From Planctomycetota bacterium (GTDB lineage Bacteria > Planctomycetota > Planctomycetia > Pirellulales > Lacipirellulaceae), in the NCBI GenBank assembly GCA_029259915.1, contig JAJDED010000004.1:1-64000 (forward strand): a stretch of 64,000 bases of DNA, written 5' to 3'. The position numbers and the translations under genes were made by a program. The notes below the pieces were generated by a model. It saw only the letters and a program-made list of their open reading frames with translations, was not told the origin of the DNA and made no database searches. Each line of letters opens with the position of its first letter. The first letter of the stretch is position 1. Shown here in pieces: positions 1 through 64,000 of the stretch.

Positions 1-120
1 CACAATCCTACAGATTTTGAGCGTCTCGGTTTTCGAGAAAACGCCGTTGGCAGAGCTGTTTTCACAATCCGACTACAATAACCCACAACCCCCTCGTCCT
101 AACCAGTTGCTACTATTCGA

Positions 121-414
121 CTAACGTTGGGACACTACTGAATCAGCAATTTCCCGCGTCATCGCTGAATGGGCCGACAAAAGGGCCACCGACTTGCTTA
201 GGTTCGGTCTCTTTGATGCCGTCTGTTCGAGTAGCTGCAAATCTTGGCGGGATCGTTCCAACGCGTCGTCAAGTCGATCCCATTCGGTTTCAACTTCCGA
301 AGATGTCAGTTGACAGCTTGGCACCTCAAGCCGACGCCCGACATCGAAATCGTAAACTACAGCGGTCCCACTTGCGAAACCAGGCGAAATGGGAATCCCT
401 TCCAATTGTAACAT
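121..414 (-). pseudogene. PTS enzyme I N-terminal fragment
   Basis: The 97-residue product opens with GIPISPGFASGTA and contains a LLSAHSAM segment, the pattern of the N-terminal domain of phosphoenolpyruvate-protein phosphotransferase (enzyme I). Full enzyme I is about 570 residues; here translation stops just after the AH motif, before the phospho-histidine and PEP-binding domains. The start looks genuine, with AAGGA placed 7-8 bases before ATG. No enzyme I-like sequence continues towards position 1. I read it as a truncated, inactive remnant; a short regulatory protein that binds HPr is a less likely alternative. Family recognition is good, function is doubtful. Confidence 0.55.
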
Positions 415-549
415 ATGAAAATCCTTATTAGTTTAAACCAGTTTTATCGACTCACAGGGAAGCACTCTGCGGCTGTAGGACGCAATTTGCGTTTCAGACA
501 GCGTGTCTGAGCTACTACAACGCCACCAGGCAGAACGCGAAGCTTTGAT

Positions 550-1116
550 CTATCGAATACTTGCATCGAGTCCTATGGCAACCATTGCTACGGTGTAGGT
601 GTTCAACTTCTGGTCGAACGCCAACCGATATTTCGCAGTGACGTGAGTCGCTTTGTTCTCTTGGGCTTCCAATACAGCTTCCATCGTTGCCGCATGTAGA
701 TAAGGCTCATCAAGCCCTGCTGCATCAACTACCACGAGCTTGAGGCTACCGAAACTCCCGAAATGTTATGCCTGAGCAACGCCACTATCCCTTCAAAAAT
801 GTTGATGCCGGGAGATAGCGCCACCAGTTTCCTGGCCATGATATCCTTTGCGAGTCGCAGTCGAAGCATAGCGTTTCTCGATCTACTCTGCGCTATCACA
901 AACGGTGACGGGCTCTCATTCTGTCGCATCAAGAAAAGAAATGCCCGCCGCGTGTCGTGTGTAAGCCGTTGCTTCATGTGCAAGGAGTATTGACTCCTCT
1001 ACTGGCTCCGCTGAGAGCCAGATCTGTCCGTTAAGTCGGACTGGCAACAACGTGCGTGTCAGCGCGGCAGGCTTATCATTGGCGTTGTAGCAAACGCCCA
1101 ATTGCTATTTGCCCAT
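550..1116 (-). pseudogene. Decayed gene with a CBS-domain fragment
   Basis: An ATG at 1116-1114 has a good ribosome site (AGGAGA, 1125-1130) and a sigma-54 promoter behind it, yet the fourth codon is TAG. Reading continues in three different frames. The frame ending at 729 contains AKDIMARKLVALSPG and LLRHNISGVSV, the first half of a CBS domain. A shift at about 735 joins it to VVVDAAGLDEPYL, which runs to a stop at 550. The intact control signals and broken reading frame suggest a recently inactivated gene or an assembly problem. CBS similarity is seen directly; the rest of the product is unrecognised. Confidence 0.4.
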
Positions 1117-1192
1117 CGGCGGAATCTCCTGTTCGGATTGTCTTGTGGGATTGAAACGGCTGGCGGCACTGCGTCAGCGACGATGAGTTATT

Positions 1193-1208
1193 CGCAAACT
1201 GTGTGCCA
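1193..1208 (-). promoter_or_regulatory. Sigma-54 promoter facing the decayed CBS gene
   Basis: On the minus strand the site reads TGGCACACAGTTTGCG: a perfect -24 TGGCAC, GG-N10-GC spacing and a TTGC -12 element. Transcription would start near 1181 and reach the ATG at 1116 after about 65 bases. It is one of five such sites around the NtrC-type gene. Confidence 0.6.
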
Positions 1209-1326
1209 GATACAAATTTGTGCAGACTTGTGCTGAATGACGATGATTTGGCGGCATGTCATGATCTTCCTCCGTTGCGAATCGTTCTCAGTGGACAATG
1301 TTTGACCAGTTGTGAAGTCCGCAAAC

Positions 1327-2682
1327 TCAATGTGTCACCAGCTTGGGCAGCAGTAGTGTCGCAATGCTCAGCACTAGGAAGAAACCAAACATGTCGGTGA
1401 CGGTCGTAAGGATTGGTCCTGAAGCAAGCGCTGGGTCCACGCCCCGTCGCTTTAACATCAGTGGTAAGGACCCGCCAAGAATGACTGCGATCAAAGTATT
1501 GAACGCCAAGGCGACCCCCACTACAAAGCCGAGCCAGGGATTGCCAGAAAAAACCCAGGCAACTCCTCCTAACAGCCCACCCAGTGCCATTCCATTGAGA
1601 AGTCCGATCAGTGCTTCTTTGATCCAGACACGCTTGAGTTCAAACGGTTCGATGAGCCCAAGGGCAAGCTCTCGCATACTCACGGCCACCGACTGGTTGC
1701 CACTGCAGCCACTCATGTCTGAAATAATCGGCAGGAAGATCGCCAGGGCAATCACTTGGGACAACGTGTCTTGGTAGCAAGCGATCACACTGGCGGCCAC
1801 AATATTCAGTACAATATTGATGCTTAACCAAGAGAGTCGTAAACGCGATCGCCGGAGCGTTGGCATTGTGCGGATTTCTTCTTCCACCAATCCTAATGAT
1901 CTACGGTAATCGCTGGCGGCCTGCTCCTGCGTCGCCGCGTCAACCGCCGCACGGCTAACGACGCCTAGCAAATTACTCTCTCTGTCAACAACGGGAACGC
2001 CGAGAAAGGCATGGTCGTCGAATAATTCGCGGAGTTCAAACAGGCTGGCATCTTCGTTTACCGCTACGGGATTGCTTCTCATCAATTCCACAAGCGTATG
2101 GTCGTCTTCGGATAGCAGTAGGTCGCGTAGCCTCAGAACGCCCACAAGTTTTCTGGGGCTTTCAGTGACATAGGCATATTGCACGTCCAGATGCCTGAGC
2201 CGATAGGCGTCCTCCCTCAATCGCTCAAGAACACGAGATACTTTAGCCGTGCTGCGGAAGGCGACAACTTCCGTCGCCATCAGTCCACCGGCCGTGTCGG
2301 TTGGGTAGGATGCGAGCTGAGCCAGTTGCTCCGCCTCTGCCGGTTCCATGGCGGCAAGGATCGCGCCTGCTTCGTCATCGGTGAGGGCTCCGACCACGTC
2401 CGCCTGTTCGTCGCTCGGCAACTCGTGCAGGATGGCTGCCGCTGCTTCTGGAGACAGATGACTTACGGCCTCGGTCCGTTCTACCTCCGGGATGTCGTCC
2501 AGGACTTCCACGGCGGCTGCCGGTTCAAGCGCCGTGAGCATGGCGGTTTGGTCATCGTCGGACAACTCGCAGACTTGGCGAGCCATGGCGTGAGGTTCGA
2601 GCGAGCCAAGATAGTCCGCCAGACGCTCGGAATCACCTTGATGGACGACCTCAGAGAGCTGTAGTTCAAGTGCTTCATTCAT
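1327..2682 (-). CDS. mgtE: Magnesium transporter MgtE
   Basis: Gated Mg2+ channel/transporter of the inner membrane. At 451 residues it has the usual family length and layout: a helical MgtE N-domain of superhelical repeats (about 10-130), a pair of CBS domains that sense Mg2+ (about 135-255), and five C-terminal membrane helices (about 285-451). The conserved acidic residue of the ion path is present in TTVTDMFGFF (Asp430). The start is supported by AGGAGGT just upstream. The gene lies 121 bases behind the HHE-like gene on the same strand and may share its sigma-54 promoter at 3312-3327. Confidence 0.93.
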   Translation of the reverse strand: MNEALELQLSEVVHQGDSERLADYLGSLEPHAMARQVCELSDDDQTAMLTALEPAAAVEVLDDIPEVERTEAVSHLSPEAAAAILHELPSDEQADVVGALTDDEAGAILAAMEPAEAEQLAQLASYPTDTAGGLMATEVVAFRSTAKVSRVLERLREDAYRLRHLDVQYAYVTESPRKLVGVLRLRDLLLSEDDHTLVELMRSNPVAVNEDASLFELRELFDDHAFLGVPVVDRESNLLGVVSRAAVDAATQEQAASDYRRSLGLVEEEIRTMPTLRRSRLRLSWLSINIVLNIVAASVIACYQDTLSQVIALAIFLPIISDMSGCSGNQSVAVSMRELALGLIEPFELKRVWIKEALIGLLNGMALGGLLGGVAWVFSGNPWLGFVVGVALAFNTLIAVILGGSLPLMLKRRGVDPALASGPILTTVTDMFGFFLVLSIATLLLPKLVTH

Positions 2683-2803
2683 GTGATGACCTCCTGTGGA
2701 ATGACTGACTGCCTGTCATACTAAACGTTTAGATTCTAAGATTCCCGCCGATGAAGGTGACTGGGCTGTAGCGGTAAACTGTGAGACTGGTGGCGTCCGA
2801 ATG

Positions 2804-3265
2804 TCAGCCGCCTTCACCGCCTAAGTCCAATAGCGCTGCTTCCGATAACAAATCCGATTCCCGCTGCAGATGGCGGTCGACTTGGTCAAGCAAGGAGGAC
2901 ACCTGGTCACAGATTTGCTCGAACTCGGGTTCGTTGGTGGCAGACGCTCGATCGAGCCTTGGCATGATCTCCTGCCACTCTCCCCGAAAAGCCTCGTGCT
3001 CGCGTCGCAATTTTTCAAGCTTTCCGTCAAAACGACCACTGCTGTCGCCGACAATGTCCATGAAACCATCGTTCTCTTCAATGGCGACAATACGTTCCAG
3101 CGTTTGGCGGTAGAGCTGACAAAGATAGCGCACCGTGGCCACTTTTCGACCAGGCTGACGACGCGGAAATGGCCATAATATCGCGGAGCAGATCGCGTCG
3201 CCTATCAGGGCTAGTGCGCCCGCCTCAACCAAGTTTTGTTGAATAATCGCTTGATCATCGGTCAT
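2804..3265 (-). CDS. Small helical protein, possibly hemerythrin (HHE)-like
   Basis: A 153-residue, mostly helical protein without signal peptide. It contains LRREHEAFRGEW and, near the C-terminus, VDRHLQRESDLL; the spaced H-x-x-E patterns recall HHE cation-binding hemerythrin-like proteins, but the full set of iron ligands cannot be confirmed by eye. The start has GGAAAGG upstream. A near-perfect sigma-54 promoter lies 47 bases before the start, and mgtE follows on the same strand. It could sense oxygen or redox, or simply be a structural helical protein; the assignment is tentative. Confidence 0.5.
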   Translation of the reverse strand: MTDDQAIIQQNLVEAGALALIGDAICSAILWPFPRRQPGRKVATVRYLCQLYRQTLERIVAIEENDGFMDIVGDSSGRFDGKLEKLRREHEAFRGEWQEIMPRLDRASATNEPEFEQICDQVSSLLDQVDRHLQRESDLLSEAALLDLGGEGG

Positions 3266-3311
3266 TTGGCTTTCCTTTCCTTAAATGTTTGGCATAACGT
3301 AGCGACTATAG

Positions 3312-3327
3312 AGCAACCAGTGTGCCA
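3312..3327 (-). promoter_or_regulatory. Sigma-54 promoter of the HHE-like gene and mgtE
   Basis: The minus strand reads TGGCACACTGGTTGCT, matching the -24/-12 consensus at essentially every conserved base with GG-N10-GC spacing. It faces the gene starting at 3265. Twenty bases away, another sigma-54 site points in the opposite direction, so this is a divergent pair. Confidence 0.72.
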
Positions 3328-3347
3328 GGAACGGGGCCAGCACGTAT

Positions 3348-3363
3348 CGGCACGCTACTTGCA
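3348..3363 (+). promoter_or_regulatory. Sigma-54 promoter of the small secreted-protein operon
   Basis: The site reads CGGCACGCTACTTGCA: GGCACG at -24, TTGCA at -12, GG-N10-GC spacing. It ends 43 bases before the ATG at 3407. It is the rightward partner of the site at 3312-3327. Confidence 0.68.
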
Positions 3364-3406
3364 TTCTCAACTATCGCCTCTTAGTCCGTTTGTTGAGGGT
3401 GGAGCG

Positions 3407-3898
3407 ATGATCACCAATAAAAACATTAACCTCGTTCGCTTCGCAATCCGCTGGTTGATAGTAGCCATTGGCATGCTAGCCATTTACGCAATCTCACAGG
3501 CCCAGCCCGTCTTCACTGGACCGGGCGAAGGTCCGACGAGACCTATGCCACTGGGAGACTTCAATACACGCCCGTGGCTCACCTCACCCAACGTCAGCCC
3601 CTACCTGCTACTCGACGACCGACATCCCTTCGATGTGGATGATAACGACGAAGCCATTCGCTACTACCTCCACGTCCGACCGATGCTGGATTACCAACAG
3701 TCATTGCGACGTCAGGAGAATCGTCGGTACCAACCCCAAACTTCCTGGACTCCCCACCGACCACTACCCGCATACGTCCCGAATAGCGCCTCAACCCATC
3801 GACCTACTGGCTCGCGATTCATGAACTATGGACCCTATTACCACCAATACCCATACCCATCAACAGTGACACAGCATCACTATAGGAGCCAACTATGA
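3407..3898 (+). CDS. Small exported proline- and tyrosine-rich protein
   Basis: A 163-residue protein with an N-terminal hydrophobic segment (about 15-30, ending AISQAQP) that is a signal peptide or anchor. The remainder is rich in Pro, Tyr, Arg and His and of low complexity, without a recognised domain. The ATG at 3407 is preferred over upstream starts because GAGGGTGGAG precedes it and because the sigma-54 promoter at 3348-3363 would exclude earlier ones. The stop overlaps the next start in an ATGA arrangement, so the two genes are translationally coupled. Function unknown; probably a cell-envelope protein. Confidence 0.6.
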   Translation: MITNKNINLVRFAIRWLIVAIGMLAIYAISQAQPVFTGPGEGPTRPMPLGDFNTRPWLTSPNVSPYLLLDDRHPFDVDDNDEAIRYYLHVRPMLDYQQSLRRQENRRYQPQTSWTPHRPLPAYVPNSASTHRPTGSRFMNYGPYYHQYPYPSTVTQHHYRSQL

Positions 3899-4227
3899 CC
3901 ACTGTCGCCATGACTCACGACCGCGCCGCGACCCGTGCCCGGGTGCTCAAGGGATCCATTTCTTATCTACTGGAAGATCTGATTGACGCTTGCTCCGAAG
4001 AAGGAATTCCTTGCAGTGGCTCTGTTCGGAAGCAGCTTACTGCTCAGATCGAGGAGTTGGCGTACTTCTTTCGAACCTACCCTGCCAACACAAGCAGCAT
4101 GCCAGAGGATGTGGAGGTATTGACAAGAATCGTCGAGAAACTTGAAGGTTCCGAGGTAGCCGTGTCACAGCTTCTCTACATTCAACGCGACTTTTTTCGA
4201 CTACTTCAACCTGGACAACGGCCGTAA
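3895..4227 (+). CDS. Hypothetical small helical protein
   Basis: A 110-residue soluble protein predicted to be mainly alpha-helical (for example LKGSISYLLEDLIDAC and VEVLTRIVEKLEGSEVAV), with no signal peptide and no recognised family. It starts inside the stop codon of the preceding gene (ATGA overlap) and therefore belongs to the same sigma-54-driven transcript, which may run on into the response regulator 98 bases downstream. It could be a partner or sensor for that regulator, but this is only positional inference. Confidence 0.6.
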   Translation: MTTVAMTHDRAATRARVLKGSISYLLEDLIDACSEEGIPCSGSVRKQLTAQIEELAYFFRTYPANTSSMPEDVEVLTRIVEKLEGSEVAVSQLLYIQRDFFRLLQPGQRP

Positions 4228-4289
4228 CACCTTGTCACTCCCACGGCAGTTTTCAATCACTTGCCGGACGGGTCTCTTAGGGAGAGAAT

Positions 4290-4322
4290 GTGGGTTGACC
4301 ATCGTTTTGGAGGCCAACCCAC
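4290..4322 (+). promoter_or_regulatory. Hairpin enclosing the ribosome site of the NtrC-type gene
   Basis: Perfect 8-bp inverted repeat GTGGGTTG (4290-4297) / CAACCCAC (4315-4322) with a 17-base loop that holds GGAGG (4309-4313), the probable ribosome site of the ATG at 4326. A GGA in a hairpin loop over a ribosome site is the usual CsrA target layout, and a csrA gene is present in the window. That CsrA acts here is inference. Confidence 0.35.
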
Positions 4323-4325
4323 GTT

Positions 4326-5789
4326 ATGGCGAAAAATCTCTCGGTAAGGCGACTGTTAGTTATCGACGACGAGCCTGCTATACAGCAGCTCTTCCGTCGT
4401 GTCTTCACGTCTAGCGATATTGAAGTTGAAACCGCTGGCACGGCAGTCGAGGGACTTGCTTCGCTAACGCAGGACGAGCCCAGTGCCGTGATTCTTGACT
4501 TAGTGCTTCCAGATACCTCTGGGTTGGAAGCGTTTCGGCAGATCCGGCAGCAAAACATAAAGTCGCCGGTGGTGGTGATCACTGCCTCAGGCGACAGTGA
4601 CACGGCCATCGAGGCAATGAAGCTTGGCGCTCTCGATTACCTGCTGAAGCCGCTAGACGTTGCCGAACTGCGTCAGGTAGTGGGACGTGCGCTGGAAATC
4701 TATCGACTCATGAAAGAGCCGGTAGAACTCGCACAGGAACCGAGCACTCTAGCAAACACCGGAGGCGCAGCGCTGATCGGTCGATGTGCCGCAATGCAGA
4801 AGGTATACAAGGCAATTGGCGTGGTGGCTAGCCAGAATGTTACCGTACTGATCCACGGTGAGAGCGGGACAGGTAAAGAGCTGGTGGCACGAGCCCTCTA
4901 CCAGCACAGCGATCGGTCCCTTCAACAATTTCTCGTAGTAAACTGTGCTGCTATTCCCGAGGGGCTACTAGAAAGCGAACTATTCGGACACGAGAAGGGC
5001 GCGTTTACAGGAGCCGACCGAAAACGAATTGGCAAGTTCGAGCAGTGCAACGGCGGCACCCTGTTTTTGGACGAGATTGGCGACATGTCGCCCGTACTAC
5101 AAAGCAAACTCCTCCGAGTATTGCAGGAACAGCGTTTTGAGCGGGTTGGCGGTAACGAGACCATACAGACCGATGTACGACTCATTGCGGCAACTAACCG
5201 TGACCTGGAACGTATGGTTGCCGATGGCCAATTCCGCGGCGACCTCTATTACCGACTTAACGGCTATACGATCTCTTTACCTCCGCTTCGGAGCCGAGAG
5301 GACGACCTGCCTCTGCTGGTGGAACATTTTAGGATTCAAGCCGACGAAGACCTTGGGAAAACCATCCGTCAGATCGCTCCTGAGACTATGGAGCGACTTC
5401 GTGAACATGATTGGCCCGGAAACATCCGTGAATTGCAAGGCGTCGTTCGGCAAGCCATCCTGCAGACCCGTGGCCATGTGTTGTTGGAGGATTTTCTGCC
5501 TGAGCTGTCTGGTCGACCGCGCTCGTCCGTTTCTGCTTGGACGACCGTGGACACGGCAGACTCCATCGCGCTCATCGTAGAGCGCCTCCTGGAGGAAGGA
5601 TCGGAAGGCGTCTACGACCAGGTCATCGAAGAAGTAGAACGGACCGTTATCTCCCTAACCTTGAAGCACACAGGTGGGAACCAACAAGAAGCCGCCAAAA
5701 TCTTGGGTATCACTCGAACGACGCTCCGCACGAAGCTTCAGAAGTTAGGACTCAAGATCGATCGAGTGGTAGAATCTGCGGACGACTGA
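4326..5789 (+). CDS. Sigma-54-dependent response regulator, NtrC family
   Basis: Transcription activator for RNA polymerase with sigma-54. The receiver domain spans residues 5-120, with acidic pair Asp14/Asp15, phospho-acceptor Asp58 and Lys108. The AAA+ domain (about 150-385) has Walker A GESGTGKE (178-185) and the sigma-54 contact loop GAFTGA (225-230). A Fis-type helix-turn-helix closes the protein (GGNQQEAAKILGITRTT). All key residues are present, so the 487-residue protein should be active. Five sigma-54 promoters lie within about 5 kb, making local genes its likely targets. The cognate kinase is unknown; the hybrid kinase at 6718-9156 is a candidate. Confidence 0.93.
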   Translation: MAKNLSVRRLLVIDDEPAIQQLFRRVFTSSDIEVETAGTAVEGLASLTQDEPSAVILDLVLPDTSGLEAFRQIRQQNIKSPVVVITASGDSDTAIEAMKLGALDYLLKPLDVAELRQVVGRALEIYRLMKEPVELAQEPSTLANTGGAALIGRCAAMQKVYKAIGVVASQNVTVLIHGESGTGKELVARALYQHSDRSLQQFLVVNCAAIPEGLLESELFGHEKGAFTGADRKRIGKFEQCNGGTLFLDEIGDMSPVLQSKLLRVLQEQRFERVGGNETIQTDVRLIAATNRDLERMVADGQFRGDLYYRLNGYTISLPPLRSREDDLPLLVEHFRIQADEDLGKTIRQIAPETMERLREHDWPGNIRELQGVVRQAILQTRGHVLLEDFLPELSGRPRSSVSAWTTVDTADSIALIVERLLEEGSEGVYDQVIEEVERTVISLTLKHTGGNQQEAAKILGITRTTLRTKLQKLGLKIDRVVESADD

Positions 5790-6041
5790 GGGCACGCAAT
5801 ACGCCCCTATCTGTTCCCGCTGAAATGCTCGCTCTGAAGTGCGCCAGTCTACCGTGCCCAGGTCCGCCGAGGCCGACTGGAACCGCGTCTACTCAAAGCG
5901 AGCATATTTCGACCGCGAGGGGCAATTATTGAGCAGGCTTAGAGAATTTATGGTTCTTGGCAGTACGGAAACCTGAGCCTCACAAGACGCTTTTCAGCAT
6001 TCCCTTTTCATCCCTCAAATGCACTGACTTGCACGATAGTT

Positions 6042-6057
6042 TGGCACACCGTGTGCA
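6042..6057 (+). promoter_or_regulatory. Sigma-54 promoter of the DksA/TraR-like gene
   Basis: TGGCACACCGTGTGCA has a perfect -24 element and GC at the right 12-base offset; the -12 reads GTGCA instead of TTGCA. Transcription would begin near 6068, after the ATG at 6058, which supports the downstream start at 6169. It lies about 250 bases after the stop of the sigma-54 activator gene. Confidence 0.65.
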
Positions 6058-6168
6058 GTGATTAAGGCGCCTCAAACTCTCCTGCCAAGCGACGCAATTG
6101 GCGTCGCCTCGGCAGTCGGTCAACCGGGCAGTGTCGTCCATCGCAACCATGTATCAGGGGAGCCTTGT

Positions 6169-6492
6169 ATGGTCCAGGCAAATACCATCAGCCAGTTAGC
6201 TGCATTGCTCAAAGCGCGAAGATCTGCCCTGCAACAGGCATACGAAGCGAACGCCGCACAGCTCGGTTACGATGACGAAGACGAACCTGGGTGCGCTGAC
6301 AACGTGGCGAGTCTGCTGAATTCTGAATTTCGTGAACTTCGTGCGCTCAACCATGCGATTGAGTTGCAGCAACTTGGTATGTACGGTCGTTGTGAAGAGT
6401 GCGCACGTCCGATAGCTGCAGCTAGGCTGCGGGCAATTCCGCAGGCAACTCTTTGCATCGATTGCCAGCGATGTGCGGACCGCGTCGCATGA
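6169..6492 (+). CDS. DksA/TraR-type zinc-finger protein
   Basis: A 107-residue member of the DksA/TraR C4 zinc-finger family, which binds in the RNA polymerase secondary channel and alters transcription initiation. An N-terminal helical hairpin carries the acidic stretch YDDEDEP, followed by the four-cysteine finger RCEECARP...LCIDCQ. The start at 6169 is chosen because AGGGGAG lies at the right distance and the sigma-54 promoter lies between this and earlier ATGs. It is shorter than E. coli DksA (151) and closer to TraR-like proteins. A small basic protein follows on the same strand. Confidence 0.85.
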   Translation: MVQANTISQLAALLKARRSALQQAYEANAAQLGYDDEDEPGCADNVASLLNSEFRELRALNHAIELQQLGMYGRCEECARPIAAARLRAIPQATLCIDCQRCADRVA

Positions 6493-6561
6493 CCTGCTGT
6501 TATGCACGAGGTAACGGCGGTTCAGGTCGGCACCGCACTTAAGAACGAGAAAGGACGAACC

Positions 6562-6699
6562 ATGAACCAACAGCAAGACAAGACACGTCGAGCCCTGAGT
6601 CGTCTTCACAAACGCAAATACGCTCGAACCCGCCAGGGAAAAGAAGCCCGGTCACGAGGCGTCTCGCGGCCACGAGATAAGTCATCATGGCTGGAATGA
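6562..6699 (+). CDS. Small basic protein, 45 residues
   Basis: A 45-residue, very basic protein (HKRKYARTRQGKEARSRG) preceded by the ribosome site GAAAGGA. It lies 69 bases behind the DksA-like gene and probably shares its transcript. The charge suggests binding to nucleic acid or to the ribosome, but no family is recognised. A longer reading from 6502 exists without a convincing ribosome site. Confidence 0.4.
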   Translation: MNQQQDKTRRALSRLHKRKYARTRQGKEARSRGVSRPRDKSSWLE

Positions 6700-6717
6700 A
6701 CCATCGCGAGGCGGGAC

Positions 6718-9156
6718 TTAGGACTCCAAGTATTTGCTGACCTGGTCTGTTAGCCGAGTCAGGGCCGACGCTAGTTCGTCAATCACTTCAGTTACTTCGT
6801 CAAGTGATCCCGATGCGCTCGACTGCTCGACGCGATTGGCAATCACACATAACTCGCCTCCATCAACCGCACCAGCGAGTCCTTTCAAGCGATGTGCCGC
6901 CATTCGGACTTGCTCTTGCTCCTCCTCGTCCAATGCCGCGAGAATCTGATCCATTAGGTCTGGGCTCTCATCCAGGAAGAATTGCATCTGCTCATGGAGA
7001 AGCTCTTCATCTCCTTCAAGTCTTGCTAAGGCCGCTGAGAAGGGATGGTGAGCAAGCGCTATTGGAGCAGCAGCATGTTTGACCGAACGTTCACGCGCCA
7101 TTCCTAGGCTCTCGACCAAAGTATAGAGTTCGCGTGCGTCGATCGGTTTAGAAAGATAGGCGTCCATGCCGGCTCGAAGGCAACGTTCTCGGTCTCCTGG
7201 CATGGCATGGGCAGTTAATGCCACTAACGGCAAGTGTGGCCGACCTCCCTCTTCTTCCCGTCGAATTGATGCAGTAACTGAAAACCCATCCAGCTCTGGC
7301 ATCTGCACATCAAGAATCGCGAGGTCGAAATCGCTTGAACTATAGACCGCTATGGCTTCGCGGCCGTTCTCGACCATCGTCACGTGATGACCACGTTTTT
7401 CCAGCACACGGCGAGCCAGTGTCCGGTTCGCCTCATTATCGTCGGCAACCAACACCCGCAACATGCAGCTCGGTTGGTCCAACTGTTTCGCGTCAACGAG
7501 TTCGTCAGGCGTCGGAATCGACTTGATTTCGGTCGCATCTGCCTTCTTGAAAGGCAGGGTTACGTGAAAGGTAGAACCCTTCTCTTCCTGACTCTGCACC
7601 CATATCCGACCTCCCATCAGTTCAACGAGTCGGGCTGATATCGACAATCCAAGGCCCGTGCCGCCGTATTCCCGGGTGATGGAACTATCTGCTTGTGTGA
7701 AGGCGTCGAATATCCGTTGCAGCGTCTCCTTGCACATACCGATTCCCGTGTCGCTCACCGAAAGGTGGAGTGAAACATCCTCGTCGGATTCCCATTGGGG
7801 ATCTAGATTGACTACGATGCGCCCAAGGCTGGTAAATTTCACTGCATTGCTGACAAGATTGATAAGTATCTGGCGGAGCCTGATTGCGTCACCCACCACG
7901 TGTGTGGGCGTATCGGGCTGTATCTGACGAATGAATTCGAGACCCTTCACTTCGGCTTGTCGTGCGAGTGGCTTAAGTGTGCTTTCTATCAGCCGGGACA
8001 GATCGAAGGGCACCTCATCGACGGTTAACTTTCCTGCTTCGATCTTGGAGAGGTCCAGGATATCGTTGAGTAAACCCATCAAAGCTTGGGCCGAATCTTT
8101 TACGATGGAAAGGTACTCATTTTGCTCTGGAGTAAGTTCTGTGGCCAATGCCAAGTCGGTCATGCCTAACACCGCGTTCATCGGAGTACGGATTTCGTGA
8201 CTCATATTCGCAAGAAAACCACTTTTTGCGTCGCTAGCGGCTTCGGCACTCAATTTGGCCTGAGCCAGAGCATCCTCGGCCGCGTGCCGCGCGGTTATGT
8301 CCGTTCCGATGGACACCCAACGGGTAGCCACTCCTGCCTCATCAAACACGGGCGATAGGCCTAACAGCTCCCAGTACGTCTTCCCGTCCTTGCGGTAGCG
8401 AAGCAGGTCGCGACTGACCCCGTGACCGAGCTTCAGGGCCGACTGGATTTCTCTCTCAACGGCAGGATCAGACTGTGGGCCGGTCATCAACTTCGGGAAT
8501 AATTTCCCTTGGACTTCGTTCAACTCGTACCCAGTCATCCGGGAAAAGCTGTCGTTGACCCACTCAATCTGTCCAGCAGCGTCCATTACCACCACCGAGT
8601 TGTCCGTAGTACTTGCCACAAGGGCTAGAAGCTCATGGATTTGGGAATCTTTTGTCTCACTCGCCAATGAGTCTGAGGACGTCCGTACTTCTCGCAACCG
8701 GCGATGAGCTTCGACCAGCGCGCTCTCAGTTGTCCGAGTGGCAAGTACCGTCCCCCACTCAGCGATATCGTCAGGCCCCAAGGCAGGCAGATCCTCGGTT
8801 AGTTGTCTCCGCAGTGCAATGACAATCGCTTCCGGCTGGCTGTCGTCAATAGCCATCTCGTCAACCAACTCCCGAAGAGTGGATTCATCATTCGCGGCTA
8901 AGCAGTTGGCGGAACAATCTCCACGGATCAAGACTTCTACGAACTGACCCTTGTCGTCTTGTCGGAGAGAAAACTGCATGGTGCCCCGAAGAGGTCTGTC
9001 GAGATAGGCTGTGGCTGCCTTTGCAACAGCCTTTGCAAGGTCTTTGCGCGGCTTCGGCCTTAGTCCGGCGAGCGTCCCGAATAACCGTGTACGCTGGCCG
9101 GCCCACGAAATGTCTCTTTCGGTGGTGATCGAGAAATTCGCGATGGGTGTTTGCAT
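6718..9156 (-). CDS. Hybrid sensor histidine kinase with PAS, receiver and HPt domains
   Basis: An 812-residue cytoplasmic kinase without membrane segments. Order: an unrecognised N-terminal region (1-160), a PAS/PAC sensor (about 178-290), a HisKA dimerisation domain with His320 in MSHEIRTPMNAV, an HATPase with DTGIGM and GGTGLGLS (469-505), a receiver domain with Asp616 and Lys670, and an HPt domain with His755 (AAHRLKGLAG). All phosphorelay residues are present. The segment 30-85 resembles a worn RsbT-type ATPase fold, a weak inference. It begins 68 bases after csrA on the same strand, so both are probably transcribed from the sigma-54 promoter at 9615-9630. An HPt output needs a separate receiver; the NtrC-type regulator is the nearest. 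Confidence 0.9.
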   Translation of the reverse strand: MQTPIANFSITTERDISWAGQRTRLFGTLAGLRPKPRKDLAKAVAKAATAYLDRPLRGTMQFSLRQDDKGQFVEVLIRGDCSANCLAANDESTLRELVDEMAIDDSQPEAIVIALRRQLTEDLPALGPDDIAEWGTVLATRTTESALVEAHRRLREVRTSSDSLASETKDSQIHELLALVASTTDNSVVVMDAAGQIEWVNDSFSRMTGYELNEVQGKLFPKLMTGPQSDPAVEREIQSALKLGHGVSRDLLRYRKDGKTYWELLGLSPVFDEAGVATRWVSIGTDITARHAAEDALAQAKLSAEAASDAKSGFLANMSHEIRTPMNAVLGMTDLALATELTPEQNEYLSIVKDSAQALMGLLNDILDLSKIEAGKLTVDEVPFDLSRLIESTLKPLARQAEVKGLEFIRQIQPDTPTHVVGDAIRLRQILINLVSNAVKFTSLGRIVVNLDPQWESDEDVSLHLSVSDTGIGMCKETLQRIFDAFTQADSSITREYGGTGLGLSISARLVELMGGRIWVQSQEEKGSTFHVTLPFKKADATEIKSIPTPDELVDAKQLDQPSCMLRVLVADDNEANRTLARRVLEKRGHHVTMVENGREAIAVYSSSDFDLAILDVQMPELDGFSVTASIRREEEGGRPHLPLVALTAHAMPGDRERCLRAGMDAYLSKPIDARELYTLVESLGMARERSVKHAAAPIALAHHPFSAALARLEGDEELLHEQMQFFLDESPDLMDQILAALDEEEQEQVRMAAHRLKGLAGAVDGGELCVIANRVEQSSASGSLDEVTEVIDELASALTRLTDQVSKYLES

Positions 9157-9224
9157 GACTTCTAAGTCTGTGCGGGCGTTAGCTGTGATAAGTTATCGAG
9201 GGAGAACAAGCACACGATCAACTC

Positions 9225-9464
9225 TCAGCGAGGTACTTTCCTCTCACGACCTCGTACTCCTGCGTTTCCCGGAATTCTTGGCTTCACATGAACAGAAGCC
9301 TCCGTATTCCGCTTGCGTTCCCGTATTTCCGATCGGTCAACATCGACGTCCCGGGGCGCGTCGATTAACAACTTAACGTGTCTACCTGAGATGCGTGCGA
9401 CCTGCACCGTAATACCGTCCCCAATTTGAATCGATTCTCCAGCCTTCCGTGAAAGGACCAACAT
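9225..9464 (-). CDS. csrA: Carbon storage regulator CsrA
   Basis: RNA-binding translational regulator that recognises GGA in hairpin loops of mRNA leaders. The 79-residue product begins MLVLSRKAGESIQIGDGI and continues with ISGRHVKLLIDAP and VDVDRSEI, matching the CsrA fold; the RNA-binding Arg near the start (Arg6) and the later conserved Arg (DRSEI) are present. The tail is about 20 residues longer than in E. coli CsrA. The start at 9464 is set by AAAGGAG directly upstream and by the family start MLxL; a longer frame reaching 9587 is not used. A sigma-54 promoter lies about 150 bases upstream. Confidence 0.92.
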   Translation of the reverse strand: MLVLSRKAGESIQIGDGITVQVARISGRHVKLLIDAPRDVDVDRSEIRERKRNTEASVHVKPRIPGNAGVRGRERKVPR

Positions 9465-9932
9465 TTCATACTCCTTTATACCAAGTCGGTTTGTCGGCGT
9501 GACGCCAAAAAACGCCGCGAGGGCAACCAACCGCGACGATCGGAACGTCGCGGAAGGTTTGCGGCCTGAGACCAAGCTAGACTGCACCTAGAACCCTCGC
9601 GACGGATAGCTAAGAGCAGTTTCCGTGCCGCAATTTCATGATTGCAATAACCCTAGACACTCCGACGCTTCTTGCGGCGGATCGCTGCGCCGCTTCTTCA
9701 AGCCGTGGCTAATCTCTGCCCTCCGTGGACAACCATTGCCCGCTTTGCAGTTTCCCACGGACTTCGCGGTGGACGGCGTACAAAGGTGGCTCAGGCACTC
9801 ATAGGCCATTGAGGCCATACAGATCTAGTGAATCGTGATTGGTCAAAGGTAGAGCGCGTGTTCGATACATTCCCATGTTCACTCAGCAATGCTGAAGTCG
9901 GAGCAGACGGAAACGATTTTTAGTACCCAAAA
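9465..9932. other. Intergenic region without a convincing gene
   Basis: About 470 bases between csrA and the large mechanosensitive channel gene. It contains the csrA leader and the sigma-54 site at 9615-9630. Possible short reading frames have no ribosome site and no family resemblance. I see no tRNA or repeat. Confidence 0.5.
9615..9630 (-). promoter_or_regulatory. Sigma-54 promoter of csrA and the hybrid kinase
   Basis: The minus strand reads CGGCACGGAAACTGCT: GGCACG at -24, CTGCT at -12, GG-N10-GC spacing. Transcription would start near 9604, leaving a leader of about 140 bases before the csrA ATG. Confidence 0.6.
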
Positions 9933-12900
9933 TCAGGCGGCTGCGTTTTGTGAATCGGGCGACTCAGCAACCGTGGGTCCTGTCAAAATCCCGCCAGAGG
10001 GCACTGGCACCGATTTGACGTGCAAGTCGCACTGGGGGAAGGCAATTTCGACCTTGTGGTGGCGGAACAAGTCGTCAATTGCCAGGTGTAGATCGTGTCT
10101 GAGACGACGATACGTTGTCAGGTCCGAGACGAAAAGCCGAAGCTCAAAGTTAAGGCTGCTGTCACCGAACTCGTTGAAGACGACCGCGGGTCCTGGCTCG
10201 TGAAGGACGTTTACATTCTCTTCGGCTACTTGATAGAGCAGTTTCGTAACCAATCTAGTATTGCTCCCATACGCCACTCCGACGGCAACCACGAGCCTAA
10301 GGTTTGCGTCCGTTAGAGTCCAGTTCACCAGATTTCCAGTGACAAACTCCTTGTTGGGAACGACCAACTCTTTATTGTCCCAGTCAACGATCGTGGTGGC
10401 ACGGATGCGAATTTTAGTGATGGTACCGGTGATCGTTCCAATGGTGACTGTGTCGCCAACGCGGGCTGGGCGTTCGAAAAGCAAAATGATACCGGAGACA
10501 AAATTGGCGAAAATCTCCTGAAGACCGAAGCCAAGACCTACTGTCATCGCTGCGACAAGCCACTGCACGCTCTGCCATCCGACGCCCAGTTCTCGCATAC
10601 CAAGAACGACGCCCACAACCATGATCGTGTAACGCGTTACTGAACTCGCCGCATAACGAGCTCCTGCATCGAGAGGGAGTTTCTGTAGCACGGCGATCTC
10701 TAATAAGCCGGGTAGGTTGCGTCCCGCGAACCAAGTGAACGCGAAAATGCCCACAGCCATGACCAAATCCGTAAGCGTCACAAACGTCAGTCTAGCGTCC
10801 GGGTCGACTGAGGCTAAAGCACTTGGCCATAGCTCTACGTGACCAAAGAACCCTAGGGCGGGCAACAAGTCTCCCCAGACGAGCCACAAGGAGGTCATGA
10901 AAGCAAGCCCTGTACCTACGCCGACTAACTTTCGAGCCTGTTGATTGATGTCGCTGAGACTTACATGAGGCTCGGGATCTACAACCGGGTTCTCTGCCGA
11001 CGCCTGGTCCTGAGCCTCTAGCAAAGCCTTCCGCTTTTCACGTGCCAATTGCATTGCCACCCGCCGATAAGCCAAAAGCAGCCAGCGCATCAATAGCGAA
11101 CGCAATGCAAGGCAGGCAAAAACGAACACGCACGAGACAAAGACGCGCCGGGTAAGCTGCATTGCCGTGTAATGATAACCTGCTACTGAGGCCGCAATCA
11201 GCAACAGGGCGGCAAAAACTGCAATTGGCGCCAGTGCATGCCCCCAACGGGCTCCCAATGATATTGAGGCTTTCGAGGCTAAAGCAGTACCAAATGCACT
11301 CGTTCGACGAAAGAGTCGGAAACATATGACTCCGGTCACCAACAGAGCAACAATCAGCGACAGCCGACCTACGGTATTGATACTCGAATTGCTACCCCCG
11401 ACCTCTACGCCAACTGCCAAAGCCAACAATGGCAGTACGAGGAACTGAATAGGGCGAGCTGCCCGACGAATGGTCGACAGCCCTCTTTCGTCCCAGCCGA
11501 AATGACTGGTTCCTAATCCGCCCGTTCGCGATGCATGGCGGACGAGATTCAGCATCGCGTAAGCTGCTGCAAACAGCACTACCGCCCAGCCTAAACTGCA
11601 GGACAAGCCACCGTTTGCTTGGCACAGCCGCCAGCCAATAAAACCGCTGATAAATGGAATCGGCACGGCCAAGAAAAACGTCGCCATTGAGGCGTCAAGC
11701 GTGGGGCGAAACGAGGTAGCAGTCGGCCTCACAGCAGTTTCGCCGCTAGAACGGAGCAGGGCACGGGCCTTTCGCCGGCCGAACACGAGCGCAAGAACCA
11801 CAGTTGCCCATGTCACCCACAACATCGGCCGCTGACAAGCATCGAGAACCAGATTTTCCGATAAACCTTTGCCAAGACTGGCGATGGTTGCAGCATCACT
11901 CTTGAGACTCTTCAAGGAGCCCAAATCGTCAAGGGACAGGATTGGCGCGCTGCGGACCCATAAGACCTTCTCTGCGATGAAAGACGATAGGTGTTCTGTC
12001 GTGGTAACAATTTCCGACTCGGCGGCATCCAGTTCTTCCAATTGACTAAGGCAATCGTTCGCGTTACTGATCAATTCAGCCAGAATGTCGGCTCTTGCTT
12101 CAAAAACACGCCTTAGTTCGGTGACTGTTTCTTCCTGGATCGACTCATTGGAAGCTGCGTCAACCTCCAGCGAAGCCAATTGTGCCGCAGGGTCGACGTG
12201 CAATGTCTCCCGGCGTGCCGACTCCCATTCATAGATGTCTAGACCAAACTGTGAAATCTCCACAGGACGCGTACAAAGTCGATCTCGGAAAGGCTCGAGA
12301 TTCGGCAACTGGTCTTGCTGCGTTCGCAGTAAGGCACCGATTGCTGGTGAGTTCTTTGCTGCTTCGGCACGCTTGGTCACATCGGTGAGTCGATTCTTAA
12401 TCGTTTGCCCGATCTCTCGTGCTTCCACAAGTAACCCTTGCACTTGCTGCATTCTGCTTACAAGGACGTGATTCTTTTCAGCGAGTTCCGCGTTCTTTGC
12501 AGCGGCCTCCTTGACCGCCGGATGAGCGTTCACCGCCGCGCGCCTCGCCTCTTGCGCCTGATGCTCAGCCTCCCGGCGCTGCGCGTCAGCAACAGCCGCT
12601 TTGAGTATCTTATGCTCCTCACTTGCTCGTTGAAGTTGTTTTTCAACTGCATCCCGACGTGCGAGCCACAAGCGAGACGTCGCCTCATAAGTTCTGTTCT
12701 CTTGTTCAAGCGATCGCAACTCCTTCGCGAACGCTTCACTACGGGCAGTCCGGTAGAGTTGTTTGGCCTCGCTTAAGAGTGGAAAGTCACTCGTCACCGT
12801 TTCCTTGAGGGCTTCATCTGCTTTGTTCAGTTCTTCGCGACATTTTGCGAGCAGTTCTGGCAATACCTGGCGACGACTCGCCCGCCGCTCGATTTCTGCG

Positions 12901-13385
12901 GCAATCTGTTGCCCTTTTTCGCGGGTGGTGCTGACATGCTGGTCTGCAGTGGAAAGCAGGCTGCGCAGTTGGTCGCCGCTCAATCCGGTGGTTGATGCTT
13001 GTTCCACTTCAGCCTGTGGCAGAGTGCGTTGCAACGAATCCAGATCACGTGCAAAGTTGGCCACCTCTTTTTCTAGGGTGCCCGTGAAGGCTGCGAATCT
13101 GTAGGCGTCATCGAGCTTGAATGTTGCTTTGTCGCACAGCTTGATGATCTCTGCTTGCGTGGCAATTTGAAGATTGTCGGCGTCGGTCGCCTGCTGCCTC
13201 ACCTTTTCTACTGCCCTTGCTATCTGGTCGCTCCCGGCCTGGTTTTCCGTTGCTGCGGGAGTACTAGTAGCTTGCGAGAGCCGGTCGGTTGTAGCCTTCT
13301 CGGGAGTTGCTTGCCGAGCGAAGGTACAGCGGTGAATACACAGCGAAGTAAGCAAACAAAACAACAAAAATCTGCAATGCTTCAT
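9933..13385 (-). CDS. Large mechanosensitive channel, MscK/KefA type
   Basis: Inner-membrane channel that opens under membrane tension to release solutes in hypo-osmotic shock. The 1150-residue product has a signal peptide (1-23), a long periplasmic coiled-coil region (about 60-510, rich in Glu, Arg, Ala), many membrane helices from about residue 520, and a C-terminal MscS core (about 930-1130) with the pore-helix and beta-domain sequence GLGFGLQEIFANFVSG and FERPARVGDTVTIGTITGT. Size and layout match MscK of E. coli (1120). It is monocistronic and faces away from a second MscS-like gene at 14042. Confidence 0.9.
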   Translation of the reverse strand: MKHCRFLLFCLLTSLCIHRCTFARQATPEKATTDRLSQATSTPAATENQAGSDQIARAVEKVRQQATDADNLQIATQAEIIKLCDKATFKLDDAYRFAAFTGTLEKEVANFARDLDSLQRTLPQAEVEQASTTGLSGDQLRSLLSTADQHVSTTREKGQQIAAEIERRASRRQVLPELLAKCREELNKADEALKETVTSDFPLLSEAKQLYRTARSEAFAKELRSLEQENRTYEATSRLWLARRDAVEKQLQRASEEHKILKAAVADAQRREAEHQAQEARRAAVNAHPAVKEAAAKNAELAEKNHVLVSRMQQVQGLLVEAREIGQTIKNRLTDVTKRAEAAKNSPAIGALLRTQQDQLPNLEPFRDRLCTRPVEISQFGLDIYEWESARRETLHVDPAAQLASLEVDAASNESIQEETVTELRRVFEARADILAELISNANDCLSQLEELDAAESEIVTTTEHLSSFIAEKVLWVRSAPILSLDDLGSLKSLKSDAATIASLGKGLSENLVLDACQRPMLWVTWATVVLALVFGRRKARALLRSSGETAVRPTATSFRPTLDASMATFFLAVPIPFISGFIGWRLCQANGGLSCSLGWAVVLFAAAYAMLNLVRHASRTGGLGTSHFGWDERGLSTIRRAARPIQFLVLPLLALAVGVEVGGSNSSINTVGRLSLIVALLVTGVICFRLFRRTSAFGTALASKASISLGARWGHALAPIAVFAALLLIAASVAGYHYTAMQLTRRVFVSCVFVFACLALRSLLMRWLLLAYRRVAMQLAREKRKALLEAQDQASAENPVVDPEPHVSLSDINQQARKLVGVGTGLAFMTSLWLVWGDLLPALGFFGHVELWPSALASVDPDARLTFVTLTDLVMAVGIFAFTWFAGRNLPGLLEIAVLQKLPLDAGARYAASSVTRYTIMVVGVVLGMRELGVGWQSVQWLVAAMTVGLGFGLQEIFANFVSGIILLFERPARVGDTVTIGTITGTITKIRIRATTIVDWDNKELVVPNKEFVTGNLVNWTLTDANLRLVVAVGVAYGSNTRLVTKLLYQVAEENVNVLHEPGPAVVFNEFGDSSLNFELRLFVSDLTTYRRLRHDLHLAIDDLFRHHKVEIAFPQCDLHVKSVPVPSGGILTGPTVAESPDSQNAAA

Positions 13386-13791
13386 CTAACTCCAGCCTTT
13401 CGAAACTGCTAGCAGCCGTCCTCTATAGATGGTTTGCAACTGTATGAACAATCTACAGTCTGGCTCCGAAAACGGGCGATCGGGGAGAGTAGCAAACCGC
13501 CACCTCTGAAGGAATGGCAGGATTGTGCTAGCTAGCGTCATCATGAAACGAACTCATCGAGGCTGCACGACCTCATCCTCACGATCGTGTGAAATATTGG
13601 CGTCACAGCTAACGATCGTGTCAGTTATCCTGTTTCCAAAAGAAAGCAATGAATGTTTGCTCCAAATAATTTCCCAGCGAGCCCGCAATTGATTCCGGGC
13701 AGAATTAATCCAAGAATTACATGCAACTCACGGATGATGAATTAGTTGCGCGTTGCCAACACGAACTGCCGTATCGGATAGGAGAACCGCC
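13386..13791. other. Divergent intergenic region with repeated palindrome
   Basis: About 400 bases between two divergently transcribed channel loci. It contains two copies of ACGATCGTGT (13581-13590 and 13612-13621), 31 bases apart, with the first inside a perfect 10-bp palindrome CACGATCGTG. No gene is seen. A TGGCAGGATTGTGCT sequence near 13545 resembles a sigma-54 site but has N9 spacing. Confidence 0.45.
13581..13621. promoter_or_regulatory. Putative operator, paired ACGATCGT palindromes
   Basis: ACGATCGTGT occurs at 13581-13590 and again at 13612-13621. The core is self-complementary and the two copies are 31 bases apart, close to three helical turns, the pattern expected for two dimers of a regulator on one face of the DNA. 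The regulator is unknown. Confidence 0.35.
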
Positions 13792-14013
13792 ATGAGCGAA
13801 TCGAGCGCACAACAGGTACAAACTTCACAACAGCGGATACGACAGATCGTCCGACGCGCGCGGCGAGAAGTTGGAGTCCGCGATCTGCTGACGTTTTGTC
13901 TCGCTCGCATTTGGACGGTGCTCTTGATCTTGGGAGCCGTGAGCTCAGCTTGGTCTGCCTCCATAGGCAACCAAACCCGTTCGCCCGACGCCGGAATAGA
14001 ATCCCTTGGCTAG
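13792..14013 (+). CDS. Small single-span membrane protein
   Basis: A 73-residue protein: a charged, basic N-terminal half (QQRIRQIVRRARREVGVRD) and one hydrophobic span (about 36-55, IWTVLLILGAVSSAW). The ATG at 13792 has GGATAGGAG upstream and is preferred to an earlier one at 13753. It ends 28 bases before the MscS-like gene and is probably in its operon. No family recognised; it may be an accessory subunit of the channel, which is only inference from position. Confidence 0.5.
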   Translation: MSESSAQQVQTSQQRIRQIVRRARREVGVRDLLTFCLARIWTVLLILGAVSSAWSASIGNQTRSPDAGIESLG

Positions 14014-14041
14014 GTGGCGAATTAAATGAAAGGAACATGTC

Positions 14042-14923
14042 ATGTATTTGCTCGCACAAGTGGACACAGTAAAAGAGGGCGCCGTTCGCGTGACCGAGTG
14101 GTCCACTCACCTGAAAGACTCTGTCGTACAGTCGGTATCCGAACTGGCTTCGACGGTTGCCTCTTTCATTCCGAGCCTCGTTGGTGCGTTGGCTATTCTG
14201 ATCCTTGGTTACATTGTCTCCAAGTTTCTCCAACGTATGGCCAGCGGGCTTCTCAAGAAGCTGCATTTTGACACTGCCAGCGAGAAAGCCGGTCTAGGCG
14301 AATCGCTCAGCAGCGTTGGTGTTAAGCTAACCCCCTCGGAAATGGTCGCTAAACTCGTATTCTGGCTGTTCATGTTAACGACATTGATCTCAGCCGCTGA
14401 CGCATTGGGGCTGGAAAACGTCTCGCAAACAATCGATTCGTTTGTGGCATATCTGCCCAACGTGATTGGTGCGGCATTGATCGTCGTGATTGGCCTGATG
14501 TTGGCGGGTTTCGTCCGCAAGGTTGTGGAAGGTGCCGCCGAACGAATCGGGCTTGAATACGCCAAGCCAGTGGCAAAGCTAGTTTACGGCATCCTGGTAG
14601 TGCTTGTTGGCACGTTGGCTATCGGTCAGCTGCAGATTGAAACCGCACTGCTAAATCGAGTGATCGAAATCGTGCTCATCGCAATTGGCGCAGCATTGGC
14701 GATTTCGCTAGGCTTTGGCACCCGTGAGACGGCACGCAACGTAGTCGCCGGCGTCTACGCCCGCGAGTCCTTCCAATCAGGCGCTAAACTCGTCATTGGA
14801 GAGGACCGTGGCACGCTGGACCACGTTGGGGCCGTGAACACGAAGTTCAAGGCGGCAGATGGTGGAACACTCTATATTCCCAATGGCCAGCTTCTTGAGA
14901 TGACGGTTAAGGAAGAGGCGTAA
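14042..14923 (+). CDS. Small MscS-like mechanosensitive channel with TM-helix repeats
   Basis: A 293-residue inner-membrane protein with about four hydrophobic segments separated by basic loops. Glycine/alanine-rich helices such as SLVGALAILILGYIVSKFLQ and NVIGAALIVVIGLMLAGFV are the conserved TM-helix repeat of the cyanobacterial and planctomycete MscS-related family. The C-terminal stretch GAVNTKFKAADGGTLYIPNG resembles the MscS beta domain. It is shorter than classical channels with a cytoplasmic cage, and likely a tension-gated solute channel. GAAAGGAAC lies before the ATG. A strong terminator follows. Confidence 0.8.
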   Translation: MYLLAQVDTVKEGAVRVTEWSTHLKDSVVQSVSELASTVASFIPSLVGALAILILGYIVSKFLQRMASGLLKKLHFDTASEKAGLGESLSSVGVKLTPSEMVAKLVFWLFMLTTLISAADALGLENVSQTIDSFVAYLPNVIGAALIVVIGLMLAGFVRKVVEGAAERIGLEYAKPVAKLVYGILVVLVGTLAIGQLQIETALLNRVIEIVLIAIGAALAISLGFGTRETARNVVAGVYARESFQSGAKLVIGEDRGTLDHVGAVNTKFKAADGGTLYIPNGQLLEMTVKEEA

Positions 14924-14955
14924 CACCAAGATTGCTTAAACGTTGTTACTAAATA

Positions 14956-14996
14956 GGCAACGCCGGATCCACATGGTCCGGCGTTGCCGTTTTTTC
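14956..14996 (+). terminator. Rho-independent terminator after the MscS-like gene
   Basis: GGCAACGCCGGA (14956-14967) pairs perfectly with TCCGGCGTTGCC (14977-14988) over 12 bp with a 9-base loop, followed by a run of T from 14990. It lies 33 bases after the stop codon. Confidence 0.9.
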
Positions 14997-15000
14997 TTGC

Positions 15001-15186
15001 TCATTCTCCGCCTGTCTCTGCTACTTCACTAAGGTGTGGATGCTTTGCCGCGTCCGTTGCTTCACCATTGCTTGGAGCACTGGTTAGCCACCCTCGTCGC
15101 CAAAAGAAGCCGATCAGACTTCCAGCAACACCTAGCATCAGCGTCAGCGGATAGCTGTGGCGCACGGAGATAACTTCGGAAATCAA
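15001..15186 (-). CDS. Possible small membrane protein
   Basis: A 61-residue reading frame with one hydrophobic span (SYPLTLMLGVAGSLIGFFW) and an acidic tail. It would need a TTG start and I see no clear ribosome site, so it may be a chance frame. It ends next to the terminator at 14956-14996. Confidence 0.22.
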   Translation of the reverse strand: MISEVISVRHSYPLTLMLGVAGSLIGFFWRRGWLTSAPSNGEATDAAKHPHLSEVAETGGE

Positions 15187-15251
15187 TAGTAGATTTGCGA
15201 AGTAACGGTCGTACTGTCCAACACGGTTAGAAGAATTCTAAGGACAAAAGA

Positions 15252-15322
15252 TGTCTGCAAGAACAGCATACTGTCTGCAATATGTCTGCAAGAACTACGA
15301 TTTGTCTGCATTTTGTCTGCAA
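15252..15322. repeat. Cluster of five TGTCTGCA direct repeats
   Basis: TGTCTGCA occurs at 15252, 15272, 15283, 15303 and 15314 (first base of each), all in the same orientation, two of them extended to TGTCTGCAAGAAC. Spacings alternate 20, 11, 20, 11 bases. They lie about 100 bases from the tRNA-Pro gene. An array of binding sites or a remnant of an integration site are both possible. Confidence 0.7.
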
Positions 15323-15417
15323 ACAAGTGGTAACTTATGGTGTCTAGTGAGTACAGGTAGTTTTCCGAAATCAGTAGTTTTATACCCTAAATACTTACAC
15401 TAAAACAGGTTACATAG

Positions 15418-15491
15418 TCGGGCCGACAGGATTCGAACCTGCGACCTTTTGACCCCCAGTCAAACGCGCTACCAGACTGCGCCACGGCCCG
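15418..15491 (-). tRNA. tRNA-Pro (GGG)
   Basis: A complete cloverleaf on the minus strand: acceptor CGGGCCG/CGGCCCG with discriminator A, D-arm stem GCGC, anticodon stem TTTGA/TCAAA with loop CTGGGGG (anticodon GGG), and the T-loop TTCGAAT. No CCA is encoded. It lies 46 bases from tRNA-Arg on the same strand. Confidence 0.95.
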
Positions 15492-15537
15492 AACTTGTGC
15501 GAGCAGACAATGTCCCAAAAAACAATTGTCACTCAAG

Positions 15538-15611
15538 TACACCCGGCTGGATTCGAACCAGCAACCACCGGTTTCGTAGACCGGTACTCTATCCAGTTGA
15601 GCTACGGGTGC
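15538..15611 (-). tRNA. tRNA-Arg (ACG)
   Basis: A complete cloverleaf on the minus strand: acceptor GCACCCG/CGGGTGT (one G-U pair), anticodon stem CCGGT/ACCGG with loop CTACGAA, anticodon ACG (read as ICG), T-loop TTCGAAT. Read upstream of tRNA-Pro; the two are probably one transcript behind the RND efflux operon. Confidence 0.95.
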
Positions 15612-15788
15612 GTGTAAGTCTCTAAACCACAACCACTTGCAAAAAGGGGCTGCGATTCAAACGGACCATTGTACCGCGAGGAAATCCTTCTTGCCAAGCC
15701 CCGGGAATTCTTATCTTTTCCCAGATTGGCTGGGCGGCGATTGGTGGCCTGCTGATTGCCGTGCGAAGTCGGTAGAAAACGAACCACA

Positions 15789-17423
15789 CTATTCTGCCGA
15801 AGCCGGCACGCCGGCGGGGTTGCCTAGCGCTCGCATCAGTTGGACTTGAGCGCGGTTGTAATTCCCCACGGCTTGGGTGTAAGCACTTTGTGCTTCGGAA
15901 AGGGCGGAAATCGATTGCAACAATTCGATCGGCAGCCCTTCGCTTTCGCGGATTCGTTGTTCGTTGAGTTGATAACTTTCTTGGGCGGCGACGATCGATT
16001 GCTTGGCAATGTCGACTTGTTGGCGATAACTGGCCACGTCGGCTGACGCGGCAACTACCTCCGCGGCAATGCGTTCGCGCAACGCTTCCAATTCCAGCAC
16101 GCGCTCGTGCAACTCCCCCCGCCGTTGACGCTGCAAAGCGACATTGCCCAGGCCTAGATTCTTCCACTCCCAGACCGCCAGCAGATCGACATCGCTGCGT
16201 CCTGCGGCGCTGGGAAACTGCGTGGAGGGCCCGCCGCCGAAGCCGCCGGCGCTGGCCCCCGCCTGAACATTGGGTATCCAGGGCCGCCAACGTTCTTCGT
16301 TGACTCGGAAGCAAGCGGCCTCGCGCAACGCGGCAAACTGTCGAATCTCCGGTCGACTGCCGTGGGCGATGCTGATCAGCGCATCGACTTCTAAATCGTC
16401 GTCGATGAAATCTACCGGAAGGACGAATTCTTCCACCGGCGCCAACTGAATTTGCGGTGGCAGTCGCAAGTGGCGTGCAAGTTCCGCACTGTGGACCATG
16501 GTTTGACGTTGGGCGTCGACTGCTTGTCGTTGCCAACGCCCTAGGTCGGCGCGGGCGCGGTAAACTTCTGTTTTCGAACTAAAACCTTGTTGCTCAAAAT
16601 TTTCGACCAGGTTGACCATGTTTTGGGCCTGTTCGCTAGCCGCGTTGGCGTTGGCCAATTGGCCGTGCGATTCGACCAAACTATGGTAAGCCGCAGCGAT
16701 ATCGGCAAGCGAATCGTTCGTGGCAGCTCGCTCAGCGGCGCCGAAAGCCGACACTTCTTGGCAAGCCGCAAGCGGTTTGAAATAGGCATCGGCCAACGAA
16801 AGATTAACCATCAGCCGCGGTGGTCCACCTGCCCCTCCAGCTAAAGGCGCACCACCGAGCCCTAACCCACCACCATAGAAGAGCGAATTGCGATTGATCT
16901 CCAACACGTTGCCTTCTGTTTCCTGCAACCGACCGTCGTGCTTGTTGTAACCGACCCCAAAGCGGAGCGAAGGGAGCCACAACGTCTTGGCTTCAAAATG
17001 CCGGGCCTGGGCTTGAAACAAACGTGTGCGTGCCAAACGAACATGCAAGTTGTCGGCACCGCCCAATCCTAAGGCATTTGCCAAATCGATCGGGTAAACG
17101 CCCGCTGTGATTACTTCTGATGAATCGTGGCTCGTAAGCGTCGGCACAAACGGTTTTTCGTTTGCGGAGCGACCGTCGCTTTCAAACGAGGCCAGTTGAA
17201 TGTTCTGCGACAAGTCGGCAGTGGCATCGGCTGCTGCATCCGGAGATGGCAAGCGATTGAGTTCACGCAAAGGAGCAGAAGTCTCGACAGCTTGCAGTTT
17301 GAGCGTTTGCTTTGCCTGCGGAGTCGCCAGTTCCGAAATCATGGCTTCGTGCGATGCGCAGCCGAGTGCGCCTGACCCCACGAGGACAATCACAAAATGC
17401 CAGTGATGATTGATATGCCGCAT
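15789..17423 (-). CDS. Outer-membrane efflux channel, TolC/OprM-type lipoprotein
   Basis: Outer-membrane exit duct of a tripartite efflux pump. The product of 544 residues starts MRHINHHWHFVIVLVGSG and reaches a probable lipid-attachment cysteine in ALGCAS, as in OprM-type proteins. Long amphipathic helices rich in Ala, Gln and Glu, such as NANAASEQAQNMVNLVENFE and the C-terminal QSAYTQAVGNYNRAQVQLMR, are typical of the TolC duplicated helical hairpins. The ATG at 17423 is chosen over an earlier one at 17579 because it falls 10 bases after the stop of the adaptor gene and gives a normal export signal. Last gene of the pump operon. Confidence 0.87.
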   Translation of the reverse strand: MRHINHHWHFVIVLVGSGALGCASHEAMISELATPQAKQTLKLQAVETSAPLRELNRLPSPDAAADATADLSQNIQLASFESDGRSANEKPFVPTLTSHDSSEVITAGVYPIDLANALGLGGADNLHVRLARTRLFQAQARHFEAKTLWLPSLRFGVGYNKHDGRLQETEGNVLEINRNSLFYGGGLGLGGAPLAGGAGGPPRLMVNLSLADAYFKPLAACQEVSAFGAAERAATNDSLADIAAAYHSLVESHGQLANANAASEQAQNMVNLVENFEQQGFSSKTEVYRARADLGRWQRQAVDAQRQTMVHSAELARHLRLPPQIQLAPVEEFVLPVDFIDDDLEVDALISIAHGSRPEIRQFAALREAACFRVNEERWRPWIPNVQAGASAGGFGGGPSTQFPSAAGRSDVDLLAVWEWKNLGLGNVALQRQRRGELHERVLELEALRERIAAEVVAASADVASYRQQVDIAKQSIVAAQESYQLNEQRIRESEGLPIELLQSISALSEAQSAYTQAVGNYNRAQVQLMRALGNPAGVPASAE

Positions 17424-17433
17424 GACGTGATCT

Positions 17434-18720
17434 TTATTCCCAAGCAACGTGCTTGATTTGCGACTGCTGAATTGTTTGTTCGTCTTGATATGAATTTGGA
17501 TTTTCCACAACCACGGTATCGCCAGCTGAAATACCTGAGGACAACCCCACCAAACCTTCGCTTTCAATGGCCAATTCAACGGGAGTAATCAAGCACGTGT
17601 TGCCACGTACGACGACCACAGACGTCCGGCCCCCACGCGTCCGCAATGCCGACTTGGGCACCACCGGCAGTGTGGCAGACTTCAACACAATCGTCGCCAT
17701 GCCATAGCTCCCTGCCCTCAGCGAACGATTTCCTGTAAGTGCATCGGATGGATTCTCCAAATCGATCTCGGCACGCATCATCCGTGTCCGATCGTCGTAG
17801 GCGCCCGCGATTCGAGACAGGTTGCTTTCAAACTCTTGTCCCGATAATTCGTCTGCCACAAATGTCACCGGTGCGCCCACGGTCAAGTCGCCGGCGATAT
17901 CGGTGGTGACATGGACAACTGCCCGCAGCTTATCGATCTTGGCAAGGGTGAGCAGCGGCCTGGCATCGCTGCCTTGATTGGCGGGACGCACCAGATTCCC
18001 CGGATCGGCGTTGCGTTTTGCAATGACCCCGGCAAACGGGGCTTTGATCACCAGGTAGCTGGCGAGCGTCTCGGCTTGCTCGAATTTGGCTTGCGCGACT
18101 TCCATATCCGATTCGCCCATCGCCAATTGGGCTTCGGCGACTTCGACTTCATTTTCGTAACGGGCCAACATGGCTGCCGCCGAACGCGCTTCGAAGTCGG
18201 CCTCTTCCAACCGTTGCCGCTGAATTGCTCCCGAACGGACAAGCCGTTTTAACCGGTCACGCTGAGAGCGCTTTAGCTCGAGCTGCGCGTGTATCTCATC
18301 TAGTTGCGAGCGAGCTGCATTAAACTTTGCCGCGACCATTATTTTTTCAGCTTTGAGTTGCTGGATCATGGCCCATTGTTCTTCGGCCTGTTGTTGCAAC
18401 TCGGGAGCGTGAAGGATTACCAACTCCTGTCCCTGGGCGACTTCATCGCCGATATCGACCAAGACCTCACGCACGTAGGCTTCCACACGCGGCATCAGCA
18501 TGGCTGTTTCGTCACCGGTGAGAGTCGCCGGCAGTTGGACTACATTTTCTAGCAGTTGCGAGCGAGCCGTCCCGACAGAAACTATAGGCGCCGGCGCAAT
18601 CTTGGCGTCTGTTTTCTTGTCAACGGTAGTTGCAGGTCCGCACCCAACCGACATGAACACCCCTGCGGCGACGACACACATTAAGCGAGCCGTTGTGCTA
18701 TGGTTGCCGTGGTATCTCAT
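17434..18720 (-). CDS. RND efflux periplasmic adaptor (HlyD/AcrA family) lipoprotein
   Basis: Membrane fusion protein connecting the RND pump to the TolC-type channel. The 428-residue product carries a lipoprotein signal ending FMSVGC, a lipoyl/beta-barrel half (VEAYVREVLVDIGDEVAQGQ), a helical hairpin (about 110-210) and the second barrel strand set (VIKAPFAGVIAKRNADPGNL). The ATG at 18720 is preferred over 18756, which would overlap the pump gene. The substrate cannot be read from the sequence; drug and metal efflux are both possible. Confidence 0.9.
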   Translation of the reverse strand: MRYHGNHSTTARLMCVVAAGVFMSVGCGPATTVDKKTDAKIAPAPIVSVGTARSQLLENVVQLPATLTGDETAMLMPRVEAYVREVLVDIGDEVAQGQELVILHAPELQQQAEEQWAMIQQLKAEKIMVAAKFNAARSQLDEIHAQLELKRSQRDRLKRLVRSGAIQRQRLEEADFEARSAAAMLARYENEVEVAEAQLAMGESDMEVAQAKFEQAETLASYLVIKAPFAGVIAKRNADPGNLVRPANQGSDARPLLTLAKIDKLRAVVHVTTDIAGDLTVGAPVTFVADELSGQEFESNLSRIAGAYDDRTRMMRAEIDLENPSDALTGNRSLRAGSYGMATIVLKSATLPVVPKSALRTRGGRTSVVVVRGNTCLITPVELAIESEGLVGLSSGISAGDTVVVENPNSYQDEQTIQQSQIKHVAWE

Positions 18721-18740
18721 AAATCTGTCCTCAAAACGTT

Positions 18741-21700
18741 TTAGCCGGCAGCCCAAGCTGCCTGCTTCGTCGCACCGGTACTTGGCGGACGCTTAAAAAT
18801 GACGTACAAGCATGGCACCACCACCAGCGACAATAACGTCGCGGCAACCACCCCGCCAATGATCGCACGCGCAAGCGGCGCATTGGCGTCGCCTCCGCCA
18901 ACTCCGATGGCCATAGGCAGAAGTGCCAACCAGGTGGTAAGCGAAGTCATCAAGATCGGCCGGGCGCGAACCTTGGCAGCATCGATGATCGCTTCCTTGA
19001 TGTTCAGCCCTTCGCTCAACCGTTGATTAGCAAAGCTCACCAACACAATCGAGTACTCCACCACGATACCGGTCATCATGATGATGCCCATAAACGACAT
19101 GATCGAAAGGTTCGAGCCGGTGAGTATCAACATCGCCACCACGCCAATCAGCCCCAGTGGCACGGTAAGCAAAATGACAAAAGGATCGAGCAGGCTGCGA
19201 AACTCGGCAACCATCACCAGGTAAACCAACACCGCAGCAATAATAAATCCGGCCGTGAATTGGCCGAATGATTTTCGCATTTCTTTTACTTCGCCCTGCG
19301 AGCGGAGCGCAGTGCCGGGGTAATTCGCCAGGCGAAAAACCTCGCCCCGGTCGTCGGTGTCTAACGTGGCGCCGAGCGGGTTGTCGTTTGCCAGCAAGCG
19401 GGCTTCGATGTCGGTCATGATCGTCCCGGCATCGTGGCCCCGAGCGACATTGGCATAGATGTCCATCACGCGCGTGATGTTGCGATGGTTCACTACCCCC
19501 GGACCCTGGGCCTTTTCAATGTTGGCGACGTTGCGCAAACGAATCGGCACTCCCTCGACGACGCCGATTGGAATGTTGCGAATCGTTTCCAGGTTCGTCA
19601 GCAGCTCCTCGGGATATTGTACTCCGATGAAGTAGTGATTGCCCTTCGACTTATCAACCCAAAAAGCGGGGTCGAAACCGACGGAGCTGTTGGTCGCCGA
19701 AACTAGATTCTGCATCACATTTTCGGGCGTGAGCCCCATGCGGGCGGCCTTGTCGCGGTTCATGGTAATCGTGAGCGTCGGATAATCGAGCCGTTGGGCG
19801 ATGCGGACGTCAACCGTGCCGGGCACTGCGTTGGCTGCGGTTTCTACATGCTGCGCAATTTCGCGCATTTCTTCGAGCTTGGCTCCGCTCACCTGGAAAT
19901 GGATCGGCGACGGTTCGCCCATGTTCAATGCCGAAGTGAGCATGCCACCTGTGTCGAAGGCGAATTCGACGTCGGGAAACCGCCTGTTGAGTTTATCTCG
20001 CAACCGCTCGACATAGTCGAACGCTCCGGGTCTTCCACGTTTGCCCTTGAGTTGCACCAACATAAACGCGTCGCCGGGGCCGATGTTGGGCGTGTACGCC
20101 GCGGGCCAATCGTTCAGCACGCCGATGTTCGAGATAAGAATCTGCAAATCGGAGTCGGCAATTTTTTCTTCGCCCAGCGCAAAACTCGGATCGGGCTCGC
20201 CGGTCTCTTCGATGATGGCTTGTTCGATGCTTTGGATGTTGGTGTCCGTCATGTCGATATTCATGCCCGATGGCATGCGAACATAAACGGTAAACTGCCC
20301 CGCATCGATCGGCGGAATCAGCTCTTGGCCCATTTGCGAAGCGAAAAATGCCGCGACGGCAAAAAGCACCGCTGTGCCAAACGCAATGAGCCAACGAATT
20401 TTCAAACATCCTGTGACGATGCTGCCCACCGCTTGAGTCAACGGCGTCTCGGCAGCTTCCGCAGTTGTCTGCCTACCACCGCGTAGGAACATTGCACAAT
20501 ACGCGGGCACAAGCGTGATCGAGAGAATGAACGATACGACAATGGCAATAATCGTCGCCAGTGCCAACGGCGTGAACAAATACGAAGCCAACCCACTGAG
20601 AAACACCGTGGGGAAAAACACGACGGCGAAAGTCACCGTTGAAATAAAAATCGGAACCGTCACTTCGCGGGTACCCTCGAGCGCCGCCTGCGGCGGGGTT
20701 TTACCCATGTGAAGATGACGGACGATGTTTTCCAGGACGACGATCGACTGGTCGACCAAAATACCAATGGCCAAAGCCAAACCGCCCAAGGTCATCGAAT
20801 TGACCGTGTTGCCGGTAAAGAACATCCCCACCACCGCCGCCAAGACCGCCAGCGGAATCACCAGCATAATGACAAACGTCGAAACCAGGCTACGTAAAAA
20901 GACCAGCACGACCAACCCGGCCAACAAGCCGCCCAAACCAGCAGCAAGCTGCAATCCGCTTATGCTCTGCTGTACCGGTCCCGACTGATCCATCGCGACC
21001 GACAACACGAGCTCGTCCATTCCGACGTCACCAGCCCGCTCGTTCTTCAAACGTGCCAAAATGTTCGCTAAGTTCTTGCGAATCGTTTGCACGATTTCGA
21101 TCGAATTGGCACCCGGCTGCCGGTAGATCGGAATGTACGCCTTGCGACCGCCATTGATCCGCACAATGTTCGATTGGATCTGCGAAGCATTCTCCACACG
21201 GCCAATATCGCTGATCTTTACCGGCACGCCATCGACGGTTTTGATGACCGAGTCGTTCAGGTCGTCGATCGTTTCGGGCACGGCATTGGTAAAGAGTTGA
21301 AAATCCTGCTCGCCGACCTTCATGTTGCCGGCGGGGATCAGCACGTTGTATTTGGCTAATTGGTTTTGCACGTCCATCAACGTCAGGCCGTACGCTTCGA
21401 GCTTTCCCGGTTCCATGTATGCATAGATCCGTCGCAGCTTTCCACCGAACACGGCTGGTGAGATAACGCCCTGAATCGACTGCAATTTATTACGCAGTTC
21501 GTAGTAGGCGATGTCGTACAGCTGTTGTTCGTTCATGCCCGGGCTGTCGACCACCACTAGGCACAACGGCAGCGATGCGGTCGGGTCGATCGGCATCAGC
21601 ATCGGCGGGATCGTCCCCGGAGGGAGATAAAACATATCGCTCATGGCATAGCTGGTCGTTTGAGCCATTGCCGTGTCGAGCGAGATGCCCTCGCGAAAGA

Positions 21701-21974
21701 AATCCTTGACAATGCAGACACCAGTCATCGCCTTGGCTTCTTGGTGCTCGATGCCGACCGATTGGCCCGTCCACCGCTGCATGCGACTCATGATGTCCTT
21801 TTCCATAATCTCCGGCGGCATGCCGGGATAGAAAGTGACAATCTGCACCGCTGAGGTCTCAAAGATCGGCAGCAGGTCTTTAGGAATCTTCGGATACGTA
21901 TAAATCCCCAACACCAGGATCCCCAGCGCCAGGACAACGACAAGATACGGGTTTTTCAGGACTGCTAGTGTCAT
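18741..21974 (-). CDS. RND efflux transporter permease
   Basis: Proton-driven inner-membrane pump of the AcrB/CusA superfamily, 1077 residues, with the usual 12 membrane helices and two large periplasmic loops. The N-terminal MTLAVLKNPYLVVVLALGIL helix and the TM4 signature GLALAIGILVDQSIVVLENI are clear. In TM4 only one Asp is present where AcrB has two, which is closer to heavy-metal (CzcA/CusA) pumps; other regions look like hydrophobe/amphiphile pumps, so I leave the substrate open. First gene of the three-gene operon 21974-15789 on the minus strand. Confidence 0.93.
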   Translation of the reverse strand: MTLAVLKNPYLVVVLALGILVLGIYTYPKIPKDLLPIFETSAVQIVTFYPGMPPEIMEKDIMSRMQRWTGQSVGIEHQEAKAMTGVCIVKDFFREGISLDTAMAQTTSYAMSDMFYLPPGTIPPMLMPIDPTASLPLCLVVVDSPGMNEQQLYDIAYYELRNKLQSIQGVISPAVFGGKLRRIYAYMEPGKLEAYGLTLMDVQNQLAKYNVLIPAGNMKVGEQDFQLFTNAVPETIDDLNDSVIKTVDGVPVKISDIGRVENASQIQSNIVRINGGRKAYIPIYRQPGANSIEIVQTIRKNLANILARLKNERAGDVGMDELVLSVAMDQSGPVQQSISGLQLAAGLGGLLAGLVVLVFLRSLVSTFVIMLVIPLAVLAAVVGMFFTGNTVNSMTLGGLALAIGILVDQSIVVLENIVRHLHMGKTPPQAALEGTREVTVPIFISTVTFAVVFFPTVFLSGLASYLFTPLALATIIAIVVSFILSITLVPAYCAMFLRGGRQTTAEAAETPLTQAVGSIVTGCLKIRWLIAFGTAVLFAVAAFFASQMGQELIPPIDAGQFTVYVRMPSGMNIDMTDTNIQSIEQAIIEETGEPDPSFALGEEKIADSDLQILISNIGVLNDWPAAYTPNIGPGDAFMLVQLKGKRGRPGAFDYVERLRDKLNRRFPDVEFAFDTGGMLTSALNMGEPSPIHFQVSGAKLEEMREIAQHVETAANAVPGTVDVRIAQRLDYPTLTITMNRDKAARMGLTPENVMQNLVSATNSSVGFDPAFWVDKSKGNHYFIGVQYPEELLTNLETIRNIPIGVVEGVPIRLRNVANIEKAQGPGVVNHRNITRVMDIYANVARGHDAGTIMTDIEARLLANDNPLGATLDTDDRGEVFRLANYPGTALRSQGEVKEMRKSFGQFTAGFIIAAVLVYLVMVAEFRSLLDPFVILLTVPLGLIGVVAMLILTGSNLSIMSFMGIIMMTGIVVEYSIVLVSFANQRLSEGLNIKEAIIDAAKVRARPILMTSLTTWLALLPMAIGVGGGDANAPLARAIIGGVVAATLLSLVVVPCLYVIFKRPPSTGATKQAAWAAG

Positions 21975-22117
21975 ATTTCTCTATTTGAACTGGACCAAAC
22001 AGCGCGCACCCTGAGATCGGAAAATCGATACAACCGCTACATCTTATCGGGCTGAAATTGATGCTGTCGTAGCGATTTCTTGAGGTTCTCGACAATTAGC
22101 CGTCAACCAAAGTCGTA

Positions 22118-22267
22118 ATGGATAGCGGTGCTATCAAGTGGATAGACAAGGCCTGTTTGCAGAAACATTGCCAAGCTTATGAGGATGCTTTGAAATTCAA
22201 TCCGGAAGCGCGACTGGCTCTATGTGAATCACCTCACAGCTTTTTGTACTATCTGGATAATTCTTGA
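22118..22267 (+). CDS. Possible 49-residue small protein
   Basis: A short frame beginning MDSGAIKWIDKACLQKHC and ending CESPHSFLYYLDNS. The composition is protein-like and rich in Cys and His, but no ribosome site is clear and no family is recognised. It may be a chance frame or the remnant of a larger gene. Confidence 0.2.
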   Translation: MDSGAIKWIDKACLQKHCQAYEDALKFNPEARLALCESPHSFLYYLDNS

Positions 22268-22571
22268 AAGTGTTGCAAACCGTGAAGACGGCTCAGACAG
22301 TCCGCAAGAGGGGACAAATGCCAGCGAAGTTGATAAGTTCTCTGGGTTAGGCAGAGGTTGCGCGGTGCTACGCATTGGCAGCGACCTGTGTTCAGGGCAA
22401 GCACAAAAATGGCATGAAATTCGCTGACTGTTACAGCGTTGGCAATGACTGCCGACGCCAGTGGTTGCGATGTTCAACAGTCTGACGGGAGCCGATGCCA
22501 GCGAGCATCGGTCAGCGAGCGAACACCGCGCTGCGGATTGTTTCTACCACCCAAGGAAAGGGAGATCAAAC

Positions 22572-22667
22572 ATGTTTAGTCCTGTCCTCTTTGTCGCTTT
22601 CGGAAGCTTCGTCCTCTACATCGTTCTGGATGTCTCACGTTATCACCTCACTAGCGATTCCGTATAA
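22572..22667 (+). CDS. Possible 31-residue membrane peptide
   Basis: ATG preceded by a strong purine-rich ribosome site (GGAAAGGGAG) opens a 31-residue peptide consisting almost entirely of one hydrophobic helix (MFSPVLFVAFGSFVLYIVLD) with a short polar tail. Small single-helix peptides with strong ribosome sites are often real, but length and lack of homologue knowledge keep confidence low. Confidence 0.3.
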   Translation: MFSPVLFVAFGSFVLYIVLDVSRYHLTSDSV

Positions 22668-22793
22668 TGGGGATTGCTGATTGCATTTGCGCGGTTCGGT
22701 GATAGATTCTGCCTACAGTCGTGAACATCGTTCTGCATGCAACGGTTTTGCAGTAGCTGATACGACTGACCGCTGCAACTTTGATGGCAATTC

Positions 22794-23291
22794 ATGGGTC
22801 ACCCTGCGCAATACCCTATTGAGAGGCTTTTGGCCGACTGTCGGATCGAGCGCACTCGGCGCACCGGTCCGGGTGGGCAACATCGGAACAAAGTTGAAAC
22901 AGCGGTTGTAATCGACCACTTGCCTACCGGTTTGCGGAGCGAAGCAAGCGAACGACGCAGCCAGGCTGAAAACCGCCGCGTGGCAATTCAGCGATTGCGC
23001 GTCAAGCTCGCCTTATCGGTTCGCAATGAGCCATCAACTGCTGTAAACGAAATATGGCAACAACGGGTCGCGGGGAAAAAAATCTCGGTGAATCCTGAAC
23101 ACCAAGATTTCCCGGCTCTGTTAGCCGAAGCGCTGGATTGCGTCTACGCCCTAAAATTCGATTTTTCCGCCGCTGCGTTGCACCTGGGCGTGACTTCTTC
23201 TCAACTGATCAAATTCCTCAAAACAGCACCAGTTGCGATGCTGCAAGTCAACCAGCAACGCGAAAATCTGGGGCTCTCCCCACTCCGTTAA
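22794..23291 (+). CDS. Release-factor-like protein with GGQ motif
   Basis: A 165-residue protein with the catalytic loop of class I release factors, TGPGGQHRNKVETAV (GGQ at residues 27-29), which hydrolyses peptidyl-tRNA on the ribosome. It lacks the codon-recognition domains of RF1/RF2 and is similar in size to ArfB/ICT1-type rescue factors, but its C-terminus is not the basic Lys/Arg tail of ArfB that enters the mRNA channel. Residues 90-140 form a helical extension. Probable ribosome rescue or a specialised hydrolase; the target is unknown. It stands alone, about 110 bases before the HAD gene. Confidence 0.82.
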   Translation: MGHPAQYPIERLLADCRIERTRRTGPGGQHRNKVETAVVIDHLPTGLRSEASERRSQAENRRVAIQRLRVKLALSVRNEPSTAVNEIWQQRVAGKKISVNPEHQDFPALLAEALDCVYALKFDFSAAALHLGVTSSQLIKFLKTAPVAMLQVNQQRENLGLSPLR

Positions 23292-23400
23292 CCCCCTGGG
23301 TGTGTAGGGCTGCGTATCGCGAGCCCTCGCCTTTCTTCGACTTTGACCGTACAATGCGTGTTTGTTCTGAAGTCATCTCACTTGAGTACCAACCGGGGGA

Positions 23401-24135
23401 ATGATGTACGCGGTCTTGTTCGACATCGATGGCACACTGCTGCAGACCGGGGGAGCCGGGCGGTTGGCGTTTGCCGAAACCTTTTCCGAGGAATTCGACT
23501 TAGACGACCTGACTAGCAAAGTGCCGTTTGCAGGGCGCAGCGATCGGGCTATTGCCGAAGATCTAATGCGGCTGGGCGGTATCGAAGTCTCTCAAAAAAA
23601 TTGGCAGCGTTTTCTTACATGCTACTGCCAGCGAATTCTCGATACGTTGACCCGTACCACAGGCGGAGTCTTACCTGGAATTGCCGAGTTACTAGACTCG
23701 TTGGCCCAGTTGGAAGATGTTGCCGTCGGTTTGCTGACCGGCAATGTGCGACAAGGTGCGCAGGCAAAATTGGCCTACTATGGTTTAGCCAATTGGTTTG
23801 CCTTCGGAGGCTTTGGCGATGAGCTCACCGATCGCAACGAGATCGCAGCTTCCGCGGTGCGCGCGGCTACCGAGTATATCGAGGAAAGCGGAACCGGCAG
23901 ACCACTTGATCTCAACGGCGTTATGGTAATCGGGGATACGAAAAACGACGTCGAGTGCGCGCAATCGATCGGAGCGGTTGCCGTGGCCGTGGCTACCGGT
24001 GGAGCTTCGCTCGAAGAACTTTCTTTGAGCAAACCAGATTTTGCCTACCCAGACTTGACCGATACTACGGATCTGTTGGCAATGATTACGGACGCTTCCC
24101 GCAATGGATCGCGCAGCGCCGCTGCTCACGGTTAA
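23401..24135 (+). CDS. HAD-superfamily phosphatase, phosphoglycolate phosphatase-like
   Basis: A 244-residue hydrolase with all four HAD motifs: FDIDGTLL (nucleophile Asp8 and acid Asp10), GLLTGN (motif II Thr), a Lys in the QAKLAYYGL segment (motif III) and VIGDTKNDVECA (motif IV acids). The cap insertion after motif I is the small helical C1 type, as in phosphoglycolate phosphatase and beta-phosphoglucomutase. The substrate cannot be assigned. GGGGGA precedes the ATG; a second ATG follows immediately at 23404. Confidence 0.85.
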   Translation: MMYAVLFDIDGTLLQTGGAGRLAFAETFSEEFDLDDLTSKVPFAGRSDRAIAEDLMRLGGIEVSQKNWQRFLTCYCQRILDTLTRTTGGVLPGIAELLDSLAQLEDVAVGLLTGNVRQGAQAKLAYYGLANWFAFGGFGDELTDRNEIAASAVRAATEYIEESGTGRPLDLNGVMVIGDTKNDVECAQSIGAVAVAVATGGASLEELSLSKPDFAYPDLTDTTDLLAMITDASRNGSRSAAAHG

Positions 24136-24298
24136 TGCGAGACCCTTGCCGTGCCGGAGCTTTTTCAATCGCCAAGAAACAGCGCTCGTCGATTGATCTC
24201 CAGCCGAGTGGTTCCACCTCTTCAAACACTTAGAAAACTATTCTGTGTTCGCCACGTCGGCACAGGACAGCAGGCATCGGCGTGGCAATCTTTTCGAA

Positions 24299-25900
24299 AT
24301 GACTCGGGGGCCAATCTTGTCTGATATCGACGATTCGCTTGCCGAGATCGATCTGGTGAAGAACCGACGCCGCTGGACCTTTGCGCAAAGGCATGCGTTG
24401 CTATTGGTCGGCACTTCGCCAATTGTTGCCAATATCATCGGTAGCATCTTCAACATCTGGTACAACCAAACGCAAATTCAGCCGATGCTTTCGCAAGCTC
24501 AGCTCGAGCGGTTTGAAGCGTGCTGGCAGGTTTTTAATGTTATTGTATATCCCTTGGCAGTATTTTGCTGGATGCTGCCATTGCTGTGGTTGCGACCCAC
24601 GCACCGGGCACTGATGGCTGGACAATCGGTTGATCCTGCTCGCCTGGAAAGGTCGCAACGCTATGTCGTCAATCTCCCCTGGTGGATTTTGACCATCTCA
24701 GCAGTCAGTTGGCTAATTTGTGTGCCTGTGTTTCCGGCAGCATTGAGTTCCGTCCCTGAGCCATTGGAAATGGAAGTGGTGTGGCATCTGGTCACCTCGT
24801 TCATTACTGCATCGCTGATTGCGATCACCCAAAGTTTTTTCGCCGTGGAACTGGTAAGCCAACGGGCCCTGTTCCCCGTATTCTTCCGTAAGGAAAATCC
24901 AGCCGACATACCGGGAGCAGTTCCGTTGAGCATCACCGCCCGGGGGATGATGTGGGCTGTGTCGGCAAATCTAAGTCCTGTCGTGATACTCGTGTTGCTT
25001 CTGATCATTCCTCATGCTTCGCGGACGACACCACTGTTCGCACTGGCGGTCGGCGTGGTGGCGATTGTGTTTGGCTTATCCACAGCTCTGATGCTGGGAA
25101 GGCTGGTGGCGCATCCGGTAAAACAACTCCGTAAGGCCTCGATTCGGGTTGCTGAGGGAGATTTGAATGTGCGTGTGAATTTGCTGCGCGCCGACGATTT
25201 CGGGCTGTTGATCGAGCAATTCAACGCGATGGTCGAAGGCTTGCGTGAAAGGGAAAAATTGCAGGAAACATTCGGTCGCCATGTCGGTAAAGAAGCTGCA
25301 CGACAGATTCTTCTCCAAGGAGATGGACTGGGAGGCAGCGAGCAAATGGTGACGGTGATGTTTGTCGACGTGCGCAATTTTACCGAACATTCGGCAAATC
25401 ATTCGCCGCAGGAGGTGGTTTCGGCCCTGAATGTGTTCTTTCGCGACGCGGTTGACACAGTCGAAACGCATGGCGGGATGGTGAATAAGTTTCTCGGCGA
25501 CGGTTTTATGGCACTCTTTGGTATTGGCAATGCGAGTGAAAACCACGCCCAGCTAGCGGTCGAGGCGGGTCAAGCTATGCTTTGCTGCCTAACGGATGCG
25601 ACTCGCGAACTGGAAGAAGCGGGCTGGCCCGGCTTGAAAATTGGCATCGGACTCAACTCCGGTCCTGCAATCGTGGGCAGCATCGGTTCGCCCAAACGGC
25701 AAGAATATACGGCAATTGGCGACACCGTGAACGTTGCTGCGCGGGTGGAAGCGCTCACTAAGCATGTGGGACGACAATTTCTGATAACCCAACAAACCCA
25801 AGCGTTGCTTGCCGACGACTTGGAGCTCACGCCATTACCACCCCAGCCGGTCAAAGGCAAAGGCGAGCCGCTGGAAGTCTTTGCCGTGGGACAGTGGTAA
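24299..25900 (+). CDS. Membrane-bound class III adenylate/guanylate cyclase with HAMP domain
   Basis: Makes a cyclic nucleotide (probably cAMP) from NTP. The roughly 530-residue product has about six hydrophobic helices (30-270), a HAMP linker (AHPVKQLRKASIRVAEGDLN) and a C-terminal class III catalytic domain. Metal-binding acids are in VMFVDVRNFTEH and FLGDGFMALFG; the transition-state region is EYTAIGDTVNVAARVE. The key residues are present, so it should be active. The ATG at 24299 is chosen within a frame that opens at 24245. A protein with a cyclic-nucleotide-binding domain is encoded at 30287-31432, a possible local receptor. Confidence 0.88.
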   Translation: MTRGPILSDIDDSLAEIDLVKNRRRWTFAQRHALLLVGTSPIVANIIGSIFNIWYNQTQIQPMLSQAQLERFEACWQVFNVIVYPLAVFCWMLPLLWLRPTHRALMAGQSVDPARLERSQRYVVNLPWWILTISAVSWLICVPVFPAALSSVPEPLEMEVVWHLVTSFITASLIAITQSFFAVELVSQRALFPVFFRKENPADIPGAVPLSITARGMMWAVSANLSPVVILVLLLIIPHASRTTPLFALAVGVVAIVFGLSTALMLGRLVAHPVKQLRKASIRVAEGDLNVRVNLLRADDFGLLIEQFNAMVEGLREREKLQETFGRHVGKEAARQILLQGDGLGGSEQMVTVMFVDVRNFTEHSANHSPQEVVSALNVFFRDAVDTVETHGGMVNKFLGDGFMALFGIGNASENHAQLAVEAGQAMLCCLTDATRELEEAGWPGLKIGIGLNSGPAIVGSIGSPKRQEYTAIGDTVNVAARVEALTKHVGRQFLITQQTQALLADDLELTPLPPQPVKGKGEPLEVFAVGQW

Positions 25901-26084
25901 TGACGGGCCCTGGTAAGGTCTTGCCCTCGCCTGGAAACTTCTTCGCGACCGTTGCGCTAGACATAATCCGTAGATCTTGCCTGACCGTTCTCTGCGGAAA
26001 AACAGTGGCAACTGCTGCCGACAGCATATCTGGAACTCGATAACTATTGCATCTAGTGCAATGGTATCTCTTGCAGCGGTTATT

Positions 26085-27452
26085 ATGCTTCTACGGATTA
26101 TTGCTATCATTTGTCTCGTGCCGCTCGCAGCGGTTCTCAGCGGATGTGCCTGCCCTTCGGGCGGGTGTGTTCCTGGCACACCTTGCGTTCCCTGTTCGTT
26201 TGAACCTGCGGAGATCGACCTCCCTCCACCAGACTTGGCCAACCTGGATTGCAAAGAGTGCGAGTTGCTGCCTCTCCCCGAACCTACAGAAACTTATCAA
26301 CTGCTAGACGCAAGTACCTGTCAATGCAGTGCCGCCACAAACTCCGCGGTCGCCAATATGGTCGAATTGGAGCGACTTTGGGCGAAGATCGTGATCGAGT
26401 GCGACACCAAAGCGGTTCAGGAAAACTATTGTCTCGATCGCGACCTGTTGGCTTTGCACGCTACGGGACTGCGTAACAATGCAGCGGCTTCGGCTTTGGA
26501 ATCTTTTTATCAGTTGGCGGGGCTCGAGGCACAAAAACATTATCTGCAACAGGGCATCGACGAAACACAACGCACCCTGTCGCGAATCGATAAGCTGCGT
26601 AAAGAGGGAATCGATCTGCCCGACGGTGTTTCCCGCGGTCCGGTGGCAGCCCGCTTGCATGAATTGCAAGACACAAGTGCTCAGCTCGATTTCATGCGGA
26701 TTCAACTCAACGGACAGCTACAAAAGCTTCTTGGTTGCCCGCTCAACGAAACCAGTTTCTACTGGCCAAAAATTGAGTGGCAGGCCGACTTTACGCCGGT
26801 TGATGTGGATGCCGAGTTGGCTGAAGGATTGGACACTCGCTCCGACCTGCGCGGTTTGAGCCTGGTGCTATGCAAGATGGACAAAACCACGTTGCCAGTC
26901 GCTCGCGCAGTGCTTGCCTATGCCGATGGAACTATTGGCACCGTCGATCCGCGGAAAGGTTTGATCCACGTCGCGCGCTGTTTTCGATGCAATCAGCATG
27001 AGATACCCGTTCGTTGCCGACAACTGTCGCTCTTCTACACCGACACCGAATTGCTAGCAACTGCCGAAATCAAGAGCGCTGTCTTTCGGATCGTCCTGCA
27101 ACAGCAACGCACAGCACTCGCGCAGCAAGCCGTCGAGCAAAGGCGCAGCCAGCTCGATGAATTAGAAAAAACCCGCGACATAAAAAATGTGACTATTTTC
27201 GAAATCAGCCAAGCCCGAGGAGAACTCTATCAAGCCGAGTCTGATCTGATCGAACAGGTGATCTCTCTGGAACTGGCGAAAGTAAATCTGCGAAAAGCAA
27301 AAGGAATTCTTGCCAAAGAATGCGGTTTTGACCCTGTCTTGTGTTGCGAAGGATGCTGCGACGGCGCCTGCTGCCAGTGCCAACACAAGTCGTCTTGTCA
27401 GTGCAAATGTAAAACAAGCTGCAATCAGAATTGTTCCTGCAGCGATCGTTAA
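26085..27452 (+). CDS. TolC-like outer-membrane lipoprotein with Cys-rich tail
   Basis: A 455-residue lipoprotein: signal MLLRIIAIICLVPLAAVLSG then lipid-attachment Cys21 in the lipobox LSGC. The middle has long Ala/Gln/Leu/Glu helices (for example VFRIVLQQQRTALAQQAVEQ), the coiled-coil style of the TolC family. Most unusual are the ends: a Cys/Pro-rich segment after the lipid anchor, and a tail with 14 Cys in the last 43 residues (CCEGCCDGACCQCQ, then SSCQCKCKTSC), resembling a metallothionein. It probably binds metal at the cell envelope. An earlier start at 26061 or 25977 is possible. No pump genes adjoin it. Confidence 0.75.
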   Translation: MLLRIIAIICLVPLAAVLSGCACPSGGCVPGTPCVPCSFEPAEIDLPPPDLANLDCKECELLPLPEPTETYQLLDASTCQCSAATNSAVANMVELERLWAKIVIECDTKAVQENYCLDRDLLALHATGLRNNAAASALESFYQLAGLEAQKHYLQQGIDETQRTLSRIDKLRKEGIDLPDGVSRGPVAARLHELQDTSAQLDFMRIQLNGQLQKLLGCPLNETSFYWPKIEWQADFTPVDVDAELAEGLDTRSDLRGLSLVLCKMDKTTLPVARAVLAYADGTIGTVDPRKGLIHVARCFRCNQHEIPVRCRQLSLFYTDTELLATAEIKSAVFRIVLQQQRTALAQQAVEQRRSQLDELEKTRDIKNVTIFEISQARGELYQAESDLIEQVISLELAKVNLRKAKGILAKECGFDPVLCCEGCCDGACCQCQHKSSCQCKCKTSCNQNCSCSDR

Positions 27453-27640
27453 TGCAGATGTCTAGAGGTGCTTTGATGTCAGTGCTTGCGATCTGGCAGG
27501 GTGAAACCACTATTTCGGGGGACAATTCGCTCGGATTATTGATGCTTTTCTCAAAAGAAGCTTGCAATTAGTTGGCGGACAGCAGTGCGCTCGATTGCCG
27601 GGACATATGGCAATGCTCCAAGAGAAGAGGAGCCCTTCCT

Positions 27641-28383
27641 ATGGCTGATGCTCTTTGGAAAAATTCCGTGCTGTGGAGCATCTTTGCTGCCGCAGCCATC
27701 GCGTGGCCAGTTTATTCTGTGATGGCCGCACCGTCTGGATCAAGCGGTAAAGCCTCTCCGTCTTCACAGGGAATTAGCGCGAACGAGACGAGAGAGATTC
27801 CGCTCAATGAAATCTGGGCGTTGGAAATGCCCTGCACCAAAGACGTACGCGAATTGGAGCCGGATTATCTAAAACAACACCTCTCCATCAGGAGCTTCTT
27901 GAAAGCTCTGCCATTGAACAGATCCGACGCAGTCTCAATGCAAACCACCGACCCAAACAGAGTGAGACCGCAGGTACAGGGTTTGTGGTCGTTGGCACCG
28001 GCAAGCAAGCTCTGGAAGCTGCTCGCGACACACTCGGCGGAAAACAAGAACGAACGGACGTGTTTCCAAGCGGCAGCGAACTTAGTTTGGTGTTTTACTC
28101 GTATCAATGCGGCAGCTACGTCCATCTCGATAGGGTTGAGCAAGCAGGCAGGAATTTTTCAATCAAGTATCATTTTATGGTGCATGCGACAAGAGAGGTC
28201 ACGTCGCACTTCGCTTTAATACCTCTTCGTGATCTGTCGGAGGGAAAGTACCTCGTCAACGTGATACAAGGACCGATAGAGCTGGACCGGCTAAGTGCGG
28301 GAGCATCGACAAGACCTTTAGACCGTGAGCGGGAGAGAAAAATAGTCTGCGAATCATTCGAGTTCAACATTACCAAGGAATGA
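27641..28383 (+). pseudogene. Exported protein gene interrupted by a frameshift
   Basis: Translation starts at ATG 27641 after GAGGAG with a signal peptide (about 1-28, ending SVMAAPSG) and continues IPLNEIWALEMPCTKDVREL. At about 27885-27900 the protein-like reading moves by -1 to another frame (LLESSAIEQIRRSLNANH, later GSELSLVFYSYQCGSYV) that runs to the stop at 28383. Neither frame alone makes a sensible protein. The full product would be about 245 residues, with no recognised domain. It may be a pseudogene, a sequencing error or a programmed shift; the following gene shows the same kind of break. Confidence 0.6.
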
Positions 28384-28404
28384 GCTTTATGAAGGGGTAA
28401 GACC

Positions 28405-30197
28405 ATGAGAATCGCCGTATTTTCGATGTCTGTGGTTTTTTGTTTCATTAGTACACAATCGGTAATAGGAGCTTCTTACACGATCTCACAAAATGGTATC
28501 AATTCAAAAGTACAGGTTTGACTGGTATGGGCATTGCCATCGGCCAGGTGGAGGCAGGACGGTCGGCAAAGGCGGGCTTCGATTTGGCAACGAATTCACA
28601 TGAGCAAACCGTGCCATTTCAAGTCTACCGGCGGACACAATTCGACTCGCCGGACTCAGGATTTATCACCGATCATGCGACCGAAGTCGCGGGTGTGATG
28701 ATCGCCACCGGCACGCCCTTTGCTTTGGTGGAGGGAGTAGCACCCCAAGCGAATCTTCATTCGGGGGCTGTTGTGTCAGGTATTGATCAGGACGCGGAAA
28801 TTGCTTTGGCCATGCAACATGTAGCAACCCGAAATGGCGACGACGTGCGGGCTCTCAACCACAGTGCAGGAAGGCCACTCTTGGGGTTTGATACGACCGA
28901 TGGCAACGCATTCCTGACTCAGTTCGTGGATTGGTCAGCAACACGGCATGACGTGCTATATGTGGCCGCAGGATTTCAAGACACTGGTATTATAGCTCCC
29001 TTGCCCTCCGACAACTTCAATGGCGTCACAGTGGCCGCTTCGCAGCCATTCAATGGCGGGACGCCCGCCGACCAAGTCTATCGACAAGTAGCTCCGTTCA
29101 ACGATTTTACTTTTGATGCCATAGGCAACCGCACATCCGTTGACATTATTGCTCCGGGATTTGAAATCAGAACCACGTCACGGAGCGATGAACCGCTTGT
29201 CGATGGTACAAGCTACGCGGCACCGCATGTGACCGGGACGGTGGTGTTGCTGCAACAGTTTGCAGAGCAGCAAGTGACAGCCAGCAATCCACGTTTCATT
29301 GGTGGTAATTATCTTCACCATCAAGTGATGAAAGCGGTGCTATTGAATTCCGCAGATAAGCTGGCCGGTGTGATGGGATCCAATCGAGACGTCGTCAACG
29401 TGAACGGAAACGATTGGCTTACTACTTCCGCTTTCAGTAGTCCGGTGGTGTCCCTGGATGAACAGATGGGGGCGGGACACCTCAATGCGAAGAGTGCTGT
29501 CAAACAATTTGAGAGTGGAGAATACGATCCCGGAACCGTAACACCAAGGGCCTGGGACTTTGGCCAGATCGGCAGTACGGGATCTTCGCGAGACTATGTA
29601 TTTGATCAACCATTGGGCCCTGGTTTTTTCGCAGCAACGTTGGCTTGGGATCGCAGAGTGGAACTTACCAATCCAGATAACACCTACAACTTTGGGGATC
29701 AATTCTTTGACTACGTCAATATTGATGACATTCTCACAGATTTGGACCTCTATTTGATGCCTGCCGCCTCCAACAACCTTGCCGAGGCATTGGCCAGGTC
29801 GATTTCCGGTTCAGATAACGTGGAGCATATCTTCTTTAATATACCGGCGGCGGGAAACTACAAGATCAGGGTGCAGAACGCCGGCGGACTCGGCGAGCCG
29901 GAAGATTTTGGGCTGGCGTGGTGGTTTGGCGATCTTCCCGCACCGGTACCGGGCGATTTTGATGATGATGGCGACGTGGACAACAACGACCTCAACGAGT
30001 GGGAAAATGATTTCGGCGTCGACGGCGGCAGTGATGCCGATGGAGACGGCGATTCCGACGGGTCTGATTTCCTGGCTTGGCAACGAAATGTAGGTGCAAC
30101 TGCGTTATCCGCATCACAAGCCGTTCCGGAACCTGCTGCCTGGTTCTTGATGGCCATAGGCTGCTGCTTTGTGTCGTGTCGCAAGCAGTGTTCATAA
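28405..30197 (+). CDS. Subtilase-like (S8) PEP-CTERM protein with a frameshift after the signal peptide
   Basis: A signal peptide begins at ATG 28405 (MRIAVFSMSVVFCFIS) and its frame stops at 28521; the catalytic part continues in the -1 frame from about 28515 (GLTGMGIAIGQVE) to 30197. Numbered from 28518, His53 lies in DHATEVAGV and Ser232 in VDGTSYAAPHVTG, as in subtilisin-type proteases. At the usual Asp position the sequence has GQVE, so the acid may be Glu or lie elsewhere. Then come an EF-hand-like linker (DFDDDGDVDNNDL) and a PEP-CTERM tail (VPEPAAW, hydrophobic span, RK). If expressed, it is a surface or extracellular protease. Confidence 0.72.
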
Positions 30198-30286
30198 TGT
30201 CTGAACCAGTAGGCCACGAAAAAACACCCGATGGCGATCTGGTTTGACGGCGTCGATGTTTACCCAAATGGGTTAATCCACTCCTG

Positions 30287-31432
30287 CTACTGGCGTCCAA
30301 ACAGCGCCTGACGGAGTTCTTCCTCGAACGTAGCGCTCGTTTCCAACACCACCCGGAAATCGGCTTTCCCAAGTGCATAAAAAATCGATTTCTCGCGTGC
30401 AACGATCGTGGCATTCCGCGGCTCATCGGTAATGAGTGCCGTTTCTCCAAAGTATTGCCCTTGGTTCAACTGGGCAACTGTTTTCTCTTCGGTTCCATCG
30501 TCAATCAACACATCGACACTACCGCCACGGATGAGATAGAACAACTCGCCCGGGTCGCCCTGACGAATCACAACATCACCCGCGTCCGCCTCGTGAACCA
30601 TCATCTTGTCTGCGACTTCAGAAAGCGTATTCGGCGTGAGATCGGCAAACAGCGGGAAGCCCTTGAGGAACTCGCAGATGACCGACGTCTCTTGCACGGC
30701 CACATCCGATTTGATGTTTCCATCGACCATATTTACGATTCGATCGGCGACATCCAGAATTCGGTTGTCGTGAGTCACCATGATGATCGTACAGCCCTCG
30801 TCACGGGCCAGTTCCTGAAACAGCGTCACCACTTCGCGGCCCGACTTTTCGTCGAGTGCAGCGGTCGGCTCATCGGCCAGAATCAGCTTTGGTTTGTGGA
30901 CCAATCCCCGTGCAATCGCAACCCGTTGCTTCTGACCACCGGAAAGTGATTTTGGTTTGTAATGCACGCGATCTCCCAGGCCTAACCGAGTGAGCAGCGA
31001 TTTGATTCTCCCCTCAGCAATCTGTGGATCGAGTCCCACCAATTCCGCCGCCATGTTGACATTTTGGTACGCAGTCAGCGATTCAAAAAGGTTGTGGGCT
31101 TGAAAGATAAAACCGAGTTCGCGCCGAAGTCGGACGATCAAATCTCGATCGGCTCCCTGCAATTCGTTGCCCAGCACCTTGAGACTTCCTTCTTGAACGG
31201 TGCGGAGCGTTCCGATTAGCGTTAGCAGCGTTGTTTTCCCTGATCCGGAGGGACCGGTCATAATCACGATTTCACCCCGCCGCACATCGAGATTGTTGCT
31301 GAACAAAGCTTGTTTACGTAGTTCGCCTTCGCCAAAGTAGTGATTGACGTTGGCAACTTGAACTGTCTTTGGCAAGTGCATGCCTTCTGCAAATGCACCG
31401 CTTGTGGCCGGGATCGTCGTTTGACTGTCCAT
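30287..31432 (-). CDS. DevA-type ABC ATPase fused to a cyclic-nucleotide-binding domain
   Basis: A 381-residue protein of two parts. The ATPase (about 22-245) has Walker A GPSGSGKT (60-67), signature LSGGQ (163-167) and Walker B LILADEP (183-189), in the MacB/LolD/DevA group. Residues 255-381 form a CAP-type cyclic-nucleotide-binding domain with GQYFGETAL (325-333) and Arg339 in EPRNATI, the phosphate-binding positions, so binding of cAMP or cGMP is plausible. ATPases of this group are normally about 230 residues, making the fusion unusual. Last gene of the export operon 35317-30287; the cyclase at 24299-25900 could supply its ligand. Confidence 0.9.
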   Translation of the reverse strand: MDSQTTIPATSGAFAEGMHLPKTVQVANVNHYFGEGELRKQALFSNNLDVRRGEIVIMTGPSGSGKTTLLTLIGTLRTVQEGSLKVLGNELQGADRDLIVRLRRELGFIFQAHNLFESLTAYQNVNMAAELVGLDPQIAEGRIKSLLTRLGLGDRVHYKPKSLSGGQKQRVAIARGLVHKPKLILADEPTAALDEKSGREVVTLFQELARDEGCTIIMVTHDNRILDVADRIVNMVDGNIKSDVAVQETSVICEFLKGFPLFADLTPNTLSEVADKMMVHEADAGDVVIRQGDPGELFYLIRGGSVDVLIDDGTEEKTVAQLNQGQYFGETALITDEPRNATIVAREKSIFYALGKADFRVVLETSATFEEELRQALFGRQ

Positions 31433-31490
31433 GATGGTTGCCGGTTCTTATCTACAGGAGAATAAATGTAAAGTAAAGTTAGCTCACCTA

Positions 31491-32684
31491 TCAAAACAAA
31501 CTTGCCGGATCGGCTGCCACGAGCTTGCGCACCGCCAGCATTCCCGAGCCGATGCACATCAGCATTGTCGCCGCAAGCACAAAACTCACACTCGGGACAC
31601 TCATCTGCATCAATAACCCTGTGCGTTCGGCCAGCCACGTGTAGAGTCCATAGCTCGCTATCGAGCCTGGCAAAAAACCGATCAGCGCTAGCAGCAATGC
31701 TTCGACGACAATCAGCCCGACAAAATATCGTGTGGAGTATCCCATCGCCTTAAGCGTCGCGAACTCCGGCAGGTGGTCGGCGATGTCGGAATAGATCACT
31801 TGGTAACAGATGACCATTCCGACCACAAACCCAATGATTTTTCCCGCCAGAAAAATCGTCCCGATGGGTGTGCTTTTATCCCAAAAATGAATTTCCTTTT
31901 CGCGATATTCTTCCCGAGTTAGCACGAGGACATCCTTACTGAGTGTTTTCTCCAGAACCTTGAGAACATCCTCGGTGGAATAACCAGTTTGCAACTGGAC
32001 GACGCCGATGTCTACGATACTCAAGGGATCCCCAAACCGCTTTCGATGTGGGTAGTATTTGGCGAAGTTTTCGTCGCTCATTACTAAGTTGCCGTCGTGA
32101 GCAAAATCGGTCCCCAAGTCAAAGGTGCCTGCCAGCATCAGTTTCATTCCGGCCAGTTCGACACTCTCAGCGGCTAACGCAGCGTCGTCGTCCAATGGGA
32201 ATGCGAACTTGCGCCGCTTGCTCTTACGATCGATCAACGCCGAATTGGGCATCCTCAGCAGGTTGGTTTGTCCCTGGATTTCTTTGGAACTAAAGACTTT
32301 GGCCTCTAAAGGAATGCCAATCGACCGGATCGGATACCCGCGATTCCCTTTGCCGTCGGTCATCTTCCTCAGCACAGAAGTAGTCAACTCGCAATAGATG
32401 GGATAAGCGGCTTGGACTCCCGGACACGATCGCGCTTGGTGAATACGAGCGAGCGCAAACCGCTTTTCAGCTGCAAGCGTGAATTTGGCGGGGCTGACAA
32501 TGAAGATGTCGCCTTTGAGATCGTCGATCATTTTCACCTGGCTGTCGAACAAGGCATTCTGAAAACCGACTTGAGAAAACATCAGCAGCACCGCAAACGC
32601 GATACCCACCAGCGCAATGGCCAACCGACGCCAATCGTGCGTCAAGTTTTTCCAGGCCAGTGGTGTTCTACGTTTTCGCGTCAT
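31491..32684 (-). CDS. DevC-type ABC exporter permease (second)
   Basis: A 397-residue FtsX/MacB-like permease: an N-terminal helix (LAIALVGIAFAVLLMFSQVG), a large extracytoplasmic domain (about 45-270) and three C-terminal helices including IIGFVVGMVICYQVIYSDIA. The phrase DHLPEFATLKAMGYS is characteristic of DevC permeases. The adjacent permease gene is of the same family, so the transporter is probably a heterodimer. It begins next to a 15-bp triple repeat separating it from the first permease gene. Confidence 0.88.
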   Translation of the reverse strand: MTRKRRTPLAWKNLTHDWRRLAIALVGIAFAVLLMFSQVGFQNALFDSQVKMIDDLKGDIFIVSPAKFTLAAEKRFALARIHQARSCPGVQAAYPIYCELTTSVLRKMTDGKGNRGYPIRSIGIPLEAKVFSSKEIQGQTNLLRMPNSALIDRKSKRRKFAFPLDDDAALAAESVELAGMKLMLAGTFDLGTDFAHDGNLVMSDENFAKYYPHRKRFGDPLSIVDIGVVQLQTGYSTEDVLKVLEKTLSKDVLVLTREEYREKEIHFWDKSTPIGTIFLAGKIIGFVVGMVICYQVIYSDIADHLPEFATLKAMGYSTRYFVGLIVVEALLLALIGFLPGSIASYGLYTWLAERTGLLMQMSVPSVSFVLAATMLMCIGSGMLAVRKLVAADPASLF

Positions 32685-32686
32685 TG

Positions 32687-32731
32687 CAAACCAACTCTAA
32701 ACAAACCAACTCTAAACAAACCAACTTTAAA
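32687..32731. repeat. Three tandem copies of a 15-bp repeat
   Basis: CAAACCAACTCTAAA at 32687-32701 and 32702-32716, then CAAACCAACTTTAAA at 32717-32731, directly joined. They fill the gap between the two permease genes and include the stop codon of the first. The repeat number sets the distance between stop and next start in steps of 15 bases. Confidence 0.9.
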
Positions 32732-33992
32732 AGAGATCGACCGGGTCGGCCTGAAAGAGCTTACGCAAAGCTCCGATTCCCGAAATCACACACATCCCAA
32801 TTGCCAAGAGCAAAACCGTAAACATGATTTCCGTAGTCAGAAACATAGGCATCCCCGAAGCATTCTCCACCAAACGATAGAGAACCCATGAAATCACTAG
32901 CGACGGTACATAACCCACCAACGCCAGCATCACCGATTGCTGCAGAATCACGTTCGTCAGATATTTGTTGCTATAGCCGATGGCTTTGAGCGTGGCGTAT
33001 TCACTCATCATGTTATCAATATCGGTAGACAGAACTTGATAGACAATCGCCACCCCGACAAACACAGCAACCCACACGCCGAGCTGAAAGATTTGTCCCA
33101 GAGGCGTTTCAACAACCCACCGATACTCTTCGCGCTCGTTGACCTCGGCCCGTGTCAGAATTTCGACATCGGAGTTGGTCAACATCGCGGCGTCGAGTTT
33201 GTCATATTCTGGCGACTCGGCTGCGTGCAAAGGAATTCCGTAGATCTGAGCCAGCTTCTTTCTTACCGCCTCGCCCTGCCCCGGGTCGTGTAGCTTTAAT
33301 AAACCGAAATTCACGTCGTCTATGGTTTGCCAGGGGCAAGCTCGCACGTAACCTTCGGGACTGGTCAAACAGGCTCCGTTGCTAGCCATGCCTGTACCCA
33401 ATTTGAACAAACCCACGATACGAATCCGCTCCGGGCCGAGTGTGGTTTCCACACCGATATCTTGCTCGCTGAATTTCGTCCCCTGCTTCGGGCCGTATTC
33501 TGGTTTTGATTTGACGTCGATCAAAACAAACCGTGGATCGGTCAGCATCCGAGCCTGTTGGCGAATATCCTCTCGTGAGAATCCCGGATCGTTGGGGTCG
33601 GTACCCAAAGTGATGATCCCGCGCCACTGCCCGGCTGGATCTTTGGGATCTTCACCCTCTCTACCCACAGGCAGGGCGTAGCGAATCGGAGCCTGCCATT
33701 CGCTCAACCCCAGGTAGAAAGGACGCGCGTGTGCGATCTCCGGCAACGAGGCGGCCTGTTGTACGCGCATGCGAGAAAAAAATCGAGGTTCCGTAAGGTG
33801 CAGGTAAGCCGGCGACCGGAGCATCAGATCGAATTCTAAAGCGTCGTAGATCTGGGTGGCGGTTCTTTCGATCCCCCCTCGGAAACCCATCTGCATAAAG
33901 ATCAAGATCACCGCAAAGCCAACGCCCGCCACGCCAACGCCTGTGCGAACTTTGTTATGAGCAAGGTTCTTCCATGCCAGCGGAGTATTCAT
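32727..33992 (-). CDS. DevC-type ABC exporter permease (first)
   Basis: A 421-residue FtsX/MacB-like permease with an N-terminal helix (VRTGVGVAGVGFAVILIFMQ), a large extracytoplasmic domain and three C-terminal helices; MMSEYATLKAIGYSNKYL is the DevC hallmark. Its ATG overlaps the stop of the adaptor gene (ATGA), which shows translational coupling. With the second permease it would form the membrane part of a DevBCA-type exporter; such systems export glycolipids, proteins or other envelope components. Confidence 0.9.
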   Translation of the reverse strand: MNTPLAWKNLAHNKVRTGVGVAGVGFAVILIFMQMGFRGGIERTATQIYDALEFDLMLRSPAYLHLTEPRFFSRMRVQQAASLPEIAHARPFYLGLSEWQAPIRYALPVGREGEDPKDPAGQWRGIITLGTDPNDPGFSREDIRQQARMLTDPRFVLIDVKSKPEYGPKQGTKFSEQDIGVETTLGPERIRIVGLFKLGTGMASNGACLTSPEGYVRACPWQTIDDVNFGLLKLHDPGQGEAVRKKLAQIYGIPLHAAESPEYDKLDAAMLTNSDVEILTRAEVNEREEYRWVVETPLGQIFQLGVWVAVFVGVAIVYQVLSTDIDNMMSEYATLKAIGYSNKYLTNVILQQSVMLALVGYVPSLVISWVLYRLVENASGMPMFLTTEIMFTVLLLAIGMCVISGIGALRKLFQADPVDLF

Positions 33993-35317
33993 TGCGCCAG
34001 ATCGCTGTTATTTCGACTCTTGCCTGTGCCATCGCCCGATTGTGCACCAAACTCAACCATGACTTTCAATCCCACCAAGGTCGAAGCATGAGCAATTGCG
34101 TTCTTGTCTTTGATCTCGATGCGAACTTCAACGACACTACGATCGGCAGGAGCTAAGGGATTGCGGTTCGATAAACCGGGCGGAGCTATCATCCCACCGA
34201 TCTGTTTCACAATTCCTTTCATCCCCCCTGGACGTATCTTGGTTTCCGGGTCCATCTTCCCATCCGCAAAAGGTGGTGAAAACGACGGACTGCGGATCGT
34301 CACTTGCTGCTTTTCGCGGAGCTCTTTGACATCCGCTTCGTACACCTCGGCAATGCACAGCATCTTTCTCAAATCGCCCAACTGAACAATCGGGGTCTGG
34401 GTGATAAATTCGCCAGGCCGAAGAAAGGTTTTCAGCACCGTGTACGGTCGACTATCGCTTGCCTTTTCTCGGACAGTGGGATCATGATCCTCGATGCACT
34501 CGAGTTTCAATACGTCTGGTAAATCGTCGGCAGAGACGTTTGGCACCATCAGCACGGAACGCTTTAAGGTCTCTTTGGCAACTTCAATCTCTTGAGCGAT
34601 CGCCTGGCTGTCGTAGCCTTCTCTTAGCTGGTCAAGACTCTTCCTGGCAACCGTCACGTTGGCCTGTGCTGCGGTGACTGCCTTGTCGGCGGCTTCCTTA
34701 GACAAGGAATAACTTTCGCTGGCAATCTTGTGCTCTTGGAGCGCTAAATCCATTTCATTGTGCTGTTTGGCCAATTGATGTTCTGTTACCAATTCAGGGT
34801 CCGTAGAATAGAGGATCGCTAGCCGACCATACTCTTCCGTCGCCAACTTGCTAGCCACTTCCAACACAGCCAATTTGCCTGCCAAAAGTTCAACTTCCTT
34901 TTGCTTGGCCAATGCCTGCGCCTCGGCGGCTTCCGCCTGTGCCTTTTGGGCTTCGACCACTTCCAATTCGTGGTCTCGCTTCTTGTCTGCCAGGTCTTTC
35001 TTTTTGATCAATGCATCCAATTGTGCTTTTCCGATATCGTAACTGGCCAGCAAACCCAAGACACCATTCTCGGGAGCTAACCGAGTCTCGCGCACATCAG
35101 GATCCAGAACTTTTAATCGTTCGCCGGGGATCGCGCTGATCGAAATAATTCCCTCCGCAGGCTCCAACCGCCCCAAAGCAAATACAGTTCGAGGTTGCTT
35201 CGACTCCTCTCCAGGAGAGTCGCTCGGGGATTTCCAATCGCAGCCTGACATCATGCCATGGAGGCCAACAACCAATAGAGCAATTGCTGCAAAGCTTGGA
35301 CGAATGGCGGAGTGCAT
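33989..35317 (-). CDS. DevB-type HlyD-family adaptor lipoprotein
   Basis: Periplasmic adaptor of the ABC exporter, 442 residues from the ATG at 35317 (GAAAGAG upstream). A lipoprotein signal ends GMMSGC. Lipoyl-type halves flank a long coiled-coil hairpin (about 85-245) rich in Lys, Glu and Ala (DLADKKRDHELEVVEAQKAQ), the mark of DevB adaptors. The C-terminal barrel has EVYEADVKELREKQQVTIR. It is the first gene of the operon adaptor - permease - permease - ATPase on the minus strand. A DevBCA system normally recruits a TolC protein; none adjoins this operon. Confidence 0.88.
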   Translation of the reverse strand: MHSAIRPSFAAIALLVVGLHGMMSGCDWKSPSDSPGEESKQPRTVFALGRLEPAEGIISISAIPGERLKVLDPDVRETRLAPENGVLGLLASYDIGKAQLDALIKKKDLADKKRDHELEVVEAQKAQAEAAEAQALAKQKEVELLAGKLAVLEVASKLATEEYGRLAILYSTDPELVTEHQLAKQHNEMDLALQEHKIASESYSLSKEAADKAVTAAQANVTVARKSLDQLREGYDSQAIAQEIEVAKETLKRSVLMVPNVSADDLPDVLKLECIEDHDPTVREKASDSRPYTVLKTFLRPGEFITQTPIVQLGDLRKMLCIAEVYEADVKELREKQQVTIRSPSFSPPFADGKMDPETKIRPGGMKGIVKQIGGMIAPPGLSNRNPLAPADRSVVEVRIEIKDKNAIAHASTLVGLKVMVEFGAQSGDGTGKSRNNSDLAQ

Positions 35318-35688
35318 CGGGCGAGTCTCTTTCAGGCGGCGGCAGCTCAAACTCATTGTAGAAAATCAAACTCCAGAGGAATCCAGCAAACGTACCGCGC
35401 TACAATGGAAGACGCAGCCATTTGGACTCGATTTTTCTGGAGGGAACGTGAAAAGAAACCGGAAAAATGCCTTCCAGGGCGGGAACCATTTGCCCTTGTA
35501 CCTACTATAATCAGAATTCCTAGCACCTCGACGGTCAAACTGGCCAGACATCGCTTTTTGCCCTGTAGAAAAGGCTTTCCTAAAGACTCATATTGCCTTG
35601 AATTATGCCGGACCGTTAGAGTGACAGCCTGTTTTCTTGGCTACGGCGTCCCTCGCCTGTCCAATTATTACGCCTGGAGCGATTGATC
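35318..35688. other. Divergent intergenic region
   Basis: About 370 bases between the export operon (leftward) and a small membrane-protein gene (rightward). It presumably holds promoters for both; I cannot identify a clear -35/-10 or sigma-54 site, and no gene is supported. Confidence 0.4.
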
Positions 35689-35991
35689 ATGCGGAGACTT
35701 ATGACGTTTTTGATGGGGGTCGTCACCGGGGCCATCCTGCTGTTTTCGGCACTGCACTATCATCTGATTCGAGCCAACGACGGGCTACACGTCATCCGAA
35801 AAGTCGATTCCAAGCTTGCGGCTACCTACGTGGATATTCGCGGTTTTACCGTCGCCGACTGGACGCAACACCCCGACGTGGCCGCCGCGTTGATGAACTC
35901 CGACCAACGCGATTTGCTCGAAGGCGCCGCCACCGATGCGCTGCACAATGGCATCGACCGGTTCTTGAATCGTAACGATGCTCGGCGTTAA
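35689..35991 (+). CDS. Small membrane-anchored hypothetical protein
   Basis: A 100-residue protein with one N-terminal hydrophobic span (MRRLMTFLMGVVTGAILLFSAL) and a soluble domain with DGLHVIRKVDSKLAATYVDI and QHPDVAAALMNSDQRDLL. The regular sequence and the ribosome site TGGAGCG support a real gene; GC-rich codon use matches its neighbours. No function is recognised. The soluble part probably lies outside the cytoplasmic membrane. Confidence 0.65.
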   Translation: MRRLMTFLMGVVTGAILLFSALHYHLIRANDGLHVIRKVDSKLAATYVDIRGFTVADWTQHPDVAAALMNSDQRDLLEGAATDALHNGIDRFLNRNDARR

Positions 35992-36242
35992 TCCGATTGC
36001 CGGCAGATTCGATTTCAATTCTCTCCGCCGAATACTGCCAGTATTCAGCAAGGCCCGTCTCAGCGCTTGCAGCCGTACAATCCGCATGACTGTCAAGGTT
36101 GGCAGAGACTTGAAGCTCCGACAGCGCACCACACGATATCCAATAGGGACACCAATCCGCTGGAGCTTACCAGCAAAGACCCTTTTGTAAGCCAAGGCAT
36201 TGTGGTTGGCGCAGTGCATTCTCTCCGAGAAGGAATGGCAAG

Positions 36243-36530
36243 GTGGAACTCAATCGCAACCAGTACTTCTTTTTGGGGATCATCATCCTGCTCATGGGCA
36301 TGCAGTTGCGCATGGTGAGTGCATTCGTTCTCACGCAAGATGCAACAAGGTTCTTAGCCGAAAGAACCCGCTCTTCCGAGACGGAAGGAACTCTGGTTTC
36401 TTTCTCCAGCGACCTCGGTGCATTGCCCCAAAAAGTGATTCACCCGCCTGAATGGTTAGGATGGTGTCTCATGTCGGTTGGAGCCGTACTCATTTTGCAT
36501 AGTCTGGCAATGAAAAAACCGGGGGGTTAG
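36243..36530 (+). CDS. Two-span membrane protein
   Basis: A 95-residue protein with two hydrophobic spans (YFFLGIIILLMGMQLRMVSA and about 70-88) joined by a polar loop. The GTG start at 36243 is preceded by GAAGGAATGG. It lies four bases before the next gene and is likely co-transcribed with it. No family recognised. Confidence 0.6.
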   Translation: MELNRNQYFFLGIIILLMGMQLRMVSAFVLTQDATRFLAERTRSSETEGTLVSFSSDLGALPQKVIHPPEWLGWCLMSVGAVLILHSLAMKKPGG

Positions 36531-36534
36531 CGCA

Positions 36535-37005
36535 ATGGGACAAAAACATTTTCTCTTCGTCGGCTTATTTTTGCTAACGGTTGCTTTGTATCTGGCGCTG
36601 GGGTGGAGTTCATCAGATGCCGCTCAGGAAAATAGCCAAGCAGGCAGACGTTCCAGCGCTAGCTACGATCATCGCGAAAATCAATCCGAAGACGGCTCTC
36701 GGAGAATCCGCGAAGGGACTCTCCTCAAGGGACAGACAGGGTACTTCCGTCAGGATGGCGATATCGCAACATTCGTTACTGACGATGAACGCGAATTGGG
36801 CGGGCTGCCCAATCTGAATCTAGAACGCGTGCTCCGAACACTCAAAACCTCCGACGAAAATCAAACGATTCGTTGGCGAGTCGACGGGACGATTACCGAG
36901 TTCTCCGGTAAAAATTATTTACTTATCACGAGAGCCGTTTACAAGTCGGCTGCACCTCCTCCGGCGCCAGAACACCTCACCGATGAAGCCGCCGAAGAGG
37001 AGTGA
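36535..37005 (+). CDS. Exported hypothetical protein, possible OB-like fold
   Basis: A 156-residue protein with an N-terminal signal or anchor (FLFVGLFLLTVALYLALGW), a variable charged linker and a C-terminal beta-rich domain (LNLERVLRTL, IRWRVDGTITEFSGKNYLLI, then RAVYKSA). The order and the FSGKNYLLITRAV strand recall small OB-fold domains of planctomycete exported proteins; this is an impression, not a proven match. It probably forms an operon with the preceding two-span protein. Confidence 0.65.
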   Translation: MGQKHFLFVGLFLLTVALYLALGWSSSDAAQENSQAGRRSSASYDHRENQSEDGSRRIREGTLLKGQTGYFRQDGDIATFVTDDERELGGLPNLNLERVLRTLKTSDENQTIRWRVDGTITEFSGKNYLLITRAVYKSAAPPPAPEHLTDEAAEEE

Positions 37006-37219
37006 TTTTTTCTGTCACTGAGCTTCCCGAGAGAACGACCTATTGCCCGCGGCACACGCCGGCAGAGTGAGGGCGATGCTTGACACTGGCAGCGACCTCG
37101 ATATGATCTACCTTTAGGGTTTTTTCCGCACGAGTGCGTTGCGAACTCGGCTGTTTGCCACTGCATTTGCGGATCGATTAGCTTTTCTGTATTAGCCTTT
37201 TTCCTTGAGCACATGTCCA

Positions 37220-37573
37220 ATGGCCAAATATCGTCACATCGAAGTCAACGAATCGGCCCACGTCAGCGTGGTGCGTTTCCTCGATCAAAAAATCATCGAT
37301 CCCGACGCCATCCAGGAATTGGGATACGAGCTGTTCGAATTGGTTGAGAAAGACAATCGCAAGAAGCTCGTCTTGAATTTCTCTGAAGTCGAATTTCTGT
37401 CGAGTGCCGCTTTGGGAAAGCTCATCACTTTCGAAAAGAAAACAAAACGGCTTGAGGCCGATCTGATACTTACGAACATTGCTCCGGAAATCTTCCAAGT
37501 ATTTGCCATTACGAACCTCGACAAGTTGTTCCAAATCAAGGACAGCGAGGCAGATGCATTGGCTGTTCTCTAG
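37220..37573 (+). CDS. STAS-domain anti-sigma factor antagonist
   Basis: A 117-residue single STAS domain protein of the SpoIIAA/RsbV group, which binds an anti-sigma kinase and is controlled by Ser phosphorylation. The signature is KLVLNFSEVEFLSSAALGKL; compared with the family DSSG motif, Asp is replaced by Ser61 and the usual phospho-Ser position reads Ala63, so Ser62 would be the acceptor if there is one. The ATG at 37220 is used; an upstream TTG at 37205 is possible. The matching kinase gene starts 10 bases later. Confidence 0.88.
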   Translation: MAKYRHIEVNESAHVSVVRFLDQKIIDPDAIQELGYELFELVEKDNRKKLVLNFSEVEFLSSAALGKLITFEKKTKRLEADLILTNIAPEIFQVFAITNLDKLFQIKDSEADALAVL

Positions 37574-37583
37574 CGAGCGACCC

Positions 37584-38003
37584 ATGCCTTCTTCCCGCAA
37601 GCCGCACGTCATTCGCTGTTCGCTGCCAAGCGACTTGACTGCTTATCATGAACTTGTGCAACAGGTTCTCGATAAACTTCAGGAATTGGGGTGGAAAAAG
37701 GAAAACATTTTCGGCGTACACATGGCCCTCGAAGAATCGATTAGCAACGCCATCCGGCATGGCAATCACGAAGATCCAGCCAAGCAAGTCCACTTCCACT
37801 CGGAACTAGCTGAGAATTGTTTTTATGCCCAGGTTTGCGACGAGGGCACCGGTTACGATCCTGGCGTGGTGCCCGACTGTTGCTTGCCAGAAAATCTTGA
37901 AATCCCAGGGGGTCGTGGCTTGGCTTTGATTCGCGCTTTCATGACAACCGTCACCCATAGCGATGAAGGTCGCTGTGTGACGATGGAAAAGCAACTCGAA
38001 TAA
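37584..38003 (+). CDS. RsbW/SpoIIAB-like anti-sigma serine kinase
   Basis: A 139-residue GHKL-fold ATPase. The N-box is MALEESISNAIRHGN, and the ATP lid motifs are CDEGTGYDPG and GGRGLALIRAF. Such kinases phosphorylate STAS partners and hold back alternative sigma factors. The gene follows the STAS gene directly, so the two form a partner-switching pair; no sigma factor or PP2C phosphatase gene adjoins, so the target must be elsewhere. The ATG at 37584 is chosen because earlier starts overlap the STAS gene. Confidence 0.87.
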   Translation: MPSSRKPHVIRCSLPSDLTAYHELVQQVLDKLQELGWKKENIFGVHMALEESISNAIRHGNHEDPAKQVHFHSELAENCFYAQVCDEGTGYDPGVVPDCCLPENLEIPGGRGLALIRAFMTTVTHSDEGRCVTMEKQLE

Positions 38004-38155
38004 AGCAGCCGGACAATCGGTCGCAAATTTCTGCCATTCAAGCCACGCGACCGGCCCCCCCGAAAAAATGCCCGCCTCAGCTCGCGAATCGGCTCTTGTC
38101 GCTCCCGGGAGCGTCCGATAATATGGAAGACTTCCGCTTCTACGCGGAGGCCCAT

Positions 38156-38228
38156 TCCTCGGTAGCTCAGTTGGTAGAGCAAGCGGCTGTTAACCGCTGG
38201 GTCGTAGGTTCGAGTCCTACCCGAGGAG
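38156..38228 (+). tRNA. tRNA-Asn (GTT)
   Basis: A complete 73-base cloverleaf: acceptor TCCTCGG/CCGAGGA with discriminator G, D-arm GCTC/GAGC, anticodon stem AGCGG/CCGCT with loop CTGTTAA (anticodon GTT), and T-loop TTCGAGT. No CCA is encoded. Confidence 0.96.
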
Positions 38229-38635
38229 CTTTTCCGGTGGTTCCCGTAGGTTTACGAACCCCTAATACCCATTTTAGGCTCGCGAACGTGCGCTGGTTTA
38301 CGTTCCCGATAGTTCCCAGCGCCCCACGATGCGCCCACTCCAAGAGTAGTCGGGTTGGATGTGGCCGCGACCCTCAGTAGTGGCTCGAAAAGGGCGTCGG
38401 AATCCCCATCAAACAAAGCATCTTTTAGCGGCAATGTGGTGCTAGCACCATTCTTATCGTGCTGCATTTCTCCATATCGGAGCGCTTTGCGAACCCTTTG
38501 ACTGCAAGACGAGGCGTCCGAGTTGTGTATCTTGGTCTCGACAATACTATTGGCCGATTGTCGACGTAGTAAGTACGATCCTGTCTGAAAATAGCGAGGA
38601 AAGCACCTCCATGGTCACTCCGCGAGGCACCAGGC
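38229..38635. other. Intergenic region after tRNA-Asn
   Basis: About 400 bases with no supported gene. Short frames exist but have neither ribosome site nor family resemblance. I see no integrase or direct copy of the tRNA 3' end. Confidence 0.45.
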
Positions 38636-39502
38636 ATGTCACAATCACAGCATAACTACCGACAGCGCAACAAACGATCTTGGCGCGAGCGGTGGTATGA
38701 AATCATCTTCGAAGCAGATACGTTTCCCGGCAAACTGTTCGATGTGCTTTTGCTGATCGCAATTCTGCTTAGCGTGTTGGTGGTGATGTGCGAGAGCGTG
38801 GAAGGAATTAGAAAGGACTACAAGCCTCAACTGCTGGGGGCCGAGTGGTTTTTCACACTGCTTTTCACCGTGGAGTATCTCTCCCGAATCGTGTGTGCCC
38901 ACCGACCGCTACGGTATATCTTTAGTTTCTATGGCATCGTCGATCTGCTGGCAATTCTTCCAACCTACCTGACCCTACCCATTTTCACCGGCGGGGCGGA
39001 TACGCAACGGCTAGCAGTGATTCGGGCCTTGCGGCTGTTGCGAGCCTTTCGAATCTTCAAACTCGCACACATGCTCTCGGAAGCAGCTGCCCTGAGACAA
39101 GCAATGTGGGCTGCCCGCGCCAAGGTACTTGTCTTTCTCTCCGTGGTGTTGATCGCAGTTGTGATCGTCGGCTCGGCGATGCACGTGATCGAGGGCGGAG
39201 ATGCTGAAAGCCAAATTGAAACCGGATTCGATTCCATACCAGAAAGTATGTATTGGGCTGTGGTGACTATGACCACTGTAGGCTATGGAGATGTCTCTCC
39301 AGCAACCGCCTTAGGAAAACTGATTGCCGCCTGCATGATGATGCTTGGCTACTGCTTGATCATCGTGCCCACAGGCATCGTCTCCGCGGAACTTGCCCAT
39401 GCCGGAGGACGTGAGCTGACCACGCAAGTTTGCCCCGAATGCATGGCCGAAGGCCACGATGCGGATGCCAAGTGCTGCAAATACTGTGGCGAGATACTGT
39501 AG
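38636..39502 (+). CDS. Voltage-gated potassium channel with C-terminal zinc ribbon
   Basis: A 288-residue six-helix ion channel of the inner membrane. The S4 voltage sensor is RALRLLRAFRIFKLAHM, the pore has the K+ selectivity filter TTVGYGD, and S6 follows. After S6 comes a short zinc ribbon, CPEC...CCKYCGE, ending the protein; such ribbons occur in some bacterial Kv-like proteins, probably as a cytoplasmic sensor or assembly element. It ends 20 bases from the convergent alpha-2-macroglobulin gene. Confidence 0.9.
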   Translation: MSQSQHNYRQRNKRSWRERWYEIIFEADTFPGKLFDVLLLIAILLSVLVVMCESVEGIRKDYKPQLLGAEWFFTLLFTVEYLSRIVCAHRPLRYIFSFYGIVDLLAILPTYLTLPIFTGGADTQRLAVIRALRLLRAFRIFKLAHMLSEAAALRQAMWAARAKVLVFLSVVLIAVVIVGSAMHVIEGGDAESQIETGFDSIPESMYWAVVTMTTVGYGDVSPATALGKLIAACMMMLGYCLIIVPTGIVSAELAHAGGRELTTQVCPECMAEGHDADAKCCKYCGEIL

Positions 39503-39521
39503 CAAGCACTTGTGAACTCTT

Positions 39522-42500
39522 CTACTCAGCGATTTGCAATTTAAGCTCGTCTGAATTGCCTTTGAGCTCGGGCGCATACATCGCTGAGATTCGCGTGGGC
39601 AGGGCGCTAAATTTTCCTGGGGTTTCCGCGCGCAGACGATAAGAGACGCTGTGCCGACCGCGGGCCATGCGGGCTACAAACAGGCTCACCCGATCGTCGC
39701 GCAGTTCCATGTAGGCACGCAGAGCATTGTCGTTATAGCCGCTTCGGATCGCCACCGGTTCGCAACCGGCCGGTTTCATGTCTTCAAGGAGAATGTATTC
39801 ATAATCGTTCTTGCTCTCGGCGATTAGCTCCACCTCGATCAGATCGCCACTGGCAACCTCAGCGAAATTGGTAAGTGGAATGCGTCTGAATTTTTCTACC
39901 ACTTGATCGACCACTTGGCCATGGCCCCCGGCAACTTCTGTGGAGGCTTTTTCAGGAACAAGCTTAAAATAGTTTCTTGTGATTTTGAGTTCTAAGCCGG
40001 CGGACATGATGTCGTCCTCTAAAGTAAAATTCGTGACATAGGCGTTAAAATAGATCGGCATATCTCCTTGCTTGATCAATTCGACTTTATGTCGACCCCC
40101 TGCCAGGTCCGCGCCAGTGAGCACGCATTTGTTGTCGAACGAGAAAAGGTTCTCGCTTGTGATCTCGACTTGCTTGCGCTGTTTGCCGTCGACCCACACT
40201 TCAACCGTCCCCTGGGGACGGTCCTCACCGGTAGCTTTCAAGAAATCGGCAAAGGCCTCGACCACCAAGGCCGTATCGCGAGTGCTATTCCAATACGTGG
40301 CATGCTTGCGATTGTTGAGAAGATATTTCACAAGCTGCGGAGCGATCTCGCTCTCGGGATCTGTGGCAACTAGAAGTTTGAGATAATAGGCGTGGGCTTC
40401 GTATTCACTGCCGTACCAGTACCACCACTGCCCACCGGGGAGTTCCAACCAGGCGGTTTGGTTTTCCGCGTCTTGGCGAAGATACTGGCCGAGGTTGCGG
40501 ATGACCATTGCCAGTTTTTCTTCATCTTCTTGCAGGTGAAGAGCCATGCCAAACGTGGCGAGGCTGTACACGGCCAAACGGGTGCGATCACGATAGAGAA
40601 ACTCGGTCATCTCCGATTGGCTGGGGCTCGGAGATGCGCCAGCTTGCTGCGCTTCGCTTAAAACCATTAAAACCAGCGCATCGGTGTTGTCGGCAAATTG
40701 CTTGGCCAAAACTTTTTTTCGCCCCTTCTGTGGCCAGATTTTCAATCGTTTCACTTGTTCCACCTGATATCGCTGAAGCCAACCGATGCCGTGCTCCAGA
40801 ACGCTTGGCACGATAGCCACATTATTTTCCTTGGCTACCAATAGGCCATGCACAACCAGAGCCGTCGTGTGCGGATAGCTCCGTTCGCCCCAGCCGCTAA
40901 ACCAGCCCCAGCCGCCGTCGGAAAGTTGCATTTCGGTGAGCCGGTTAACGCCCACTTGGACGATGCTGTGAAGTTCGGCTTCGTCGAACACCGGATTGTT
41001 CTTAAATCGCTGCCAATCTTTTGCACGTTTGATGTCGTCGCCCGTTTCTTGGGAATTGAGGTTAGTGCGTTTCTCGCGAATCGTTTTAAGATCGACACCC
41101 ATACGGCGCAATGTCTGCTGCGTAATCACCGCGGGCAAAAAACGGTTCAGCGTTTGCTCGGTACAGCCGTAGGGGTAATCGATCAAGTAAGGCAGCGCGT
41201 CGACCATTGCGCCGGCAAGCGTGGGCGTGTAACGAATTTCCAGGCGCGTCTGATCCACGCGCCGCTCAGCGGGGATGGTAACGGTAAAATCTTTTGTGTC
41301 TTCTTCCGGACGGATGACGCCGGTGATCGATTCGGTTTTGAGCATGCCGTGTACAAAAACCGGAAACGTCATTTGCATGGCGTCAGACTCTTCGTCGGTC
41401 AATGCGCTCATCCGCACGGTTGCCAATCCTTCGCGCGTCGCTTCCACGCGCCAATCGACGCGCTGCTCGCCGCCGGCGGGGATGGTGACCACTTTTTCCA
41501 ACTGCTCGGGGCCCGCAAGCGTTTCGCCCTCCAAGGCCAACTGGACCCGCACTTGCTTTTCCGTGGGAAGATAATTGTGGACATTGGCAGAGAGAACCAC
41601 TTCGTCGCGTTCGACGAAAAATCGGGGCGCTTGCAGGCGTACAACAATGTTTTTGCGTGTCACCACTTCCGCCGTGCCCTCGCCGACTCGGGTGCCGTGG
41701 CCCATGCCCCAGGCGCGTACTTTCCACGCGGTAAGATTCTCGGGCATGTCGAATTCCACTTCCGCCATGCCCTCGGCATTGGTTTCGAGCGAGCCAATCC
41801 AAAAAGCCGTGTCGGCAAGATTTTCGCGGATTTGTGGCGCTACAAGTTCCGCAGTCGTCTGGTCCCCCGGGTCTTGGCCCCTGGATTCAGACTCGGACTT
41901 GGTTACTAGTCCATCGGCCATGGCCATTGGCGCACCCCCACCCATACCTCCACCTTCACCCAATCGTCTCTGGAGAATTCCATGGCGTAAGTCATCTCTC
42001 GATAGAGCAGATGATATTTCATCGACCACCGTCTGGCCAAAAATGCCCAAGTTTTGCATGTGCGGTTGATTGTTTTTCACTAATGGCCTACTCGATCGTT
42101 CGAGATTCGTTTCGCCCTGCGAGTAGTGGTTCCGCCGCCACTTCCAAAAGAACTCGCGAATTTCGGGTACGTTTGTGCCGCCGGAAATGTACTCCAGAGC
42201 TTTGTCGTAAACGGCGACTGCCAGGGAACCCACAAAAGGCTGATTCTGCTCATCGGTGAGCTTGAGCGCCAGCTTGGCCGCTTGCCCCGGCAGAAAAGCT
42301 TCGGCCGAGGGAACCACTTCGACGTTCAACACCCGCTTCACCGGAGGAACAAACAACTCGCGCACCACCGTATGCACACGCCCCCCGTGAACACTCACCG
42401 CCTCGACAAACACGTTGGGGGTGTCTTTTGCAGTGATTTCCACTTCAACGGTGGTACTCTTGCCATCGCACTGGACTAGTTGCGGAGCAACGTACACTCC

Positions 42501-45500
42501 ATTGGCAGGACGCAAAAACAGCAGAACCGCCGCACCGGTGCGGTTCGTGTTGATTTGCAGGATGGCCTTGTCGCCCGCTTGGTACTCGCGGCGATCGGGG
42601 ATAATTTCCAAATCGTTATAACGGAACTGCGAACTATCGAATCCTGCTCCCGTTATTGTGATAATCTGCCCACCTTCGATCGTGTGCCCTGCTCCGTCCG
42701 ATAACTCGTAAGAGAGCCGAACCTGTCCCGGTTCCGAAGCTTTCAATTGCAACTCGGCCCGCCCCAATTCGTTGGTAGCCAGCTCCCAGCTCCCAGCTTC
42801 GGTTTCCACCGGTTCTCCATTTTCGTATTGGATTTTCAGTAAACGAAGCGTTCCGGAACCCACGATCGGTTTGCCATCCAATGTGCGCGCTGCCGTTCCA
42901 ACAACGATTGTGTCTCCCACGCGGTAATAACCACGATCGGGCCAAAGCGTCACTTGAAATGGTTGCTGTGCGACTAGAACACGGCCATTGCCGACAATTG
43001 TGCGACGCGATTGGTCGACCACTTCGGCTTGGATTTCATAGCGGTGATCTTGGTCAGGATGAAACTGCTTGGCCAGGGCGGTGTCGATTTCGACTTTGAC
43101 TTCGCCATCGGGACCGATCGCAAGTTCGCGCTCCACCACGACTTCTGGGGGTGTGGGTGCGTGCCAAAACCAGGCAGGATGCGGTGCAGAACAGCCCCAA
43201 CGGTTCCAACCTGGATACCAGGTGGTCTCTCTAGCAAACCACCAATAGCCCGGGCCATAGAGCCAATCCCACGGCATGGGCGGGTACCACCGCTGATGAT
43301 GGGTCGACCGGACCACCTTTACTCTGACGGTTGCCTCGGTGACCGGCTCGCCAAAATAGTAACGGGCCGAGATCGTTGCTTCAAATTTTTCGCCTAACGC
43401 AATCGGTTTTTCAGGAGCGGCAACCGTCACTTCAAATTCAGGCTTTTTGTATTCTTCAACACGGAATGTCCCCCCGCCATGGTTGACCACATTGATGCGG
43501 TACTGCCCCAAAGTGGCGCCGTCGGGAACTTGCCAACTTCCGGCGAGTCCCCCAAAGGCATCCGCAATCAACTGAGTGCTGTAAACCTTTTCGTTTCTGG
43601 GATCGCGGATTTCTACCTGAAACGACTGTGCCGCGAAACGTGATTCGTCTTGCATATCGTATTGAGCATTCCGCACCCAAAATTTGAAATCCAATTCTTG
43701 CCCCGGACGATAAACGGGGCGGTCGGTGATCGAGAAAACTTTCACCTGCTGATACTGTTGATCGTGGTAATCGCCTGCCCAAACGCTTCGGAAACCGAGA
43801 TGCGCAAGCCGCCCTTCGGGCGTAGTAGCCACGGCCAGCCATTGATGGCGACGGTGGTCTTCGTCGGCAGGGAGTGTGACCAATCCCTGTTCATCCGTAA
43901 GCTGGGCGAAGTTTTTCGTCCGCACCTGGAACTTCTTGCCCTCCAGATTCTCTTGCCAAAAGCCAAAGAACTCGACATTGCAATTCGCCACCGGCCGACC
44001 GCTTTCCGCGTCGGCCACATAATAAAGGGCTTTTTCCGTAAGTGGTTTTTTGACGATCGCGGTGTCGCTAAGCCAAAGAACAATGTTTGTCACATTGCCG
44101 TCGACCATTTTTGAAGTGACGAGATAGGCCCCCGGCTCCTGCAACGGAGTCGTGACCGTGATACGCTTGTCGAAGTGGTTCACAAGCGGATCGAGGTCGA
44201 GACTCCAGCGGGCAACTTCTTCCCCCAGATATTTTTCCTGGCCGAGAGATACTAAGCGGTGCCCAAGATTTTCGATTTGCGTTTGATCCCATTCCAATCG
44301 GGGCGGGCTCGCTTGCAAATAGACTTTCACGTCGTCCAGCAACTCGCGCATCTTGATGCGATGTGCGGTAAACTCCACGCGATTCCCGTTGCGAAAACGG
44401 AAGTCCACCGTGGCGCCTAGCCCCGCAGGCTGGGTCATCACCGGCTCGAACCGGCCCCAATTCTCCTCGATCTGCTGCAACTGGTTCTTAGCGTGTCGCC
44501 GATTGCCGCCACGCTCAGCAGCTTGCCGCCAATAATTGGCAGCTTGTTTATATTGCCGCCGATTTTCAAAATTTCTTGCCAGTGACTCCACAGCTGATTG
44601 CCAGTCGCTTGTTGTCCGATCGGCGGGGGACTCATCGAGTACCAACTGAAAAAGCTTCAGTGGGTTGTGTTCCTCTGGCAGATCGAATCGCTGAATGCCC
44701 GCTGCCAAGCGGGCGATGGTTTCATTTTCAGCCAAAGTGTGGAGGGCGTAGGTTCCCGTTTCTTGATCTTTGTTGTCATTAGAAAAAGTTCTGCCGAACC
44801 ACCAGCCGTAGCTCGCGAGCGTTTCCACGCCAAACTGCGATTGCAGAAACCTTGCTCGGGTCAGCCGTTCTTGATTCCGACGTTTGGGCTGCCACTGGAC
44901 CATTTTTTCGAGAATCCAGCGCCACCGCTGGCCATCGTTTTCGGCGTCGTCCCAAGAGTTTGGGATCGAATAGAAAACTGGTTCTCCATCCACATCGACG
45001 GGGGCCATACGCGGATTCTCGTGAACAAACGCCCAGCCCTCTTCTATTTCAGGAAGTTTTTCGATGTCTGTCAACGTTTGCAGTCGCCATGCTCGCGTGT
45101 AATTTCGTCCGTGGAGCAGCGCATCGGCAAACCGATTAAGCAGTGTCACAGCCAGCTCAGATTCATGTCGTTGATCATCGCTCTCCAGCTGCGTGAGCGC
45201 TTGCTGGAAAAGCTGCAACGCCCTCACACGATCGCGAGCTGTAGAGTGCATCCTCTTTGCACCACCACCACGAAGATCGCCGCGGCGAAACTCACCAGCG
45301 ATTTGATAACCATGATGAGCAACATCCATATAACTGTGGGCAACCTCGGAAAGAAGTTCCCACCGTTTGCCATGACGACCAACAATTTCCTCTCGTAAAT
45401 CGTCCAGCTCGCTCAATCGGCCTAGCCGACGATAGCATTCCAAGCTACTGGCATAAGCCTTGGTCAAGTGGTCGGTGTCGACATCCGTTGAAGACAACAA

Positions 45501-45656
45501 TTGTTGAAAAGCGTCGAGAGCTTCCTGGTAATTCCCGTCGACGAACAATTGTTTTGCTGCATCGAGCTGCGGCTGATTTTCAGCGGCCCGCAAAACGCCG
45601 CCAGATTGCGACGTGCAACACCACAGCAGTAAAAAAAAGACGGCCTTGCGTATCAT
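39522..45656 (-). CDS. Alpha-2-macroglobulin family protein with thioester
   Basis: A secreted 2044-residue protease trap. It opens with a signal peptide (about 1-25, ending VLRAAEN), continues with TPR-like repeats (DAAKQLFVDGNYQEALDAFQ), then the macroglobulin domains (YRPGQELDFKFWVRN), a bait-like region (about 1140-1300, rich in Gly, Met, Ser, Gln), and the thioester domain with CTEQ (Cys1498-Gln1501) in YPYGCTEQTLNRF. The intact motif means it can form the reactive thioester that covalently binds attacking proteases. Bacterial relatives often sit beside penicillin-binding protein 1C; here no such gene is seen. Bait-region limits are approximate. Confidence 0.92.
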   Translation of the reverse strand: MIRKAVFFLLLWCCTSQSGGVLRAAENQPQLDAAKQLFVDGNYQEALDAFQQLLSSTDVDTDHLTKAYASSLECYRRLGRLSELDDLREEIVGRHGKRWELLSEVAHSYMDVAHHGYQIAGEFRRGDLRGGGAKRMHSTARDRVRALQLFQQALTQLESDDQRHESELAVTLLNRFADALLHGRNYTRAWRLQTLTDIEKLPEIEEGWAFVHENPRMAPVDVDGEPVFYSIPNSWDDAENDGQRWRWILEKMVQWQPKRRNQERLTRARFLQSQFGVETLASYGWWFGRTFSNDNKDQETGTYALHTLAENETIARLAAGIQRFDLPEEHNPLKLFQLVLDESPADRTTSDWQSAVESLARNFENRRQYKQAANYWRQAAERGGNRRHAKNQLQQIEENWGRFEPVMTQPAGLGATVDFRFRNGNRVEFTAHRIKMRELLDDVKVYLQASPPRLEWDQTQIENLGHRLVSLGQEKYLGEEVARWSLDLDPLVNHFDKRITVTTPLQEPGAYLVTSKMVDGNVTNIVLWLSDTAIVKKPLTEKALYYVADAESGRPVANCNVEFFGFWQENLEGKKFQVRTKNFAQLTDEQGLVTLPADEDHRRHQWLAVATTPEGRLAHLGFRSVWAGDYHDQQYQQVKVFSITDRPVYRPGQELDFKFWVRNAQYDMQDESRFAAQSFQVEIRDPRNEKVYSTQLIADAFGGLAGSWQVPDGATLGQYRINVVNHGGGTFRVEEYKKPEFEVTVAAPEKPIALGEKFEATISARYYFGEPVTEATVRVKVVRSTHHQRWYPPMPWDWLYGPGYWWFARETTWYPGWNRWGCSAPHPAWFWHAPTPPEVVVERELAIGPDGEVKVEIDTALAKQFHPDQDHRYEIQAEVVDQSRRTIVGNGRVLVAQQPFQVTLWPDRGYYRVGDTIVVGTAARTLDGKPIVGSGTLRLLKIQYENGEPVETEAGSWELATNELGRAELQLKASEPGQVRLSYELSDGAGHTIEGGQIITITGAGFDSSQFRYNDLEIIPDRREYQAGDKAILQINTNRTGAAVLLFLRPANGVYVAPQLVQCDGKSTTVEVEITAKDTPNVFVEAVSVHGGRVHTVVRELFVPPVKRVLNVEVVPSAEAFLPGQAAKLALKLTDEQNQPFVGSLAVAVYDKALEYISGGTNVPEIREFFWKWRRNHYSQGETNLERSSRPLVKNNQPHMQNLGIFGQTVVDEISSALSRDDLRHGILQRRLGEGGGMGGGAPMAMADGLVTKSESESRGQDPGDQTTAELVAPQIRENLADTAFWIGSLETNAEGMAEVEFDMPENLTAWKVRAWGMGHGTRVGEGTAEVVTRKNIVVRLQAPRFFVERDEVVLSANVHNYLPTEKQVRVQLALEGETLAGPEQLEKVVTIPAGGEQRVDWRVEATREGLATVRMSALTDEESDAMQMTFPVFVHGMLKTESITGVIRPEEDTKDFTVTIPAERRVDQTRLEIRYTPTLAGAMVDALPYLIDYPYGCTEQTLNRFLPAVITQQTLRRMGVDLKTIREKRTNLNSQETGDDIKRAKDWQRFKNNPVFDEAELHSIVQVGVNRLTEMQLSDGGWGWFSGWGERSYPHTTALVVHGLLVAKENNVAIVPSVLEHGIGWLQRYQVEQVKRLKIWPQKGRKKVLAKQFADNTDALVLMVLSEAQQAGASPSPSQSEMTEFLYRDRTRLAVYSLATFGMALHLQEDEEKLAMVIRNLGQYLRQDAENQTAWLELPGGQWWYWYGSEYEAHAYYLKLLVATDPESEIAPQLVKYLLNNRKHATYWNSTRDTALVVEAFADFLKATGEDRPQGTVEVWVDGKQRKQVEITSENLFSFDNKCVLTGADLAGGRHKVELIKQGDMPIYFNAYVTNFTLEDDIMSAGLELKITRNYFKLVPEKASTEVAGGHGQVVDQVVEKFRRIPLTNFAEVASGDLIEVELIAESKNDYEYILLEDMKPAGCEPVAIRSGYNDNALRAYMELRDDRVSLFVARMARGRHSVSYRLRAETPGKFSALPTRISAMYAPELKGNSDELKLQIAE

Positions 45657-46042
45657 GATGTCGCCTCAAACTCTCTGTTTCTCATATTTTGCCTGCGTCC
45701 AGAATGTCTTGTTCTACGCGACCGGGGCGGGAATCGTCTACCCAGTATTCGCCCCTGAAAAACGAGGCGTATTTCCCTGGAAACTTGGATGTCCGTCCCG
45801 AACGAAAAGTTCCCACGATCCGTGATGTTGCCTTTTTGCAACATAGGCCATGAACCGTTGTTGTGGGTGCACCTCGCCAGGGCGATCTGAAGCTCAAAAT
45901 CAGCTATTTCGCGCTCTCGCCATGGAGTGTGCCCTGACTGATAAAAGGAGTCCGCAATCGCGGCAAAAAATCGTACACTTGTTCGCCAAACCGACCAAAA
46001 AAACCAGGGACAAGTTCTGCCTTTATCCTCCAGGAAGTTTTT
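45657..46042. other. Divergent intergenic region
   Basis: About 385 bases between the alpha-2-macroglobulin gene and the sugar transferase gene. No gene, repeat or clear promoter signal is recognised. Confidence 0.4.
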
Positions 46043-47455
46043 GTGATCGCTTCGCCCGATTTCCATGTTCGCACGCACCGCTCGCTGGTCGATGTGGCAT
46101 ATCGCCTGCTCGACTCCGCGGCAATCCTGTTTGCGACACTCGCTGCAACACGATACACGGATCACGAATACCTGGAAAATTTGGCCGTGGTCGGAGCGAC
46201 CACCCTGCTCGTGCATGCGGTGGCAATCGAAGTGAGCGGACTGTACCGCAGTTGGCGTGGATCGCGATTGACACTCGAACTGTGGTGTGTGCTCGTAAAC
46301 TGGCTCTATACGGCGCCGACCGTATTGGGCATCGGACTATTAACGCGTTTTAATTCAGAGTTCAGTTACACCACTAAGCTGGTTTGGCTTACGCTGACTC
46401 CCCTGGCGATGATCAGCGGACGCATCGTGCTGCGAAGTGTGCTAAAGAGCTTGCGACGCCGGGGACTCAATACACGCTCGTTCGCAATTTGCGGAGTCAA
46501 TCCGCTTGCGATTCAACTTGCCGAAAATGTTCGCAACTCGCCCGAATTAGGTCTCGAATTTGCGGGTTTCTTCGACGATCGTCCCGAAAGCCGTACTGGG
46601 CAAGAACTCGAAATCACCCATGCACATACGGGCGATCTGCACCAGCTAGTACAGCTCGCGCGTGATGGGGAAGTCGACATGATATTCATCACCTTCCCGA
46701 TGCGCGCTGAAGACCGGATCCGTAAAGTACTCGACCTATTAGGCGATAGCACGGCATCGGTTTACATCGTGCCCGACTTTTTTGTGTTTCAAATGCTGCA
46801 TGCCCGTTGGAATCAAATCAATGGGCTACCAGTGGTCAGCGTGTTTGAAACACCTATTTCTGGGATCGATGGCGTGTTGAAACGCGGATTCGATTTGGTG
46901 GTCGCCTCTGCCATGTTGGCGTTCTTGGCGGTGCCCATGGCGATAATCGCGCTGCTCGTAAAGTGGTCGTCCCCTGGTTCGGTGCTCTTTCGACAAAAGC
47001 GGTATGGGCTGATGGGAGAAGAAATCGGCGTATGGAAGTTTCGCTCGATGCATTGTTGTGACAATGGAAATGTAGTACGACAGGCCACCCAGAATGACGA
47101 TCGCATCACGCCGATTGGCCGCGTGTTGCGTAAAACCTCTCTCGACGAGTTGCCGCAACTTCTTAATGTATTGGGAGGCAGCATGTCGCTCGTAGGACCA
47201 CGGCCTCATGCCACGGCTCACAACGAAGAATACCGCCAATTGATCGACGGCTATATGCTTCGGCACAAAGTAAAACCGGGCATCACCGGTCTCGCCCAAG
47301 TAAATGGTTGGCGCGGCGAGACCGAGACCATCGAGAAAATGCAACGGCGGGTCGAATTCGACCACCGATACATCCGCGAATGGTCGTTATGGATGGATGT
47401 CAAGATATTGCTGAAGACAGTTCTTGTTGTCTTGCGGCAAGAAAACGCATATTAG
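46043..47455 (+). CDS. Undecaprenyl-phosphate sugar phosphotransferase (WcaJ/WbaP type)
   Basis: Initiates exopolysaccharide synthesis by moving a sugar-1-phosphate from UDP-sugar to the undecaprenyl-phosphate carrier in the inner membrane. The 470-residue protein has about four N-terminal helices, a central nucleotide-binding-like domain (CGVNPLAIQLAENVRNSPEL), a fifth helix after KRGFDLVVASAML, and a catalytic C-terminus with WKFRSM, TSLDELPQLLNVLGGSMSLV and GPRPH. The GTG start at 46043 has AGGAAG upstream. It lies before a block of PEP-CTERM genes; exopolysaccharide genes and PEP-CTERM sorting often go together, but no exosortase is in the window. Confidence 0.92.
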   Translation: MIASPDFHVRTHRSLVDVAYRLLDSAAILFATLAATRYTDHEYLENLAVVGATTLLVHAVAIEVSGLYRSWRGSRLTLELWCVLVNWLYTAPTVLGIGLLTRFNSEFSYTTKLVWLTLTPLAMISGRIVLRSVLKSLRRRGLNTRSFAICGVNPLAIQLAENVRNSPELGLEFAGFFDDRPESRTGQELEITHAHTGDLHQLVQLARDGEVDMIFITFPMRAEDRIRKVLDLLGDSTASVYIVPDFFVFQMLHARWNQINGLPVVSVFETPISGIDGVLKRGFDLVVASAMLAFLAVPMAIIALLVKWSSPGSVLFRQKRYGLMGEEIGVWKFRSMHCCDNGNVVRQATQNDDRITPIGRVLRKTSLDELPQLLNVLGGSMSLVGPRPHATAHNEEYRQLIDGYMLRHKVKPGITGLAQVNGWRGETETIEKMQRRVEFDHRYIREWSLWMDVKILLKTVLVVLRQENAY

Positions 47456-47976
47456 CGCAACTCTGCGTAGTGTAGCTAGCTAGGTTCATTGTCCTTGATA
47501 TTCCGGATTTCTGCAGCCAGGTCTCCGGCAATGCGAACAAGGACATACTCCACCAAAATGGATCAATCTCAAGAAGGAACAGAACCCCCCCCTCACACAG
47601 GGGGCAGATGTATTAGCCAACATCGCTCTCATCTCCAGACGTCTGGCCCGCCACGAAGCAGCCTGTCTGCCCTAAGTTGCTGCTGACTCTATTGAACCGT
47701 CGAGAGCGTGGCGAATGAAATAAGTCCTCTTGGGGGGGAAATATGCCCCTAATGAATGGCACCCATTTATTCGTTTAAAGGCAAATATCGCCTGTTTATT
47801 TCGATATTTATTACAAAATCCAAGAAATAACGGTCCATTTGTTTCCACTCAAAGTTGATAGCTGATAAATTGGATGCAGTATCCGAATCGAACTATGTAC
47901 TACTTTACCTATCTTACTTTTTCTTTCGAGAAATCCCAGACAAGAATCTGGGGAAGAAAGACGCAGGGGAACGCTA
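47456..47976. other. Intergenic region before a PEP-CTERM gene
   Basis: About 520 bases with no supported gene. The half nearest the gene is AT-rich. A perfect TGGCAC at 47757 has no matching GC 12 bases on, so it is not called as a sigma-54 promoter. Confidence 0.4.
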
Positions 47977-48603
47977 ATGATTTCGTCAAAAATCAGGACA
48001 CCGCTATTTGTTGTTGGTTTCATATCTTTCTTACTTCTACTTTCCACCTCTCCGGCAGCGGCGGGCATCATTACGCCCGGCACATATCGGCTGTTTGACC
48101 ACGGCTTTGGAAATCTGGGGCCCGACTATGGGCTCCGTGTGGACGCTACCGGTCAGCTCTTCAGTACCGAGTTGGGTGGAGCTCAAACTGTTCTCACCTG
48201 GAACGGTGGTCCTACCGCCACGATCTCAGGTACGTTGCACGAAAACACAACGACCGACATTTGGCAAGTGAATTATGTAATGACCGGAGTGGTTGCCGCC
48301 GCAGGCAATCTGGGATTTACTGCCACAGCCGGATCAGGCACTCTGACCGATCCTCTGCTGAATGTTACGCCAATCACCGGCGAACAGAATGGCTCAGGTA
48401 TTGCCTTCGACTTCCTGGCTGATGGTCATCGCATCCCAGGCGATTCTGACACAGCGGTAGGCCGTGGTTGGTTGTTGCCGCCCAGCTCCACTGACGATTG
48501 GCTCGTACGGGCTGAACTCATCCCGGAGCCAGGCTCAGCGCTGCTGATAGGCCTCGGACTGACAAGTCTCTCGTTCTGTCGACGGGGTCGGAATACCAGA
48601 TAG
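47977..48603 (+). CDS. PEP-CTERM exported protein
   Basis: A 208-residue secreted protein: a signal peptide (about 1-29, ending SPAAAG), a beta-rich, Gly/Thr-rich body without a recognised domain, and a PEP-CTERM tail (IPEPGSALLIGLGLTSLSF, then RRGRNTR). Exosortase processes such tails and the proteins end up at the surface or in the matrix. Its own terminator follows. Confidence 0.85.
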   Translation: MISSKIRTPLFVVGFISFLLLLSTSPAAAGIITPGTYRLFDHGFGNLGPDYGLRVDATGQLFSTELGGAQTVLTWNGGPTATISGTLHENTTTDIWQVNYVMTGVVAAAGNLGFTATAGSGTLTDPLLNVTPITGEQNGSGIAFDFLADGHRIPGDSDTAVGRGWLLPPSSTDDWLVRAELIPEPGSALLIGLGLTSLSFCRRGRNTR

Positions 48604-48654
48604 CATCAGCGACTCGACGGGTAGTCCCATACGGTTGACCACCCACAGCTTTTT

Positions 48655-48703
48655 ACGTCATCCACGCCTTGTTAAATCACCTGGGCGTGGATGACGTTTT
48701 TTT
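48655..48703 (+). terminator. Rho-independent terminator after the PEP-CTERM gene
   Basis: ACGTCATCCACGCC (48655-48668) pairs perfectly with GGCGTGGATGACGT (48684-48697), a 14-bp stem with 15-base loop, followed by a T run to 48703. It ends the transcript of the gene at 47977. Confidence 0.9.
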
Positions 48704-48773
48704 AATGGATAGCCGCAGGGCTACGACCCGCAGGCATCGCGACTCGAAAAGTCGCCGCCAAGTGCGATCGCCT

Positions 48774-49640
48774 TCAATTCGAGGCATGCCGAGATTCGAT
48801 CCAATCTGCAACGTGATGGTTGTGACAGGCATGCAATCCGGCCCGGTCGAAATACCTCAGCACCGGCAGCAAACCCTGGCTTGCCGCCATCAGTTGGCCT
48901 CGACTGCTTACGTTCAGCTTTTCGTGCAGTCGTTTCACGTGTTGGTGCAGCGTGTGGATACTGATGTCGAGTTGCTGCGCGGCTTGCTTTTCACTTTCGC
49001 CTTCGTGCAGATGGGTGAGCACCTGTCGCAATCTCGGAGGCAACGAAACCACCGTGGGCTGTTGGAGCGAGGCCAAACGCCAAGGGAAATGAAAACTCAT
49101 CTCCTCAAGGAACAGGTGAAATAATCTCGCAGACCGGTTTGTGTAATCCGTGGATCGAGGAGCGATCACTACATAAACATACCCGTCGGCAAGCATCGGC
49201 ATGGTGCCGCATAGCAAGTCGGGACATGAGTTGACATGCACAGGACGATTATTAGGACCATCATGCTTGGGACATCTGCCGTTCGTCAGTTCTGCGCACC
49301 AACTCTGGTGCGTTGCCCCACAGGATTCACAAGCGGATCCAACTTCCATCTGTAATTGAAAGTGCCCGTCTGGAAGAATTCTTTCCTGAAAAAGTCGCGC
49401 CACTCCACCGTGGTCGCCGACAATCGATCCGATCGGCTTTCTGGCATCATTCGATTGTTGCTCGGCATCAGCAACTTCTAACAGCAAGCCGGCACTCCCA
49501 TCAAGCATCGCCAGTAGACCCTCTAGCATCCGCTGTCGCCAAGCGAGTGGGTCTTCCCCCAACTCCAGACATCGGTTGACAAGCCGATAGACGTTTCGAA
49601 CCTCATGCAGCCGCAACTGCCGATGCTCCGCCATCGTCAC
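48774..49640 (-). CDS. LuxR-type transcription regulator with a six-Cys sensor region
   Basis: A 288-residue regulator with a C-terminal LuxR/GerE helix-turn-helix (about 200-252: SEKQAAQQLDISIHTLHQHV). The N-terminal part looks like a GAF-like sensor. It contains a cysteine cluster: Cys104 and 107 (CESC), 115, 123 (CPKH), 139 and 144, which could bind zinc, heme or an Fe-S cluster. It has no receiver domain. The gene is divergent from the PEP-CTERM gene at 49959 and flanked by another at 47977, so it may control surface-protein genes; that is a positional inference. Confidence 0.83.
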   Translation of the reverse strand: MTMAEHRQLRLHEVRNVYRLVNRCLELGEDPLAWRQRMLEGLLAMLDGSAGLLLEVADAEQQSNDARKPIGSIVGDHGGVARLFQERILPDGHFQLQMEVGSACESCGATHQSWCAELTNGRCPKHDGPNNRPVHVNSCPDLLCGTMPMLADGYVYVVIAPRSTDYTNRSARLFHLFLEEMSFHFPWRLASLQQPTVVSLPPRLRQVLTHLHEGESEKQAAQQLDISIHTLHQHVKRLHEKLNVSSRGQLMAASQGLLPVLRYFDRAGLHACHNHHVADWIESRHASN

Positions 49641-49958
49641 ACCCCCTTAGATATCAGTTTACTTGCAAATGCCGCCTTTTCATACGCGGCAACCCAACAA
49701 TGTGCGCGCCGTTCCGCACACTCCGCGCGCCTATGAGCAATCAAAATAGATGCCCAGTTCAGGCTAATAGTTACTTTCCTCAATTTGCACTACTTGTACG
49801 TGTTGGAGCAAACTACGTAGAGCAAATCCCATACCACCATATCCGGCAGAGAAAGAGAGTACTTGGCAAGTCGATGAAAGCATCTTCCAAGGCAGTCGCA
49901 CCGTTACTGGGGCCGATCGTGTTCAGCAGTCGTAAAACGATTTTTGAGGGAAACGATT
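49641..49958. other. Divergent promoter region between the LuxR-type and PEP-CTERM genes
   Basis: About 320 bases. No gene is supported. It probably contains promoters in both directions, though no consensus site is recognisable. Confidence 0.4.
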
Positions 49959-52451
49959 ATGAACGATTCAGTTCGAAAACTCGGCAATCGTAAGCGAACA
50001 ATTTGGCTATTTGTCTTATTAACATTGTTGGGATGGAGCTTTCATACCTCACCGGCCCATGGAATCGATGCCCATGATATTCTCGTGAGGGGAGGCGACG
50101 CCGCACCAGACCCACCCGGCCCCACGAACGGCACGTTTTCAAGTTTTCCTTACGGCGCACATCTAAACAACGCTGGCCAGATCTTGTTCTGGTCCGAACT
50201 TGCCGGCACAAACGGCGGGTTCCAGGTCGACGACAAGGGTCTCTACCTGGAATCTGGCGGTACCGTCTCGCAAGTGGTGCGCATCGGTCAAACCGCGCCT
50301 GACGGAAACGGCAACTTTCATCTCAACGGCTTTCCTGACAACATTTGGTCGCTCAACAATGCAGGCCAGGCTCTCTTCTACGCCAATCTTATTAATACCA
50401 CCGGAGGGCCAGGCGTGTTCGACAAAGAGGGTCTCTTTCGCACTTCGGGAGGCTCACTCATCCAACTTGCCCGCGAGGGTCAGCTTGCGCCTGACGGCTT
50501 CAGCACGATTCGTGGCATCAGCGGCAATTTCGGAGTGCTCAATGACTCGGGGCAAACGGCGTTCACCAGTTTTGCAGGAACCTACGCAGCCAGCTTCCGA
50601 GCTACGGAACTCGGACTGACTGAAATGGCGCGAACGGGCTTCTTTAGCATTTGGCCTTCCGTACTTAACAACAACGGAGAGGTGGCGTTTTTGTATGCAG
50701 CCAGTGCCATGCAAATCGGCCGTACCTCGGGGGGAGCGATCACACAAATCGTTCTGCAGGGCCAACCCGCGCCCGACGGAAATGGCACGTACGGAGCCTC
50801 GGGCTTCAATCCCAATATTGCGATCAACGACTCGGGTCAGGTGGCCTTCTCCCAAACGTTGACGGGCACCGCCCTCGGAACTAACGACGACGAGGGCATC
50901 TTCCGCGGAAGTGGTGGCGCGATCACGCAAGTCTTCCGCGAAGGCCAGAACTCGCCCGGTGGCAACGGCCAGTACGCTTTCGGCATTTTCGACAGATGGG
51001 TGCTGAGCAACACCGGACAGGTGCTGTTCACGGCCTCGCTCAACGGCACAAGTGGCGGTACTAGCGACGACCTCGGCCTCTTCCGTGGAGATGGAATCAC
51101 CACCACACAAATCGCTCGGGAAGGCCAGCCTGCCCCCAACGGCGATGGCACGTTTGTCAATTTCTCAAATCCGGCCGCGAACACGGCTGCGATCAATACT
51201 CACGGTCAAGTGGCTTTCGTCGCAAGTTTAAGCGGCGGAACAGGTAGCGAGGGTATCTTCCTGAGCGACGGGATCGACACCATCCAGGTCGCCAGGCGAA
51301 ATCAGCCCCTCGCCGGGTCAACGATTAACTCTCTTGATTTCGCCCGCTACCATACTCCCGGCAACACGAGTAGCGGTTTGAACGATCTGGCCCAGGTTGC
51401 GTTTGCTGCGGGACTTGCCGACGGACGTCAGATGCTTGTCCGCTATACCCCGGAGCTCCATTGGCGTACCCCCGGCAGTGGGAATTGGAACAACAGCGTC
51501 AACTGGACACTCGGCATCGCACCCGCAGCGCTTTATCCCACGGCCATCGACATGGACCTAACGCTCACGGTCTCAGGGCCAACCGCCATCAACACGAACG
51601 TTCGGTCGTTCACACTTGGCGGAACGGGCGCCAACACGAACACATTGCTGCTCGATAGCGGGGACCTGACGGCAGCCGAGGCTTCCACGATCACTGCCGC
51701 AGGTGAGCTTGTTTTAAGTAACGGCCACGTCTTTTCCGCGCCGACGCTAACCAGCGCCGGCATCATCAGTGGCAACGGAGGTATTGTATTGGGCATTGCC
51801 GGCGCGGTGGCCAGCAGCGGAACTGTTTCGCCCGGTCTCTCCGCGGGAGTTTTCACGATCAGCGGCGGCGACTATATACAAGATCCCAGCGGCAATCTTG
51901 AAATCGAAATCGGCGGCACCAATCCCCCGCAACACGATCGGCTCAATATCGTCGGCGGAGCAGCATCGCTGGCCGGCACGCTAAGCATTTCGCTGATCGA
52001 CCCTGCTGGCGGCGGCAACATTTTCTCGCCTTCGGCGGGCGATACTTTTGAAATACTCTCGGCAACGGGAGGGGTTACGGGATCCTTTGGAGAAATGCAG
52101 ATACCCCTGCTCTCCGATTTGGTGTGGGATGTTATTTACGACACACCCAACAACCGGGTTCTGCTCGAAGTATTGGCAGCATTAGAGGCTGATTTCGATC
52201 TTGATGGCGATGTCGACGGCGATGACCTGGTAATTTGGCAGGCTTCTTACGGAGTGGGTAACGGCGCCGATGCCGACAACGACGGCGACAGTGACGGCGC
52301 CGACTTTTTAATTTGGCAACAACAGAACGGTAGTACCGTGCTGTCGCCTTTGGTTGCCAACACGAACCTTGCAGTCCCCGAACCGGCGACTATCGCCTTG
52401 TTTGCCTTGGGTGTCCTGGGCAGCGTGGCACTGGTGCGGAGACAAGCTTGA
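49959..52451 (+). CDS. Large PEP-CTERM repeat protein with EF-hand linker
   Basis: An 830-residue secreted protein. After a signal peptide (ending SPAHG) come eight copies of a roughly 55-residue repeat with cores such as LNNAGQILF, INDSGQVAF and LSNTGQVLF, each followed by REGQPAPDGNGTF-like turns; this looks like a beta-propeller or similar. A second part from about 510 (autotransporter-like glycine/threonine stretch, GNWNNSVNWTLG) follows, then the linker DFDLDGDVDGDDLVIWQ with Ca-binding pattern and a PEP-CTERM tail (VPEPATIALFALG). The ATG at 49959 has GAGGGA upstream; an earlier frame start at 49944 does not. Confidence 0.85.
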   Translation: MNDSVRKLGNRKRTIWLFVLLTLLGWSFHTSPAHGIDAHDILVRGGDAAPDPPGPTNGTFSSFPYGAHLNNAGQILFWSELAGTNGGFQVDDKGLYLESGGTVSQVVRIGQTAPDGNGNFHLNGFPDNIWSLNNAGQALFYANLINTTGGPGVFDKEGLFRTSGGSLIQLAREGQLAPDGFSTIRGISGNFGVLNDSGQTAFTSFAGTYAASFRATELGLTEMARTGFFSIWPSVLNNNGEVAFLYAASAMQIGRTSGGAITQIVLQGQPAPDGNGTYGASGFNPNIAINDSGQVAFSQTLTGTALGTNDDEGIFRGSGGAITQVFREGQNSPGGNGQYAFGIFDRWVLSNTGQVLFTASLNGTSGGTSDDLGLFRGDGITTTQIAREGQPAPNGDGTFVNFSNPAANTAAINTHGQVAFVASLSGGTGSEGIFLSDGIDTIQVARRNQPLAGSTINSLDFARYHTPGNTSSGLNDLAQVAFAAGLADGRQMLVRYTPELHWRTPGSGNWNNSVNWTLGIAPAALYPTAIDMDLTLTVSGPTAINTNVRSFTLGGTGANTNTLLLDSGDLTAAEASTITAAGELVLSNGHVFSAPTLTSAGIISGNGGIVLGIAGAVASSGTVSPGLSAGVFTISGGDYIQDPSGNLEIEIGGTNPPQHDRLNIVGGAASLAGTLSISLIDPAGGGNIFSPSAGDTFEILSATGGVTGSFGEMQIPLLSDLVWDVIYDTPNNRVLLEVLAALEADFDLDGDVDGDDLVIWQASYGVGNGADADNDGDSDGADFLIWQQQNGSTVLSPLVANTNLAVPEPATIALFALGVLGSVALVRRQA

Positions 52452-52510
52452 TTGCGACTCCTTGTCGCGTGGCACGCAACGCGCGCATAGAGCCGCGAAG
52501 GAGGGTTGGA

Positions 52511-53296
52511 ATGATGAACTTTACAAGATTCACAGCGATGATGGCGGTCTTTACACTAATGGCCGCTCCGGCGGTGGCCGATTGGATGCCGGGCGATGGC
52601 CACAAGATGCACTTTCCGCAATTGCCTGATCCCAACGGTTGGGATGTAAACATTACCGCCGACACGATGTTCGACGACTGGCGATGCTCGCAAACCGGCC
52701 CGGTCAGCGATATCCACTTCTGGGGCTCCTGGCAAAGCGACCTAGCAAGCCCCTTCTTGTGGATCAATGTTGAGATCTGGAGCGATATGCCGGCGAACGA
52801 TCCTTTGAACGAATTGGGGTACAGTTATCCCGATGTGCCACTTTGGTCAAGAATGTTCCAACCAAGTCAATTCACGGAACGATTGGATGGAATGGGAGAC
52901 CAAGGTTGGTTCGACCCTCAGCCGGCGGACAATCAGACGGTGATCCCGGGGGATCACCAGCAATACTGGCAGATCAACTTCCAGAACATTCAGGATCCGT
53001 TCATCCAGCAAAAGGATGAGATTTATTGGTTGGGCATTCACGCCGCGCCAAGCGATATTTCCACAGCCTTTGGGTGGAAGACCTCGCAGGATCATTGGAA
53101 CGACGACGGGGTTTATTGGTGGACGTTCCTCGTCGATCCGCCACCGAACGTACATTGGCGTGAGCTGATCAACCCGCTTCCGCCAAATGAGTCGCTCGAT
53201 TTGGCATTCGTGATCACGATTCCGGAACCGGCGAGCATGGTACTGCTTTTGTTTGGGGCAGTTGGCATCGCCGCTTCGACATTGCGACGCAATTAG
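52511..53296 (+). CDS. PEP-CTERM exported protein, Trp/Asp-rich
   Basis: A 261-residue secreted protein with a signal peptide (MMNFTRFTAMMAVFTLMAAP, cut near PAVADW), a Trp-, Asp- and Pro-rich beta-type domain (KMHFPQLPDPNGWDVNI, DIHFWGSW) and a PEP-CTERM tail (IPEPASMVLLLFGAVG, then RRN). The composition fits the planctomycete DUF7901-type group, a tentative recognition. It lies 59 bases after the repeat protein with a strong AAGGAGGG ribosome site, so the two are probably co-transcribed. Confidence 0.8.
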   Translation: MMNFTRFTAMMAVFTLMAAPAVADWMPGDGHKMHFPQLPDPNGWDVNITADTMFDDWRCSQTGPVSDIHFWGSWQSDLASPFLWINVEIWSDMPANDPLNELGYSYPDVPLWSRMFQPSQFTERLDGMGDQGWFDPQPADNQTVIPGDHQQYWQINFQNIQDPFIQQKDEIYWLGIHAAPSDISTAFGWKTSQDHWNDDGVYWWTFLVDPPPNVHWRELINPLPPNESLDLAFVITIPEPASMVLLLFGAVGIAASTLRRN

Positions 53297-53313
53297 GGAT
53301 GTGGACACAGCGT

Positions 53314-53345
53314 GCTACGGTGCAGACCGTGATCTGCACCGTAGC
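53314..53345. terminator. Strong hairpin after the PEP-CTERM pair
   Basis: GCTACGGTGCAGA (53314-53326) and TCTGCACCGTAGC (53333-53345) form a 13-bp perfect stem with a 6-base loop, 17 bases after the stop codon. There is no T run, so it may stabilise the mRNA or act with Rho, not as a standard terminator. Confidence 0.6.
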
Positions 53346-53640
53346 AATTGAATTTGTGCATCACGAATGAGACCGGTTGAGGATAAGAAAACACTCTTCA
53401 TGGTAGTGGCTGCTAGCAATGCATCTTGGAAGGTCATGGACCCTCGCTGAAATTCCCCAGCTCTTCTAAAACCCCGACAATCGTCTTCATGTGCAGATTC
53501 CTCATGAATTACTCAGATTGACTGAAGCACATATCTAAAGCGGGCGAAATACCAATAGGACCCTTAGAGTCTTTTCAGTTTGCCAGTCCAGTCGGAGGCT
53601 GCCGCGAGGCTGTTGTGCCTTGTGTGTTGGAATTACAGCA

Positions 53641-55164
53641 ATGAGTAATGAACTTTGCGACATGCCGCGAAACCAGCATTCAAAGGTTACGCTCACCTTT
53701 GGACTTGGCGGCGTCTGGCTGCTCATTTCTCTGCTGGTGTCCTGCAAATCGATGAACGACGTTCCCCGCATCGAGCAGGAGCGGGTCGACTCGGGCTGGC
53801 CAAGGGCCAGAGAAACTTGGGAAGCTAATAGATTTCCGTCGCTGAGGGTCGAACTGCCTACGAATCCCGACGCAGAATATGTGAACAACGACCAGCTATG
53901 CTCGGTTTGCCACGATACGTACGTCCACGCGTTTGAGAATAATGTTCACCGCAGAGAAAGCTGCGAAGCGTGCCATGGGCCAGCAAGCCGACATCTTGAT
54001 ACACGCGGCAAAGATCCGGGATCCATACTGAGTTTCCACCGCATGGCTCCTGCACAACGCTCGGAAGTATGCGCCCAGTGCCATGAGCAAGACGCCTGTG
54101 CCCCGGGACACGAGTGGCGCCGCTCTGTTCATGCACACAAGGGAGTGGCCTGCACCGATTGCCATTTAAAGAACCATTACAACGTTCCGTCAGGCACACC
54201 GAAGATAACTCCCACACCGATTGCCGAGGAATCGTTCCCTCAGGATTGGAGAATCCTGCTTACGAGTACATTTGCTTCAAACGACGAAGATGGCGAACTA
54301 AGGCGTGCTTTACCATCGCTGCGAGGCACGTCGAACAACCTGGGTGCGATCGCACCGAACATCTGCTACCAATGCCATTGCGATAAACACGAGCTTGAAG
54401 AAGTTGCCCATCCTCATCAGATCCATGGGCCCAACAGTTTGAATTGCACTTCGTGCCACAACGCCCACGGCAATGTTTTGCCCTCGTCGAGGAAAGAACT
54501 TTGTCTGCAGTGTCACGACGGAACCTCGCCGAACGCCGCTTGGCACTCTTCCTCACACGATTTGGCCGGCGTTGCCTGCACCGACTGCCACAATCCGCAT
54601 CCCAATACGAGCGTCCAACGAGTTGTGAACATCAGCCACACCTCCGTGAAGCGCCCCCACCGATTGCCGATGTCGGTAAACGAGCCCGAAGCATGCTACA
54701 AGTGCCACCCGAAAATCTTGGGACTCACGGGCCTGCCATCGCACCACCCGATCAAAGAAGGAAAAGTGACTTGCTCCGACTGCCACGACGCGCACGGACA
54801 AGCCGAGGGGAATCTCAAAGAGCCGACGCTCAATCTCGTTTGCTACAAATGCCACGCCGATAAGCAAGGTCCCTTTGCCTATGAACATCCACCGGTGACG
54901 GAAGATTGCTCCATCTGCCACGAGCCTCATGGCACAGTGGCGAACAATCTGCTCCGACAACCGGCCTCGTTCTTATGCCTGCGTTGCCATACAGGTCACC
55001 GAGTCGACCCGACCACCTTCGACCACTTTGGTTTGCCGGTCGCAGACATCGATAACAATCCAGCGCTCCGCGGGGCGTTCTATAGCGACTGTACCCAATG
55101 CCATGACCAAATCCACGGAAGCGATCATCCATCGCAACGTCGAGCCGGTGTCTTTTTGAGATAA
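53641..55164 (+). CDS. 14-heme c-type cytochrome lipoprotein, MtrA/DmsE-like
   Basis: An exported electron carrier of 507 residues with 14 CxxCH heme-binding motifs, counted directly (first CSVCH, last CTQCH). A hydrophobic segment leads to the lipobox LVSC (Cys35), which suggests an outer-membrane-anchored periplasmic protein. The even spacing of motifs and many additional His residues fit a chain of bis-His hemes as in MtrA/DmsE (10 hemes); this one has four more. It is followed 73 bases later by a large outer-membrane barrel, the same order as mtrA-mtrB or pioA-pioB. No strong ribosome site is seen before the ATG at 53641; ATG 53662 is an alternative. Confidence 0.9.
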   Translation: MSNELCDMPRNQHSKVTLTFGLGGVWLLISLLVSCKSMNDVPRIEQERVDSGWPRARETWEANRFPSLRVELPTNPDAEYVNNDQLCSVCHDTYVHAFENNVHRRESCEACHGPASRHLDTRGKDPGSILSFHRMAPAQRSEVCAQCHEQDACAPGHEWRRSVHAHKGVACTDCHLKNHYNVPSGTPKITPTPIAEESFPQDWRILLTSTFASNDEDGELRRALPSLRGTSNNLGAIAPNICYQCHCDKHELEEVAHPHQIHGPNSLNCTSCHNAHGNVLPSSRKELCLQCHDGTSPNAAWHSSSHDLAGVACTDCHNPHPNTSVQRVVNISHTSVKRPHRLPMSVNEPEACYKCHPKILGLTGLPSHHPIKEGKVTCSDCHDAHGQAEGNLKEPTLNLVCYKCHADKQGPFAYEHPPVTEDCSICHEPHGTVANNLLRQPASFLCLRCHTGHRVDPTTFDHFGLPVADIDNNPALRGAFYSDCTQCHDQIHGSDHPSQRRAGVFLR

Positions 55165-55237
55165 GGGAACAGTGGAACCAAGGATAGTCAGCAAAAAATA
55201 GTTCTGCACGTATAAGTGCATTGTGAGGGGGAAGAGC

Positions 55238-57547
55238 ATGCTTAAGAAGTATGCGATATTCATTGTGAGTGCGCTTGTCATCATGACGAGCATTGCTAGC
55301 GCTGAAACATTGCGCTCCGCTGATTCTACAGATCTGCCGCAGCAAAAAGTCCATATCCTAAAACCCTCGATGGATACTGCCGATACCGTTTGGCTTGATA
55401 AATATGCCTATTCTTCAAGCGACGATCCAATGCGACCGTCAACTGCGGCGGTGGAATATTCTCTGTCGTCTTCATTCGGTTGGCCACATACTTTTGCTGG
55501 TACTGGCCAGCCACTAACAACCTGGATCGATTGGACGCTCACCAAGGAATCGGAGTTGCCGATCATGATTTCCGATTCCGAAGTCCATGCGGCGGCCTAT
55601 AGCGAAGGGTGCTACGCGCCGGATCACTATTACACGGCACCGCCGAGATCGTTCCACGCATGCAATTCGTGCAACGCCTCCCCCTATGGTCTGGCACTTC
55701 GGGGTGGTTGGTGGGACATCGACACCCAAGGGGATCAATCGAAAGTTGGCGAATTCCAGAGTTTGGAGTCCTCAGAATTTTGGGACGCCGACGGACTCTA
55801 TACCGACGGACGTAAAACGGTAGATTTTTCTGTGACCGGGTTGGACTCCGAAGGCACTGACGCACGCTTACGCTATTTTGGCCCGGCAATATCAGCTGAC
55901 ATCGAGTACCAACGATTTCTGCGCCGTCTGGATCACGACCCCTTAGCGGGAACCACCGATTTTCAACAGCAGCCCGCGGGGGGGACCTTCATAATCAAAG
56001 AAGACCTCAACGCAGGCGAGAATTACGCAATCCGCGTGCAAGAGCTAAAAGCAAACTTCAAAGGCAATCTCACGAAGAACCTCAAATGGCGACTTGGCGT
56101 TTGGGGGATGCGCAAACAAGGCGAGAGGCAAGTCAACGCCCTGGGGCATTGCTTCAACCATCCCAACGATACCGACATCAACTCCAATCCAGTGTTCGGC
56201 ACTTCCTGCCATGTGCTAACGCAGCGTCAACGGATTGACTGGGTCACCACCGAAATCGAACCCGCCATAGAGGCAACCATCGGCCAGGCCACGGTCGAAT
56301 ATGCCAGGACGATGAGGGCGTTTGACCAAAGCGATCAAGTTACCACGCGTTCATACAACTTCTTCGGCTTCGGTAGCGATTTGCCCTATGCTGTTGTTCC
56401 AGAAAATTTCACAGAAATTGATCGCCTCAAATCCAACGTATTACTATTGCCGAACTGGGATGTCTACTCCAGCTATTACAATGGAAACACAAGAAACAAA
56501 ACCCGCGAAACCAACCGCCGACTCTGGGGCTTCGATGTGCGAAGCACGGTGCGTAACGGTGCAACCTCTTCGCTGACAGGGTTTGCTAAGAAGAATGTTC
56601 AAACGGGCCAGCTGCCTTCCGTGCTCCTACCGGAAGAAAACATTGGCGATTTGGTCGCTCCGATCAACTACGATCAAACCACCGCAGGCCTAAAAGGCCG
56701 TTGGCGACCTTTCTATGGCGACTGCTCTTGGCGACACGATCTGAGGTTGTCGGGAGGCTACGAATACCGCGGACTGGCCCGCGAGAACGCTACTTTCACC
56801 GAAAATACCACCAGCGTAAACCAGTCGCAAACCACCGCCAATCTTGCACACGTTCGTGCTTCGATGACGTGGAACCGTGCGTTCGAATCCCATGTCCGCT
56901 ACCGCTTCGGTTTTGTCGATGATCCGTTATTTGGTATCGCCAAGAATGGCACTACAAACACAAAACTTCCGACTCAAGAACATCTTGTGGAAATCGGCAG
57001 CACGTGGACTCCCGCAGACAATATCTTGCTTTCAGGAACCTTCGGTTCAGAAAACCGATGGAACCGCTCTAGTGTCAGCAACTTCCAAGAAGATAGTTAC
57101 CCGGTTGTCGTATCAGGTTGGTATGCCCCAGTAACTCGGTGGACTGTTTCCGGCGGCTTGGCGTTCTTTACAAATTGGATTGACCAAGACGTAACTCTTG
57201 GCGCGTTAACCAATTCTCTCACATCACAATGGAATTATCGTGGGACAAGCGACGTGGTGAACGTCGGCACCACCTATGCTTGGAACGATTGCTTGACCTT
57301 GTCGGGGGGTTTGGAGTTTGTTCGCGGAGTCAACGGATTCACGACGCCGGCAACGGTCCCTGCCATCTCGCAGTTCTCAGACGTGATTGTAGAAACCACC
57401 CGCTGGTCCGCTGGCCTGGACTACCAGCTAACCGATGGCATGGACTTCTATTTCCGCTACCAGTTTTTCGATTACGAAGACAAAACCCAAAACATCAACA
57501 GCGGCACAGCCAACCTGTTCCTAACAGGCATCAATGCCATCTTCTAG
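55238..57547 (+). CDS. MtrB/PioB-like outer-membrane beta-barrel
   Basis: A 769-residue outer-membrane protein: signal peptide (1-22, SIASAE), and a long C-terminal series of alternating hydrophobic/polar strands (FESHVRYRFGFV, ATVEYARTM, YEYRGLARENATF), ending in a Phe (GINAIF), the usual outer-membrane insertion signal. The N-terminal part has the CxxC pair Cys142/Cys145 (HACNSCNA), also a mark of MtrB, though at a later position. In the Mtr/Pio model the barrel holds the multiheme cytochrome in the outer membrane. The ATG at 55238 has GAGGGGGAAGAG before it; a GTG at 55223 is less likely. Confidence 0.78.
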   Translation: MLKKYAIFIVSALVIMTSIASAETLRSADSTDLPQQKVHILKPSMDTADTVWLDKYAYSSSDDPMRPSTAAVEYSLSSSFGWPHTFAGTGQPLTTWIDWTLTKESELPIMISDSEVHAAAYSEGCYAPDHYYTAPPRSFHACNSCNASPYGLALRGGWWDIDTQGDQSKVGEFQSLESSEFWDADGLYTDGRKTVDFSVTGLDSEGTDARLRYFGPAISADIEYQRFLRRLDHDPLAGTTDFQQQPAGGTFIIKEDLNAGENYAIRVQELKANFKGNLTKNLKWRLGVWGMRKQGERQVNALGHCFNHPNDTDINSNPVFGTSCHVLTQRQRIDWVTTEIEPAIEATIGQATVEYARTMRAFDQSDQVTTRSYNFFGFGSDLPYAVVPENFTEIDRLKSNVLLLPNWDVYSSYYNGNTRNKTRETNRRLWGFDVRSTVRNGATSSLTGFAKKNVQTGQLPSVLLPEENIGDLVAPINYDQTTAGLKGRWRPFYGDCSWRHDLRLSGGYEYRGLARENATFTENTTSVNQSQTTANLAHVRASMTWNRAFESHVRYRFGFVDDPLFGIAKNGTTNTKLPTQEHLVEIGSTWTPADNILLSGTFGSENRWNRSSVSNFQEDSYPVVVSGWYAPVTRWTVSGGLAFFTNWIDQDVTLGALTNSLTSQWNYRGTSDVVNVGTTYAWNDCLTLSGGLEFVRGVNGFTTPATVPAISQFSDVIVETTRWSAGLDYQLTDGMDFYFRYQFFDYEDKTQNINSGTANLFLTGINAIF

Positions 57548-58192
57548 AGCGAGATGCCCCGCCGCAGCGCGCTGATGGCATGCCGTTTTCGCTACAGTTT
57601 TCTTGCGAAGCGTCTGCGGCAGCGGTGAATGAAGACCAGTCTAGCGCTCAAGGGTGTCCGATCTTGGCACAGTTAGGTGTGCGGTTGTGCACACTTTTCC
57701 AGAAGAATTCTGTGGCTAAATAGATGTGCGACACATTGTATTGACATGGATTATTTTCGTCATATTTTTTTCTAGTTGCACTTTGACACGAGTGGCACGT
57801 AGGCCTAGGATGAGGGCTAGTAGTTTTGAACACGTGGTTCCATTCCTTGGGCATCTCTTTCAGCTTCTTTAAATAGCCTGGCAAGAGACTGCCAAAGAAT
57901 TTCCGGAGCGCCTAATGGTACACCGCTTGGCAGGTCACCTCAAAGACTGGCTGTGTTAGCGGTTCGACATCCCCGGGTTTCCACAGAAATAGCCCAGGCA
58001 AAAACCAAGACTACTTTTGTCGATCACTCTCTCCGGTCCCATTATTTTTGGGCGACCTCATTCTCGGCAGCCTATTGCTGCAAACTGTGTGTAATGCCGT
58101 TTGTGTCGCATTACGTAGGTTCCCAGGATCCGGTCTAGCACTATCCGACTGGCTCCGAAACCCAATACTTTCATGAACTGGAGTAAAGCACC
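57548..58192. other. Long leader or intergenic region before the PEP-CTERM cytochrome
   Basis: About 645 bases without a supported gene. It contains a sigma-70-like promoter at 57741-57768, which would give a leader of roughly 415 bases. I looked for cyclic-di-GMP-type riboswitch motifs by eye and did not find a convincing one. Confidence 0.4.
57741..57768 (+). promoter_or_regulatory. Sigma-70-like promoter
   Basis: TTGACA (57741-57746), 16-base spacer, TATTTT (57763-57768). The -35 is perfect and the -10 is weaker. It lies about 430 bases before the next start, so the transcript would have a long untranslated leader or encode something small. Confidence 0.4.
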
Positions 58193-58798
58193 ATGAAGAA
58201 AACTGTAATCAAAACAATAACCGCTATGACAGTAGGTTTGCTCGTTATGGCTTCGTCCGAAACGGTTCAAGCCACTCCTACCATTGCCGGCGGAGCTGCC
58301 TGTACAAATTGCCACGGCACTTCTGTGGGAGGGACAGTGGGAGGTACATTGAATGTACTCCCATCGGATATTGTGGAAATCCCTTTGGGAGGCTCTCAGA
58401 CCGTGACCTTTGATATCACCGACATCCCAAGCGGCAAAGCGGCAATTGCGCTGACAGGGCTCGCAGATCCCCTGCTCGCTGCTACTTTGGGCGCTGGCTG
58501 GTCTGATATCGCTGGCGCTTATTTCGCAACGGATACACCATTTGTAGAGGCCCCAGCACCACAATCTTACACGCTGGGTCTGACTATTGGTGCCGGTGCA
58601 ACGCTCGGCGACTACGGAATTGGAGGTCAATTTGCTGGTAACAAAGGATTTAATCCTGCGAGTTGGGCCAGTACCTTCGATTTCACCGTGCGTGTAATTG
58701 AAGCGATTCCTGAACCGGCATCCCTTGCGTTGATGGGCCTTGGCCTAACGACGATTGGTTTGATGTCGATCAGAAGAAAGTCTCGGCAGAATGAATAA
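58193..58798 (+). CDS. PEP-CTERM protein with one c-type heme motif
   Basis: A 201-residue exported protein that combines a signal peptide (1-27, ending TVQATP), one heme-binding motif CTNCHG (Cys37-His41), a beta-type Gly/Thr/Pro-rich body with ITDIPSGKAAIALTG, and a PEP-CTERM tail (IPEPASLALMGLGL, then RRKSR). It would bind heme outside the cytoplasm and be sorted to the surface or matrix by exosortase. It lies 645 bases behind the MtrB-like barrel gene and has its own terminator. Electron transfer at the cell surface is an inference; chance occurrence of one CxxCH cannot be excluded, though its place just after the signal peptide resembles true monoheme proteins. Confidence 0.8.
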   Translation: MKKTVIKTITAMTVGLLVMASSETVQATPTIAGGAACTNCHGTSVGGTVGGTLNVLPSDIVEIPLGGSQTVTFDITDIPSGKAAIALTGLADPLLAATLGAGWSDIAGAYFATDTPFVEAPAPQSYTLGLTIGAGATLGDYGIGGQFAGNKGFNPASWASTFDFTVRVIEAIPEPASLALMGLGLTTIGLMSIRRKSRQNE

Positions 58799-58865
58799 CG
58801 TGTTTGTTCTGCCTAACCAACATGGCGAAAAGTCGTAATTGACTTCCGCACTTTGGATGCGTAGC

Positions 58866-58901
58866 GAGCCGTCCAGCTTTTAGCTGGGCGGCTCTTTTTT
58901 T
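58866..58901 (+). terminator. Rho-independent terminator after the PEP-CTERM cytochrome
   Basis: GAGCCGTCCAGC (58866-58877) pairs with GCTGGGCGGCTC (58883-58894; one G-U pair), with a 5-base loop and a T run to 58901. Confidence 0.9.
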
Positions 58902-58986
58902 GCCTCGATTTTGACAACCGGCACAGGATGTGCGTCGTTTAAGGACCAGGGAAGCCGTCTACTTAGCCTTGTTAGGAGCTAGTCCG

Positions 58987-59310
58987 ATGGTCGCTCAACC
59001 TTTACTCGACGAATACCTGCAAGAATTACGTGCCCAAGTTTGCAGCCGATGTGTTGAACGCCCCGAGGGTGGCCCTCCCTGTAAGCCCTTGGGCAAACGG
59101 TGCGGTATCGAACTGCATCTCTCTGAGTTTGTCGACGCCGTCCATGCAGTCAGCAATGTCAGGATCGATCCCTACATGGACTCGCTTCACGACAGCGTCT
59201 GCGAGAATTGCCAAAACAGCACTACCAGCCAATGCCCCTGCCCGCTTAAGTATTTGCTACTTTTAGCCGTCGAGGCAATTGAAAACGTAGACGAAAGACA
59301 CCAGGACTAA
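58987..59310 (+). CDS. Small protein with eight cysteines
   Basis: A 107-residue soluble protein with Cys at 19, 22, 32, 39, 72, 75, 83 and 85: CSRC, PPC, RC, then CENC and CPC. The grouping of two sets of four suggests two zinc or Fe-S sites. The remainder is helical (LSEFVDAVHAVSNVRI). No signal peptide. The ATG at 58987 is chosen because TTAGGAGC precedes it; a longer frame from 58930 is weaker. It lies between heme-protein genes, convergent with the tetraheme cytochrome, and may serve electron transfer or maturation. No family recognised. Confidence 0.68.
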   Translation: MVAQPLLDEYLQELRAQVCSRCVERPEGGPPCKPLGKRCGIELHLSEFVDAVHAVSNVRIDPYMDSLHDSVCENCQNSTTSQCPCPLKYLLLLAVEAIENVDERHQD

Positions 59311-59355
59311 CGCCGTTTTCGAACTCGCACTCTCTCACAGCGTCAAACGCGGTGA

Positions 59356-59889
59356 CTATTCCTTGTCGAAATCCATATGCGATTGGTGCCTCTTGGCCTC
59401 GTGGCATTTGATGCAGATGTTCCCTGGCTGGAGCTTGTGAATCGCGCTGCGGACCGCCGCTTCGCCTTCCGGAGTTATGTCCTCCTCGACGAATTTCAAG
59501 GCCAACTCTGCGTGCTTACTTCCTGGGCCATGACATGATTCGCAGGTGACACCAGCCAAATCAGACGTCGACGCATCCTTGTATCCGCTAGGCATACCAA
59601 AGCCTGTCGTATGACATGCCAGACATTCAGCATTCTCGCGGTACTTGGCAGGGAGAATTTCGAATGCTTTCGAATGCTCGTCCTTTTTCCAGGTGCGAAA
59701 CTGGGGAAAGTGGCAAGCTGCACATTTCTTCGTTCCCACGAAATTCTGATCGGCTGGTGGGGAGGCTGCCTCTTCCGCGACTCCAGTCTCAGGTTTTGCC
59801 AGTGTTACCACTGCCAGCACGACCAGAGTAATTCCCACAAGTGTAGCCCCGATAGTTCGGCCACTTCTACTACGCCAAATCGCACTCAT
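59356..59889 (-). CDS. Tetraheme cytochrome c-554-like protein
   Basis: A 177-residue exported cytochrome with an N-terminal helix (14-31) acting as signal or membrane anchor and four CxxCH motifs: Cys56-His60, 89-93, 116-120, 159-163. The sequence FVGTKKCAACHFPQF and VTCESCHGPGSKH is the cytochrome c-554-type fold, found in nitrifiers and many planctomycetes. It is placed in the periplasm and could feed electrons to the 14-heme protein, an inference. The ATG at 59889 is supported by GGAAGGGAA; it is divergent from ccmE. Confidence 0.88.
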   Translation of the reverse strand: MSAIWRSRSGRTIGATLVGITLVVLAVVTLAKPETGVAEEAASPPADQNFVGTKKCAACHFPQFRTWKKDEHSKAFEILPAKYRENAECLACHTTGFGMPSGYKDASTSDLAGVTCESCHGPGSKHAELALKFVEEDITPEGEAAVRSAIHKLQPGNICIKCHEAKRHQSHMDFDKE

Positions 59890-60167
59890 CGTGTTATTCC
59901 CTTCCAATTGTTGCTAGCTGGAGGACCTAGGGTGTCTTGTTACAACCCACGACATAAATCTCTGATAACGATAGCAATTCACGTGCCAGTTTACGTCGTT
60001 GAACTGGTGGCTTTGACCAAAACCGGTCAATTTGCTATCTAACGCAGCCCTGTGCCAGACGGCATCCCCACGCTTGTTGGATATGCCCGTATGCGCTCGC
60101 TGCACGTAATTCAACTGCGATCATCGTACCAGATTTTCACTGCCGAAGTTAGGAGTCAGTTTCCACA

Positions 60168-60557
60168 ATGACGGCAACGCAAAGACTTTTCCTAGGTGGG
60201 GTCGTGATCACTTTCGCGACGATGGCTCTCGCCTATTTGGGCGCTTCTTCGAGCTGGCAATTCTATCTCACAGTAGACGAATTGGCGGCTGACGCCGCGT
60301 CGTTCCGCGAGAGTCGTGTGCGCATTAGTGGGAAAGTTGCCCGCGATTCTCTTCAAATTGCCCCCGACCGTTCCCAAGCCTCTTTTGTTCTCCAGGGTGA
60401 AACCGCCAAACTCAACGTGCAGTACACCGGACTCATCCCCGACAACCTGGCTGAAGGTATCGAAGTCGTTGTGGAAGGGCGGTTGGAAGATACCGGTTTG
60501 GTGCGAGGCAACAAAGTTCTTACTCGATGTGCAAGCAAGTACTCGTCGAACGGATAG
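60168..60557 (+). CDS. ccmE: Heme chaperone CcmE, Cys-type
   Basis: Cytochrome c maturation protein that takes heme from the CcmC side and passes it to CcmF. The 129-residue protein has an N-terminal membrane helix (8-25) and the OB-fold domain (VRISGKVARDSLQI, ASFVLQGETAKLNVQY, GIEVVVEGRL). The heme-attaching residue is Cys121 in RCASKY, giving CxxxY where E. coli has HxxxY; this variant is known in archaea and sulfate reducers. It is the first gene of the ccmEFAB run. Confidence 0.87.
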   Translation: MTATQRLFLGGVVITFATMALAYLGASSSWQFYLTVDELAADAASFRESRVRISGKVARDSLQIAPDRSQASFVLQGETAKLNVQYTGLIPDNLAEGIEVVVEGRLEDTGLVRGNKVLTRCASKYSSNG

Positions 60558-60596
60558 GGTTTGTGGTCGGTCCCCATAGGAATATGCGAAAAGATA

Positions 60597-62588
60597 ATGC
60601 TTGGTTTCGGTGAGCTTTGTTTACTTGGTGCATTCATTGCATCGGGATTTGCCGCGTTTGCAACCTTAGCAGGTTGCGACGACAAGCATCGTGCGCTTGA
60701 AAAAAGCGCACTCATTTCGTCGGCAGCCAGTCTCGTACTGCTCACACTGGTCATGCTCATTCTGGCCATTGCGCTGCTTACCAAGAACTATCAATTCGAC
60801 TACGTCGCATACTACTGCAGCCAACACCTGCCCTGGTATTATGGGTTGTCTGCTCTTTGGGTGGGACAAGCCGGTTCGCTGTTATTGTGGGCTTGGTTTT
60901 TGGGCATACTAGCGATGATCTTCCGATTCGCGTCGTCAAGAAAATCAGACACACTCAGGCAGCGCGCATTTGGTTTGTTGATGGCCAACACTTGCTTCCT
61001 GATCGCAACCATGGTGTTCGCAGCCGACCCTATGGCCCGAAGTGTTGGCACTCCCACCGAAGGCGCCGGCCTCAGCCCCTTGCTCCAGCATCCCGCGATG
61101 CTGATCCACCCACCCATCATATTCCTGGGTTACGCCGCTTGGGCAATTCCCTTCGCGCTAGCGACTGCTGCACTGATCAATAAACGCTTCGATACAACTT
61201 GGATCCAACAAGCTCGGCCTTGGGCCCTGTTTGCCTGGGCAGTGCTTGGCGCCGGTATCCTGCTGGGAGCCGAGTGGGCCTACGAAGAACTTGGCTGGGG
61301 CGGCTACTGGGGATGGGACCCCGTGGAAAACGGGTCACTGATCCCTTGGCTACTGGGCACTGCGTTTATCCACACGATGATGACCTGGCGACGACGCGGC
61401 ATCATGAAAAAAACAACGGTTGCCTTGGCGATTGCCACTTTTGCAATGTGCAACTTCGCAACCTTTCTCACCCGTAGCGGCATCTTCAGCAGCCTCCACG
61501 CATTTAGTCAGTCGCCCATCGGTTGGTTGTTTCTGGCACTCATGCTTGTGTTGGCATTGGCCGGTGGAATTTTGATTTACCAACGCCGCAAAGAACTAGC
61601 GCCAGAGAATCAAATCACCTCCGCAATGAGCCGTGAAGCGATGGTCGCCATGACGACGGTGGCACTACTGCTGCTCGCAACCGTGACTTGCCTGGGCACG
61701 CTTAGCGTTGCCCTTTCCGATGCCCTAGTCGGCACCAAAATCACGGTCGGGCCACCCTTTTACAACAACGTTCTGGCACCAACCGGACTGCTAATTTTGA
61801 CAGCAACCGCTTTAGCACCGCTGCTCCGCTGGGGATCAACGCCTTCTGCTCCAGAAAAACGAATGCTGAAGATCTCCGCCACCGTCGGCGTTCTTACTAT
61901 GATGGGAATCGTCGTTGGGGGTGCTACACATTATCTCTTGATCGCTGTGACAGGAATTGTCGCGTTTGCCGTGGCCGTGCTTTTGTGTTCCCTGTGGTTG
62001 GACGCCAAGCGACGTCCTTGCGACAACTATTGGGCCAGCTTGGTACGCTGCCTAAGAGAAAAGCGCAATCAGTACGCAGGGTTCTTCGTTCACTTGGGAT
62101 TTTTTGCCTTAGCGATCGGAATCGTCGGCTCGTCGTTGGGGACCCAACGCCATGAGGTTAGCCTCATGCAGGGACAAACGATCGAATGGGCTGGTCGATC
62201 GATCCAACTGGTAGACATTGTCGATCGCCAACTTCCAGACAAGCTCGTTGCCGGCGCGGTGCTAGAAGTTTCTCGCATCGGCGATGTTCCTGTGAAACTC
62301 ACTCCGGAACAACACTTGCACCTGCTGCAAAACGAGTGGACCACCGAGGTCGCTATCCAGTCGGACTGGAGCGGGGATCTCTATATGATCCTGCATGGCG
62401 GAACGGAAGACGGAGGCGTGAGACTTACCCTGGTCGATAATCCAAGAATGCGTTGGCTATGGCTCGGCGGCTTAACCATGCTGCTGGGGGCAACCGTCTC
62501 ACTTTGGCCAAACAAAAAAGCTGCCAGGCAAAACTACAATCAACCCGCGGAATTCAGCGAACAGCCACAAGGTCTCAAGGCGGCCTAA
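60597..62588 (+). CDS. ccmF: Cytochrome c heme lyase subunit CcmF
   Basis: A 663-residue polytopic membrane protein of the heme ligation complex. It contains the WWD heme-handling domain, WGGYWGWDPVENGSLIPWL (Trp234 on), about 14 membrane helices, and periplasmic loops with conserved His. It accepts heme from CcmE and attaches it to CxxCH motifs. The ATG at 60597 is chosen within a frame starting at 60561 (TTG). It lies 39 bases after ccmE and 21 before ccmA. Its length matches the family. Confidence 0.93.
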   Translation: MLGFGELCLLGAFIASGFAAFATLAGCDDKHRALEKSALISSAASLVLLTLVMLILAIALLTKNYQFDYVAYYCSQHLPWYYGLSALWVGQAGSLLLWAWFLGILAMIFRFASSRKSDTLRQRAFGLLMANTCFLIATMVFAADPMARSVGTPTEGAGLSPLLQHPAMLIHPPIIFLGYAAWAIPFALATAALINKRFDTTWIQQARPWALFAWAVLGAGILLGAEWAYEELGWGGYWGWDPVENGSLIPWLLGTAFIHTMMTWRRRGIMKKTTVALAIATFAMCNFATFLTRSGIFSSLHAFSQSPIGWLFLALMLVLALAGGILIYQRRKELAPENQITSAMSREAMVAMTTVALLLLATVTCLGTLSVALSDALVGTKITVGPPFYNNVLAPTGLLILTATALAPLLRWGSTPSAPEKRMLKISATVGVLTMMGIVVGGATHYLLIAVTGIVAFAVAVLLCSLWLDAKRRPCDNYWASLVRCLREKRNQYAGFFVHLGFFALAIGIVGSSLGTQRHEVSLMQGQTIEWAGRSIQLVDIVDRQLPDKLVAGAVLEVSRIGDVPVKLTPEQHLHLLQNEWTTEVAIQSDWSGDLYMILHGGTEDGGVRLTLVDNPRMRWLWLGGLTMLLGATVSLWPNKKAARQNYNQPAEFSEQPQGLKAA

Positions 62589-62609
62589 CAGACCGACTCA
62601 GCAACCCAA

Positions 62610-63320
62610 GTGAAGAACCCATCAACAATCACCGATGTCTTGCGAGCTACGAGACTGTCCAAACAGTTCGGTGGGCATGTTGTGTTGCGACAAATCGATC
62701 TCAGAATTGCATCTGGAGAGTCCATCGCCGTGATGGGCGACAATGGATCGGGAAAAACTACGCTCTTGCGTTGTCTCGCAGGAATTGCCCAAACGGATGC
62801 GGGAGAATTACTTTGGCACGGCGAACCAGCGGGGGCCAGCCCAGAACTGAGTCGCATGCTGGGAATGGTTGCCCACGAGAGCCAGCTCTATCCAAATCTG
62901 ACTTTGCAGGAAAATCTCCTGTTCGCCGCAAGAATGACCCGAGTACGCCAACCAGCTAATCAGGTGAGCGATTGGCTGGAGCGGATCGGACTATCGGCGT
63001 TCGCAAACAGTCTGCCGGGCGAAATTTCCCATGGCATGCGTCGCCGTGTTTCCGTAGCGCGTGGATTGATCCACAAACCGCGCCTTGTGTTGATGGACGA
63101 GCCTTTTTCTGGACTCGACACCGAAGGACAAATCTGGCTTGCCGAGTTACTCAACAGTCTGCAGTTACAACATCAAAGCATTTGCTTCACCACGCACGAC
63201 ATAAAACATGCCCAAACCTGCTCTGATCGGGTGCTCGTATTGAAAAACGGATTACTCCTGAAAAAATCGTGCCCTACCCTGCTAGAAAACGATCCCCACA
63301 AACACCATCAAGCAGCTTAA
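62610..63320 (+). CDS. ccmA: Cytochrome c maturation ABC ATPase CcmA
   Basis: A 236-residue ATP-binding subunit of the CcmABCD complex, which releases heme-bound CcmE. Walker A GDNGSGKT (43-50), a signature variant ISHGMRRR (139-146) in place of LSGGQ, as in other CcmA-like proteins, and Walker B LVLMDEP (159-165). It uses a GTG start. It is followed 7 bases later by ccmB, so both are co-translated. Confidence 0.88.
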   Translation: MKNPSTITDVLRATRLSKQFGGHVVLRQIDLRIASGESIAVMGDNGSGKTTLLRCLAGIAQTDAGELLWHGEPAGASPELSRMLGMVAHESQLYPNLTLQENLLFAARMTRVRQPANQVSDWLERIGLSAFANSLPGEISHGMRRRVSVARGLIHKPRLVLMDEPFSGLDTEGQIWLAELLNSLQLQHQSICFTTHDIKHAQTCSDRVLVLKNGLLLKKSCPTLLENDPHKHHQAA

Positions 63321-63327
63321 ATTCCCG

Positions 63328-64000
63328 ATGCAAACCGCAACCACCATGTATTGGATTGTTTGGAAAGACCTGGTGTCCGAATATCGGGCTCGACAGGCTT
63401 GGCCCGCGATGTTGATGCTTGGCGTAGTGGTAACCTTTTTATTTAGTGCCCAGTTGGATGCTGTTGGCGAAAGTCAGTCGAGGATGCTTGCGATTCAGAT
63501 TTGGCTCGCCATCTTTTTTTCGGGGATGCTGTCGCTGAATCGATCGTTTGCAGCAGAACGCGTTGAAGGTTGCTGGGACGCGTTGCGACTCTACCCCATT
63601 CATCCTGTTTGGATTTATTTGGCCAAGCTCACGGTTAACGTGCTTGCTCTAGGAGTTCTTCAAGCGGTTGTCTTTATGCTCTGCATAGTACTCTGCAATG
63701 TTCCACTGCTGAATCATCCGTGGCAAGTGGCCCTGCTTGCCTTGCTGGGTAATCTTGGGATCTCGGCGGTCGGTACTCTGTTAGGAAGCGTCTGCTGCTC
63801 AGACCGACAAAGTGCCCCGCTGTTGGCGTTTATGACATTGCCATTAATCACACCGGTGATCGTAGCAGCATCGGAAGCCACAAGGCTTGTCTGCGATGGA
63901 TCAATCGGTGCCGAATGGTGGCGGTGGATTGGTCTGCTTGCCGTTTTTGCTGTGGTGTTTGTCACGGCTGGGATCGTCCTGATTGAATTTCTTATCGAGG
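63328..64000 (+). CDS. ccmB: Cytochrome c maturation permease CcmB (3' end beyond window)
   Basis: The first 224 codons of a permease beginning MQTATTMYWIVWKDLVSEYR, with about five hydrophobic helices visible, for example AMLMLGVVVTFLFSAQ and MLAIQIWLAIFFSGMLSLN, and the loop RSFAAERVEGCWDALRLYP, typical of CcmB. It belongs to the CcmABC complex. The window ends at about the expected C-terminus (family length about 220-225). A ccmC gene would be expected next. Confidence 0.87.
   Translation, partial: MQTATTMYWIVWKDLVSEYRARQAWPAMLMLGVVVTFLFSAQLDAVGESQSRMLAIQIWLAIFFSGMLSLNRSFAAERVEGCWDALRLYPIHPVWIYLAKLTVNVLALGVLQAVVFMLCIVLCNVPLLNHPWQVALLALLGNLGISAVGTLLGSVCCSDRQSAPLLAFMTLPLITPVIVAASEATRLVCDGSIGAEWWRWIGLLAVFAVVFVTAGIVLIEFLIE

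Follow-up and report, generated by a model that had tools for sequence, protein, structure and literature searches.

A gene pair in a planctomycete genome likely encodes an MtrAB-type outer-membrane electron conduit whose cytochrome has been extended by a tetraheme block. The pair lies in the window analysed here, the 64,000 nucleotides at positions 1 to 64,000 of contig JAJDED010000004.1 (assembly GCA_029259915.1, Pirellulales), and joins a 14-heme cytochrome (53,641-55,164) to a barrel-forming porin (55,238-57,547). In the arrangement we propose, the barrel would hold the C-terminal part of the cytochrome and insulate its hemes through the membrane, and a block equivalent to hemes 3-6 would have been tandemly duplicated inside an MtrA/DmsE-type chain to give 14 hemes. 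The barrel-threading half would be unchanged, the added hemes lengthening the periplasmic side, and the original hemes 1-4, beyond a variable linker, would form an arm of four hemes, probably anchored by lipid and partly mobile, that exchanges electrons in one direction or the other with cytochromes of the periplasm and the inner membrane. The insertion of the cytochrome in the barrel, its substrate and the direction of electron flow are what we infer from this arrangement.

A 14-heme member of the MtrA/DmsE superfamily

The cytochrome gene (53,641-55,164, forward strand) is a single open frame of 507 residues with 14 CxxCH motifs, the number given in the initial annotation, starting at residues 87, 108, 144, 171, 242, 269, 288, 313, 352, 378, 401, 423, 446 and 484. 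The other five frames of this interval contain none, and 5000 shuffled copies of the protein's residues carried 0.16 motifs on average and three at most. Genome contigs were scanned with the long form as the seed, which returned 313 relatives, the best 80 of which were kept; among these, 14 motifs recur at 19 loci with near-identical spacing, in many independent metagenome assemblies, so the count is no assembly artefact, and the idea that chance, a misread frame or a faulty assembly produced it can be regarded as refuted. Across all 19 fourteen-heme sequences, 16 histidines outside the motifs are invariant, enough that bis-His ligation of all 14 hemes could be accommodated by the sequence.

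The relationship to MtrA and DmsE holds up: the protein scores 236.5 bits with TIGR03508 (DmsE/MtrA; cut-off 192.2), although it stays below the cut-off of NF041028, the GSU2203 decaheme family (294.3 bits against 325), and its best solved relative by phmmer is Shewanella baltica MtrA (6r2q_A, E 1.1e-36). Members of the superfamily are defined as decaheme, and with 14 CxxCH motifs the protein is therefore a variant of the superfamily, not a decaheme cytochrome. The match to 6r2q_A falls into two stretches, residues 107-176 on MtrA 99-165 and residues 288-500 on MtrA 136-329, and since these overlap on the MtrA side they gave the first sign of an internal duplication.

The N-terminus is hydrophobic and signal-like and leads into a lipobox, LVSC (residues 32-35; 53,734-53,745, forward strand), with Cys35 as the predicted lipidated residue and Lys, not Asp, at +2. 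Orthologues keep the site as xxSC, xxAC or xxGC. A pattern test finds the same feature in no fewer than 34 of the 48 decaheme relatives, and inspection by eye adds several more, so that it is no mark of the 14-heme form; the lipobox is real but has no link to the extension of the heme chain. It had been taken at first as a sign of anchoring instead of free export: the site itself is conserved, and a lipobox is no argument against export. In E. coli, Lys at the +2 position directs lipoproteins preferentially to the outer membrane, a rule that may not hold in planctomycetes.

A near-invariant MtrB-type partner

The next gene (55,238-57,547, forward strand; 769 residues) starts 73 bases past the cytochrome's stop codon. 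Its product scores 143.7 bits with the GSU2204 model NF041027, below the cut-off of 350, and had no match in Pfam at E 0.001 or in sequence searches of the PDB. AlphaFold2, given 54 sequences, folded it as a 26-strand barrel with pLDDT above 90 over most of its length and a pTM of 0.74, the first 127 residues being unstructured. Foldseek placed MtrB (6r2q_B) at the top for this model (E 2e-19, TM 0.72 by target), and VIA-align superposed 562 residues on it at Z 22.0 and rmsd 3.2, the next entry reaching Z 14.4. The porin is thus predicted to be an MtrB-type, GSU2204-like outer-membrane barrel, on the strength of its fold, a weak NF041027 score and gene order. Because the best PDB match of the downstream barrel is by far MtrB, we classify the two genes as a probable MtrAB-type (GSU2203/GSU2204-like) pair.

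The pairing itself is close to invariant. A porin homologue lies immediately downstream at 26 of the 28 long-form loci; the remaining two stop at a contig edge. At the shorter-form loci one was found in 47 of 52 cases, in two of them as a fused open reading frame. Adjacency and fold together bear out the earlier suggestion that the cytochrome is partnered by a barrel. Might the protein instead be a multiheme enzyme or shuttle of the periplasm, soluble or tethered to a membrane, and never enter a barrel? It does show weak local similarity to NrfB/NrfH and to cytochrome c nitrite reductase models, but the DmsE/MtrA models score much higher, and the near-invariant adjacency to an MtrB-fold porin extends across phyla, which makes such an enzyme an improbable reading.

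Two further observations concern the porins. In Candidatus Hebobacteria, the cytochrome and porin matches fall on one open reading frame of 981 or 983 residues (L117:5629-8571 and L134:5824-8772), possibly a natural fusion. Many GSU2204-type porins are split by one in-frame stop codon (for example L125:6893-9277, L138:6935-9319 and L158:6884-9307), which is consistent with the selenoprotein annotation of NF041027.

Origin of the four additional hemes

How does a ten-heme chain come to have 14 hemes? We built profile HMMs of neighbouring heme pairs from the 48 decaheme relatives and scored them against the long forms. Hemes 1-4 (53,899-54,165, forward strand) are matched in register by decaheme pairs 1-2, 2-3 and 3-4 (41, 58 and 41 bits), as is pair 4-5 by decaheme 4-5, and hemes 9-14 (54,694-55,104, forward strand) by decaheme pairs 5-6 to 9-10 (53-95 bits: 74, 78, 95, 80 and 53 in order), making these segments orthologous to decaheme hemes 1-4 and 5-10, respectively. 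Between them, at 54,364-54,591 (forward strand), lies an inserted tetraheme module in which pair 5-6 is matched best, if weakly (21-27 bits), by decaheme 5-6, and pair 7-8 by decaheme 3-4 (48-50 bits), with pair 8-9 following as decaheme 4-5. No pair model stands out for pair 6-7, the duplication junction and weakest link of the series. The modules thus run 1-2-3-4-[5'-6'-3'-4']-5-6-7-8-9-10, the order that an internal tandem duplication of the hemes 3-6 block in a ten-heme MtrA-type chain produces, and this is how the 14 hemes would have arisen. By the same pair models, the 19- and 20-heme forms have copied the block again and gained one more motif near the C-terminus. Mean identity is 72% over hemes 1-4 and 73% and 76% over hemes 5-14, the 76% belonging to hemes 9-14. 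By analogy with MtrA, hemes 9-14 would be the barrel-threading half, its six C-terminal hemes unchanged relative to the decahemes.

The extended form is conserved in a clade of Pirellulales, with 14 and in some members 19 or 20 hemes. Within the order the cytochrome is present in 19 of 396 genomes, and any relative at E 1e-20 in 10 of 392 genomes sampled across the phylum. Among the best 80 of the 313 relatives, 48 could be counted with ten motifs, all of them outside the Pirellulales clade; two have 19 and one has 20, and the damaged sequences comprise one with 13 (truncated at a contig end), one with 15 (frameshifted) and two partial ones with seven. The premise that the MtrA family has ten hemes therefore stands for the 48 nearest relatives counted outside the clade, but not for more distant Planctomycetota relatives, which have 7, 8, 10, 14, 18 or 22. 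Three MtrA-like proteins of other Planctomycetota (L075, L076 and L077) carry 18 (in a broken frame), 22 and 14 motifs that are spaced differently, and their heme numbers are apparently separate expansions. A tree of the shared six-heme half, arbitrarily rooted and returned by the tool with a long-branch warning, separates the long forms from the remaining sequences by a branch supported at 97/96; among them the forms with 18 or more are grouped at 97/84, and a branch of 14-heme forms only is weak (76/64).

Side and shape of the extension

MtrA has a periplasmic N-terminus, with heme A1 about 20 Å inside the periplasm and a chain of ten hemes that is 80 Å long (PMC7198977). Since the insertion precedes the barrel half in the sequence and the six C-terminal hemes are unchanged, the four extra hemes, placed between decaheme hemes 4 and 5, are expected by this analogy to add their length in the periplasm, not outside the cell. 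The initial annotation had allowed for a longer wire on either side; the four additional hemes and the periplasmic direction agree with it, and an extension outside the cell was rejected on the position of the inserted module in the pair models.

If the extra hemes did project beyond the outer membrane, they would replace MtrC, and in 14 genomes with the cytochrome there was indeed no MtrC over the TIGR03507 cut-off, with one near miss (G774); matches to PF22113, the MtrC/MtrF domain, were mostly weak across genomes, and several were the 14-heme cytochrome itself. Such a projection is nevertheless very improbable, more so than a purely periplasmic enzyme, because the added module precedes the conserved barrel half, the last six hemes are spaced as in decahemes, and the end of MtrA on which the addition sits is the periplasmic one.

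Within the periplasm, the extension could be a rod or an arm. Hemes 4 and 5 are separated by a linker (54,166-54,363, forward strand) recognised from gaps and identity among orthologues: it spans 55-98 residues in intact 14-heme sequences and 139 in the truncated L065 and L100, is often rich in Ala, Pro, Ser and Thr, and is 31% identical in its core, against a gap of 11-46 residues in decahemes. Because this variable linker splits hemes 1-4 from hemes 5-14, a hinged tetraheme arm seems no less likely than a longer, rigid rod. PgcA offers a known case of heme domains on flexible tethers (PMC11520253). A rigid, continuous 14-heme rod at MtrA spacing would measure about 115 Å from first to last heme and place heme 1 about 55 Å inside the periplasm, where 115 Å is arithmetic (13 steps of about 8.9 Å, the average step in MtrA) and not a distance from a model. 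The short, fixed gaps of hemes 5-14 would suit such a rod (the gap between hemes 8 and 9 is 34-39 residues at 68% identity), as would the extra modules of the 19- and 20-heme forms, which mostly follow at about 17 residues; the long and poorly conserved 4-5 linker would not, and we regard a rod over the full length as a tentative alternative. An AlphaFold2 model of the mature cytochrome from 22 homologues (pLDDT 39.7, pTM 0.23) was discarded.

A candidate heme site in the porin

Only E151, G274, C303-H304, R494 and P557 (numbering of the modelled fragment) are invariant in all 54 porins. The invariant CH is part of CX2CH in all 31 decaheme-paired porins and of CX10-29CH in 21 of 23 Pirellulales porins; in the window's porin there are 18 spacer residues, and the site is thus CX18CH (residues 305-325; 56,150-56,212, forward strand), not the CXXCH feature of NF041027. 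In the other two Pirellulales porins (L080 and L103) the far Cys is replaced by Gly and a nearer Cys gives CX2CH. This loss of one cysteine with gain of the other suggests that the cysteine and the CH act together, as in heme attachment, with a disulfide as the alternative. By strand position the motif would sit in the hairpin of strands 7-8, and since most hairpins after odd strands of the model are long and most of those after even strands are short, this hairpin is predicted to be extracellular. A heme outside the cell, bound by the porin at CX18CH, is a possible function of the motif. Heme sites of the CX15CH type are known, with dedicated lyases (PMC6976685). A count of PF01578 matches, made to look for a dedicated lyase for the porin motif, gave four, three of them over the cut-off, and does not bear on whether there is one.

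Taken at its widest, the locus might represent an expandable Pirellulales conduit, in which the MtrA core grew from 10 to 14 to about 18 hemes by copying one block, carries a lipid-anchored mobile N-terminal arm, and has an exit heme on the barrel's extracellular hairpin (CX10-29CH) in place of MtrC; we put this fuller version forward only as a conjecture.

Possible partners in the wider circuit

Downstream of the pair, the window encodes a four-heme cytochrome c554-like protein (59,356-59,889, reverse strand; PF13435, 6.9e-15), a possible periplasmic shuttle, and homologues of it lie near the cytochrome-porin pair in several other lineages. Further on, at 60,168-63,320 (forward strand), come genes for cytochrome c maturation, of which the CcmF-like one is supported by PF01578 (132.9 bits) and the CcmE- and CcmA-like ones are named by sequence reading, as is a CcmB-like frame that begins at 63,328 and runs off the window; a further Cytochrom_C_asm match lies just past it (C24:64007). 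CcmE and CcmF homologues also stand beside the pair in other lineages. Separately, a PEP-CTERM-type protein with one CTNCH is encoded just downstream of the pair (58,193-58,798, forward strand), and more PEP-CTERM-like frames lie upstream at 47,977, 49,944 and 52,448.

A candidate for the quinol side is found on another contig of the host genome (L165:6787-10501; C64:57786-61500), where a NapC-fused 12-heme protein adjoins an 11-heme protein that carries a fused formate-dehydrogenase-gamma-like cytochrome b. Of the order's 396 genomes, 8 have the NapC-fused protein, all eight among the 19 with the cytochrome (hypergeometric P 5e-12, shared ancestry being ignored); it was absent at the search threshold from the other 11 of those 19. 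Its homologue adjoins the pair in G485 and lies about 10 kb away in G024. In part of the clade the protein could plausibly serve as the partner on the quinol side. Elsewhere in the host genome (L159:7294-13878; C14:62293-68877), a 23-heme and a 25-heme protein flank a 763-residue frame without a family match, preceded by a ferredoxin/FAD oxidoreductase-like frame; this cluster is possibly a second, PCC3-like conduit.

Relation to known conduits

The closest known system is GSU2203 (OmcK)/GSU2204 of Geobacter and other Thermodesulfobacteriota (NF041028/NF041027), which is up 2.4-2.7-fold on hematite (PMC4070692) and shares with the planctomycete pair its gene order, the same six C-terminal hemes, a lipobox in most relatives, and a homologous porin with the invariant CH at the same place. 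It differs in having ten hemes instead of 14 and CX2CH instead of CX10-29CH in the porin, and both proteins described here score below the curated cut-offs. Shewanella MtrAB(C) (6r2q) is likewise related by cytochrome homology (E 1e-36) and barrel fold (Z 22), whereas MtrA has ten hemes and the protein here has four more and a lipobox; the planctomycete pair also lacks a neighbouring MtrC gene, and its porin has a heme-like motif.

For the remaining systems we rely on portions of PMC4245776 and PMC5566968. According to these, MtoAB and PioAB are also cytochrome-porin pairs without an outer cytochrome gene, but have ten hemes (PMC4245776), a separation made here by description, not by sequence. 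The Pcc periplasmic cytochromes of Anaeromyxobacter, Kuenenia and Ignavibacterium (12-14 hemes; PMC4245776) and those of PCC3, which show sequence repeats and a median of 21 hemes (PMC5566968), are porin-linked with more than ten hemes, but either they are proteins of 338-400 residues or their porin systems are placed outside MtrAB by the authors. Porin-associated cytochromes of 12-14 or more hemes are thus already known, and these portions describe no insertion of four hemes into an MtrA core for them. The insertion and the stretched porin motif appear to be new, neither being found in the parts of the porin-cytochrome literature cited here, and in those of PMC5566968 Planctomycetes appear only as members of a different type, PCC4.

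The pair is also a sign of MtrAB-type electron exchange in Pirellulales. In porin-cytochrome conduits the length of the wire is usually taken to depend on how thick the membrane is. Here, evolution would have changed the inner reach of the wire, from ten hemes to 14 and in some relatives to 19 or 20. With the membrane-threading half kept and a periplasmic tetraheme block multiplied, the limits of heme-wire length and the crossing of the periplasm would become testable, and natural 10-, 14- and 19/20-heme versions of one protein are available for comparison.
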